From Planctomyces sp. SH-PL62 (GTDB taxonomy: Bacteria > Planctomycetota > Planctomycetia > Planctomycetales > Planctomycetaceae), in NCBI GenBank assembly GCA_945893075.1, contig CAMDDX010000018.1, positions 1 through 42,189 on the forward strand: a DNA stretch of 42,189 nt. The letters are read 5' to 3'. Below the pieces are notes generated by a model. That model was not told where the DNA came from and did not search any database. It was given only the letters and a program-made list of their open reading frames with translations. Positions 1 to 42,189 of the stretch are shown here, in pieces (the first letter of the stretch is position 1; every line of letters starts with the position of its first letter). The position numbers and the translations under genes were made by a program.

Positions 1-70
1 AGCACCGCTTTGGATTGTCTGCCTGGGCGGACTCCAAAGAACCAAAGCGGTGCTGACACACCGCACTCCA
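1..70. repeat. Palindromic element, cut by the left edge (CTGGAGTGC family)
   Basis: AGCACCGCTTTGG at 1-13 is the exact reverse complement of 42-54. The right arm continues as a small hairpin, GCGGTG (47-52), loop CTGACA, CACCGC (59-64), then ACTCCA. The same hairpin plus ACTCCA occurs in the right arm of the element at 27931-28096. The matching outer part of the left arm would lie upstream of base 1, so the element is probably truncated by the window. Confidence 0.7.
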
Positions 71-79
71 AAGGTTTTC

Positions 80-826
80 ATGCCAGAGCTGACACAATCG
101 GAATGGGCTCTCGTGCTGCTGGCCGCGTTTGGGGTCGGCGTGTCCAAGAGCGGCTTTGCCGGCTTGGGGCTGTTCCATGTCGTGGTCTTCGCGTCTTTGT
201 TTGGAGCGAAGACTTCGACCGGCATTGTGCTGCCGATGCTGTTGTTTGGCGACGTGTGCGCGGTTGCGTCGTTTCGACAGCATGCACGCTGGGATTACGT
301 GTGGCGGATGGCGTTGCCCACGGGCTTGGGCGTCGTGGCTGGCTGGGCATTGATGCAGCGGTTGGATGAATCGGCCTACAAGGGAGTGATTGGCGGGATC
401 ATTCTCGGCTTAGCCGCAATGCAAGCGGCTCGGATGTGGCGCGCCAATTTGTTCGCGCGCGTGCCGCACTCGACTTGGTTCTGCTGGAGTTTGGGACTGC
501 TCGCCGGTTTCACGACGATGCTGGCGAACGGTGGCGGAGTCGTCATCGCGCTGTTCCTCGTGGCCGTCTCGTTGCCGAAGCTGGAGTTGGTAGGGACGAC
601 CGCTTGGTTTTTTCTACTACTGAATCTCTTCAAGATTCCCTTCAGCGCCAGCTTGGGCCTGATCAGCCTCGACTCGCTGACGCTCAACGCGGTGCTGACT
701 CCAGTGATTGTCGTGGGGCTGTTCTCTGGCCGCTGGTTGATCCACCGCGTGCCGCAGAAACTATTCGACAGTTTGGTGCTGGCATTCTCGGCCGCGGCGG
801 CGCTGCGACTGATCGGCGTGTTTTAG
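80..826 (+). CDS. TauE/SafE-family (sulfite/organic anion exporter-like) membrane protein
   Basis: A 248-residue, almost wholly hydrophobic protein with about seven or eight membrane segments. The N-terminus has the family pattern of a first helix followed by a Gly-rich stretch (GVGVSKSGFAGLG near residues 18-30), and a second Gly-rich stretch (LANGGGVVIALFL) opens the second half, as in TauE/SafE (DUF81) proteins, which export sulfite, sulfoacetate or other small anions across the inner membrane. Length is typical for the family. I chose ATG 80 (MPELTQSEW) because the in-frame upstream ATG at 50 lies inside a palindromic repeat. It converges on the epimerase gene, with a strong hairpin between them. 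The substrate cannot be told from sequence. Confidence 0.85.
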   Translation: MPELTQSEWALVLLAAFGVGVSKSGFAGLGLFHVVVFASLFGAKTSTGIVLPMLLFGDVCAVASFRQHARWDYVWRMALPTGLGVVAGWALMQRLDESAYKGVIGGIILGLAAMQAARMWRANLFARVPHSTWFCWSLGLLAGFTTMLANGGGVVIALFLVAVSLPKLELVGTTAWFFLLLNLFKIPFSASLGLISLDSLTLNAVLTPVIVVGLFSGRWLIHRVPQKLFDSLVLAFSAAAALRLIGVF

Positions 827-841
827 CCATTGATCCGCATA

Positions 842-904
842 TCAGCCGCAGGGCGCTAGCCCCGGTTTGTGCAGCTCGAACCGGGGCTAGCGCCCGGCGG
901 CTGA
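842..904. repeat. Perfect-type inverted repeat between convergent genes
   Basis: Arms of 26 bases at 842-867 and 879-904 pair with only one or two mismatches around an 11-base loop. The core is GGGCGCTAGCCCCGGTT. It fills the gap between two convergent genes and may act as a bidirectional terminator, though there is no T tract. It is probably one of the palindromic element families of this genome. Confidence 0.75.
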
Positions 905-905
905 T

Positions 906-1892
906 TCAATGATCCAATAACTCCAACCGCCGCAAGCCTTCTTCGACCGAGACCACGGATTCAAAGCCAAAATCTCGCTGAGCCTTGTCCACGCGATACC
1001 AGTGCGAGCGGCTCAACTGCGAGGCGAGGAACCGAGTCATTCGCGGTTCTGATTCGATGCGCAACAAGCCGTAGACTCCTTCCAACACCGCGCCGATGGC
1101 CGAGGCCGCGCTGGCGGAGATCGACTTCTGAATCGGAGGCAATCCGGCGCGGCCGAGGAGTGTGTTGACCCAGTCCCACAGATTGACCGGATCGGGTTCG
1201 TTGATGAAGTAGGCTTGTCCGGCGACCGGCGATTTGAGCGTCAACGCATCGGCCGCTTGCAGGTGAGCCCGCGCGGCGTTTTCGACGTAGACCATCGAGA
1301 TTAGGTTGCGACCGTCACCGACTCGTCGCAGTTGGCTGCGTTTCGCCCGTTCGATCAATCTCGGGACGAGCTGCGTATCGCGCGGTCCCCAGATCAGATG
1401 CGGCCGCAATGCGCACGTCGCCAAACCCTCGACGCCGTTGGCGGACAGTACCGCTTGTTCGGCGAGCGCTTTGCTGCGCGGATAATGGCAAAGGAATTTC
1501 GTGGAGTAGGGCAGCGACTCGTCCGCACCGAGATGATCGTGTCCGTCGTAGACCACGCTCGGCGAACTGGTGAAGACCAGCCGGCCGACTCCATGACACC
1601 GACAGCCCTCAATGACATTCTGCGTGCCGAGCGTGTTGACTCCATGAAACAACTTCCACGGCCCCCAAATGCCGGGCAGCGCTGCGGCGTGGAAAACGAC
1701 GTCCATGCCCTCGCACGCCGCCGTGACGGCCGACGTGTCTTGCAGATCGCCGGTGCGTGTTTCGACTCCCAGCTTGTCGAGTTCGGGGTATCGCTGGCGG
1801 CTGAAGACTCGCACTTGATCGCCGCGCGCGACGAGCTGCTCGACGATGTACCGACCGAGAAATCCGCCGCCGCCAGTGACAAGTCCGCGCAT
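906..1892 (-). CDS. NAD(P)-dependent epimerase/dehydratase, 3-beta-HSD-like
   Basis: A 328-residue extended short-chain dehydrogenase. The N-terminal Rossmann fold has TGGGGFLGR (residues 6-14), and the catalytic tyrosine-lysine pair is Y137-P-R-S-K141, with the serine-rich strand [11 protein letters not shown] about 25 residues before it. The pattern of [10 protein letters not shown] at the start and LPGIWGPW after the NAD-binding HAA motif matches the 3-beta-hydroxysteroid dehydrogenase / HpnA-like branch that acts on sterols, hopanoids or isoprenoid alcohols. Substrate is not determined by the sequence. ATG at 1892 begins directly with the nucleotide-binding strand, so the start is secure. 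It stands alone with a palindromic repeat upstream (1921-2024). Confidence 0.85.
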
Positions 1893-1920
1893 GAGTGTGA
1901 ATCACTTCCAAGGCCGACCT

Positions 1921-2024
1921 CCGGCCGAATGCCGATGGCCGACAGCCGATCGCCGTTATTCTATTTTTGGTTTTTGAAAGGTGAGATAACGGCTTTCGGC
2001 CATCGGCTCTCGGCCATCGGCCGG
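1921..2024. repeat. Inverted repeat, CCGATGGCC type
   Basis: Arms of about 39 bases (1921-1959 and 1986-2024) pair imperfectly around an AT-rich loop of about 26 bases. Each arm contains internal repeats of GGCCATCGGC. It lies in the divergent gap between the epimerase gene and the LEPR/CSLREA gene, so it may be transcribed in the leader of either. Confidence 0.65.
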
Positions 2025-2163
2025 AAGCGACACCGCTTCGTCTGCCCGCAGAGTTCGACCAAACTGCGTGACCGGCAATCTTTGCTTGGGGCTATTCCGC
2101 CGTTGTTGCCGATCCAACGAGGTGACAGCTTGTAAGACAAGCGGGCCAACTCTCCAAGGAAGC

Positions 2164-3282
2164 ATGATGTCGATTCACGCGTGGTGGAAACGAATCGTCA
2201 CGACCTGGCAGAAACTTCGTCCGGCGCGACGTCGCCGCTCATTGGGCGGCTTCTCGGCCGAAGCGTTCGAGCCGCGCCGGTTGTTGTCCGCATTTGTGGT
2301 CAACAGTCTGGCGGACTCGCACGATGCCATTCTCGGCGACGGGATCGCCGCCGATGCCAACGGCCACACCACGCTGCGCGCGGCCCTCGAAGAAGCCAAT
2401 GCTCACGCGGGAGCCGACACGATCGCGCTGCCCGCCGGAGTCATCGGCGTCTCCGCCGCGAACGGTCCGCTCGTGGTGACGGATGGCGTCACGATCATCG
2501 GTACCGGGGCCACCATCATCGACGGTGCCGTGTTCGATGAGGTCTTCTCGGTCAGCGGCGCGGGACGGTTACAGTTCGATCATGTCACCGTCCGTTCCTC
2601 GAATGACGTGGCGATCCCGCGTCCAATTCTCCTGACAGCGAATGCTCGGCAGGCGGATTTGATCGTGGCGTTTTCGGCGATCACGTCGGAACCATTCACG
2701 GTCGAAACCAAAACACCGAACGGCCTGTCGCCGCTGATCGGCATCACGATTCCCGATAGCGTCTTTGATGAGTCCCCGATCGCTCCGGATCGGAAATCCG
2801 TGAAGCCCGCAACTGTGCTGGGCGAGATTGTCGTGCCGACTCCTGAGCAGGCGATCGACCAAATCATCAACGCGCTGTTCCGCAACGAACCGGATTTCGT
2901 GCTGCCGGTGGGTGTCGAGCAGAAGCCGAAATCCATGCCAGAAGACAACGCTCAGCCGATCCCGAAAGACGGCGCTGAAGAATCGCCGTCAGACGATGAG
3001 CAATCGCTGAATGACTCCGGTGACGATGAAGCATTCCGCACCGTCCTGCGTGGCTGGGCTGACGAAGCGGGCTGGCACGAATTCGATTTCCTGTCGCGCG
3101 GGGCGAAGTCCGTGGCGGTGCTGCCTCATCACGGCAGTCGCGTGGCCGCGATGGCGGGAATGCTGCTCGGTTCGGTCGCCGTCACCTCGTGGTCGCGAGC
3201 CGATCGCAGCGTATGGCGTGAATCGCTGTCTCTGTCCGCCTGGCGGACTCGCCTCGACCGATTGCGTCGGCGACCTCGATAG
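2164..3282 (+). CDS. LEPR-XLL motif / CSLREA-like exported protein
   Basis: A 372-residue protein. Residues 1-25 are strongly basic, then FEPRRLLS (35-42) matches the LEPR-XLL motif found near the N-terminus of large planctomycete surface proteins. Directly after it, FVVNSLADS...DANGHTTLRAALEEAN (44-80) matches the CSLREA-type module that usually precedes a beta-helix of Chlamydia-like or parallel-beta repeats; here the Cys of CSLREA is replaced (TTLRAALEEAN). Only about 60 residues of beta-helix-like sequence follow (DGVTIIGTGATIIDG). The middle is Pro/Glu/Asp-rich and the end has a short hydrophobic stretch (about 345-355) followed by a very basic tail. Start ATG 2164 is preceded by AAGGA. 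It is much shorter than most LEPR-XLL proteins. Function unknown; probably cell surface. Confidence 0.7.
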   Translation: MMSIHAWWKRIVTTWQKLRPARRRRSLGGFSAEAFEPRRLLSAFVVNSLADSHDAILGDGIAADANGHTTLRAALEEANAHAGADTIALPAGVIGVSAANGPLVVTDGVTIIGTGATIIDGAVFDEVFSVSGAGRLQFDHVTVRSSNDVAIPRPILLTANARQADLIVAFSAITSEPFTVETKTPNGLSPLIGITIPDSVFDESPIAPDRKSVKPATVLGEIVVPTPEQAIDQIINALFRNEPDFVLPVGVEQKPKSMPEDNAQPIPKDGAEESPSDDEQSLNDSGDDEAFRTVLRGWADEAGWHEFDFLSRGAKSVAVLPHHGSRVAAMAGMLLGSVAVTSWSRADRSVWRESLSLSAWRTRLDRLRRRPR

Positions 3283-3379
3283 AGTTGGGCTTCCGAGGGA
3301 CACGCGATAGTCTGCTCCGTTGCCGGTCCTTGATCGCCGGCTTTCGCTTGCCCATCCGCATGCGAGACGTCTTTGACTC

Positions 3380-3442
3380 GTAGCCTGACTCTCTGAGTCG
3401 GGTGTTGATCTGCGACATTCCCGACTCAGAGAGTCAGGCTAC
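3380..3442. repeat. 63-bp GTAGCCTGACTC inverted repeat, copy 1
   Basis: Perfect 23-base arms (3380-3402 and 3420-3442) around a 17-base loop. The arms begin GTAGCCTGACTCTC and contain the inner palindrome GACTCTCTGAGTC. A second copy with the same arm length, loop length and total length is at 36455-36517, with one arm change that is matched on both sides (T to C and A to G). Confidence 0.85.
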
Positions 3443-3474
3443 GGTCCTTTGCAACCACATCGACGGAGACTCTC

Positions 3475-4353
3475 ATGACCAGCCGAGCCGCGACCGAATG
3501 GCGTTATGAAAAACTGACCTGGCCTGAAATCAACGAAACGATCGAGATGCGAAAGGTCTGCATCATCCCCTGCGGGGCGGTCGAGCAGCACGGCCCGCAT
3601 CTGCCGCTGGATGTCGATCTGATGTGTCCCGGTGGGATCGCTCGCGGGGTGGGCGAAGCGATGCGCGACAAAGTGCTTGTCTTGCCCACAATCGCTTACG
3701 GCTACACCGGGCATGTGATGGACTTTCCGGGCACGATCAACACGCATTGGGAGACCTTCATTAAGCAAGTGCTCGACGTGACGAAGTCGCTCGCGTATCA
3801 CGGATTCAAGAAGATCATTCTGCTCAACGGCCACGGCTCGAACATGCCGAACCTCGATCTGGCCGCGCGCCGTACGAACTTGGAGACCGACGCCGAGTGC
3901 GTGCTGATCGCGTGGTGGAACCTGCTGACCGTCGACAAAGCCTTCTTGCCGAGCTGGCGTGAAAGCAAATTCCCCGGCGGCTGCTCGCACGCTTGTGAGT
4001 TGGAGACGTCGCTGTACCTGTACCTCGACGAAGACGGCGTGCGCAAGGACAAGATCAAGAGCGGCACGATCAAATTCAACAACGAAGACAACCCGTTCAA
4101 TTGGGTCGATCTCTTCGGAGCCGGGCCGGGATCGTTGATCTCGTGGACCAGCAGCTACAACGACACAGGAGTGCTCGGCGACGCGGAATTGGCGACGAAG
4201 GAGAAAGGGGAGCGGGTCTATCACGAGTCCGTCAAACAACTCTGCCGCTTCATCGACTACTACCGCGACCGACCCATCGACGTGCGCGGGCGGCATCAGG
4301 CTCATAAACCCAAAATGCCGATCCCGTGGGGCCAGTACGATGCGCTGCCGTAG
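3475..4353 (+). CDS. Creatininase-family metal-dependent amidohydrolase
   Basis: A 292-residue protein with the complete creatininase signature. GAVEQHGPHLPLDVD (35-48) supplies the metal ligands E37, H39 and D48, NGHGSN supplies the next His, and HACELETS supplies the last Glu. The family includes creatinine amidohydrolase, MftE-like peptidases and FAPy deformylase ArfB, all zinc or manganese enzymes that open cyclic or formamide amides. The lack of other creatine, flavin or mycofactocin genes nearby leaves the substrate open. Length is slightly longer than the usual 240-260 residues because of an extended C-terminus. The ATG follows a palindromic repeat by about 30 bases. Cytoplasmic, no signal peptide. 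Confidence 0.88.
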   Translation: MTSRAATEWRYEKLTWPEINETIEMRKVCIIPCGAVEQHGPHLPLDVDLMCPGGIARGVGEAMRDKVLVLPTIAYGYTGHVMDFPGTINTHWETFIKQVLDVTKSLAYHGFKKIILLNGHGSNMPNLDLAARRTNLETDAECVLIAWWNLLTVDKAFLPSWRESKFPGGCSHACELETSLYLYLDEDGVRKDKIKSGTIKFNNEDNPFNWVDLFGAGPGSLISWTSSYNDTGVLGDAELATKEKGERVYHESVKQLCRFIDYYRDRPIDVRGRHQAHKPKMPIPWGQYDALP

Positions 4354-4376
4354 CGGGTGCAAAACAGCATTTGTCC

Positions 4377-4474
4377 GGGGTCAGGCACCGCAAAATTCAA
4401 AATTGGCGGAACCAAGCGTTGGAAGTACTCAGGACGTAGCTCCGCCAATTTTGAATTTTGCGGTGCCTGACCCC
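4377..4474. repeat. 98-bp GGGGTCAGGCACCGC inverted repeat, copy 1
   Basis: Perfect 34-base arms at 4377-4410 and 4441-4474, starting GGGGTCAGGCACCGCAAAA and holding an AT-rich centre. The second copy (7388-7485) is also 98 bp. Similarity extends outside the left arm: the bases before this copy (AACAGCATTTGTCC) correspond, inverted, to the bases after copy 2 (GGACAAATTCTGTT). Confidence 0.88.
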
Positions 4475-4554
4475 TGCCTGTGGACGTTCGGCAATTTTCA
4501 TGTCGCTCGATTCCTTCCGGCACTTCCATTCTGTCCCCAGTCGTAGGCACTGCC

Positions 4555-7311
4555 ATGTTCTATAAAGTCGACAGCACGCGTATGACGATGCGAGAGTTCT
4601 CCGTGAGCACTCCGCTTCTGTTGTGGCCCATTGCATTGCCGATCTTTGGGCTGCTGAAAGTTTTGAGAGTCCGGGTCGACGGATCTCCCGATGATCCCAA
4701 CATCGAATGGCTGTCGGAGCACGAAGTGCCTCGCCAGAAACTGCCTAAGGATCTCCAGACCCGATTTGACCCGCTCGAAGCGGAACTCGCGGAACTGGAC
4801 TTCGAGTCGCCGGTCTTTCATCAATGGCACGACCGCAGCCAGCACACGCAGTTTCATTTGGAAACGCTGCGGCATTCGTCCGGGCAAGCCTTCGGGCGGC
4901 TCCATCACAAGCATTGGAGTTTCCCCAAGCCGCCGCGCGACTATCTGTTCGCGATGTTCGTTTCCGAATTCGATGATGGTTCCTTCCTCGTCTCAACGGC
5001 TGGCAAGAAGGACTTGTTTCCCGTGCCACCCAATGTCGTTGTTCAACGCATGGCAGGAGCCTCCGCAACCAAACTGTGGGCCGCGCACCAATCGGCGTTG
5101 CAGCGCGAAGCGCTGGCGAGATCGCCGGTTCCTATCCGAGACGATCATGACTTGGACGAGCAGATCGAGAAGTTCCAATCGACGCTGCGTGATTTCCATG
5201 TCGAGCGTGGAGCGTTCGTGCCGCTGCCGACGAAGCTGTCTCCCGAAATGCCGTCGCCGGTGCTGGCCTCAACCATCGACACAGCCAGTCTGGAACTCGT
5301 TGACGTCGTCGATGCGGATGAGGTTCCGATTCTGGCGGCGGAAAGTGAGCCGGTGCTCGACGAACAGCACGTCAGCGTGATCGAGGAAATTCGACGACAG
5401 CAAAAGAAACGTGGCGGCTGGTTGGGAGCGATCGCCTTGTTGGTGGTGTCGGCGGTGGTGTTCGTCGGAGCCGGAGCGGCTCAATGGGACTGGAAGTTCG
5501 CGCTGCTGTTGGTCCCGATCCTGCTGTTTCACGAGGCAGGTCATTGGGTGGCGATGAAAGTCTTCGGCTACCGCAACCTGAAGATGTTTTTCATCCCGTT
5601 CTTTGGCGCCGGGGTCAGCGGCCGGTCGTACAACGTCGCCGGCTGGAAGAAAGCGGTCGTGGCCTTAGCCGGGCCGCTGCCGGGGGTCTGGCTGTCGATT
5701 GTGCTGGGCGTGGTGGCCCTCATCATGGAGAAGCCGCAGTTGCTCGAAGTGGCAATACTGGCCCTGATTCTGAACTCATTCAATTTGCTGCCGATCCTGC
5801 CGTTGGACGGCGGTCAGAATCTGCACGCGGTCTTGTTCTCGCGGCATCCGATTCTGGACATCGTCTTTCGAGCGGTCGCATCGCTCGCGCTGATGGGAGG
5901 TTCGGTTCTGTTGAGTGACAAGTTCCTCTTTTACCTTGGTCTGGTGATGCTCTTCAGCCTGCCCATCGCGTTCAAGACGATGAAGATCGTCTCGAAGCTG
6001 CGCGACGAACAGCTTGACACTCAGGCGACCGCTGACGAGAGCGTACCGGTCGCGACCGCCGTGCGAATCGTCGATGAGCTGCGAGCTGTCCTGTCGCCGC
6101 AGCAACAGCAGAACAAACTGCTGGCGAAGCTGACGCTGGATGTGTTCGAGTCATTGAACTCACGGCCCCCCGGCGTGTTTGCGTCATTGACGTTGCTGGC
6201 CGCTCACGGCGGAACATTCTTGATGGCGCTGGTCTTCGCGATGGTGTTTGTGGTTGGCAAGCACGGAAATCTCGGCGACTTTGTGCGTCAAGCCGCCAAC
6301 ATGCCGCAGCAGTCGTATCAATGTGGCAGAAGCGAACGCTGGGATGGTGCCGACGTGGCGCGCGATCTCGATGCCGAACGCCAAACGCTGGTCGCCAATT
6401 TCCGCGACGAAGCGATGGCCACGGCGGCCCATCGCGATCTGACCGGCCGGCTGCCGCCATTCGCGACCGCGACCCGCTTTGGTCAAACGCTGTTCGTCAC
6501 GCTGCCGGCAGCGGACGACGACGCCCGCAAGCTCTGGCTTCAGGAGTTGGAGAAGACCGCAAAGCAGGTTGTCGTTGGCAACAAAGAGTTCGTGATCACG
6601 CTGCGTCTGACCTGCATCGCTCGCTCTGCCGAAGAGGCCCAGAAGTTGGAAGAAGAACTGCAAGAACATTTTCAGTGCCCCACCGAGATGTGCCTGATTC
6701 CTCCCTGGTCATCGAGTGGGCCGTTGAGCGCCGATCAACGGCAGGCCAGACAGCTTTACCAGCGAGCGACGAAAGCAGAGGCGGATTTCGGCTTCGACGA
6801 TCCGCAATCGAAAGAAAACCAAAAGCAAATGGCTCAGGCTCGAAGGCAAGGGGACAAGAAGGAGTTGGACCGGCTCGTGAAACTTCAGCAAGAACGCTTC
6901 GCCGCCGCCAAACAAGTGAGCCGCGACCGACTTAAAAGGGAGCTTTCGGACAAGCTCAGCCAAGACCTCTTGCAACGCTACGAACTGATCCCGCAGTGGG
7001 AACCTGATCTCCACGAAGACAAAGCCTTCACGGAAAAACGCAACGCAGCGTTTCGCTATATCGGCGAACTGCTGGGGCAAGTCCCCTTGGAAAACGAACA
7101 ACCGATTGGCAAGGAACGCCTCGAAATGGCTCAAGGTGGTTTCGTGCATCGCAACGGATTGTTGCTGAGCGTTCAATTCATCAGCTTCACCCGCACGGAT
7201 CACGGCCTGCCCCGGATGGCCGAATGGCTCTGCGGCAAAGGCTGTCTCGACGTGAAATACTCCATCAACAATTTCGGCTTGGATGGCTTGGGGGGACTTG
7301 ATCTCGATTGA
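4555..7311 (+). CDS. M50-family site-2 protease with long N- and C-terminal extensions
   Basis: A 918-residue integral membrane protein. The zinc site HEAGHW is at residues 326-331 in a hydrophobic helix, and the second motif is NLLPILPLDGGQ with the metal-binding Asp near residue 418, so the intramembrane metalloprotease core is intact. About 280 mostly soluble residues precede the core, after one hydrophobic stretch near residues 16-33. Further membrane helices lie at about 287-307, 375-450 and 546-567. The last 350 residues are soluble and include a charged probable coiled coil (about 745-800) rich in Lys, Gln and Glu. Most site-2 proteases have 350-450 residues. Such enzymes cut anti-sigma factors or other membrane proteins; no PDZ domain is obvious. 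ATG 4555 was chosen since the coding pattern upstream is weak. The gene is flanked by two inverted copies of the same 98-bp element. Confidence 0.82.
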   Translation: MFYKVDSTRMTMREFSVSTPLLLWPIALPIFGLLKVLRVRVDGSPDDPNIEWLSEHEVPRQKLPKDLQTRFDPLEAELAELDFESPVFHQWHDRSQHTQFHLETLRHSSGQAFGRLHHKHWSFPKPPRDYLFAMFVSEFDDGSFLVSTAGKKDLFPVPPNVVVQRMAGASATKLWAAHQSALQREALARSPVPIRDDHDLDEQIEKFQSTLRDFHVERGAFVPLPTKLSPEMPSPVLASTIDTASLELVDVVDADEVPILAAESEPVLDEQHVSVIEEIRRQQKKRGGWLGAIALLVVSAVVFVGAGAAQWDWKFALLLVPILLFHEAGHWVAMKVFGYRNLKMFFIPFFGAGVSGRSYNVAGWKKAVVALAGPLPGVWLSIVLGVVALIMEKPQLLEVAILALILNSFNLLPILPLDGGQNLHAVLFSRHPILDIVFRAVASLALMGGSVLLSDKFLFYLGLVMLFSLPIAFKTMKIVSKLRDEQLDTQATADESVPVATAVRIVDELRAVLSPQQQQNKLLAKLTLDVFESLNSRPPGVFASLTLLAAHGGTFLMALVFAMVFVVGKHGNLGDFVRQAANMPQQSYQCGRSERWDGADVARDLDAERQTLVANFRDEAMATAAHRDLTGRLPPFATATRFGQTLFVTLPAADDDARKLWLQELEKTAKQVVVGNKEFVITLRLTCIARSAEEAQKLEEELQEHFQCPTEMCLIPPWSSSGPLSADQRQARQLYQRATKAEADFGFDDPQSKENQKQMAQARRQGDKKELDRLVKLQQERFAAAKQVSRDRLKRELSDKLSQDLLQRYELIPQWEPDLHEDKAFTEKRNAAFRYIGELLGQVPLENEQPIGKERLEMAQGGFVHRNGLLLSVQFISFTRTDHGLPRMAEWLCGKGCLDVKYSINNFGLDGLGGLDLD

Positions 7312-7387
7312 ATGCGTTCTGCGATTCCGGTGCGCGCGTGTCTTGGCGAGCGAGGTGGCGTCAGTTCCCGGTTGCGATCCACCGGCA

Positions 7388-7485
7388 GGGGTCAGGCACC
7401 GCGAAACTCAAAATTGGCGGAGTGAAGTCCTGTGAGCACACTCCGCGATACTCCGCCAATTTTGAGTTTTGCGGTGCCTGACCCC
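7388..7485. repeat. 98-bp GGGGTCAGGCACCGC inverted repeat, copy 2
   Basis: Arms of 35 bases (7388-7422 and 7451-7485) with a single mismatch. Same ends, same total length and same AT-rich arm centre as copy 1 at 4377-4474; the 28-base loop differs. It separates the M50 gene from the convergent YiiX-like gene. Confidence 0.88.
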
Positions 7486-7540
7486 GGACAAATTCTGTTA
7501 TGCACGCGGCGACTGACGCAGCCCCGCTCGCCAGAACAGC

Positions 7541-8914
7541 TCAGTTCGCAGCGACCGGTTCTTGGAGCGTGTCGCGCAGAACGCTTTCGGCATCGCGACC
7601 CAGCAGCAGTCGATCCGCGTGACTCGGCGCGAATGCCGCCAACGGTTGGAAGCCGGCATGAGCCAGCGACAGCCGCAGCAAGTCTTCCGCAGCCAGCGTG
7701 AGTCGTCCCGCGCGGCGTGTCAGCGGGAATTGCATTCCGCCGATGCCTTGGTACGAACGATAAACAACCTCCGTGCAGACCAGCCGGTCGGAGCGGGTGA
7801 AGTCGAAATCGAAATCGTACGCCTTGCCTTCGTGCAACATGCCTCGGCCGATGGCCTGCGCGATGTCCTTCTGAGACAGCATCGGACGCACGACGGCGAT
7901 GGCATCGGCTCGGAATGGCGTGCGCACGGAGCGCAGCCAAACGCCGTCACGCATCGCTTCCAGCACGCGGCCGGGTTCGTGCTGATCGAGATCGAGCATC
8001 CGCCGCCAGCGCGGTTTCAGTTCCTGATGTTCGCGGAGGCCCAGGCGTTCCAAGTCACCGGAGTCGCCGAGATACAACGCCGCGTGCGGCCAGTAACCGG
8101 GCAGAAAATAATTCGTCAGCGCGAATTCTTTGCGATTGACGATCACGTCACCCGGAAGCAGCAGCGATCGCAACTCCTCCGCGACCGAGGCCGGCAGCGC
8201 CGGTTGATGTCCCAGCCGAGTGAACCGATCCGTGACCATCAAGCAGGCGACCTTCTGCAACCCGTACAACGCGCGGTCGACCAAATTGCGACGGACCGTG
8301 TTGGAGAGTTGCCGTGTCCGCGATCGGATTCGGGCCTTGGCGAATTCATAGACCGACACTTGCAGTCGCGTCCCCAATCGGTCGACCACTTCGACCAAGG
8401 GAGCGAGCAGCGGATCGGCGGCCAAGTTTTGCAACTCGGCGGCGTGCTCCTCGTGGTATCGCACCGCGTGGTAAAGATGCCAGACATGCACCGGGCTGGT
8501 CAGCGATCGCTGGACCGTGTCATAGGACTCGGCCGGAATGCCGAAGTGAGGTTCCGGTTCATTCAGCTTCGCGCGGATCACCGGCTGATCGTGATAGTTC
8601 TCTCGGAGAAACCTCGCCGCATCGACCAACAACAGTGCGGCTGAGTACCCGATCAAGAACTGCTCCGGCCGTAGCGATGCAGGCACCTGTTCCGCATCTC
8701 GATAGTTCAGGACGACGTCGAACAGAGCCGTCCGAGCCATCCAGTACGAGATCAACAACTGCCGAGCCGCTTCATCCTCGCTGGGCGAAAAGAAGCCGAG
8801 CTCGCGAACTTGGAATTGATCGCGCAGACGCAACGCCGCTTGCTTCAACTCTTCAAAGTACACCGCCAGATGCGCGACCGTCCGAGCTTGAGCTTGCAGA
8901 GCATCCGGCAACAT
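7541..8914 (-). CDS. YiiX/YaeF-like permuted papain-fold hydrolase (NlpC/P60 superfamily)
   Basis: A 457-residue protein. The C-terminal 200 residues carry the circularly permuted papain-like arrangement: GDVIVNRKEF, then the proposed catalytic His in GYWPHAALYLGD (about residue 276), and the proposed catalytic Cys in DRLVCTEVVYRSYQ (about residue 380). The N-terminal 230 residues are helical and unassigned. The family (DUF830, peptidase C92) acts on amide or ester bonds of lipids or peptidoglycan-like substrates, mostly unproven. No signal peptide is apparent, so a cytoplasmic location is likely. It converges on the M50 gene across a 98-bp repeat. The DUF2784 gene lies 144 bases upstream on the same strand. 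Confidence 0.75.
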   Translation of the reverse strand: MLPDALQAQARTVAHLAVYFEELKQAALRLRDQFQVRELGFFSPSEDEAARQLLISYWMARTALFDVVLNYRDAEQVPASLRPEQFLIGYSAALLLVDAARFLRENYHDQPVIRAKLNEPEPHFGIPAESYDTVQRSLTSPVHVWHLYHAVRYHEEHAAELQNLAADPLLAPLVEVVDRLGTRLQVSVYEFAKARIRSRTRQLSNTVRRNLVDRALYGLQKVACLMVTDRFTRLGHQPALPASVAEELRSLLLPGDVIVNRKEFALTNYFLPGYWPHAALYLGDSGDLERLGLREHQELKPRWRRMLDLDQHEPGRVLEAMRDGVWLRSVRTPFRADAIAVVRPMLSQKDIAQAIGRGMLHEGKAYDFDFDFTRSDRLVCTEVVYRSYQGIGGMQFPLTRRAGRLTLAAEDLLRLSLAHAGFQPLAAFAPSHADRLLLGRDAESVLRDTLQEPVAAN

Positions 8915-9058
8915 GAGGCCACTCCTCGCAGGAGATGTGTCGAGTCACGCTCGGCATCATGTCAAAACCGCGCCGGTACTGGCAGTCAGCAGCCCTCGGC
9001 AAAACGGAGTCGAGCAAGTTTTAGGCAAGCCGTTCCGTTGCGGAAGGCGTTCGCGCCC

Positions 9059-9484
9059 TCAACGCGGCGAGACGTCTGCTTCGTGCTTGCTTCGCCGGAA
9101 CTTCGGCGGCACGAGCAGCCACGACAGCGCGACGACGGCTCCGAACGAGCAGTAGCAGAGCGTGAAGACCCAGGGCTCGGCGTCGAAGAACATCAGATCG
9201 TGGACCCACGTGGCGAGGAAGTCGCCGCGATAGCTCGTCTGTCCCGCGAGGTCTCGCAGGTGCTGCTCCCAAACCGTCAGCGGGCAGGTGACGCCACACA
9301 GACTCTCGGCTACGACAAACGCGATGGCTGACAGATGGATCGCTCGAAAGTACGCGCCCCGCACCCACGCCCACCGCCGCATTCCCCCCACCAGCGTCAG
9401 CAGTAGCCCGAACACCACAAACGCCACGAAGGCGAAGTGAACGACGACGACAAGATCAGCAGTCAGTCGATAAAGCGTGGTCAT
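9059..9484 (-). CDS. DUF2784 family membrane protein
   Basis: A 141-residue protein with three or four membrane helices. The start LYRLTADLVVVVHFAFVAFVVFG (written in parts: LYRLTADLVVVVHF, AFVAFVVFG) and the later CGVTCPLTVWEQHLR match DUF2784, a small conserved membrane family of unknown role. ATG 9484 begins MTTLYRL as in relatives; a TTG three codons upstream is possible. A charged tail (PPKFRRSKHEADVSPR) ends the protein. Same strand as the YiiX-like gene, with 144 bases between them that hold nothing I recognise. Confidence 0.82.
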   Translation of the reverse strand: MTTLYRLTADLVVVVHFAFVAFVVFGLLLTLVGGMRRWAWVRGAYFRAIHLSAIAFVVAESLCGVTCPLTVWEQHLRDLAGQTSYRGDFLATWVHDLMFFDAEPWVFTLCYCSFGAVVALSWLLVPPKFRRSKHEADVSPR

Positions 9485-9525
9485 GTCACTCAAGAGACGT
9501 TCGCGTCCGTAATTATTCCGCGTGA

Positions 9526-9957
9526 GGGTGCGGGTGTGCGAATTTCAGAATTTGGCCGGCGATGGCGTGGACATTGAGAACGCATTTATCGAATCCTGGA
9601 ATTCGAAATGTTTGGGCAAAGGCACATGGATTGTTAACCGATGCCAACCACATTCGCGTGTTGGGGTACTCGCTTCCGGAAGGGGACAACTACATCAAGT
9701 ACCTGCTCCGATCGGCAGTTGCCGACAACAAGCAGTTGAAGTCATTTGATGTCGTTTGTTTGGATCGGGACGGTTCAGTTCAAAAAAGGTATGAGCGATT
9801 CGTTACGCTCCCCCAATGGCGGTTCAGGTCGGGAGACATCACGGACTACCTCGATAGATGTGCCACCTGGGACGAATTCCGAAAGGCCGAGGGCGAAACA
9901 CCCGCCGCTTACACATTTGTGTGTCGTCCCGACAAGCATGACGAATTCTTCTCCTGA
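9526..9957 (+). pseudogene. C-terminal remnant of a SIR2-like domain protein
   Basis: The open frame runs from just after a stop at 9523-9525; the first ATG in frame is 9562 (131 residues). NVWAKAHGLLTDANHIRVLGYSLPEGDNYIKYLLRSAV resembles the last part of SIR2-like (SIR2_2) domains, where a helix, the strand with GYSLP and a following aromatic-rich helix end the fold; I give it in parts as IRVLGYSLPEGDNYIKYLL. The NAD-binding GAGxS and catalytic His regions that should lie upstream are missing, so this is a 5'-truncated gene. SIR2-like domains are common NADase or effector parts of antiphage systems. The tail of about 70 residues is unassigned. The sequence here is visibly less GC-rich than its neighbours, which fits an acquired and decaying gene. 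Confidence 0.6.
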
Positions 9958-10194
9958 ACTATCCTTGCGACGCCCTGACCGTCGGGAATGGCGTGGCTGA
10001 GTACGCGCTGCGAATTTGAGCCACCGTTGGAGCGTTGACATGGCTGAACTTGGCGTGCATCAATCGGTGGGCTGTGCTCGGTTGCATTGAACGAGGCGTC
10101 TCGCGTCGTGCAAACTTCAGTTGATCTTTCGGAGCATGCGATATGCGGGCTGGTAGCACGCTCAGACCAACGGGATATTCGGAGGAACTCGATC

Positions 10195-10977
10195 ATGCTG
10201 CGATGGATCTGCCTTTTGATGCTTTCGTCGTTCGCGATGATCGCGGCGGCGGACGACACCTTGCCGAAATCGGCCGAGACGTTCGAGCTTCAAGGACACA
10301 AGGCGTTCCTGTATGCCGCTCCGAAACCGGGCACGGGGAAACCCTGGGTCTGGTACGCCCCGACGTTGAAGGGCGTGTCGCTCGTGCAGCGGAAGCTGTA
10401 CTTCGAGAGCTTCCTGCGCGCGGGAGTCAGCATCGCTGGGTTCGATCTCGGAGAAGTGCGCGGCTCGCCCGCCAGCACCGCGCAGTTCACGCTTTTCTAC
10501 GACGAGATGGTCCGGCGCGGCTGGTCAGCGAAACCGATCCTGCTCGGCCAGAGTCGCGGCGGGCTGATGATGCTGGCCTGGGCCATGCGGCATCCCGACA
10601 AGACGCAAGCGTTTGTGGGGATTTATCCCGTGTGCAATCTCGAAGGCTGGCCGATGAAGAACAAGCCGGTCACGCTGGCCGATTACAACCTGACTGAGAC
10701 TGAATTCCGCGCGCGGCTCACCGAGTTCAATCCTCTGGACAACCTGCAGGGCTTGCTGAAACACAAGGTGCCGATCTTCGTCGTCCACGGCGATGTCGAC
10801 GCTGCGGTGCCCTATGAAGAAAACACGCGCATCCTGAAGGACCGTTACGAAGCCGGCGGTGGCCCGATCACCGTGAAGCTGATCCCCGGCGAAGGCCACA
10901 AGGTCTCGCCGTCGTTTTTCGAGTGCCCAGAGCTGATCGAATTCGTGTTGAAGCAGGCGAAAGCCACCGCCGAGTAG
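10195..10977 (+). CDS. Exported alpha/beta-hydrolase
   Basis: A 260-residue protein. Residues 1-19 (MLRWICLLMLSSFAMIAAA) form a signal peptide. The nucleophile elbow is GQSRGG with Ser at about residue 120, the acid is in HGDVDAAVP, and the catalytic His is in GEGHKVSPS, so the triad is complete. The fold suits an esterase or dipeptidyl-peptidase/prolyl-oligopeptidase-like S9 catalytic domain without a propeller. ATG 10195 is set by GGAGGA at 10181-10186. About 235 bases upstream (9958-10194) hold no gene I can support. It converges on the restriction-endonuclease-like gene with a 30-base gap. Probably periplasmic; substrate unknown. Confidence 0.8.
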   Translation: MLRWICLLMLSSFAMIAAADDTLPKSAETFELQGHKAFLYAAPKPGTGKPWVWYAPTLKGVSLVQRKLYFESFLRAGVSIAGFDLGEVRGSPASTAQFTLFYDEMVRRGWSAKPILLGQSRGGLMMLAWAMRHPDKTQAFVGIYPVCNLEGWPMKNKPVTLADYNLTETEFRARLTEFNPLDNLQGLLKHKVPIFVVHGDVDAAVPYEENTRILKDRYEAGGGPITVKLIPGEGHKVSPSFFECPELIEFVLKQAKATAE

Positions 10978-11007
10978 AATCGGCGTCTGCCGACTGCCTG
11001 GGAGTTT

Positions 11008-11817
11008 TTATTTTGCGTCGAAAAGCTGCACGGGGTTGATTTTGAATTGCAGCATCTTGGCGGTTTCTCGACCGTTGTCGCCCCCTTTGCGTTGCAGGGT
11101 GATGCGGCCGATTTTCAGGTTGCCGGCTTTGGTGAGTTCGACCGGGCCTTCGCTGTAGAACTTGATCGCGTCAGCCGAGGATCGAATGACCCACTTGGGT
11201 TTGTCGGTCGCCTTATGTGCGACCATCATCCAGCCAGCGGCGTGAATGCCGTCACCGGCGAGCAAGTCGGAAACAATCTCGTCTTTGTTCGCGGTGAAGA
11301 AATCCACAACGGCCCGTCGAGCGCTCTGGTCCAATTCATCCAGATACATTCGCCTCTTGTCGCGGCTGGATTCGCGCGGCGGCGTTTCACCGACGAATAA
11401 CTTCAATGCGTCAACGACATCGGGCGGCATCTTCCACATTGTTGCGTATGTCTTCAGCCAGCGTTTGTCGATCTGATTGAAACCGTTCGCAGTGCTGACG
11501 AGCTTGATCGAAATCCGTTCGACTCGTTCGCCGGACTTCGTTTTGACAGTCACTTCCACATCCGCTTTTTCGCCATGCGGCTTCGACGCCGAGAGGCTGT
11601 TGATCTCGGCGATCTGATGATTCATCGCCTCAAGCCAGGCGCGAGCATCCGCGTCGGTCTTCCAGTTGTTGAACTTGTCCCGGATTTCATCCTCGTTCTG
11701 GAATCCTCCCTTTGCCGTCTTCGATCCTCGCTCGACCTTGGCGGCATCGGTCTCCTGTGCTGTCAACACGCCGTTGGAAAGCAGCAGGCAGAGGAAAAGC
11801 ACGGCATGTAGCTTCAT
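11008..11817 (-). CDS. Type II restriction endonuclease-like protein with an N-terminal signal peptide
   Basis: A 269-residue protein. Residues 1-20 (MKLHAVLFLCLLLSNGVLTA) look like a secretory signal. From GGFQNEDEIRDKFNNWK (37-53) to the end, the sequence follows a pattern I recall from a family of type II restriction endonucleases: ADVEVTV (D86), ISIKLVS (K105), GFNQIDKRW, RRMYLDELD, then LKIGRITLQRKGGDNGR and MLQFKINP at the C-terminus. The spacing of D86 and S-I-K105 fits a PD-(D/E)XK nuclease with the middle acid replaced. This family call is from memory and not checked by a search. No DNA methyltransferase is in the window. GTG and TTG codons inside the signal region could give a cytoplasmic start at LTAQ, but they lack a ribosome site. 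An alternative longer start is GTG 11874. It lies downstream of the helicase on the same strand, after a hairpin. Confidence 0.65.
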   Translation of the reverse strand: MKLHAVLFLCLLLSNGVLTAQETDAAKVERGSKTAKGGFQNEDEIRDKFNNWKTDADARAWLEAMNHQIAEINSLSASKPHGEKADVEVTVKTKSGERVERISIKLVSTANGFNQIDKRWLKTYATMWKMPPDVVDALKLFVGETPPRESSRDKRRMYLDELDQSARRAVVDFFTANKDEIVSDLLAGDGIHAAGWMMVAHKATDKPKWVIRSSADAIKFYSEGPVELTKAGNLKIGRITLQRKGGDNGRETAKMLQFKINPVQLFDAK

Positions 11818-11869
11818 GGCAATGCTCACTTCGACGATTGTTTTTGCCCCTGAGATGGTAATGAGAAAT

Positions 11870-11925
11870 AGCACGACGCGCCAGTAAGTGGTTCTGCTTC
11901 AAACCACTTGCTGGCGCGTCGTGCT
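11870..11925. repeat. 56-bp GCACGACGCGCC hairpin
   Basis: Arms of 24 bases (11870-11893 and 11902-11925) with one G:T-type mismatch and an 8-base loop. It begins 14 bases past the stop codon of the helicase gene and 53 bases before the start of the exported nuclease-like gene, both on the minus strand, so it may end helicase transcription. The core CGACGCGC is shared with the elements at 23003 and 28953. Confidence 0.75.
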
Positions 11926-11938
11926 GGTATCGGGGGGA

Positions 11939-13363
11939 CTATCGTCCCGACGAGGCGAAACCGTTGGGCTTGCCGAAGCGGCGGGGCCGTTTCGGGCCAC
12001 GGCTTGGTGGGCCACTGAATTCACCGTTGGGGGTGGCCGGACGACGCGGTGCGCTGTTCGGTCGGCGAGCCGAGTGATTTGCGGGCGGGGCATTGAGGCT
12101 GAAGGCTCGGCGCGGTTGGATAACAGCGGCGGTCTGCGGTTGCGAGTCGTTGCCTCGTGTGGCTCGACGGTCATCGGCGTGGCCGGTGGCGTGAGCTTGG
12201 CGAGATGGCTCGGCCGCAAACGCTGGTAGATCGTGACGCTGTTCCAGGCGTTGGCGAATCAATCGTTCGATCGACGTCAGCAGGCCGCGTTCTTCCGGCG
12301 AGCAGAACGAGATGGCGATGCCACTGGCTCCGGCGCGGGCCGTGCGGCCGATGCGATGCACGTAGTTGTCGATTTCCAGCGGCAAATCGTAGTTGATGAC
12401 GTGCGTGATGCTGTCCACGTCGATGCCGCGTGAGGCGATGTCGGTCGCGACCAGCACGCTCGTGCGACCGGATTTGAAGTTCGTCAATGCTCGCTGCCGT
12501 TGCGATTGCGAACGGTTCGCGTGAATCGCGTCGGCCGAGAAGTTGGAATCTTCGAGCATGCGCACGACTTTGTCGGCACCATGCTTGGTCTTGGTGAAGA
12601 CCAGCGTTCGAGTCACTCCCTCTTGCCGCAGCAGATGCCGCAGCAAGCGGACCTTGTTCGGCTTCTCGACGAAGTAGACCGACTGTTGCACGCGTTCGGC
12701 GGTGGTCGCCACCGGAGTAATCTCGACCCGTTGCGGATGACACAGCATCGAGTCGGCCAGTTGGCGGACATCGTTCGGCATCGTCGCGGAGAAGAACAGC
12801 GTCTGGCGCTCTTTCGGCACGTCGGCCACGATGCGTCGCACGCTATTCAGGAAGCCCATGTCGAGCATCCGATCCGCTTCATCGAGCACCAGCACTTCAA
12901 CGTGGCTGAGGTCGATGAAACCTTGCTCGCGCAGATCCAGCAGCCGGCCGGGAGTCGCGACGAGAATGTCCACGCCCGCTCGCAGTTCTTTCACTTGGTG
13001 GTATTGGCTGACCCCTCCAAACACGACGAGCTGCCGCAGTCCGGAGCCTTGGCCATAAGTCGCGAAGCTCTCGCTGATCTGCACGGCCAGCTCGCGAGTC
13101 GGCGACAGCACGAGCACACGAATCTTGCGTCGGTCACCGCGACCTTGAGCCGGTCGAGTCGAATTCGATTGCAGCAGCCGATGCAGAATCGGCAGTGCGA
13201 ACGCGGCGGTCTTGCCGGTTCCCGTTTGAGCGACTCCCAGCAGATCGCAGCCGCTGATCACCAGCGGAATGGCTTGCGCCTGAATCGGAGTCGGAGTTTC
13301 GTACCCAGCCGCAGAGACGGCACGCAAGACTGGCTCGGCCAGTCCCAATTCAGAAAAATTCAA
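11939..13363 (-). CDS. DEAD-box ATP-dependent RNA helicase (RhlE-like)
   Basis: A 474-residue RNA helicase. Motifs in order: N-terminal FSELGL, Q motif TPTPIQAQAIP, Walker A AQTGTGKT, PTRELA, DEAD in VLDEADRMLDMGF, SAT, and the C-terminal HRIGRTARAG. The core is about 365 residues; the last 105 are basic and rich in Arg, Pro, Ala and Asn, typical of RhlE-type RNA-binding tails. The start is most likely TTG at 13363 (giving MNFSELGLAEP), because GGAG at 13370-13373 sits 6 bases before it and relatives begin exactly there; upstream in-frame GTG codons would add about 60 residues of uncharacteristic sequence. Likely role: ribosome assembly or mRNA turnover, often cold-induced. Cytoplasmic. Confidence 0.92.
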   Translation of the reverse strand: MNFSELGLAEPVLRAVSAAGYETPTPIQAQAIPLVISGCDLLGVAQTGTGKTAAFALPILHRLLQSNSTRPAQGRGDRRKIRVLVLSPTRELAVQISESFATYGQGSGLRQLVVFGGVSQYHQVKELRAGVDILVATPGRLLDLREQGFIDLSHVEVLVLDEADRMLDMGFLNSVRRIVADVPKERQTLFFSATMPNDVRQLADSMLCHPQRVEITPVATTAERVQQSVYFVEKPNKVRLLRHLLRQEGVTRTLVFTKTKHGADKVVRMLEDSNFSADAIHANRSQSQRQRALTNFKSGRTSVLVATDIASRGIDVDSITHVINYDLPLEIDNYVHRIGRTARAGASGIAISFCSPEERGLLTSIERLIRQRLEQRHDLPAFAAEPSRQAHATGHADDRRATRGNDSQPQTAAVIQPRRAFSLNAPPANHSARRPNSAPRRPATPNGEFSGPPSRGPKRPRRFGKPNGFASSGR

Positions 13364-13697
13364 AACGTTCTCCAAGAGAGTTATCCGCCCAGGTGACTCG
13401 TTCAAAGTGGAGTCGGCGAGGACCGCGAACAGACTCAACAGAGAGTCCGCGTCACGGCCAATTGGCGGCTGCTCGAGCGGCGTCTTGCGATCGTCCGCGT
13501 GCGAGCGAATCAAAAAATCCAGGATGAGATGTCTGACGGTTCCCGTCAGCTCCACGCCATCAAACCTAGTCGAGTCCGATGGCGGAAATCTCTTTCATCA
13601 TCCACTGGATTCGGCGGGCAATGCCCGAAGTGCGGGGACTCTAGTGGCGGAACCCCAGATCCGCCAGACGGTTTTGGAAGCAAATTAGGCTCAGGAC
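13364..13697. other. Gene-free stretch upstream of the helicase gene
   Basis: About 330 bases between the helicase start and the 3' end of uppP. Both neighbouring genes read leftward, so this should hold the helicase promoter and 5' leader. Short imperfect repeats of GGCGG and CCGCC occur around 13570-13670. I see no convincing gene, riboswitch or terminator. Confidence 0.5.
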
Positions 13698-13760
13698 GTA
13701 GTTCGGACGCCCACGTCCGAACAATACCATTGGCTGACCGGACGTAGGCGTCCGGTCTAC
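13698..13760. repeat. 63-bp GTAG-CGGACG inverted repeat overlapping the uppP stop
   Basis: Arms of 22 bases (13698-13719 and 13739-13760) begin GTAG and hold the inner palindrome CGGACG-CCYACG-TCCG. The right end supplies the TAG stop codon of uppP (13757-13759, minus strand). A related element is inside the coding region at 22931-22980, and a single arm of it sits at about 14600-14623. Confidence 0.8.
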
Positions 13761-14548
13761 GGCCAAAGCTGCCACGCTGTCACCACCGTGCCCAGCACCA
13801 AGCAGTAATACGCGAACCAGTGCAGTTGCCGCTGCGTGACGATGCGAATCAAGAATCGCAGCGCGGCGATACCAACGGCAAACGAGATCACCGCTCCGAA
13901 CAGCAATTGGCCGATCGCCAAACTCTCCGAGTGCCGCATCGCCAGCCCCTTGAGCAGCACGACTCCACCCACGGCTGGGACCGACAACAAAAAGGAAAAC
14001 GTCGTCGCCGCATGGCGAGTCAGCCCGACCATCAGTCCTCCTGCAATCGTGCTCCCCGAGCGAGAGATTCCCGGCAACAGGGCCAGCGTCTGAAAGCAGC
14101 CCACCGCCAGGGCGTGAGGCCACTTCATTTGGTCTAGTTCCAGCAAGCTGATCTCCATGCGTTGGCCCGCGAATAGAAACGTTGCCGTGATGAACAGCCC
14201 CAAGCCGACCAGCAACGGCGAGACCAATGTCTGCTCAAGCCAATCTTTGAAAGCCAGTCCGACCACCGCCACCGGAATGCTGCCGATGATCACATTCAGC
14301 AGCAGCCGATGACGTTTTCGCAACGACCACAGGTCTTGCCGATACACGACGATCGTGGCCAGCAAAGTTCCGAGATGCAGTCCAACGATCAGCGCGATCG
14401 TTTCGTCCGCAGTGGCGCTCGTGCCGAACCAGCGATCGAGCAGTTTGCCGACGAGGATCAAATGCGACTTCGAGCTGATCGGCAGGAACTCGGTGATTCC
14501 CTGTACGACCCCTTGAATCAGCGTCTGCCAAAGTTGAGCACCATCCAT
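13757..14548 (-). CDS. uppP: Undecaprenyl-diphosphate phosphatase
   Basis: A 263-residue inner-membrane protein that removes one phosphate from undecaprenyl diphosphate, recycling the lipid carrier for cell-wall and surface polysaccharide synthesis. Both family signatures are present: GITEFLPISSKSHL (residues 17-30) in place of the usual ITEFLPISSTGHL, and LPGISRSGST in the second half. Seven or eight membrane helices follow the expected order and the length is normal. Start ATG 14548 (MDGAQLW) places the first helix at the N-terminus; no clear Shine-Dalgarno is seen. The stop codon TAG lies inside a palindromic element, so the extreme C-terminus may have been reshaped by its insertion. Two other palindromic elements fill the upstream gap. 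Confidence 0.92.
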   Translation of the reverse strand: MDGAQLWQTLIQGVVQGITEFLPISSKSHLILVGKLLDRWFGTSATADETIALIVGLHLGTLLATIVVYRQDLWSLRKRHRLLLNVIIGSIPVAVVGLAFKDWLEQTLVSPLLVGLGLFITATFLFAGQRMEISLLELDQMKWPHALAVGCFQTLALLPGISRSGSTIAGGLMVGLTRHAATTFSFLLSVPAVGGVVLLKGLAMRHSESLAIGQLLFGAVISFAVGIAALRFLIRIVTQRQLHWFAYYCLVLGTVVTAWQLWP

Positions 14549-14563
14549 GAGAAGCTCGCAAAC

Positions 14564-14655
14564 CGTGGGGCACGTTTTCAACGTGCCCGAATACAAACCG
14601 TAGTCCGGACGCCCACGTCCGGACATTTACGGGCAGGTTGAAAACCTGCCCCACG
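14564..14655. repeat. Compound palindrome: CGTGGGGCA family with a nested GTAG-CGGACG arm
   Basis: Outer arms of 26 bases at 14564-14589 and 14630-14655 pair with a few, partly compensated differences (left core CACGTTTTCAACGTG, right core CAGGTTGAAAACCTG, each self-complementary). Between them lies GTAGTCCGGACGCCCACGTC (from 14600), one arm of the family found at 13698 and 22931. The outer family also occurs inside the ABC transporter gene at 34892-34953. Confidence 0.75.
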
Positions 14656-14718
14656 AACGGCGCGGACGGTAGCAGTCGTTCGCCAACCGGTCGAGGCGAT
14701 CTTGTCGTACCACGTGAC

Positions 14719-14822
14719 GGGGTCGGGAGCCTCTTTCAGGTCGGCCGATTGGCGAGTGAAGATCATTCGCCAAGTTGTTGCCGAAGCCATCGACCGCCGA
14801 CCTGAAAAAGACTCCCGACCCC
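14719..14822. repeat. 104-bp GGGGTCGGGAG inverted repeat
   Basis: Arms of 27 bases (14719-14745 and 14796-14822) starting GGGGTCGGGAGYCT with a few mismatches around a 50-base interior. Its GGGGTCRGG end is shared with the elements at 4377, 7388 and 29978. It ends 6 bases before the stop of the alcohol dehydrogenase gene. Confidence 0.75.
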
Positions 14823-14827
14823 TTGGC

Positions 14828-16036
14828 TCACCAAACTCGCTCCAGGATCGCGAGCAACTCGTCATCACTCACGTCACACGGGTTTCCATCCATGCTGTTG
14901 CCGCGCGAGCCTTTGGCCAAAGCGGGAAGTTGCTCGCGGGTGACACCGAGATCCGACAATCGCTGCGGAATTCCAAGTCGTTGATTGAGAGTGTGAATCA
15001 CACCCAGAAAGTGCTTCATCGCCGCATCGTCAGAGTCTTGCTCGTCGAACGGCGGCAGCCCCTGCTCATCACGCAGCCAGCGGCAGCATTGCCGACCAAG
15101 CTGTGCGAGGTCGGCCTTCGCGACGTCGCGATTCAGAGACAGCGCACTCGGCAACATCACGGCGCAAGCGAGGCCATGCGGCACCTTCGCATGAACGCCG
15201 AGCGAAGCGGCAACGCCGTGAGCGAAGCCCAATCCGGAATTCGCCAACGCGATTCCGGACAGGAGCGCTGCGTGCGACATCGCCTCTCGCGAAGCGCGGT
15301 GGTTGAGGTCGCCAGACAACTTGAACATCGCGGGCAGGGCGAGTTCCAAGCCTTGCCAACATAGTGCTCTTGGGATCGGTTTTGCTCGGCGGGAGATCAG
15401 GCTCTCGATCAACTGCGTGATCGCGTCCATGCCGGTGTAAGCAGTGATGTCGCGCGGCAGGCAGACGGTTAATTCGGGATCGACGAGCACGATCTTCGGG
15501 ATCATCAGGTCCGATCGCAAACTCTTCTTGAACGGCGGATCGTAGGAGGAGATCACGGCGTTCTTCGTCGCCTCCGTTCCCGTACCCGCCGTCGTGGGCA
15601 TCGCCAACAAAGGCAGGGGAGGGCGGTCGATTTTCAAACCTCGACCGACACCCTCGAGGAAATCCTGCACGCCGCTCCCGTGAGTGTTCGTGGCCATCGC
15701 GGAGACCGCCTTCGCCAGGTCGATCGCGGAACCGCCGCCGATGGCGATCAACAGATCTCCTTCGCGCGTGCCGACCTCTCGCAGCCGCGCGGTCGCCGCA
15801 TCGACGTCAGCGACTTCTGGCTCGCGAGTCTGAGTCGCTAAGCGTTCGACGGTCACTCCGGCGCTTGTCAGCAATCGACACAGCTCATCCAGCGTGCCGT
15901 TCGTTTCGAGTGTGCGCGAACCGCTGACGACGAACGCTCGCGAACCGAGCGACTTGGCGAGCGTGCCAAGTTCCGATCGACGGCCCCAGCCGAAGACGAT
16001 CCGTTGCGGTGCGAGGAAGTCGTAAGGCGTGAGCAT
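14828..16036 (-). CDS. Iron-containing alcohol dehydrogenase
   Basis: A 402-residue group III alcohol dehydrogenase. The NAD(P) site is GGGSAIDLAKAVSAM, followed by the family stretch TTAGTGTEATKNAVI. Metal ligands expected from the family are visible: Asp in GMDAITQLIES, His in GFAHGVAASLG and His in VPHGLACAVM. The family reduces or oxidises primary alcohols, propanediol, butanol or lactaldehyde; the sequence does not fix which. ATG 16036 begins MLTPYDFLAPQRIVFG, the usual family opening; a TTG six codons upstream is an alternative. The same-strand 2-hydroxyacid dehydrogenase gene lies upstream with a 65-bp palindrome in between, so the two oxidoreductases may be co-transcribed and handle related hydroxy compounds (inference). 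Confidence 0.88.
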   Translation of the reverse strand: MLTPYDFLAPQRIVFGWGRRSELGTLAKSLGSRAFVVSGSRTLETNGTLDELCRLLTSAGVTVERLATQTREPEVADVDAATARLREVGTREGDLLIAIGGGSAIDLAKAVSAMATNTHGSGVQDFLEGVGRGLKIDRPPLPLLAMPTTAGTGTEATKNAVISSYDPPFKKSLRSDLMIPKIVLVDPELTVCLPRDITAYTGMDAITQLIESLISRRAKPIPRALCWQGLELALPAMFKLSGDLNHRASREAMSHAALLSGIALANSGLGFAHGVAASLGVHAKVPHGLACAVMLPSALSLNRDVAKADLAQLGRQCCRWLRDEQGLPPFDEQDSDDAAMKHFLGVIHTLNQRLGIPQRLSDLGVTREQLPALAKGSRGNSMDGNPCDVSDDELLAILERVW

Positions 16037-16058
16037 GACGAGAAGCTGTTTCAAAACC

Positions 16059-16123
16059 GTAGCCGCACTCGCCAGAGTGCGGGTGAAAGTCGTGTAATCC
16101 CGCGTTCTGGCGAACGCGGCTAC
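16059..16123. repeat. 65-bp GTAGCCGC inverted repeat, copy 1
   Basis: Arms of 25 bases (16059-16083 and 16099-16123). The two arms differ at two positions each that are matched inside the same arm (CACTC...GAGTG against CGTTC...GAACG), so each arm keeps its own hairpin. The element at 19285-19349 is the same sequence in the opposite orientation, with about 11 of 15 loop bases also the same. Confidence 0.88.
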
Positions 16124-16127
16124 GAGA

Positions 16128-17126
16128 CTACCACTTCCAGCGTGAGCGGAGGTCGGCGTTGACGACCGAGCCTTCCGGCCATTCGTTGCGGCTGAGCTGG
16201 ACGATGCAGGTCGCGTTCTCGATCCCCATGTCCTCCGAACTTCGAGTATCCGTCCCTCCCAGATGCGGGCTGAGCACCACGTTGTCGAGATGGATCAGCG
16301 GATTCGTGGGAAGCATCGGCTCCTGCTCGAAGACGTCGAGACCGGCTCCGGAGAGATGGCCCGATTGCAGGGCGGCGAGCAAATCTTTTTCGACGACCAA
16401 TCCGCCTCGCGCGGTGTTGATGAACGCGCTGCCGGGTTTCATCTTCGCGAAGAACGCCGCGTTGCACAGGCCGCGCGTCTGATCGTTCAGCGGGCAGTGC
16501 AGGCTGACGAAGTCGGATTGAGCGAGCAGTTCATCCTGCCCGATCAGCGTCAGGCCGTGCTTGGCCACGAAATCGCGATCGGGATAAGTCTCGTGGACGA
16601 GCACTTTCAGGCCGAGCGCCACGCAACGCACGGCGGTCGAACGTCCGATCCGTCCGAGGCCAATCAAACCCATCGTGCGACCACGCACCGGAGCGGTCAG
16701 CTTTTGCACCCAACGGCCCGTTCGCAACGTGCGATCGTTGAGGGCGACGTTTTTCGTGATCCCGAACAGCATTGCCAGCGTGTGCTCGGCAACTGCTTCG
16801 TGGTTTGAGTTCGGCGTGATCGTGACGGCGACGTTGTGCTCGGTCGCGGCGGGGATATCGACGCGGTCAAAACCGACACCCGCGCGGGCGATGACTCGCA
16901 GACTGGGTGACGACTCGATGACTTTGCGAGTCAGATATTCGCCGCCGGCAATGAGGGCGACACAGTCCCGCAGTTCCTCGATCGTTTCCGATTCGGGGCC
17001 GAGCCCGCGAGTGAAGATCGGGTTCTTCGGATAGCGAATCTCGAACCCCGCGTCGCGCAGGATGTGGGCATACGAAACCTCCGGCTTGTTGAGGAACGCT
17101 TCCGGAGTAATGAGCACTGTCGGCAT
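16128..17126 (-). CDS. D-isomer-specific 2-hydroxyacid dehydrogenase
   Basis: A 332-residue NAD-dependent dehydrogenase of the SerA/GhrB family. The nucleotide-binding motif is GLIGLGRIG (153-161), and the catalytic triad is R240 (NTARGG), E269 (EQEP) and H288 (SPHLGG). It lacks the C-terminal ACT or ASB domains of many 3-phosphoglycerate dehydrogenases, so a glyoxylate, hydroxypyruvate or related 2-ketoacid reductase is as likely as SerA. ATG 17126 has GAGGA six bases upstream. The gene is divergent from hisA across a 300-base gap that holds an 88-bp palindrome (17181-17268), and is followed by the alcohol dehydrogenase gene. Cytoplasmic. Confidence 0.88.
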   Translation of the reverse strand: MPTVLITPEAFLNKPEVSYAHILRDAGFEIRYPKNPIFTRGLGPESETIEELRDCVALIAGGEYLTRKVIESSPSLRVIARAGVGFDRVDIPAATEHNVAVTITPNSNHEAVAEHTLAMLFGITKNVALNDRTLRTGRWVQKLTAPVRGRTMGLIGLGRIGRSTAVRCVALGLKVLVHETYPDRDFVAKHGLTLIGQDELLAQSDFVSLHCPLNDQTRGLCNAAFFAKMKPGSAFINTARGGLVVEKDLLAALQSGHLSGAGLDVFEQEPMLPTNPLIHLDNVVLSPHLGGTDTRSSEDMGIENATCIVQLSRNEWPEGSVVNADLRSRWKW

Positions 17127-17180
17127 GAAAGATCCTCGGAAAATCAGGTTTGAGTTGGCTGGCCATCAATGATGAGCGAC

Positions 17181-17268
17181 TCCCATTCGACGTCTCCTTC
17201 GATTCGTCGGGCACCTGTTGATCGGTTTGGAAAAGAGCCCGACGAATCGAAGGAGACGACGAATGGGA
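17181..17268. repeat. 88-bp inverted repeat in the hisA divergent gap
   Basis: Arms of 32 bases (17181-17212 and 17237-17268) with one mismatch; the core is CTCCTTCGATTCGTCGGGC. The rest of the 300-base divergent gap (17127-17426) shows no gene, and must contain the promoters of both neighbours. Confidence 0.8.
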
Positions 17269-17426
17269 ACGCGACCATTCAATCGTGTTGGAGCGATTCG
17301 AGGCGGGATGTTAGGAATGCGGGTTCAAAGTTTCGAGCACTCGGCTGACGGTCAGATTGTCAGCCGTTATCGTCACGAATGATTGGCTGTCATCCGTACT
17401 GCGACGAAAGGCTTGGAAGACGATTC

Positions 17427-18512
17427 ATGGAAATTCTGCCGGCGATTGATCTGCGAGACGGCAAGTGCGTCCGCTTGCGACAAGGGGACTATGCTCAAGA
17501 GACGATTTTCGGCGACGACCCGACGGAGATGGCTCGGCGCTGGGCGAGCGAGGGGACGCGGTGGCTGCATCTGGTCGATCTCGACGGCGCGAAGGCCGGG
17601 CGTCCGGTGAATCACGAAGTCGTGCGGCGCATCGTGCAGGCGACCGGCGTGAAGTGCGAACTCGGCGGAGGTATCCGGGACGTAGCGGCGATCCGGCTGA
17701 TGCTCGACGACGTCGGGGTCGAACGAGTCATCATCGGCACGCAAGCACTCAAGCAGCCGGAATGGTTTCGCGAGATGGCTCAACGTTGGCCGGGGCGATT
17801 GGTGCTCGGCATTGATGCTCGTGACGGCATGGTGGCGACCGAAGGTTGGCTGGATGTGTCGAAGACTTCGGCCATCGAATTGGCGAAGTCGTATGCGGAC
17901 CTCGATCTGGCGGCTGTCGTTTATACGAACATCGCCAACGATGGCATGATGCAGGGGGTCGATGAAGGAACGATCCGCGACATGATCGCACTGACGGAAC
18001 TCGGCCTCCCGGTCATCGCCTCCGGTGGCGTGACGACGCTGCGAGATGTGCAACGCCTGGCGGACGTCAGCCGCGAGCACCCGAAGCTGATCGGCGCAAT
18101 CATCGGACGAGCGATCTACGAAGGCACAATTCGCGTGGCGGAAGCGATGAGCGTCGTCGTCGGTGACGCCAGGACTTCCGGCGATCCCGGTCAATGGAAG
18201 TATCCGGATTGGCAAATCGAGTGGGATGCCAAATTCACGATTGATGGGCTTCGGGAAATCGCGTCTGCAATCATCAATGCGACCGACCTTCGTGTTGAGC
18301 TCGATCTGTTCGACGAGGGGTACGCTCGAGTGAATGTCTTTCGGGGAGACATGAAGATTGGCGAAGTCTACGTCAATCGAACGATTGAGCCGTCGGGTCG
18401 CATCTACGCGATTTACTACGGCGAAGACGATGACGAATTCCATTCCGCTGAGATTGATGTGGTCGTCAAATTGCTGACTGCTTGCCGAACCAGGTTCCCC
18501 GATTCCGAGTAG
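17427..18512 (+). CDS. hisA: Phosphoribosylformimino-AICAR phosphate isomerase with an extra C-terminal domain
   Basis: A 361-residue protein. Residues 1-245 are a full HisA: it opens [15 protein letters not shown] with the catalytic Asp at residue 8, has GGGIRD, the second Asp in GIDARDG, and the phosphate-binding ASGG and GRAIYEG near the end. It catalyses the fourth step of histidine synthesis, an Amadori isomerisation of ProFAR. HisA normally stops here at about 240-250 residues. Here the frame continues for about 115 residues (from [17 protein letters not shown]) as a mixed alpha/beta, acidic domain with [20 protein letters not shown] that I do not recognise. ATG 17427 follows GGAAG. No other his gene is nearby. 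A leucine-rich-repeat gene starts 14 bases downstream and is probably co-transcribed. Confidence 0.9.
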
Positions 18513-18526
18513 TTGGGAGTCCAGTC

Positions 18527-19258
18527 ATGAGTCTTTTAACGCGAATCGTGATCGCTCTGACGTTGTTCGTGGTCTCAACCGCTCGAGCGGAGTATCCCAA
18601 AGAGGCGCTCGCCCGATTGTTTGGCAAACAAGAACGGGGTGTCGATGGACGGATCACGTTGCTCGAACGGCCGAACCAGGAGTTGATGGCAGAGGATCTC
18701 AAGGCCGTCTCGGAGTTGGTGTCACTGAGGCAGCTCAACCTCGCCTTTTGCAAGCGGCTGAAAAACGAAGGACTGAAACATCTCCAGCGTTTGGAAGAAT
18801 TGCGCGAATTGAATCTGGGAGGCTGCAAGCTGATCGGCGATGCTGGCCTGGAGCACCTCAGCGCGTTGAAGAAACTCGAACGGCTCAATCTGTCCGTGAC
18901 CCAGGTCAGCGATGATGGATTGAAGGTGGTGGCTCAATTCAAAGGCTTGAAGGGGCTGGATCTCGACAACACAGGGGTGACTGAAGATGGCTTGCCGGTG
19001 CTCGCCCCGCTGACGGACTTGGAATACTTGCGGCTGGCGGACCTGGCCATCACCGATCGAGGTATCGCACAACTCGTGGGCTTCAAGAAGCTGACGTTCT
19101 TGGTGCTCAACGGCACGGAAGTGACGGATACCGGATTCCAAGAACTCTTGAAGCTGGAACGACTCGAACGCTTGTCGGTGGCCAACACTCGCGTCAGCCA
19201 AGAGGCGGTGCGACGAGCGAAACAGTCCAGACCGAATCTGCGGATCACGGGGCCGTAG
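18527..19258 (+). CDS. Exported leucine-rich-repeat protein
   Basis: A 243-residue protein with a signal peptide (MSLLTRIVIALTLFVVSTARA, cleavage likely after ARA). Residues 45-240 are about eight leucine-rich repeats of 23-25 residues of the bacterial/cysteine-containing type, with units such as LRQLNLAFCKRLKNEGLKHL and LERLNLSVTQVSDDGLKVV. These form a solenoid for protein binding, and planctomycetes carry many. No enzyme domain or membrane anchor is present, so it is likely periplasmic or released. GGGAG precedes ATG 18527 by 7 bases. It follows hisA by 14 bases; there is no obvious functional link to histidine synthesis. Confidence 0.85.
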   Translation: MSLLTRIVIALTLFVVSTARAEYPKEALARLFGKQERGVDGRITLLERPNQELMAEDLKAVSELVSLRQLNLAFCKRLKNEGLKHLQRLEELRELNLGGCKLIGDAGLEHLSALKKLERLNLSVTQVSDDGLKVVAQFKGLKGLDLDNTGVTEDGLPVLAPLTDLEYLRLADLAITDRGIAQLVGFKKLTFLVLNGTEVTDTGFQELLKLERLERLSVANTRVSQEAVRRAKQSRPNLRITGP

Positions 19259-19284
19259 CAGCGGTTTCAAAACCCGCCTGGGAG

Positions 19285-19349
19285 GTAGCCGCGTTCGCCA
19301 GAACGCGGGATTTCATGACATTCGCCCGCACTCTGGCGAGTGCGGCTAC
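19285..19349. repeat. 65-bp GTAGCCGC inverted repeat, copy 2
   Basis: Arms 19285-19309 and 19325-19349 with a 15-base loop. Reverse-complemented, both arms match copy 1 at 16059-16123 and most of the loop matches too, so the two are recent copies of one mobile unit about 3.2 kb apart in opposite orientation. The remaining gap to 19472 has no gene. Confidence 0.88.
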
Positions 19350-19472
19350 TGATCCGTGGGCCTTCCTGAATCCGTGGGGTGTCTCGCAGATGATTCACCC
19401 CGCGGATGAACGGCAATTACAACTGCGCATGACAAACGTGAATTCGCAGTTGGACGAACAGGGTCAAGCAAT

Positions 19473-20771
19473 ATGAATTCCAAGTTGTCGCGTCGTGAGT
19501 TTCTCTCCTCTGCCGGAGCCGCCGTTGGATTCGCGGCGACGTTGAACCATCCAGCCTGGGGAGACACTCCACCGGAGATCCCGATCTCTGGCCAGCATGA
19601 TGAGCGATTGCGGCCGCTCGACGAGTTGATGACCGGCTTTCTGGAGAAACACAAATTGCCGGGAGCCTCGTTGGCGGTCGGGCGCGGTGGGCGAGTGTTG
19701 TACGCTCGCGGGTTTGGCTGGGCGGATGTCGAAGCGAAGAAGCCGGTGCAGCCCGAAAGTTTGTTTCGGTTGGCGAGCATCTCGAAGTCGATTACCGCCG
19801 TCGCCGTGATGCGGGCGGTCGAGCAAGGCTGTCTGTCTCTGGATGACAAAATCCTGCCGTGGCTGGGTGAGTTGGTGCCGGCCGAGATCCCAGATGCTCG
19901 CTGGCGAGACATCACGCTGCGGCATTTGCTGCAACACACCGGCGGTTGGGATCGCGACAAGAGTTTCGATGCGATGTTTCGAGCGGTGCCGTTCGCGAAG
20001 GAGTTGGGCGTCGATCCTCCCGCGAAGCCGGAGCATGTCATTCGAGTCATGCTCAAGAAGCCGCTCGATTTCGCGCCGGGTGAGCGGTATGCGTACTCGA
20101 ACTTCGGCTACTGCTTGTTGGGGCGAGTCCTCGAACGGCTCGACGGCGTGAGTTACTTCGACAGCGTGTGGCGTCGAGTCCTCTGTCCGCTTGGCCTGCG
20201 ACGGTTGTGTCTCGGACGCACGTTGAAAGAATTCGCACATCCCGATGAGGTGAGCTATTACGGGACTGCTGGCGCGACCGCGCCGAGCGTGTTCGCTTCG
20301 AATGTCGGGCAACCGGTGGTAGTGCCGTATGGTGCCTGGCATCTGGAAGCGATGGATGCTCATGGCGGTTGGATTGGCAGCGCGTCGGATTTGGTGCGGC
20401 TGGCGATGTCGCTCGATCCGCAATCGTGCTGTCCGCTGCTGACCGCCGAGGGTTTGAAAACGATGTGGGCGCGACCGAGCGGCGCGGCAGGTCACGAATC
20501 GGATGGCAAGCCGAAAGAAGTGCATTACGGACTCGGCTGGTTCGTGCGCACGTTGCCGCCGGGAGACAAGATCAACGTCTGGCACACCGGCTCGCTCGAT
20601 GGCACGTCGACGATGTTTGTGCGGCGGCACGATGGCTTTTGCTGGGCGGTGCTTTTCAACAGCCGTAGCGGGTTCAATCCGGAGACGATGAAGTACGACA
20701 TCACCCCGTCGAAGGCGATCGACGGGGCGATTCATCAAGCGGTGGATGCGGTGGACTGGAAGCGAATCTGA
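19473..20771 (+). CDS. Tat-exported serine hydrolase, class C beta-lactamase/DD-peptidase fold
   Basis: A 432-residue protein. The N-terminus has a twin-arginine signal (SRREFLSSAGAAVGFA). The penicillin-binding fold motifs are present: S102-I-S-K105 (SxxK), Y208-S-N210 (YxN), and H371-T-G as the third motif (HTG replaces KTG, common in esterase-type and DD-aminopeptidase-type members). The family covers beta-lactamases, D-amino-acid peptidases and esterases such as EstB. The loop around residues 250-300 is Gly- and Ala-rich. Likely periplasmic. It is not next to any cell-wall operon, so the substrate is open. The gene converges on the PfkB-type kinase gene with a 20-base gap. Confidence 0.85.
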   Translation: MNSKLSRREFLSSAGAAVGFAATLNHPAWGDTPPEIPISGQHDERLRPLDELMTGFLEKHKLPGASLAVGRGGRVLYARGFGWADVEAKKPVQPESLFRLASISKSITAVAVMRAVEQGCLSLDDKILPWLGELVPAEIPDARWRDITLRHLLQHTGGWDRDKSFDAMFRAVPFAKELGVDPPAKPEHVIRVMLKKPLDFAPGERYAYSNFGYCLLGRVLERLDGVSYFDSVWRRVLCPLGLRRLCLGRTLKEFAHPDEVSYYGTAGATAPSVFASNVGQPVVVPYGAWHLEAMDAHGGWIGSASDLVRLAMSLDPQSCCPLLTAEGLKTMWARPSGAAGHESDGKPKEVHYGLGWFVRTLPPGDKINVWHTGSLDGTSTMFVRRHDGFCWAVLFNSRSGFNPETMKYDITPSKAIDGAIHQAVDAVDWKRI

Positions 20772-20791
20772 CGAAGCCAGTGCCCGACGAA

Positions 20792-21691
20792 TCATCCAAT
20801 TCGCGCCGGCAACAATTGCTCGGCATTTCGAGCGGCGGCCGAGATACCGGCTCGAATCGCGGTGGGCATGTCGGAGTCGTGTTGCAAAGCACAAGCGAGC
20901 CCAGCGGTGAAGCAGTCGCCGCAGCCGATGGGGTTCACAACCTCAACACGCGGGATGTCGAATCGAAAACGGTCTGAGATCGTCGCCCGTTGCTCGACGT
21001 GCGACGCGAGTACCTCATCGGGGCCGTTCGTGACAACGGCCCACTCCGCGCCGAAGTCATGGATTTCTTTCATCGCCTGCCAAACGTCGTCGGCCGAGGA
21101 AAGCGGCCGTTGGACGGTCTGAGCCAATTCTTCTCGATTCGGTTTGACCAGGAACGGTGCGTGACGCCAAGTCGCCAACAATTCGGCACCGCGAATATCC
21201 AAAATGGCTTTCGCTCGCGTGTGGTCGAGCAGTTTCGCGTAGTAGTCCGACGGCGTGTTGTTGGGGAGCGATCCCGTCAAGATCACGAACTCGACGTTGC
21301 TGGACGCCGCCTCTTCCGCAAACGCGGCCTCAAACGCGGAGAGTTCCGCTGTGGTGGCTGCCGCGGAGTTCTCAACGATTTCGGTCGTTTGGCCGGTCGC
21401 TCGGTCGAGCAGCGTCGAACAGACTCGCTGGCGGGCCGTTGAATCCACCCAGCGAACATCGACACCGAGATCGGCCATGTCTTGCCGCATCGCTTCGCCC
21501 GATGCGCCGCTGCCAATGAGCGACAGCGTGCGAACGCTTGCTCCGAGTTGCGTTAGCGCGAGGCCGACGTTGAGCACTTTGCCAGACGCGCACCAATGCA
21601 ATTCGCGAACACGGTTGACCTCACCGACTCGCAGCCGGTCGAGGACGGCGATCTGTTGCCACGCGGGAGTCAGGCCAGCGACGAGAATCAT
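20792..21691 (-). CDS. PfkB-family sugar kinase (1-phosphofructokinase/tagatose-6-phosphate kinase type)
   Basis: A 299-residue carbohydrate kinase. It begins MILVAGLTPAWQQ, like the 1-phosphofructokinase subgroup, has the sugar-binding stretch SGKVLNVGLALTQLG (37-51), and the second PfkB signature NPIGCGDCFTAGL near residue 255 with the catalytic Asp. A Cys replaces the usual Ala or Ser of the anion hole (GAGD), a small change seen in some relatives. No PTS or other sugar gene adjoins, so the substrate could be fructose-1-phosphate, tagatose-6-phosphate or another phosphosugar. ATG 21691 follows AAGGA. A palindromic element lies just upstream (21728-21809). Confidence 0.82.
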   Translation of the reverse strand: MILVAGLTPAWQQIAVLDRLRVGEVNRVRELHWCASGKVLNVGLALTQLGASVRTLSLIGSGASGEAMRQDMADLGVDVRWVDSTARQRVCSTLLDRATGQTTEIVENSAAATTAELSAFEAAFAEEAASSNVEFVILTGSLPNNTPSDYYAKLLDHTRAKAILDIRGAELLATWRHAPFLVKPNREELAQTVQRPLSSADDVWQAMKEIHDFGAEWAVVTNGPDEVLASHVEQRATISDRFRFDIPRVEVVNPIGCGDCFTAGLACALQHDSDMPTAIRAGISAAARNAEQLLPARIG

Positions 21692-21727
21692 GGAGTTGTC
21701 CTTGTGCCGCGGAGAACTCCGCGTTTC

Positions 21728-21809
21728 ATCCGCGTCCTCCGTGCAATCCGTGTTTTCAAATCGCCGAACATTGAACGAACAGAACACGGATGACGCGGAG
21801 GACACGGAT
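21728..21809. repeat. 82-bp ATCCGYGTCCTCCG inverted repeat
   Basis: Arms of 27 bases (21728-21754 and 21783-21809) with a few mismatches. It sits between the kinase start and the DUF447 stop, both on the minus strand, so it may be in the kinase leader. Confidence 0.7.
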
Positions 21810-21851
21810 CATCGCAGAAGCAATCAGAGTCAACGGCTCGCTGGTGAGTTG

Positions 21852-22433
21852 TCATTTTCGGCGTGCGTCTGAAACGAAAAAGTCCGCGACGTGATCGCAG
21901 ACAAGTTGAAACGCCGCGAGTTCGTTTGGTCCGGCGGTTTTTTCGACAGGGCTTCGTAATGCGGCGAGTTGCCGTTCGACTTCTTCGCGAGGCAGCAGAT
22001 GTAATCGCGTCGCCAAGATCGCCGCTTCGAGCACCGCATGCTTCGCGCGGTTGAAGCCGAACACATCGCGTAGTCGTCCGACGTGGACGACTCGTGCGCG
22101 GATTTCGGTGCGGTCGTGCGTCGCGTCGAGCGATTCGATTTCAAACTCGTACCAGCGGCAAGCGGATGCGAGGACTCGGCCGGTGACTCGTTCGGCGGAG
22201 AATGTCTCCGGCGGCGTGTCGAGTTTTCCGATCGCGGCTTTCGCCAGCAGCAAGACGTCATCGACGACGTGAAACACCCCTTGAGGTCGCTCTTTCAAAT
22301 TGCGAAAAGTCTGCGATGTCTGAAACGGACGCAGATGCAGCCAGGTCATCGACACATCAACGATCGGCCCTATCGGCGCGATGTTGAGTTCGCCGGCGGC
22401 GTTCAAGCTGGTGACGATGCCTTCAAGGATCAT
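21852..22433 (-). CDS. DUF447 family protein (FMN-binding split-barrel-like)
   Basis: A 193-residue protein that opens MILEGIVTSLNAAGELNIAP and then has LRPFQTSQTFRNL and GVFHVVDDVLLLAKAAIG, the hallmarks of DUF447. This family is shared by methanogenic archaea, methylotrophs and planctomycetes and tends to occur in genomes with the tetrahydromethanopterin C1 pathway (family knowledge, from memory). The fold resembles flavin-nucleotide-binding split barrels. ATG 22433 is chosen because relatives begin there; upstream codons fall in a palindromic repeat. The membrane protein gene upstream on the same strand ends 136 bases away, with that repeat filling the gap. Confidence 0.85.
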   Translation of the reverse strand: MILEGIVTSLNAAGELNIAPIGPIVDVSMTWLHLRPFQTSQTFRNLKERPQGVFHVVDDVLLLAKAAIGKLDTPPETFSAERVTGRVLASACRWYEFEIESLDATHDRTEIRARVVHVGRLRDVFGFNRAKHAVLEAAILATRLHLLPREEVERQLAALRSPVEKTAGPNELAAFQLVCDHVADFFVSDARRK

Positions 22434-22439
22434 GATTCC

Positions 22440-22568
22440 GTAGGTCAGGCTTTCCAGCCTGACTCCAGTGAATGACAAGACAGAGAGGGGACGATCGTTG
22501 TCCTCGCGGTCACATTTCAGGCAATGAAAGTCTGTTGCCTTCGGGTCAGCCTGGAAAGGCTGACCTAC
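22440..22568. repeat. 129-bp GTAGGTCAGGCTTTCC inverted repeat
   Basis: Perfect or near-perfect 24-base arms (22440-22463 and 22545-22568), each holding a self-complementary core (GTCAGGCTTTCCAGCCTGAC). It fills the gap between the stop of the membrane protein gene (22570) and the start of DUF447 (22433) almost exactly. Confidence 0.85.
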
Positions 22569-22569
22569 G

Positions 22570-23421
22570 TCATGCGGCCTCGATCGCGGCCGATTCGCAG
22601 ACGGCGGAGTATGACAGCTCGATCTCGGCTGGCTCGTCGCTCGACTCGCGTTTGAGTTCGACTCGCATTCCGTAGGCGTACACGACGGAGACCTTCCAGC
22701 GGGCGGGATCGTCCCCGATCGCCTCGCACTCAACCTGCGGCACGGCGGCGAACGGCGGGCTGAAGGGGACGTGAACCGAGGCAGCTCGCTGTCCGGCCGC
22801 GAACGAGATACGAATTGCGCCTTCGATTTGATCGACCCCGCCGGGCAACGCTTGCCGAGTCATCCATTGTGTCGTTGACTCGTCGGAACGCTCGTCGACG
22901 ACCGGCGCGAAGACGGATAAGTCGGCTGGCGTAGCCCGGACGCCTACGTCCGGGCGATCGGACGTAGGCGTCCGATCTACGGCCTCGGACAAGCGGCTAA
23001 TCTCACTAGCCCGACGCGCGAGCGAGGGGTCTTCGTTCGCAACCCCTCGCTCGCGCGTCGGGCTAGTGAGACTCAGCGCGAAGCCGGCGGCCGACAACGC
23101 GGCGATGCCGACCAGCCAACCGCGAGCCAGCGGCGAATCGGACGGCAACAGTGCGACGCCGCCCAGCCATGTTGGCAACCAAGCGACAACCGCCGCGATT
23201 TGTTCGGTGCGCGGCGATCGGACACAGGCTCGTTGTTGAAACGAGACCCAGCCGAATCCGCTCAGCAACGTCGCGAGCAGACTGACTAACACACACGGCC
23301 AAGCGGAAACCACGCTTTCGATCCCGCCCGCCACGCGACGTGACAACAGCAAGACCGTGACGACGATCAAGCTGCTCCAGATCAAGACGGCGGCTTGGCG
23401 ATTCCGTTCGGCACTCGTCAT
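22570..23421 (-). CDS. Membrane protein with two translated palindromes in its linker
   Basis: A 283-residue protein of unknown family. Residues 1-140 carry four hydrophobic helices (LIWSSLIVVTVLLL, CVLVSLLATLLSGFGW, IAAVVAWLPTWLGGVALL, LVGIAALSAAGFALS). A linker follows, then a C-terminal soluble domain of about 110 residues beginning FAPVVDERSDE and ending in beta-rich sequence (VEGAIRISFAAGQ-like, VPQVECEAIGDD). The linker is formed largely by two palindromic elements read in frame: SLTSPTRERGVANEDPSLAR and AVDRTPTSDRPDVGVRATP. The frame stays open through both. ATG 23421 (MTSAERNRQ) was chosen over an upstream start inside another repeat. It lies upstream of DUF447 on the same strand. Confidence 0.7.
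   Translation of the reverse strand: MTSAERNRQAAVLIWSSLIVVTVLLLSRRVAGGIESVVSAWPCVLVSLLATLLSGFGWVSFQQRACVRSPRTEQIAAVVAWLPTWLGGVALLPSDSPLARGWLVGIAALSAAGFALSLTSPTRERGVANEDPSLARRASEISRLSEAVDRTPTSDRPDVGVRATPADLSVFAPVVDERSDESTTQWMTRQALPGGVDQIEGAIRISFAAGQRAASVHVPFSPPFAAVPQVECEAIGDDPARWKVSVVYAYGMRVELKRESSDEPAEIELSYSAVCESAAIEAA
22931..22980. repeat. 50-bp GTAG-CGGACG palindrome inside a coding region
   Basis: Arms of 22 bases (22931-22952 and 22959-22980), three mismatches, 6-base loop. Same family as 13698-13760. On the minus strand it is read in frame as AVDRTPTSDRPDVGVRAT with no stop. Confidence 0.85.
23003..23069. repeat. 67-bp CACTAGCCCGACGCGC palindrome inside a coding region
   Basis: Perfect 28-base arms (23003-23030 and 23042-23069) with an 11-base loop. 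Related to the intergenic element at 28953-29051, whose arms read ACTAACCCGACGCGCAAGC. On the minus strand it is read in frame as SPTRERGVANEDPSLARRAS. Confidence 0.9.
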
Positions 23422-23453
23422 GTCAGCGATCCTTCGCTGGGAGGGGGAAATGG

Positions 23454-23550
23454 AAAATGAGAAATGGAGAATGAAAAATGCAAAAGGGAAGTTCAACGAT
23501 CAACGCCGAGTCATTTTGCATTCTCCATTTGTCATTTCTCATTTTTCATT
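23454..23550. repeat. Imperfect AT-rich inverted repeat (GAGAAATGGAGAATG)
   Basis: The left arm GAAATGGAGAATGAAAAATG and the right arm CATTCTCCATTTGTCATTTC pair imperfectly around the middle at about 23498. It lies between the metK stop (23559) and the start of the upstream membrane protein gene (23421), and is unusually AT-rich against its surroundings. Confidence 0.6.
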
Positions 23551-23558
23551 CTGCGGTT

Positions 23559-24701
<1,143 letters not shown>

Positions 24702-24736
24702 GTCGCTTTGGTTCCGTCGTTTGTCTGAAAAGAACT

Positions 24737-24775
24737 GGCCGGTCTTCCTGCAAGGCTTCCGAACCTCGACCGGCC
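24737..24775 (-). promoter_or_regulatory. Hairpin in the metK leader
   Basis: GGCCGGTC at 24737-24744 pairs exactly with GACCGGCC at 24768-24775, and the loop contains a further short pairing (AGGTTCGGAAGCCT on the metK strand). It sits 36 bases upstream of the metK start in the transcribed direction. A SAM-sensing leader is possible given the gene, but I do not recognise any known SAM riboswitch consensus. Confidence 0.35.
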
Positions 24776-24847
24776 AAAGTCGTGCGGGATTGTAGGTGCG
24801 GCGGCGCGATGCCTCAACGCCGGTCAAAGATCCGTGTCGATTGCCTC

Positions 24848-24926
24848 TGCCTTCATTTTTTGCCCTTCATTTTCCGCCAGCATGCAGCGGAAGCTGGCGG
24901 AAAATGAAGGGCGAAAGATGAAGGCA
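24848..24926. repeat. 79-bp inverted repeat in the metK/amidase gap
   Basis: Arms of 34 bases (24848-24881 and 24893-24926) with two mismatches, core CCCTTCATTTTCCGCCAGC, 11-base loop. Apart from this and the metK hairpin, the 306-base divergent gap (24702-25007) has no gene I can support. Confidence 0.8.
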
Positions 24927-25007
24927 GGAGACTGGAGCGAATACGCGGTGCGGCTTAGAACGTGTCGGACGAGACCTCATCAAGATGAGTTGCCGGGAGT
25001 CTGCCGC

Positions 25008-26342
25008 ATGACGCTGTCTTTAACGCCCGATTTCGAGACGACCCTATTTGGCCAATCCCAGGCGATTCAGAGTCGTCGAACAACCTGCCGGGAATTGTTT
25101 GAACGCTGTCGTGCGACTGTCCTGGAACGCGAATCGAGCGTGCAGGCGTGGGTTCGTTTCGGCGGCGACGAGGTTGAACAGGTTGTGAAGGATCGCGACC
25201 TCGAACTGAAAAATGGTCAATGGCGCGGACCGTTGCACGGGATTCCGATGGGTGTGAAAGACATTTACGACGTGGCCGAGGCCGCGACCAGCGCCGGCAT
25301 TCCGCATCGGCAATTTGATCCAGCAGTGCGTGACTCCGCGATGGTGGCTCGATTGCGCGAGGCGGGGGCGATCATCGTTGGTAAAACGGTGACGACTCCG
25401 TATGCGTACTTCGATCCGCCGCCGACTCGCAATCCGTGGAACTTGGATCGCACACCGGGCGGTTCATCCAGCGGTTCGGCGGCGGCGGTTGCGAGCGGCA
25501 TGTGTCTGGGAGCGCTCGGTTCGCAGACGGGCGGCTCGATCCTGCGGCCCGCTTCGTTCTGCGGCATCGCCGGTTACAAGCCGACGTTTGGGTTGCTCAA
25601 TCGGCGTGGGATGTTTCCGTTCGCGCCGAGCCTCGATCATCCCGGCCCGATGGCACGGACCGTCACCGATTTGATTTTGATGATGACCGCTCTCGCTCCA
25701 CCGTACCTGCGCGAGTCGTTTCAATCCTTGCCGAATGAACCGCTCGTCAGCGACCTCGATGACCTGCCGACGTTCTTTGTGCCCAATGGAGACGTGTCGG
25801 CCAAGACAGAACCGGCGATGTCCGCCGCGCTGAATGCGGCGGTCGAAAGTCTTGGTCATGCGGGAGCGGAGATTTTTGGCTGGCAACCGGATGAACTCGA
25901 ACTACCAAAATTGTGGACTCAGCATCGCTGCGTGATGGCGGTGGAGATTGCGACCTCTCAAGAGGAACGGTTGGCGGAACATCCCGAAGAGTTCACTCCT
26001 GCCGTGCGTGCGCTGATCGAGGAAGGTTTGTTGACCCGCTCCGTGGATTACGCGGCGGCGATTCAATTTCAACGCGCGCTGCGTCGCCGAATGTCTCGCG
26101 TGATCGGCGACTCGATCTGGTTGATGCCGGCCGCTCGCGGAGCCGCTCCAACGCCTGAGACAACCGGCGATCCTTGTATGAACTCGCCGTGGAGCTTTCT
26201 CGGATTCCCGACGATCACGATTCCGATGGCATTGTGTCCGGAAGGGCTGCCGCTCGGATTGCAGTTGGTCACGGGACCGGGATGCGATCTGGAATTGTTC
26301 CGATCCGCGAGATGGTGCGAAGCGGCATTGGCTCGGAGGTGA
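25008..26342 (+). CDS. Amidase signature family enzyme
   Basis: A 444-residue amidase. The catalytic triad follows family spacing: K84 (GVKDIYDV), cis-Ser S153 in GGSSSGSAAAVASG, and nucleophile S177 in GSQTGGSILRPASF, 24 residues after S153. The family hydrolyses carbon-nitrogen bonds of small amides and includes GatA; the absence of a nearby gatC or gatB and the low similarity of the flanks to GatA argue for a general amidase. ATG 25008 has GGGAG 8 bases upstream. The M20 amidohydrolase gene begins 113 bases downstream on the same strand, so the two amide-cleaving enzymes might work together (inference). No signal peptide. Confidence 0.88.
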   Translation: MTLSLTPDFETTLFGQSQAIQSRRTTCRELFERCRATVLERESSVQAWVRFGGDEVEQVVKDRDLELKNGQWRGPLHGIPMGVKDIYDVAEAATSAGIPHRQFDPAVRDSAMVARLREAGAIIVGKTVTTPYAYFDPPPTRNPWNLDRTPGGSSSGSAAAVASGMCLGALGSQTGGSILRPASFCGIAGYKPTFGLLNRRGMFPFAPSLDHPGPMARTVTDLILMMTALAPPYLRESFQSLPNEPLVSDLDDLPTFFVPNGDVSAKTEPAMSAALNAAVESLGHAGAEIFGWQPDELELPKLWTQHRCVMAVEIATSQEERLAEHPEEFTPAVRALIEEGLLTRSVDYAAAIQFQRALRRRMSRVIGDSIWLMPAARGAAPTPETTGDPCMNSPWSFLGFPTITIPMALCPEGLPLGLQLVTGPGCDLELFRSARWCEAALARR

Positions 26343-26455
26343 CGCTGCTGAACGACATGAAACTGAAATCGGCCTGCGACCCTCGGTGTCCGGCTGAAAG
26401 CTGATGGCTGTGGGCTGATGGCTGGTATCCCAAACTCGAATGCCGAAAGGTCAAC

Positions 26456-27901
26456 ATGCGACGATTTCAAATTCTCACGGCAGCGATGCTTGTCATCGGT
26501 GTTGCTTCGCCAGCCGACCTGACTGCGGATGAGTTGCTCGATCGCATCGACGCTCAGCGGCCGAAGTATGTCGAAATCGCATCACGCATCTGGCGTTGGG
26601 CGGAGGTGGGTTACAAAGAGGTGCAGAGTTCATCGCTGTTGGCGGACGAACTGGAAGCGGCGGGCTTTGAAGTCAAACGGGGAGTTGCTGACATCCCGAC
26701 CGCATTCGTAGCGGAGTTCGGTAGCGGCAAGCCGGTCATCGGCATCCTCGCCGAATACGACGCGCTGCCAGGCATGGAGCAAGAAGCGGTGCCGGCCAAG
26801 CAGCCGGTGAAGTCGAACAAAGCAGGACACGCTTGCGGACATCATCTGTTTGGGACGGCATCGACTTGGTCCGCGATCACGGTGAAGGAAGAGATGGCTG
26901 CGAAGAAGATCAAGGGGACGCTGCGGCTTTATGGTTGTCCGGCCGAGGAGGGAGGCAGCGGCAAGGTCTTCATGGTGCGGGCGGGGTTGTTCAACGACTG
27001 CGACGTCGTGTTGCACTGGCATCCGGGGTCGGAGAATCGAGCGGGGCTCGAAACCAATCTGGCGAACATCAGCGGCAAGTTTCGGTTTCGCGGTAAAGCG
27101 GCTCACGCGGCCGGTGCGCCGCATCAGGCGCGGTCGGCGTTGGATGCGGTGATGCTGTTCGCTCACGGCGTCGACCTGCTGCGCGAGCACGTGCCGCAGG
27201 AGACTCGGCTGCATTACGTCATCACCAACGGCGGCAACGCGCCGAACATCGTCCCGGACTTCGCCGAGGTCTACATGTACGCTCGGCATCCCGATCCGAA
27301 GACGCTCGACGGCATTTGGAACCGCGTCGAAAAGTGCGCGGAGGGGGGTGCCGTCGCCACCGAAACGACGCGCTCGCTGGAACTCGTGGGCAACACGGCG
27401 AACTTGTTGCCGAACGATGCGCTCGCCAAGTTGCTGGATAAGCATCTGCGAGCGATCGGTGGCGTGACTTACTCCGCCGAAGAGATCGACTTCGCTGAGA
27501 AGCTGCGTCCGAGTTTGTTGCGTCCCGAACTGCCGCCGCTGACCGAGGCGTCGCAAGTGAAGTCGGTCAGCGAAGGCCAGCGCTACGGGTCGACTGATGT
27601 CGGAGACGTAAGTTGGGCGGTCCCGACCGGCGGATTCTCTACGGCGTGCGTCTTCCCCGGAGTGCCAATGCACTCCTGGCAAGCGGTCGCTTGCGGCGGC
27701 ACACCCGTCGGCCACAAGGGCATGGTCATCGCCGCCAAGACGCTGACCTTGGCGACGCTCGAATTGCTCACCGATCCCAAGCAAGTCGCTGCCGCCCGCG
27801 AGAGCTTCGACAAACGCCGCGCAGGGAAGAGTTATCAGACTCGCTTCCCGAAGGAACAACGCCCGGCGTTGAACTATCGCGACAACGCGGTGACGGATTG
27901 A
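26456..27901 (+). CDS. Exported M20 amidohydrolase (AbgB-like)
   Basis: A 481-residue M20D metallopeptidase/amidohydrolase resembling the B subunit of p-aminobenzoyl-glutamate hydrolase. Metal-binding and catalytic motifs are HACGHH, the EEGG pair, STDVGDVSW and HSWQAVACGG. Residues 1-24 are a probable signal peptide (MRRFQILTAAMLVIGVASPA), which AbgB lacks, so this one likely acts outside the cytoplasm on an N-acyl amino acid or aminobenzoyl-glutamate-like compound. No abgA or abgT gene is nearby. AAAGG lies 5 bases before ATG 26456. The amidase gene is just upstream; a large palindrome (27931-28096) follows. The short gap before it (26343-26455) has two copies of GCTGATGGCTG but no gene. 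Confidence 0.87.
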   Translation: MRRFQILTAAMLVIGVASPADLTADELLDRIDAQRPKYVEIASRIWRWAEVGYKEVQSSSLLADELEAAGFEVKRGVADIPTAFVAEFGSGKPVIGILAEYDALPGMEQEAVPAKQPVKSNKAGHACGHHLFGTASTWSAITVKEEMAAKKIKGTLRLYGCPAEEGGSGKVFMVRAGLFNDCDVVLHWHPGSENRAGLETNLANISGKFRFRGKAAHAAGAPHQARSALDAVMLFAHGVDLLREHVPQETRLHYVITNGGNAPNIVPDFAEVYMYARHPDPKTLDGIWNRVEKCAEGGAVATETTRSLELVGNTANLLPNDALAKLLDKHLRAIGGVTYSAEEIDFAEKLRPSLLRPELPPLTEASQVKSVSEGQRYGSTDVGDVSWAVPTGGFSTACVFPGVPMHSWQAVACGGTPVGHKGMVIAAKTLTLATLELLTDPKQVAAARESFDKRRAGKSYQTRFPKEQRPALNYRDNAVTD

Positions 27902-27930
27902 CGCAGTCCTTAGACGGACATCGTCCACTC

Positions 27931-28096
27931 CCTGGAGTGCTGCGGCTCGACGCAGCCCTCCATTCATTTGGAATAAAGACGCTGATCGCCAAGAAAACGA
28001 ACTTTGTTTAACCGACTCTCGTAGCTGCGGTTTTTGAATTTCGAGAGTCGCTATTTCAAATGAATGGAGGGCGGTGTCGAGCCACCGCACTCCAGG
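27931..28096. repeat. 166-bp palindromic element of two REP-like hairpin arms
   Basis: Outer arms of 40 bases (27931-27970 and 28057-28096) end in CCTGGAGTGC and CCTCCATTCATTTG. Each arm folds alone: left GCTGCG-GCTCGA-CGCAGC, right GCGGTG-TCGAGC-CACCGC. The stem bases differ between arms but pairing is kept. An inner hairpin CGACTCTCG...CGAGAGTCG lies at about 28013-28050. The same right-arm hairpin appears at 47-70. Confidence 0.85.
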
Positions 28097-28111
28097 TTGA
28101 GTGCGGTCAAA

Positions 28112-28477
28112 TTAGCTCGCTCCCAAATGCTTTTTCAGAATGTCGGGCAACGTGCTGGCAAATTGACTGCGCGGCATGACCTCCGCACCGGCGGCCTGGG
28201 CGGCTTCGAGCAATTCGACATTCACGTGCGAACCGAACGCGATCACCGGGATCCGCGCCGAGGCCGGCAGCGCGGCGAAGAGGTTGGTGATAGATGCTCG
28301 CGGAGCGCCTAGGTCGAACAACACGCAGGCCACGTCTCCCGATGACAATCTCGCCGCGGCGGTGGTGACATCGTCGATCGACTCGACTCGCAGCCCCAAT
28401 GCGTGAGCGGTGCCGGTAACCTTGCTCGTAAAGAACAGGTCCGGCGAAATCAACAGGCCGATTTTCGTGTGAGACAT
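28112..28477 (-). CDS. Receiver-like (CheY-fold) protein without the acidic pocket
   Basis: A 121-residue single-domain protein. The alternating strand and helix pattern and VLFDLGAPRAS (the usual phospho-acceptor strand), IPVIAFGSHV and AGAEVMPRSQF match response-regulator receivers. The paired acidic residues that should follow the first strand are absent (IGLLISPDLFFTSKV), so normal aspartyl phosphorylation is doubtful although an Asp is present in LFDLG. No output domain. ATG 28477 lies 7 bases past the stop of the CaMKII-AD gene, so the two are surely one transcript. A role as a protein-protein switch is inference only. Confidence 0.65.
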   Translation of the reverse strand: MSHTKIGLLISPDLFFTSKVTGTAHALGLRVESIDDVTTAAARLSSGDVACVLFDLGAPRASITNLFAALPASARIPVIAFGSHVNVELLEAAQAAGAEVMPRSQFASTLPDILKKHLGAS

Positions 28478-28484
28478 TTCAGCG

Positions 28485-28877
28485 CTACCGTGCCGTTGGG
28501 ATCGAGCGGTGAAAATGCACATGTTTCCAAAAGCCGTTTTGCTTCTGCCACACGCGCGTCTCTTCGCTGGCGAACGTGGCGGGGTTGCCGTCCGCTTCGA
28601 CCCGTTGAGTCAGGCGGATGTACGAGATGATGGCGGTATCGCCGATCAAGCGAACGTGCGGCGAGGCCATGATCGACTGCTTCGGTCGGCCGGAGGCTTC
28701 CAGCTTGAAGTAGAAATGATGGAAGTCCATGCCTTGAACGACGTGCCCCAGAGCCTCCGGTTCGAAGCAGGTCAGGCTGGGATCGCAGAGTTCGGCGTAG
28801 GCGTTCCAGTTTTGGGAATTGATCGCGTCAAGCAGCTTGAGGTTGGCTTGCAGGACTTCAGCGGTGGGATCGGCCAT
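28485..28877 (-). CDS. CaMKII association-domain family protein (SnoaL-like fold)
   Basis: A 130-residue protein of the NTF2-like cone fold. AELCDPSLTCFEPEALGHVVQG and FHHFYF match bacterial relatives of the association (oligomerisation) domain of eukaryotic Ca2+/calmodulin-dependent kinase II; given in parts, AELCDPSLTCFEPEA and GMDFHHFYF. In eukaryotes it assembles the kinase into 12- to 14-mers; in bacteria it stands alone and its role is unknown, though NTF2-like folds often bind small ligands in the cone. No kinase is fused or adjacent. It is followed 7 bases later by a receiver-like gene. Confidence 0.85.
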   Translation of the reverse strand: MADPTAEVLQANLKLLDAINSQNWNAYAELCDPSLTCFEPEALGHVVQGMDFHHFYFKLEASGRPKQSIMASPHVRLIGDTAIISYIRLTQRVEADGNPATFASEETRVWQKQNGFWKHVHFHRSIPTAR

Positions 28878-28952
28878 GAGTGGTTCCTTCGGTCATCGGT
28901 GTCGTTCGAGTGATGCGGCAGGTCGCCGCGCGGGGCGGGATGATAGGCAGGC

Positions 28953-29051
28953 ACTAACCCGACGCGCAAGCGAGGCCCGACGCTTTACCAAACACCAATC
29001 GAAAACGGATGTCAGGAGATGCGTCCGGCCTCGCTTGCGCGTCGGGTTAGT
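28953..29051. repeat. 99-bp ACTAACCCGACGCGC inverted repeat
   Basis: Perfect 25-base arms (28953-28977 and 29027-29051) with a 49-base interior. Same family as the in-frame element at 23003-23069. It fills the gap between the FGE-like gene (ends 29057) and the CaMKII-AD gene start. Confidence 0.88.
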
Positions 29052-29056
29052 TTGCG

Positions 29057-29932
29057 TTACTTCTTTGCTTTGACGCAGCGGAAGCCGATGGCATCGTCCC
29101 CCTCGGTGAGCGGCAGTGATCTGCGAGCGGAACTGGTCAGCTTCGAGTAGTGATCCTTCCACGAACCGCTGCGAACGACGATCTTCTTCGCAGCAGAGTC
29201 GGTCCACGCGCGGCCGTCCGTCGGTGCGCCGTCGTAGTTGTCGTGCCAACTGTCTTCGACAAATTCCCAGAGGTAGCCGTGGAAGTCATACAAGCCCCAA
29301 GCGTTGGGCTTCTTGGCTCCGACCGGCGGGTCGTTGCCGGCGGCGTTGCCCGTGTGCCAACCAAACTCGTCGAGCACCGATGCCTTATTTCCGGCGTCTC
29401 CCTCTTTGGTGGCGGAGTCGCCGAAGCTGTAGACGGTCGTTGTGCCGGCTCGGCAGCAGTATTCCCATTCGGCTTCGGTCGGCAGGCGGATCGCCTCGTC
29501 GTCGCCGAGCAGTTTTTCGGCTCGCAGGAGTTCGGTGATCTTGCCGCAGAAGTCACGAGCCTCTTGCCAGGAAAACATCTCGACCGAATTACGCGGTCCT
29601 TTCCACTTGCTGGGGTTGGCTCCCATGACCGCTTCGTAGAGGTTCTGCGGGACTTCGTACTTCGCGATGGCGAAGCGGTGCTTGAGCGTGACTTCATGCG
29701 CCGGCTTTTCGCTGGCGGCTTGGTCGCTACCCATGCGGAACTTTGACGGAAACGTGATCGAGCCGTCGCGAGATTTCTCACCGGGGGCGATCTCGACGAA
29801 CTCGTCGTTGAATCGTTTGAGGAGTTCGGCCTTGTTTGGCTTGGCCGTTGTTTTCACGGCTTGGTCTTCCGATTGAGTACACGGGACAAAGAATGACAGG
29901 ACGACGAGAGCAATTGGAGCGAAGCGAAGCAT
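29057..29932 (-). CDS. Exported formylglycine-generating enzyme-like (SUMF1-fold) protein
   Basis: A 291-residue protein with a signal peptide (MLRFAPIALVVLSFFVPCTQ). From residue 45 it has the C-type-lectin-like SUMF1 fold: FRMGSDQAASEKPAHEVTL, EVPQNLYEAVMG, RLPTEAEWEYCCRAG, NAWGLYDFHGYLWEFVEDSW and a terminal GFRCV. In true FGE two Cys near the C-terminus bind copper and convert sulfatase Cys to formylglycine. The corresponding stretch (RSGSWKDHYSKLTSSARRS) has no such pair, so it is probably not a sulfatase activator. Such lectin-like proteins often bind or modify other targets. No sulfatase is adjacent. Possibly followed by readthrough into the 99-bp repeat. Confidence 0.85.
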   Translation of the reverse strand: MLRFAPIALVVLSFFVPCTQSEDQAVKTTAKPNKAELLKRFNDEFVEIAPGEKSRDGSITFPSKFRMGSDQAASEKPAHEVTLKHRFAIAKYEVPQNLYEAVMGANPSKWKGPRNSVEMFSWQEARDFCGKITELLRAEKLLGDDEAIRLPTEAEWEYCCRAGTTTVYSFGDSATKEGDAGNKASVLDEFGWHTGNAAGNDPPVGAKKPNAWGLYDFHGYLWEFVEDSWHDNYDGAPTDGRAWTDSAAKKIVVRSGSWKDHYSKLTSSARRSLPLTEGDDAIGFRCVKAKK

Positions 29933-29977
29933 GATGTCCTTTCAACGGTCGAAGACGGACGGTAAGTATGGCGGCAA

Positions 29978-30104
29978 GGGGTCGGGTCTTCAAATTTCAT
30001 TTTTGGCCACACGATCCACCCCCGACTCTAATTCCACATCGCCATTCCAATTCACATCGCGCCCAACTCGCGAGGCCAAAAATGAAATTTGAAGACCCGA
30101 CCCC
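29978..30104. repeat. 127-bp GGGGTCGGGTCTTC inverted repeat
   Basis: Perfect 31-base arms (29978-30008 and 30074-30104) starting GGGGTCGGGTCTTCAAATTT, with a 65-base interior. The ends match the GGGGTCRGG series at 4377, 7388 and 14719. I recall sequences of the form GGGGTCAGGTCTT flanking Y1 (IS200-like) transposase genes in other bacteria; this is unverified. It ends 3 bases before the eda stop codon. Confidence 0.85.
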
Positions 30105-30106
30105 GA

Positions 30107-30748
30107 CTACGTTGGGCTACGGGTTTGTTTCACGAGAGCAACGTATTGAGCGGCGAGGTCGCGGATGCGAGTCATGTTGCCGGACTCGACGGCGGCCTTT
30201 TCGACCAATTGGCCGCCGAGTCCGACAGCACAGGCTCCGGCCTTGAAGAAGTCGGGCAGCGTCTTCAGGTCGACTCCGCCGGTCGGCAGGATGCGGACTT
30301 GCGGCAGTGGACCGCGCAGAGCTTTCAAATAATTCGGGCCGACGCAATCGGCTGGGAAAAGCTTGACGATGTCTGCTCCCGCTTCCCAAGCGGTGACGAT
30401 TTCAGTCGGAGTGAAGGCTCCCGGCATGACGAGCTTGCCGTAGCGTTTGCAGAGTTTGATCACGTCGAGATTCACTGACGGCGAGACGATGAACTCGGCT
30501 CCGGCCAGAAGTGCTGCTCGGCAGGTTTCCGGATCGAGCACCGTGCCGGCTCCGAGCAGAATTTTTTTGCCGAGGTCTTTGCGCACGGCGGCGAGGATTT
30601 CAAGCACGTTCGGAACGGTGAAGGTGACTTCGATGACGTCGATGCCTCCTTCGTACAACGCTCGCGCGACATTGACCAATTGGTCGCCGGAGGTGGCTCG
30701 GATGATGGCGACGATGCCGCCGTCGAGGACTCGTTGCAGATCAGACAT
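30107..30748 (-). CDS. eda: 2-keto-3-deoxy-6-phosphogluconate / 4-hydroxy-2-oxoglutarate aldolase
   Basis: A 213-residue class I aldolase that splits KDPG into pyruvate and glyceraldehyde-3-phosphate, the last step of the Entner-Doudoroff and uronate routes. The general base E40 (DVIEVTF) and the Schiff-base K129 (DIVKLFPAD) are in place, with GAGTV and SPSVN between them. Length is typical. It might instead serve KDPGal or hydroxyglutarate. ATG 30748 follows the motif-consistent start. The gene stands alone, upstream of the FGE-like gene on the same strand, with a 127-bp palindrome touching its 3' end. No edd or kdgK nearby. Confidence 0.93.
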   Translation of the reverse strand: MSDLQRVLDGGIVAIIRATSGDQLVNVARALYEGGIDVIEVTFTVPNVLEILAAVRKDLGKKILLGAGTVLDPETCRAALLAGAEFIVSPSVNLDVIKLCKRYGKLVMPGAFTPTEIVTAWEAGADIVKLFPADCVGPNYLKALRGPLPQVRILPTGGVDLKTLPDFFKAGACAVGLGGQLVEKAAVESGNMTRIRDLAAQYVALVKQTRSPT

Positions 30749-30950
30749 GGTGGCTCCTGGGTTGGGGCGGAGATGTTAGTCACGCCAACGGAAAAATCCG
30801 ACCTTTGCGAAACGAGCTTTGCGATTCGCTCGGAATTTGAGTTTCGGATTTCGAGTTTCCCATCGCGGTCTTGTCGCAGTTTTGGCCGGTGCCAATAATC
30901 CGCCGAGTTCAAACTTTGTGGTCTGGATTCGTATGGAGAGGAACCGTCGC

Positions 30951-31304
30951 GTGATACTGGCTGAGTTCAAACGCCTGAGTCCGCACGCCGATTGGGAGAA
31001 ATTCTCAAAGGGGGGCGGGTGGTTGTACTTCGCCGTCGCGGCCGCCGTGATCATGGTCTTGTTCGGGATTGTCCTGAAAATCAAGGAATGGATGCGGCCC
31101 AAGGGACTGGCGGAGAACTCGGCCGAAGACTTACTTCTTCAGTTTCGAGACATTCATCGGCAAGGGGATTTGTCCGCTGCCGAATACAAAAGCATTCGTG
31201 AGCGGTTGACGAAAAGGTCCGGTGAGTCGGGTCGTGCAGGGGATGCCTCACGCGGTCCCTCTGCCGATGATTCGGCGGGAAGCTCACCCGCGATTGAACA
31301 GTGA
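30951..31304 (+). CDS. Small SHOCT-like membrane protein
   Basis: A 117-residue protein. One membrane helix (WLYFAVAAAVIMVLFGIVL, about residues 20-40) follows a short cytoplasmic start (FKRLSPHADWEKFSKGGG). The segment EDLLLQFRDIHRQGDLSAAEYKSIRERL resembles the SHOCT motif (given in parts: LLLQFRDIHRQGDLSAAEY, KSIRERLTKR). The tail is low complexity. I chose GTG 30951 since GAGAGGA lies 8 bases upstream; ATG 30933 is the alternative and would add six residues. Similar proteins near clpX would be worth looking for; the order here may be chance. Confidence 0.65.
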   Translation: MILAEFKRLSPHADWEKFSKGGGWLYFAVAAAVIMVLFGIVLKIKEWMRPKGLAENSAEDLLLQFRDIHRQGDLSAAEYKSIRERLTKRSGESGRAGDASRGPSADDSAGSSPAIEQ

Positions 31305-31337
31305 TGGGCCTTCCTGAAGGTTGACGATACGGTTGGG

Positions 31338-31385
31338 GACTCGCTTGCCCAGCGAGTCTCCAGGAGACCACGGACGCTGTCTCCT
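31338..31385. other. Two short hairpins upstream of clpX
   Basis: GACTCGCT-TGCCC-AGCGAGTC (31338-31358) is immediately followed by AGGAGAC...GTCTCCT (31362-31385). They lie between the SHOCT-like gene and clpX and could be a terminator/leader or a worn palindromic element. No T tract follows. Confidence 0.5.
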
Positions 31386-31454
31386 CAGCAGGCGAATGAT
31401 TGTTTCGCCGTCCCAAGGTGTTGAGGTTTGACCGACAGCGTTGAAGGAACCCAC

Positions 31455-32741
31455 ATGGCCTCGTCTGGAAAAGATTTTACGAACGGCAAGCGAACTCCGA
31501 CCGGCAAGAAAAACGCGAGCTGTAGTTTCTGCCGCAAGAGCTATCGCGAAGTCGGCCCGCTCGTCGAAGGACCGGAAGACGTTTACGTCTGCGGCGAATG
31601 CGTCGAGCTGTGTCAGTCGATCCTCGACCAGGAACGCCGCCGCCGAGGCACCCCGCACAAGCTCTTCACGAAAGTCCCGTCGCCGCGCGACATCGTGACC
31701 CATCTCGACAAGTATGTTGTCGGACAGTCGCAGACGAAGAAAATGCTCGCCGTCGCGGTTCACAACCACTACAAGCGGCTGATGCTCAACACCGATACCG
31801 ACAACGATGTCGAGATCGAAAAGTCGAACGTCCTGATGATCGGCCCGACCGGATCAGGCAAGACGCTGATCGCCAAGACGCTGGCGAAATTCCTGCAAGT
31901 GCCGTTCGCCATCGGCGACGCGACCACGCTGACCGAAGCCGGCTACGTCGGCGAGGATGTCGAGAACCTCCTGCTGAAACTGCTGCACACGTGCGACTTC
32001 GATGTCGAATCCGCCCAACGCGGAATCGTGTTCATCGACGAGATCGACAAGATCGGCAAGACGTCGAACAACGTCTCGATCACCCGCGACGTCTCCGGCG
32101 AAGGTGTGCAGCAAGCGTTGCTCAAGATGCTGGAAGGCACGGTTGCGAACGTCCCGCCACAAGGGGGCCGCAAGCATCCCGAGCAGCAATACATTCAGCT
32201 CGACACGACCAACATCCTCTTCATCTGCGGCGGCACGTTCGTGGGCCTGGAAGACATCGTCGCCCGCCGCATGGGCCGCAAGATGATCGGCTTCGGCCAG
32301 GACAACTCGTCCCACGACGACAAACTCCGTCGGTACGAAATGATTCACGACGCGACCGTCGAGGACATTCTCGAATACGGTTTGATCCCTGAACTCGTCG
32401 GCCGCCTGCCGGTGCTCACAACGCTCAGCAAGCTCAGCGAATCGGACCTCGTCCGCGTGCTGACCGAGCCTAAGAACGCTCTCGTCCGTCAGTTCCAAAA
32501 GTACTTCGAGATGGAAGAGTCCACTCTCGAAGTCACGCCGGAAGCGATTCGCGAAATTGCCAAGATCGCAATCCAGAAAGACACGGGAGCACGTGGCCTC
32601 CGCAGCGTGATCGAAAACGCGATGTTCGACATCCTCTACGAGTTGCCCGATCAAGAACCGGGTAAGAAGTACGTCCTCACCCCGGAAGTCATCCGGGGCG
32701 AGTCGCACCTCTTCCCACAAGACGGCTCAGCCGCCGCGTAA
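31455..32741 (+). CDS. clpX: ATP-dependent Clp protease ATP-binding subunit ClpX
   Basis: A 428-residue AAA+ unfoldase that feeds tagged proteins into the ClpP peptidase. The zinc-binding domain has C23, C26, C46 and C49 (CSFC, CGEC). The ATPase core has Walker A GPTGSGKT (130-137), pore loop GYVGED, Walker [17 protein letters not shown] and the ClpP-docking IGF in KMIGFGQDN, then [12 protein letters not shown]. Length matches ClpX. ATG 31455 has AAGGA 7 bases upstream; a TTG nine codons earlier is less likely. No clpP or tig gene is adjacent, unlike in many bacteria. A rho-independent terminator follows the stop by about 30 bases. Confidence 0.97.
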
Positions 32742-32772
32742 TGCGACTGACGGACCGTCGTTGAAATCCCAA

Positions 32773-32799
32773 GCCCGCTGCTTTGCAGCGGGCTTTTTT
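32773..32799 (+). terminator. Rho-independent terminator of clpX
   Basis: GCCCGCTGC (32773-32781), loop TTT, GCAGCGGGC (32785-32793), then TTTTTT (32794-32799). The stop of clpX is 32 bases upstream. Confidence 0.92.
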
Positions 32800-32929
32800 C
32801 GTTTTCAGCCGCCCCGCCAAAAAATCGCGGGTTGTCATGTCCGATTTCTTCCGCGATCCGCATTTCTCTGGTGAGGCCGCTGATGCAGCGGCAAAGAACA
32901 AGTCCAATCGCCGACCGGGGAGCAGGCTC

Positions 32930-33937
32930 ATGTCGATGCAAAGCTGGTTATGTCGCGTTCGGTCTCGGTTCGTTGGCAGCCTTCGGATGCGTCGAGCGAC
33001 TCAGCGACGTCAGCGTGCGAAGGGACTTGGGCTGCGAAACGTGATCTGTCAGATGACGTGCGGCTGCGAGCCGCTCGAGTCGAGCGGCCAGATCGAATCC
33101 GTGGATTGGCTGCTGAACGACCCACGTTCCATGAACGAGACTCCGTTGCTGATTTCTGAGATCGACGAACCAACATCGTTTGACGAATCGGTGCCTGTCA
33201 AACTGCTGCTCGAAACACCGAACATTCGGTTGTTCGAGATCGGGGTGGACGAGGTTTATGGCTATGCCAACTACGGCTGGGCCGAAACCAGTGAGGGAAG
33301 CTGGGGGGCCGGAGGGGACGCGAGCAATCATGAAGCGGGCAGTAAGTCGCTGTGGGTCACGCTCTCGCCCTATCAATCGGCGTCATTGAGGACGGCCAAC
33401 GGCTGGCTAATCGTGTCCATCGACGGCCATGAGACGCAGGTTTGCTCAGCCCATGAAATCGAATACCTCCACGTCCACGGGGGCGGCAACACGATCGACC
33501 TGACAGGCATCGAAAAAGAAACGCTGTCATCCAACCTCCTCATCGATCTACACGGTGGGGCTGGAAACGGCACGTTGATCGACAGCGCGGATGCGGACTG
33601 CTTGGTTGTCGACGGTGGCAATGACCAAATCTGCCGACGCGAGCGAAACGCTGCCGGCTTAACATGGGCCAAATTCGGTGATGACACGGCGACGAATCTC
33701 GCCGATGGCATCGAGACAGACGGAAGTGACGGCTGTCTCGTGAATGAGATCTCCAACGCATTGATGTGCGATGTCGCATTCGTCGACAGCGTGAATCAAG
33801 GAGAAGACGCAGACGACGAGACAGAAATCCTGGCCACGGCAGATGACGCCATTGCTGACGATGAAACTCTCACCGAGTCTCGAGATGGCGCTCCAGCGCA
33901 CCGTCGAATTCGCCCGGGAATGAAGATGAATTTGTAG
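32930..33937 (+). CDS. Hypothetical acidic protein with an RTX-like Gly/Asp stretch
   Basis: A 335-residue protein I cannot place. Residues 1-35 are very basic (MSMQSWLCRVRSRFVGSLRM), as in planctomycete exported giants that carry a basic leader before a LEPR motif; here only GCEPLES follows, a weak match. The middle is beta-rich, with a run of Gly/Asn/Asp segments (HGGGNTIDLTGI, LLIDLHGGAGNGTLIDSAD, CLVVDGGNDQI) that resemble degenerate RTX calcium-binding or beta-roll turns. The last 80 residues are acidic, then switch to a short basic tail (RRIRPGMKMNL). ATG 32930 has GGGGAG eight bases upstream; ATG 32837 in frame is possible. Likely exported; function unknown. Confidence 0.6.
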   Translation: MSMQSWLCRVRSRFVGSLRMRRATQRRQRAKGLGLRNVICQMTCGCEPLESSGQIESVDWLLNDPRSMNETPLLISEIDEPTSFDESVPVKLLLETPNIRLFEIGVDEVYGYANYGWAETSEGSWGAGGDASNHEAGSKSLWVTLSPYQSASLRTANGWLIVSIDGHETQVCSAHEIEYLHVHGGGNTIDLTGIEKETLSSNLLIDLHGGAGNGTLIDSADADCLVVDGGNDQICRRERNAAGLTWAKFGDDTATNLADGIETDGSDGCLVNEISNALMCDVAFVDSVNQGEDADDETEILATADDAIADDETLTESRDGAPAHRRIRPGMKMNL

Positions 33938-33957
33938 GATGGCGAAGCCGCAGGAAC

Positions 33958-34071
33958 GTAGGCGAGTCGCTCCTGCGACTCGCATTCGGAACGTTGGTTG
34001 ATTCTCAATATCGCGATTCACTGCCATTGGTCGCGTAACGGGAATCTCAGTCGCGGGAGCGACTGAGCTAC
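33958..34071. repeat. 114-bp GTAG-AGTCGCTCC inverted repeat
   Basis: Arms of 23 bases (33958-33980 and 34049-34071) with about five mismatches, starting GTAG. The left arm holds the inner palindrome CGAGTCGCTCCTGCGACTCG. It fills the space between the hypothetical gene and the convergent ABC ATPase gene. Confidence 0.65.
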
Positions 34072-34145
34072 GTATACGGCGGTTGTGCGATTATGACCCA
34101 TCTCCGACTGAATCGTCGCTCGCACTCAGAGATGTCCTCACCGGA

Positions 34146-35690
34146 TTACGTCCAGCGCAGTAAGTCTGCTTTTTGCACTTCCTCACCGACGAATTCATGG
34201 GCGATGCGGCCACGTGCGAAGACCAGAATTCGATCCGCGTGAGCCAGCACCAACTCCGGTTCGGTCGAAGCGAGCACGACGGCTGCTCCCGACTTTTTTA
34301 AGCCGGCTACCAGCCGCATCACTTCGTCTTTCGCGTTGACGTCCATGCCGCGAGTCGGCTCTTCCAGGACCAACACTCGCACCGGCCCCAAAAGCCATTT
34401 CGCCAACACCACCTTCTGCTGATTTCCGCCTGACAAGTGGCCGGCCAATAATTCCGGCCGAGCGGGGCGGCAGCCAACTTGGTCGAGTATCGGCTGCACG
34501 ACGGTGTGTTCGCGTCCGCGCCGCAACCACTCTCCCATTGAGCGTCGCAGATGAGCCAGCGTTGTGTTGCGAGCAATCGAACTGCGACGCACCAAAGTTT
34601 TCGCTCGATCCGCCGCGACGAGCACGACGCCGCGACTCACCGCCGCCGAGACGTTGCCGTTCGGCAAGGCCGACTCATCCAATCGCACCGAACCCGCATC
34701 GACCGACACTGCGCCGGCCACCGCATGAGCCAACTCTTGATGTCCTGCACCGACGAATCCATAGAGCCCGACACACTCGCCCGGTGCGACGTCAAAGGTC
34801 ACGTCGCTGAATTCGCTGGCTCTCGATAAGCCTGTGACTCGCAATGTTGGAGGAGTTGTTGACCGCGCCGGCAAAGTGGTGGCCGCATCATCGTGGGGCA
34901 GGTTTTCAACTTGCCCGTGTCGTTGGCCGGGCAGGTTGGAAACCTGCCCCACGTGGCGGCCGAGCATTCGGGAAATGACCTCTGTCTTCGTCAGTTCGTC
35001 CGATCGCGACGTCGAGACCTTGCGGCCGTCTTTCAGCACCGTGACGCGATCACAAATCGCCAGAACGTCTTCCAAGAAGTGGCTGATGAAAATGATCGCC
35101 ACGCCGTTTCGTTTGAGCTGCCAGATCAACTCAAACAGCCGCCGCGTCTCCGGAGGGCTGAGCGCGCTGGTCGGCTCGTCGAGGATCAACACTCTCGCTC
35201 CACTGTGCAGGCCGCGAGCGATCTCCACCATCTGCCGGATCACCAGCGGAAACCGATCCAATCGACGCCGCACATCGACGTCGATCGCCATCTCACGCAA
35301 ATAATCTTGCGCTTGTTGCCGCATTCCCGACCAGTCGATCCGCCCGGCTCGCGTCGGCTGTCGGCCGAGAAACAGATTCTCCGCCACCGATAACGCTCCG
35401 ATGCCTGACAGCTCCTGATAGACCATTGCGATCCCGCACGCTTGAGCCTCGCGCGGCGACGACAGCGAGACCTCTCGGCCATGCAGGAGCACAGTCCCTT
35501 CATGATCGGGGTTTGCCCCGGCCAGGATTTTCATCAACGTGCTTTTTCCCGCGCCGTTGCAGCCGACCAGGCCATGCACTTCGCCCGGATGCAGATCGAA
35601 GTCCACGCCTTCCAGCGCGGTCACTCCGGAAAACTGCATCCCCATCGAGCGGCATTCCAACAACGGCGGTTCGGACACAGCGGAAATCAT
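34146..35690 (-). CDS. Sugar ABC transporter ATP-binding protein (RbsA/MglA type, two ATPase domains)
   Basis: A 514-residue tandem ATPase of the carbohydrate-uptake class that energises ribose, galactose or similar import. Domain 1 (about 10-235): Walker A GCNGAGKST (Cys replaces the usual Glu), YQELS, Walker B VLILDEPTSAL; its signature is weak (PLVIRQMVEIARG), as often in this class. Domain 2 (about 275-510): degenerate Walker A GFVGAGHQEL, signature LSGGNQQKVV and EEPTRGMDV, the usual asymmetric pattern. The linker after MLGR holds an in-frame palindromic element read as HVGQVSNLPGQRHGQVENLP. ATG 35690 is preferred; GTG 35699 is possible. No permease or binding protein gene adjoins, unlike typical rbs-type operons. 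Confidence 0.9.
   Translation of the reverse strand: MISAVSEPPLLECRSMGMQFSGVTALEGVDFDLHPGEVHGLVGCNGAGKSTLMKILAGANPDHEGTVLLHGREVSLSSPREAQACGIAMVYQELSGIGALSVAENLFLGRQPTRAGRIDWSGMRQQAQDYLREMAIDVDVRRRLDRFPLVIRQMVEIARGLHSGARVLILDEPTSALSPPETRRLFELIWQLKRNGVAIIFISHFLEDVLAICDRVTVLKDGRKVSTSRSDELTKTEVISRMLGRHVGQVSNLPGQRHGQVENLPHDDAATTLPARSTTPPTLRVTGLSRASEFSDVTFDVAPGECVGLYGFVGAGHQELAHAVAGAVSVDAGSVRLDESALPNGNVSAAVSRGVVLVAADRAKTLVRRSSIARNTTLAHLRRSMGEWLRRGREHTVVQPILDQVGCRPARPELLAGHLSGGNQQKVVLAKWLLGPVRVLVLEEPTRGMDVNAKDEVMRLVAGLKKSGAAVVLASTEPELVLAHADRILVFARGRIAHEFVGEEVQKADLLRWT
34892..34953. repeat. 62-bp CGTGGGGCAGGTT palindrome inside the ABC ATPase gene
   Basis: Arms of 26 bases (34892-34917 and 34928-34953) with two mismatches and a 10-base loop. 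Same family as the outer arms at 14564-14655. Read on the minus strand it gives GQVSNLP and GQVENLP, a repeat caused by the palindrome, with no stop. Confidence 0.88.
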
Positions 35691-35884
35691 TCGACGCACA
35701 CTTTCAGGCGGTCATGAATGAGACCGCGCACTCAACCAGGAGGGCAGAACTCTATTCCGCGCGCGAGTGGAATTGAATCGTCTGCCATCCGAGGCCGCTT
35801 GAGTGGCCATCCGCCGGCCGATTACAGTGCTCGCATCGGGATGTACCGATCAAACTTGTTGTTTCAATTCCGGGAGAACTTCGG

Positions 35885-36439
35885 ATGAACGTGATTCGTG
35901 CGTGTGCTGGTGTCGTGTGTCTGGTCGCGGTGGCAATCGCGGTGGCGGCCGACGAGTCGGGAACCGTGGTTGTTCGCAGCGTGCATCTCTGCTGCGGCGC
36001 TTGCGTCGAAGGAGCGAAAGGCGCGCTCGACGGCATCGAGGGGGTGTCGGACCCGAAAGCCGACGTCAACAGTAAGTCGGTGGTCTTCTCAGCCAAGAAC
36101 GAGAAGGCCGCGATGAAGGGCATTGAGGCACTCGCCGATCACGGCTTCTTCGGCAAAGCGGCGTTCGGCAAGAAAGACCTCGCCTTCCCGGACGTGGGTG
36201 CGAAGAAGGGCGAGAAGCGCGACACGATGTCGTTTACCGGCATCCATCTCTGTTGCGGAGCCTGCCGCAAGGCGGTTCACGAAGCGTTTACGAAGTTGGA
36301 TGGCCTCGGCTCAATGGATATCGACGCTTCAACCGGGACCGTGAAGCTCAACGGAGGCGGCATGGTTGTGCCCGACGCGGTTGAGCTGCTGAACAAAGCC
36401 GGCTTCTATGGCAAGCTCGCCAAGGCCGAGAAGAAGTAG
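35885..36439 (+). CDS. Exported protein with two HMA-like HLCCGAC domains
   Basis: A 184-residue protein with a signal peptide (MNVIRACAGVVCLVAVAIAV, cleavage near AADES). Two related domains follow, at about 28-93 and 115-180. Each has a beta-alpha-beta-beta-alpha-beta pattern of heavy-metal-associated (HMA) domains, but the metal loop is HLCCGAC (34-40 and 121-127) instead of GMTCxxC. Both end in a similar helix (ALADHGFFGKA, LLNKAGFYGKL). HMA domains carry Cu+ or similar ions; a periplasmic tandem form could buffer or deliver metal (inference). Start ATG 35885 follows GGGAGAAC. No metal ATPase or regulator adjoins. Confidence 0.8.
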   Translation: MNVIRACAGVVCLVAVAIAVAADESGTVVVRSVHLCCGACVEGAKGALDGIEGVSDPKADVNSKSVVFSAKNEKAAMKGIEALADHGFFGKAAFGKKDLAFPDVGAKKGEKRDTMSFTGIHLCCGACRKAVHEAFTKLDGLGSMDIDASTGTVKLNGGGMVVPDAVELLNKAGFYGKLAKAEKK

Positions 36440-36454
36440 AAACCATCTCAGAGC

Positions 36455-36517
36455 GTAGCCTGACTCTCCGAGTCGGGAGCGTTTTCGTGGAACTCCCGAC
36501 TCGGAGAGTCAGGCTAC
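36455..36517. repeat. 63-bp GTAGCCTGACTC inverted repeat, copy 2
   Basis: Perfect 23-base arms (36455-36477 and 36495-36517), 17-base loop. Compared with copy 1 (3380-3442) the inner pair T-A is C-G in both arms, keeping the pairing. Confidence 0.88.
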
Positions 36518-36528
36518 AACGAAGCCCC

Positions 36529-36560
36529 GAAGCCCGGCTCGAATCGCCGGGCTTCTTCAT
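36529..36560. terminator. Bidirectional terminator between convergent genes
   Basis: GAAGCCCGGC (36529-36538) pairs with GCCGGGCTTC (36546-36555) around a 7-base loop and is followed by TTCATTT on the plus strand. It separates the HMA-like gene from the convergent LysM gene, whose stop codon is at 36557. Confidence 0.7.
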
Positions 36561-37576
36561 TTCGGCGTGATGGCTTCGGCCGGCTTCTCCGCGACCTGCG
36601 GTTCCAAGTCGCGTTCGAGTTCCGCAAGGACGCCCTCGTCGATCTCCAACAGATCACTGGGGGCAACCTGCGACAACTTATTGCCCAGCGATTCTTCGTC
36701 ACTGGCGTCGGTCGTGCGGCGAATGGTCGGACTGGACTTGGCGGGCTTGAACTTCGGCTTGCGTGCGTCCGTTGGCCCGGCCGGCTCCTGAGATCGTTCC
36801 GTGACTCTGTTCGGCGAGTTGTTGACCGGTGGCGTTGTTCTGGTGGTCGCAGTTGGATCGGCCTTCGTGCTACCGCGCTGGCCGCTGGTCGAACGAGACT
36901 CCGCGCGGTCCGGGATCGTCAGCTTCATGCCGATCTTCAGGTCATTCGCGCTTTTCAATTGGTCGCGATTGGCTTGGAAGATTTCCTGATACCGAGTTTG
37001 GCTCCCCAGATATTTTCCAGCGATGGACGACAACGTCTCGCCATCGGCCACCACATGTGATCGTGTCTGTCCGGAGGTGGCTGGAGCGACTTCGATTCCG
37101 CCTCGTCGAATTCCCTGGCCATCGTTGTTGGCCACCGCATCCCAATCATCGTTGTGCAACGGCCGGATCGGCATGGCCGGAGCATCCTGCGGCGGAGGCG
37201 TGAGTGTGTTGAAGTCAGACGGATTTCCGAGTCGGTCGCTGTTGCTCGAAGGGTCACGCGAACCATTCACGCGGTTGCGTTGAGCCGTCGAATTCCCACC
37301 GGCCGGGTTGTCTCTCAAGAACTCCGGCAAGTCGCTCTGCTGGAATCCATCCCGCGAACGATCCGCAGGTCGACGCGGATCCGTGCCGCGCGTCCGGGCC
37401 TCGGCTTCAGAATAAGGCCCACGCGAATTGTCGCGGGCGATCTTCTGATCCAGACGCGACCCGTCTTTCAAATCGGGTTCATTGTTGCGGGGGGCGTCGT
37501 CTCGAAAGAAGAACGCTCCGACGATGCTGCACAGCAGAATCGCCAATGCCAATCCAACTTTCTTATCGCGGTGCAT
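36557..37576 (-). CDS. Membrane-anchored LysM-domain protein
   Basis: A 339-residue protein. Residues 5-24 (KKVGLALAILLCSIVGAFFF) are a membrane anchor or uncleaved signal. Residues 25-170 are low complexity and rich in Arg, Asp, Asn and Pro. One LysM domain lies at 174-222 (SHVVADGETLSSIAGKYLG, then DLKIGMKLTIP), which binds peptidoglycan or chitin-like glycans. The rest is disordered, rich in Thr, Pro and Lys, with an acidic C-terminal helix (LLEIDEGVLAELERDLEP). ATG 37576 has AAGGAG eight bases upstream; the longer in-frame start is unlikely. Probably a periplasmic cell-wall-linked scaffold. Divergent from lysC. Confidence 0.8.
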   Translation of the reverse strand: MHRDKKVGLALAILLCSIVGAFFFRDDAPRNNEPDLKDGSRLDQKIARDNSRGPYSEAEARTRGTDPRRPADRSRDGFQQSDLPEFLRDNPAGGNSTAQRNRVNGSRDPSSNSDRLGNPSDFNTLTPPPQDAPAMPIRPLHNDDWDAVANNDGQGIRRGGIEVAPATSGQTRSHVVADGETLSSIAGKYLGSQTRYQEIFQANRDQLKSANDLKIGMKLTIPDRAESRSTSGQRGSTKADPTATTRTTPPVNNSPNRVTERSQEPAGPTDARKPKFKPAKSSPTIRRTTDASDEESLGNKLSQVAPSDLLEIDEGVLAELERDLEPQVAEKPAEAITPK

Positions 37577-38000
37577 GACTTGAGTCTCCTTTGACGCTGC
37601 GAACACATGAGGTGCGATCTGAAGGAGAATGTGCCCTATGCGCGGACGTTGACGGTTGGAAACACGTCGGCAACACACGAATTTCAGGCATGATCGGTCG
37701 GATGATCCGGTCTTGAGCGATTTACACGAGCCGCAGGCAGATTCTCTGAAGCTGGCCGCTCGCGAATTTGACTTCGGGAGAATCGTTGTGTCTGGCGCGA
37801 TCGGCACGATCCGACCCGCATTGATCGCCGGGTAGCCACGCTCGCCAAGAGCGTGGGTGGATACGCGAAAAACCCACGCTCTTGGCGAGCGTGGCTACGT
37901 AATCTTCGACGCGCCGCTTCGTTTCGGACGCCCCAACCATGTGATATCGTGCCCCGCTCGCTTCCGGGTGATTTGTGTCCGTTCTACAAGGCAAAGCATT
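37577..38000. other. Divergent gap between the LysM gene and lysC
   Basis: About 420 bases with no gene. It contains the perfect palindrome at 37832-37898. Promoters for both genes must lie here; I see no clear attenuator peptide, riboswitch or operator. Confidence 0.55.
37832..37898. repeat. 67-bp GTAGCCACGC inverted repeat
   Basis: Perfect 26-base arms (37832-37857 and 37873-37898) with a 15-base loop. Same GTAGCC family as 16059, 19285 and 39785; together with 39785 it brackets lysC. Confidence 0.88.
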
Positions 38001-39788
38001 GTGTCGATCATTGTGCAGAAGTTCGGCGGGACCAGCGTGGCGACCGCCGAGAAGATCTTGGCGGCGGCTCAGCGAGCGGTGAATGCCAAGCGTCAGGGAC
38101 ATCAAGTCGTCATGGTCATCAGCGCTCGTGGTGCGAAGACAGACGAGTTGGTGGAACTTGCCAACGAGATTTCGGCGAACCCGCCCGCTCGCGAAATGGA
38201 CATGCTGCTGGCGACCGGAGAACAGGAAGCGGTCGCGCTCGTGGCGATGGCGATTCAAGAACTCGGCGAACCGGCCGTCAGTCTGACCGGCGCGCAGATC
38301 GGAGTGCTGACCGACAACAGCTTCACCAAGGCCCGCATCAAGAAGATTTCGACCGAGCGGATGCGCAAGGCACTCGACGCCGGCAACATCGTCGTGGCGG
38401 CCGGCTTCCAAGGGATCGACGACGATTTCAACATCACAACGCTCGGCCGAGGCGGCAGCGATACGACCGCGACGGCTCTGGCCGCCGTGCTGCAAGCCGA
38501 AGAATGTGAAATCTACACCGATGTCGAAGGCATCTTCACGACCGACCCGCGCATCGTGAAGAACGCTCGCAAGCTCAATCGAATTTCGTACGACGAGATG
38601 CTGGAACTGACGAGCGTCGGTGGCGGCAAGATGCATTCGCGGTCGATCGAGTTCGCGAAGAAGTACCGCGTGCGGTTGCGTGTGCGGCCTAGCTTCAACG
38701 ACACGCTGGGAACGTTGATCTGTCCGGAAGCGGACGACGACGGCCCGATCGCAACCGGCTTGGCGTTGGTCAAGGACGAGGTTCGCGTCAGCTTGTTCGA
38801 CATCCCGGATCGCCCCGGCATCATGAGTCTCATCTTCACGAAGATGGCTCAACGCAAACTCCCGATCGACATGGTCGTGCAAGACGTCGCTAGCGGCGGA
38901 CTCGCGCAGATCTCGTTCACGGTTCCGCAGAACGACATGGCCGAAACATTGAGTGCTGCCGAAGAGGCGGTTGCGGAAATCGGAGCGGGCTCGGTGCAAC
39001 AAGGGACCAACGTCGCCAAGGTCTCGAGCGTCGGAACCGGGATGCGACATCACACCGGCGTCGCCGCCACGATGTTTGAATCCCTCGCCGCCAAGGGGAT
39101 CAGCATCGGCATGATCACGACCGGCGACATCAAGATCTCCTGCCTGGTCGATCGCAGCCGTTGTCAGGAAGCACTCCTTGCCGTGCATGAGGGCTTCAAA
39201 CTGCATGAGGAATCGGCCGTTGCTCCCCCCGTGGGATGGGAAGCGCAGCCCGATGCGATGATGTCGTATCACTCACGAGACGAACTCGAACGTGATGTCG
39301 TCAGCCGCCTGTCGCACATGGAAGACATCGTCGTCAGCGAAGTGCTGCTCGACCAAGACCAGTCGCGCGTCACCGTCCGCAACCTGCCTGACGAACCGGG
39401 GGTCGCCGCCAAGATCTTCACCGCGGTCGCCGAAGGGGGCGTGATGGTGGACATGATCGTCCAGAACATCAGCCAGCGCGGCCACGCAAATTTGTCGTTT
39501 ACGGTCCTACGCACAGACCTTGATACATGCCTGTTGCTCGTCCGCGAGGTGCTCGAACCGTGGCGTGACGCGGCCCTCAGCTACGAACGCGAGATCGCCA
39601 AGCTGTCGGTGATGGGCATTGGTCTCCGCAGCCACACCGGCGTCGGCGAGAAGATGTTCCGTGCTCTGGCCGAAGCCAGCGTCAACATTCAAATGGTCAG
39701 CACCAGCGAAATCCGCATCAGTGCGGTGGTCTCGCCCACCGATGGTCAGCGAGCGCTCGATGCGCTGCTGAAGACGTTCGACTTGTAG
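38001..39788 (+). CDS. lysC: Aspartate kinase with four ACT domains
   Basis: A 595-residue aspartokinase, the first step of the Asp family pathway to Lys, Thr, Met and diaminopimelate. The kinase domain opens [13 protein letters not shown] and has GRGGSDTTA and [12 protein letters not shown]. After about residue 260, four ACT modules follow instead of the usual two: pairs around [13 protein letters not shown] / [13 protein letters not shown] and [13 protein letters not shown] / [13 protein letters not shown]. The pair layout is repeated, suggesting an internal duplication. A four-ACT form is known from cyanobacteria, where it binds Lys and Thr. GTG 38001 is set by the conserved start and AAGG upstream. 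The TAG stop lies inside a palindrome that begins at 39785. Confidence 0.95.
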
Positions 39789-39850
39789 CCGCGTTTCGCC
39801 AGAACGCGGGCGAAAGGACGAAGACCCGCGTTCTGGCGAAACGCGGCTAC
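39785..39850. repeat. 66-bp GTAGCCGCG inverted repeat overlapping the lysC stop
   Basis: Perfect 26-base arms (39785-39810 and 39825-39850). Its first four bases, GTAG, contain the TAG stop codon of lysC (39786-39788). Same family as 16059, 19285 and 37832. Confidence 0.9.
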
Positions 39851-39883
39851 CTGTCATTCCAGGTTTGACCGACAATTACGCCG

Positions 39884-41077
39884 ATGCAACTCCGCCGTCT
39901 CACCGCCTATCACGTCCGCATCCCGCTGAAGCACAAAGTGCGTCATGCGTCGCACGCGCGCGAAGAAACCGACTCGCTGGTTATGTGCTGTGAGCTCGAC
40001 AACGGAGCGATCGGCTGGGGCGAGGGACTGCCTCGCCCGTATGTCACGGGCGAGACGATCGATCATGTTTGGAGCCTAATCGCCGAGAGTGAGCTCGCGC
40101 GGCAATTGGTCCCGCCGTTTGACAACCTCACGCAGGCGATCAAGTTGGCTGATCAGATCAAACTGAAGGTCGCCGACTGCGAAAACTCATTCGTCGAACG
40201 GGGCTGCTTTGGAAACTCGGCGCGGTGCGCGATTGAACTCAGCCTGCTGGATGCCGCGGCTCGTTCTGACGGCGTGCCCTTGTCGCGAATCACCGAACTG
40301 CTGCCGGAAGCGTTTGCGATTCGCGAATCCAAACCGCAGGTCCGGTACAGCGCGGCAATCACCGCCATGTCGCCTTGGGCTACGGCCGTCCGAGCTTGGA
40401 AGATTCGGCTCTACGGATTCCATCAATGCAAAGTGAAAGTCGGAGTCGCAGATGTCGATGACGCCGACTTACTCCGCCGCATCCGCAAGGTCTTGCCTGA
40501 GGGGCGAGTCGATCTGCGGATCGACGCCAATGAAGCTTGGACGTGCGGGAACTTGGAGTCGAAGCTCGCACTGTTGCGACCGTTTGAGATCACGTCGCTG
40601 GAACAGCCTGTGCCGCACAAGGACGTGGCAGGCTTGGCTCAACTGCGCGGCCGCATTGGCGTCCCGTTGATGCTCGACGAATCGCTGTGCAGCCTGACCG
40701 ATGCTCACCGAGCGATTGAGTCGGGAATCTGCGACCTGTTCAACATCCGGCTGTCGAAGTGCGGCGGCTTCGCGTCGTCGTTGCGTCTCGCGGCGATCGC
40801 GCATCAAGCGGGACTCGGCTATCAGCTCGGCTGCCAAGTCGGCGAGACTGGAATTCTGTCGGCGGCCGGCCGGCATTTCGCGTGCTCGGTTGCGAACATT
40901 CGCTACCTCGAAGGAAGCTACGACCGGCACCTCGTCCGTGAGCGATTGACGGTTCAAGACCTCACGTTCGGCCGACGCGGGTTGGCGACAGCACTCACCG
41001 GTCCGGGGCTGGGCGTGGAGATTGATGAGGCCGCATTGCGGCGTGTGACGGTCCGCCATTGGGAACACCGGCTGTAA
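39884..41077 (+). CDS. Enolase-superfamily enzyme, mandelate racemase/muconate lactonizing group
   Basis: A 397-residue enzyme of the MLE subgroup (dipeptide epimerases, OSB synthases, cycloisomerases). The proton-moving Lys pair lies in CKVKVG, metal ligands are Asp in DANEAW, Glu in LEQP and Asp in MLDES, and the second Lys is in RLSKCGG. QLGCQVGETGILSAAGRH near the end is the expected capping contact. It has no signal peptide. The exact reaction is not decided by these motifs; L-Ala-D/L-Glu epimerase or OSB synthase would both fit, and no men or peptidoglycan-recycling gene is near. The start ATG 39884 is 34 bases past the 39785-39850 palindrome, downstream of lysC. Confidence 0.85.
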   Translation: MQLRRLTAYHVRIPLKHKVRHASHAREETDSLVMCCELDNGAIGWGEGLPRPYVTGETIDHVWSLIAESELARQLVPPFDNLTQAIKLADQIKLKVADCENSFVERGCFGNSARCAIELSLLDAAARSDGVPLSRITELLPEAFAIRESKPQVRYSAAITAMSPWATAVRAWKIRLYGFHQCKVKVGVADVDDADLLRRIRKVLPEGRVDLRIDANEAWTCGNLESKLALLRPFEITSLEQPVPHKDVAGLAQLRGRIGVPLMLDESLCSLTDAHRAIESGICDLFNIRLSKCGGFASSLRLAAIAHQAGLGYQLGCQVGETGILSAAGRHFACSVANIRYLEGSYDRHLVRERLTVQDLTFGRRGLATALTGPGLGVEIDEAALRRVTVRHWEHRL

Positions 41078-41284
41078 TCGATTGTGCTGGCTCATCCTCG
41101 ACAAACAGGTGAGCAAGTACCGCGCATCTCGACCAACAGTGGTCGCTGTCTGGCAGCGGGACATGGCAGGCATCAACGATGACTTACTGATGTCACGTTC
41201 AAGATTCTCAGTTCGAGCACTGGCACTCCACAATTGGCACGTTTAACGTGTTGGCTCAGTTCATTTCTCTCTCAGGAGCCAGCC

Positions 41285-42189
41285 ATGCCGAATCAAACGT
41301 CGTTGGAACAGATCGAACTCGCGGAGCTGACGCAGTCCGTGGATAACGGCCGAGTCGCCACCGATCCGTTCAAGTTGGTGGCCGCATTTCGGACTCTGCT
41401 GGATACCCTGCTGGCGGACTTGAAGACGAAAGACGCCGCCACGCTGACGAGCGAAGGTGATCGCGCCACCGCGTCGGCCAATGTGCGAGCGGCTCTCGAT
41501 CAACTCCAGACGCTGCTGCGGGACGGGTACAACTTCGTGCAGGGCTTGGGGAGCTTTGCCATCACCGATGCCGATCGCATCGGGTTGTTCACGGCGTATG
41601 GTTGGGAGAGCGGACTGGTCGGTGCCTTCAGCGACGCGCGGATCGAGTCGCTGGCGAATCAGGCGATCACGGTCACGCCCACGATTGCCGATGCGACGCA
41701 TCGGTATCCGGCCGCGTTGCTGACGTTGATCACCGCGCAGCTCGCGAGCGTGAATACGAACCAGCCGATCGCCACCGGCGGCTCGGCGCAGGCCGCGACC
41801 GACGCGCGAGACGCCGCGCTGGCGCTGCTGCAACTGATCAATGCGCGGGTGCGGTTCTTCTACTGCTCGGCGAGCGACGATCTGGACCAGACGCCGGAAC
41901 TGGTGAAGATCGGCCGCCAACCGCGTCGCGACTCCGGCGCCGCCGCCGCGCAACCGCTCCCCGCCGCCCCCGGCCCGGCCACGTTCGTCGCCGCCGCGCT
42001 GAGCCTGACCGTGTCGGCCCTGCCCGATCACGCGACGACGCTGCGAGCCTTCCGCCGCCCCGCCGGAGGGACCGCCGAACTGGCCGGCACCTCGGCCACC
42101 ACCACCGTCTCGCTCACCGACCTCGGCCCGCTGACCACCGGCGTCACCTACGAGTTCTGGCTCGTCGGCCACAACTCCCAAGGCGACGG
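41285..42189 (+). CDS. Fibronectin type III-like protein, cut by the right edge
   Basis: The frame is open from ATG 41285 (AGGAG six bases upstream) to the last base, at least 301 residues with no stop, so the gene continues outside the window. Residues 1-205 are mainly helical, starting MPNQTSLEQIELAELTQSVD and containing long Ala- and Leu-rich stretches such as ARDAALALLQLINARVRFFY. An Ala/Pro-rich linker (GAAAAQPLPAAPGPATF) leads to a beta-rich segment with LGPLTTGVTYEFWLVGHNSQ, the usual ending of a fibronectin type III domain. No signal peptide. The last 250 bases are markedly more C-rich at third positions than neighbours. A 300-residue minus-strand frame here (41261-42181) is an artefact of that composition. 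The 207 bases before the gene hold no other gene. Confidence 0.8.
   Translation, partial: MPNQTSLEQIELAELTQSVDNGRVATDPFKLVAAFRTLLDTLLADLKTKDAATLTSEGDRATASANVRAALDQLQTLLRDGYNFVQGLGSFAITDADRIGLFTAYGWESGLVGAFSDARIESLANQAITVTPTIADATHRYPAALLTLITAQLASVNTNQPIATGGSAQAATDARDAALALLQLINARVRFFYCSASDDLDQTPELVKIGRQPRRDSGAAAAQPLPAAPGPATFVAAALSLTVSALPDHATTLRAFRRPAGGTAELAGTSATTTVSLTDLGPLTTGVTYEFWLVGHNSQGD

Follow-up and report, generated by a model that had tools for sequence, protein, structure and literature searches.

How do two palindromic elements come to be read in frame inside one predicted membrane-protein gene? The locus that raises this question lies in a window of 42,189 nucleotides (the whole stretch of DNA that was analysed) from a planctomycete draft genome, which we call G000. 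The initial annotation had placed both palindromes in the frame of the gene, and both do lie within the open frame 22570-23496 on the minus strand, free of stops in the gene frame. Its measurements shift slightly: the second palindrome, element B, spans 71 bp with 30-base arms rather than 67 bp with 28-base arms, and by these borders the spacer between the two elements is 19 bases, not 22. The features at the locus are as follows, with the strand given where a feature has one.

22573-23421, minus strand: focal gene, 283 codons, with four predicted helices, a predicted disordered linker and a predicted beta domain
22879-23085, minus strand: predicted disordered linker (residues 113-181), mostly element-encoded, AlphaFold2 pLDDT below 50
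22930-22981: element A, with halves 22930-22952 and 22959-22981, of REPIN form and read as AVDRTPTSDRPDVGVRAT
23001-23071: element B, a 71-bp hairpin with arms 23001-23030 and 23042-23071, read as the SLTSPTRERGVANEDPSLARRASEI region
23562-24827, minus strand: metK, a neighbour of the focal gene
21852-22445, minus strand: DUF447 gene, a neighbour of the focal gene

We favor, at a probability of about 75%, the reading that miniature mobile palindromic elements of REPIN or TIR type insert widely and survive in tolerant loops as stop-free, less hydrophobic peptide. This reading is built from the sequences themselves, namely from repeat families, in-frame positions in conserved domains, re-use of loops, decay, one remnant and a bias in the frame used. 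REP/REPIN- and TIR-kind elements of about 45 families would spread through the genome, perhaps moved by Y1/RAYT transposases, and copies that land in genes would persist if the frame is kept, no stop arises and the peptide is short, weakly hydrophobic and located in a linker or loop. Persisting inserts would be translated as part of the protein, as floppy extra loops; mutation would erode them, or in-frame deletion would reduce them to remnants, and a tolerant loop could later be refilled by another family.

Element A consists of a GTAG tag and a hairpin, followed by an inverted partner that ends in CTAC, and it is imperfect because its two outer stems differ. A REP is defined by an unpaired GTAG tag followed by a short hairpin, and element A has GTAG at both outer ends with the stems inside; a REPIN is an inverted REP pair dispersed as one unit, and the paired core of element A occurs in 32 copies, against 0 for the control. 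The initial annotation knew of no named planctomycete equivalent; element A is nonetheless a form of the known GTAG REP pair, and passages of PMC3733652 list R. baltica, a planctomycete, as host of several REP families. Element B has no GTAG tag and no REP-pair form. It is a single long hairpin whose 30-base arms begin TCTCACTAGCCC and are 100% complementary around an 11-base loop.

Both elements have relatives in the window, including the two that had been pointed out earlier (one of the GTAG type and one of the other type), which are real. Other palindromes of the window matter to what follows, and all are given here.

13697-13764: relative of element A, between genes, touching a gene end
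28953-29051: relative of element B, intergenic
11870-11925: relative of element B, overlapping a gene end
4377-4474: family C palindrome, GGGGTCAGGCACC, 98 bp, intergenic, of the type present in the focal linker of the relative G003
7388-7485: second family C copy, intergenic
34892-34953: in-frame element of the GTGGGGCAGGTT family, read as HVGQVSNLPGQRHGQVENLPHD in an ABC-ATPase gene
34149-35699, minus strand: the ABC-ATPase gene holding that element, with two ABC_tran matches

The absence of further genomic copies, an outcome that the initial annotation had allowed for, is not what the genome holds: exact-pattern searches of all of G000 returned 32 copies of element A and 49 of element B, and none of the reversed control patterns. 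Over 12 genomes of the genus, which are drafts in hundreds of contigs, exact copies of element A number 60, 48, 32, 13, 11, 3, 2, 1, 1, 1, 1 and 0. When 81 genomes of the family were searched, two of them from the focal genus, element A was matched in 2 and element B in 18, which makes B the more widely spread; its matches span 17 of the 58 genera. Separately, at window positions 14566-14655, repeat halves of three families (GTGGGGCACGTT, GTAGTCCGGACG and GGGCAGGTTGAAAACC) adjoin or are nested; REP halves seem to be exchangeable.

The focal protein has no Pfam match above the curated cut-off (best E 0.038), and its anatomy is taken from an AlphaFold2 model built from 12 aligned sequences (overall pLDDT 58.8, pTM 0.36). 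Helices are predicted at residues 3-30, 41-64, 71-91 and 97-118 with pLDDT of about 43-62 in the helix region, and strands between residues 184 and 276 with about 75-87 in the beta domain. The intervening residues 113-181 have pLDDT below 50 (blocks 31-44), and the hairpin-spanned codons, 117-141 and 147-164, fall inside this low-confidence linker. The layout first proposed, a linker between four membrane helices and a soluble domain, is thus the one that the model predicts, at modest confidence for the helices. Weak Foldseek matches of the model (residues 184-276) to pyocin and phage tail-fibre parts and to snail agglutinins presumably arise via the predicted beta domain; they are not informative about the palindromes.

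To place the locus in its genome, we counted strong hairpins (arms of at least 15, gap of at most 70) in 80 stretches of 20 kb of G000 together with the window. This sample of 1,642,189 bases is 22% of the draft genome (7.57 Mb, estimated contamination 4.8%), and a simple caller, whose codon model had 315 long ORFs as its training set, called 1,154 genes in it. The 1.64 Mb hold 482 strong hairpins, of which 242 are intergenic, 114 overlap a gene end and 126 lie inside ORFs. Of the 126, 87 keep a distance of 150 nt or more from each end of the ORF, and 79 of those also have coding signal on both flanks (threshold 0.1); we call these 79 strict. They sit in 61 genes, 11 of which hold two to four. 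When the genes were codon-shuffled, their 1.46 Mb of coding DNA yielded 2, 0 and 1 hairpins, and local shuffling yielded 0, so that chance is ruled out as the origin of the in-ORF hairpins (0-2 by codon shuffling against 126). Focal element A is among the strict cases. Element B falls outside because its downstream flank scores 0.065 against the threshold of 0.1, and its orthologues show that the frame is real. The strict density is about 48 per Mb, which would give about 360 strict cases in the whole genome if 79 per 1.64 Mb holds for 7.57 Mb.

Clustering of the arms by shared 9-mers yielded 113 groups: 45 with at least three members, which hold 403 of the 482 hairpins, and 57 singletons among the rest. 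Of the strict cases, 64 fall in 24 of the 45 larger families. The arms of F29 (six strict copies), F68 and a few other families are G-rich and resemble simple repeats, and these counted families may not be mobile elements. The same census, with the gene model trained on G000, was applied to 400 kb of G010, from the same genus, and found 16 strict cases there. In 120 kb of G012, from another genus, it found no strict case and seven hairpins in all; for this small control sample the G000 rate would predict 5.8 strict cases. The genome-wide protein signature anticipated in the initial annotation is supported, spread over many families; the peptides that it singled out, PTRERG and LARRAS, are a minor part of it, with 3 of 21 sampled members of their family in ORFs and one strict, and several other families exceed that family in in-ORF copies in the sampled 1.64 Mb.

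The strict host genes include uvrA, purL, acrB, kinases and gamma-glutamyltranspeptidase. Forty of the 61 element genes were drawn at random, and 39 were scanned against Pfam, the fortieth being the focal gene. On our reading of the coordinates, the element lies inside a single Pfam domain match in 18 of the 39. It lies between two stretches of one family in two (spermine synthase and PSD1, with the second stretch inferred) and between two domains in seven; the latter include PurL, CheB-CheR, a UvrA and the ABC protein of the window, which is counted here with one ABC_tran stretch among the matches listed. In the remaining 12, the element is outside any Pfam match or the protein has none. The excess over the profile is close to the length of the element in Pkinase (30 residues against 29), gamma-glutamyltranspeptidase (22 against 21) and HATPase_c (27 against 23), and is mismatched elsewhere, with none in CinA and 14 against 28 in the AcrB of L099. 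Cross-locus alignments show elements to be absent from paralogues, as for 44 of 45 residues in a kinase, among the matches listed. Pseudogenes as a general account of the hosts are rejected by the elements inside Pfam domains of core enzymes.

A candidate for what moves such elements is the Y1 transposase. G000 has eight Y1_Tnp matches, seven of them above the cut-off, and we inspected 35 Y1 loci (8 of G000 and 27 others) of about 90 Y1 matches in the genus, with several flanks ending at contig ends. Family F7 stands on both sides of the Y1 match at L052, at 75 bp and 25 bp, and family F3 on both sides of that at L053, at 633 bp and 113 bp, which is the arrangement of TIRs around a TIRYT. The palindromes at these two loci begin GGGGTC, and part of them fit the GGGGWSAS motif (GGGGTCAG) that passages of PMC3733652 give for TIR-associated tyrosine transposases. 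F3 has two strict intragenic copies; F7 has three in-ORF copies near ORF starts, which are not strict and only loosely of the same type. In contrast to REP/REPIN systems with a RAYT, no Y1 transposase adjoins element A or B in the 35 loci: A has none within 900 bp, and one copy of B, 866 bp from L048, is too distant to count. Family C (F20), which shares the GGGGTCAG start, is likewise beside no Y1 gene in these loci, and the number of Y1 matches is unrelated to the number of element A copies (G001, for example, has 15 Y1 matches and 0 copies). Movement of the elements by a RAYT-type Y1 enzyme is therefore suggested by association, and among the families flanking Y1 genes strict intragenic copies are found for one.

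Which copies persist in genes appears to depend on the peptide. In 77 of the 79 strict cases the element has one or more open frames besides the one used. Compared with the average over those other frames, the frame used has fewer W, F, Y, C, I, L, M and V residues in 62 of the 77 (Wilcoxon p = 2e-9) and a lower GRAVY in 49 (p = 0.0035), while disorder-promoting residues show no clear difference between used and other frames (p = 0.09). Family A has seven strict copies, and each is read in the same frame. Strict intragenic elements have 3.6 open frames of 6 against 2.7 for intergenic ones (p = 8e-6), a difference that comes partly from selecting open copies; for the arms alone, strict and intergenic elements show no clear difference (p = 0.056). 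The element peptides are richer in P, S and G than whole proteins. The element families themselves may have been shaped by life in genes, with a stop-free, weakly hydrophobic frame as an adaptation.

Constraint on the inserted peptide was gauged in four pairs of focal orthologues on non-overlapping tree paths (G000-G007, G005-G002, G006-G004 and G009-G011). Element B differs at 31 of 166 first and second codon positions and at 19 of 83 third positions; the gene core in the same pairs differs at about 9% of first and second positions and at 256 of 897 third positions. In element B the first two codon positions thus change almost as often as the third, as one would expect of an insert that is tolerated and not of a peptide under selection; the element peptides may be neutral. 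The third positions of element A are less diverged than those of the gene in some comparisons (2 of 17 against about 42%, p about 0.02, not independent), which is not expected under plain descent and decay.

Focal orthologues are present in 11 of the 12 genomes of the genus. All 11 are open through the linker, which rules out a pseudogene or a wrong gene call, and the occurrence of the elements at identical sites in several assemblies rules out an artefact of one MAG. Elements A and B stand at the same place in nine of the 11. Of 23 element B pairs checked, G000 keeps 23, G007 22 and G010 21, and the clade I genomes keep 19, 18, 16, 16 and 14, with 15 of 20 in G004; element A is mostly gone in G002 and half decayed in G011. 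The linker of G003 has neither element and carries a family C palindrome (GGGGTCAGGCAC type) of 98 bases, 34 of them in each arm. In the outgroup G001 (48% identity) the protein is equally long and its linker is not palindromic, and linkers free of hairpins also occur in the three more distant loci in which the motif could be placed (L029, L031 and L166), a comparison that leaves out 14 other distant loci where the motif search gave no anchor.

In a tree of PurL, UvrA and the focal protein, G003 groups with G000, G007 and G010 with support 1.0, and with G000 in particular with 0.695. On this position, A and B are most simply ancestral and were then lost or replaced in G003; and because nine of the 11 orthologues share both elements, the alignments indicate that the focal insertion is old and predates much of the genus. 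Orthologues lacking exactly the element-encoded residues had been expected. None was found, and the focal orthologues include no clean empty site: nine have both elements, one has another palindrome and G001 is non-palindromic. The outcome that would have told against the idea, the same linker in diverged DNA that is no longer palindromic, is realised in part, in the decayed copies of clade I. G011, the smallest of the 12 genomes, has no Y1_Tnp match and one exact family A copy, yet carries decayed inserts.

The exchange seen in G003 recurs in other proteins. One loop of PurL holds a GTAG family in G000 and G005, a second family in G007, G009 and G006 and a third in G003, and no hairpin was detected there in G001, G002, G004, G008 and G011. 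These states conflict with the species tree (L188-L199), and the identical element with identical borders in G000 and G005, which belong to different clades, suggests allele transfer or repeated insertion. On visual inspection, the PurL loops of G002 and G011 resemble the first and third family after decay or shortening. Seven of the 12 genomes have a UvrA-like open frame 2,298-2,448 codons long (L175-L184), which apparently joins two UvrA copies. Six UvrA loops have hairpins in at least one species at a looser threshold (score 14), and three of them hold different families by species: F29/F108, F29/F26/unassigned and F9/F31/F68/unassigned. The focal linker, with A and B in nine genomes and the 98-bp family C palindrome in G003, of the same clade as G000, is a further such site. 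One remnant is visible among the few sites comparable between the G000 and G010 samples (four matches each way): an element of G010 has 60 bp that are absent from G000, where one arm remains as coding sequence. Paralogues of DUF1553 (PSD1) at L056-L058 and L080 14057 have different elements in the same loop, after a YRQAS or FQQAT motif. That loops serve as landing pads is a tentative extension to which we would give somewhat less than an even chance: unrelated families would enter, leave and re-enter them, and mobile DNA would supply a good part of loop and linker sequence, which would turn over faster than the rest of the protein.

Transposition need not have produced the palindromes: template switching during replication, or gene conversion among dispersed copies, could make and renew them where they stand. 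At one site shared by G000 and G010 (L265 12992 / L106 6350), the stems of the REP halves differ together (CAGGTT in G000, CAAGCT in G010) around a similar loop, as renewal would have it, and the perfect focal copy of G000 beside the decayed ones of clade I and the meeting of halves from different families at 14566-14655 fit as well. We nevertheless consider renewal in place unlikely: the same families occur at many unrelated loci, which requires copying between loci, two families flank a Y1 gene on both sides, and changes on both sides of a pair are limited to 3 of the 23 pairs in B and 2 of the 23 in A. These last counts also leave maintenance of pairing by compensatory change unsupported. 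The one site tested, in G010, gave no support to a homogenisation of intragenic copies with the family that abounds in their own genome: the arms there are of the CAAGCT type, and the genome has 0 perfect CAAGCT repeats against 87 forward and 83 reverse CAGGTT repeats.

The age of the focal insertion invites a second alternative, that these are old domesticated linkers, ancient insertions that have become host sequence under vertical descent, with no mobility and with palindromes that are mere relics. The common place of A and B in nine of eleven focal orthologues, the fall of the clade I B pairs to 14-19 of 23 (15 of 20 in G004) and the drift at codon positions 1 and 2 are all in keeping with this. 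Relics, though, should not leave G000 with 23 of 23 B pairs when it is equally far from the common ancestor, nor put another family in G003, a member of the same clade; exact A copies that range from 0 to 60 within the genus and UvrA and PurL loops that vary between species make domestication quite improbable as the general account. Least probable is that the hairpins are kept for an action in mRNA or DNA (pausing, gyrase or nuclease sites) with the peptide as by-product, for although passages of PMC3733652 propose such roles for REPs, the intragenic copies decay in clade I, one loop is occupied by different families and the frame used is biased by peptide composition.

The reading as mobile elements tolerated in loops joins several known systems. 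Element A and its like resemble GTAG REPs and REPINs in the GTAG tag, short stems, head-to-head pairs, dispersed copies and presence of several families per genome. Passages of PMC3733652 describe intragenic REPs in several species of other phyla, with O. terrae the richest and both of its uvrA genes among the carriers, and different REPs at about one site in recB of two Xanthomonas species. For P. fluorescens SBW25, passages of PMC3116915 give 14 of 1,067 REP 16-mers as overlapping genes, against 126 of 482 hairpins (26%) in ORFs here, the repeat being measured differently in the two cases. Unlike known REPs, the elements here belong to many families at once, and their loops are re-used by different families across species. 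The long palindromes that start GGGGTC and flank the Y1 genes at L052 and L053 resemble TIRs with their TIRYT; here, by contrast, such palindromes also lie inside protein genes (C/F20, F3 and F6) and in the focal linker of G003.

The likeness to Rickettsia palindromic elements (RPEs) drawn at the outset is supported as one of kind: dispersed palindromic repeats stand open in frame in a protein gene. Passages of PMC2229807 describe RPEs in frame in conserved proteins, tolerated in 19 frames, and a Rickettsia guanylate kinase whose RPE insert is translated, the enzyme being active with changed substrate affinity. RPEs are 105-146 bp long and have an alphaproteobacterial host, unlike the elements here (PMC2229807, same passages). 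In-frame palindromes are thus a known kind, since both intragenic GTAG REPs and RPEs have been reported. The density, the diversity and the swapping of loops between families across a genus were not seen in the literature surveyed. That survey found no work on in-frame palindromes in planctomycete proteins; it covered passages of PMC3733652, which treats Planctomycetes, and passages of PMC6461901 on lake planctomycetes, which leave palindromes unmentioned and on which the freshwater label of the genus partly rests.

In-frame palindromes have so far mostly been regarded as a Rickettsia trait or as exceptions among REPs. With some strict cases in essential enzymes and 12 genomes in the genus, their density here would allow the gain, erosion, loss and exchange of protein segments through mobile DNA to be measured, and lets one ask which loops tolerate inserts. 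It also carries a warning: selfish DNA may be partly reflected in the loops and linkers of such proteomes and in alignments that lean on them. Beside the focal gene, one more inverted repeat pair, of the GTAGGTCAGGC type, lies at window positions 22437-22570, directly upstream of the start of the DUF447 gene.
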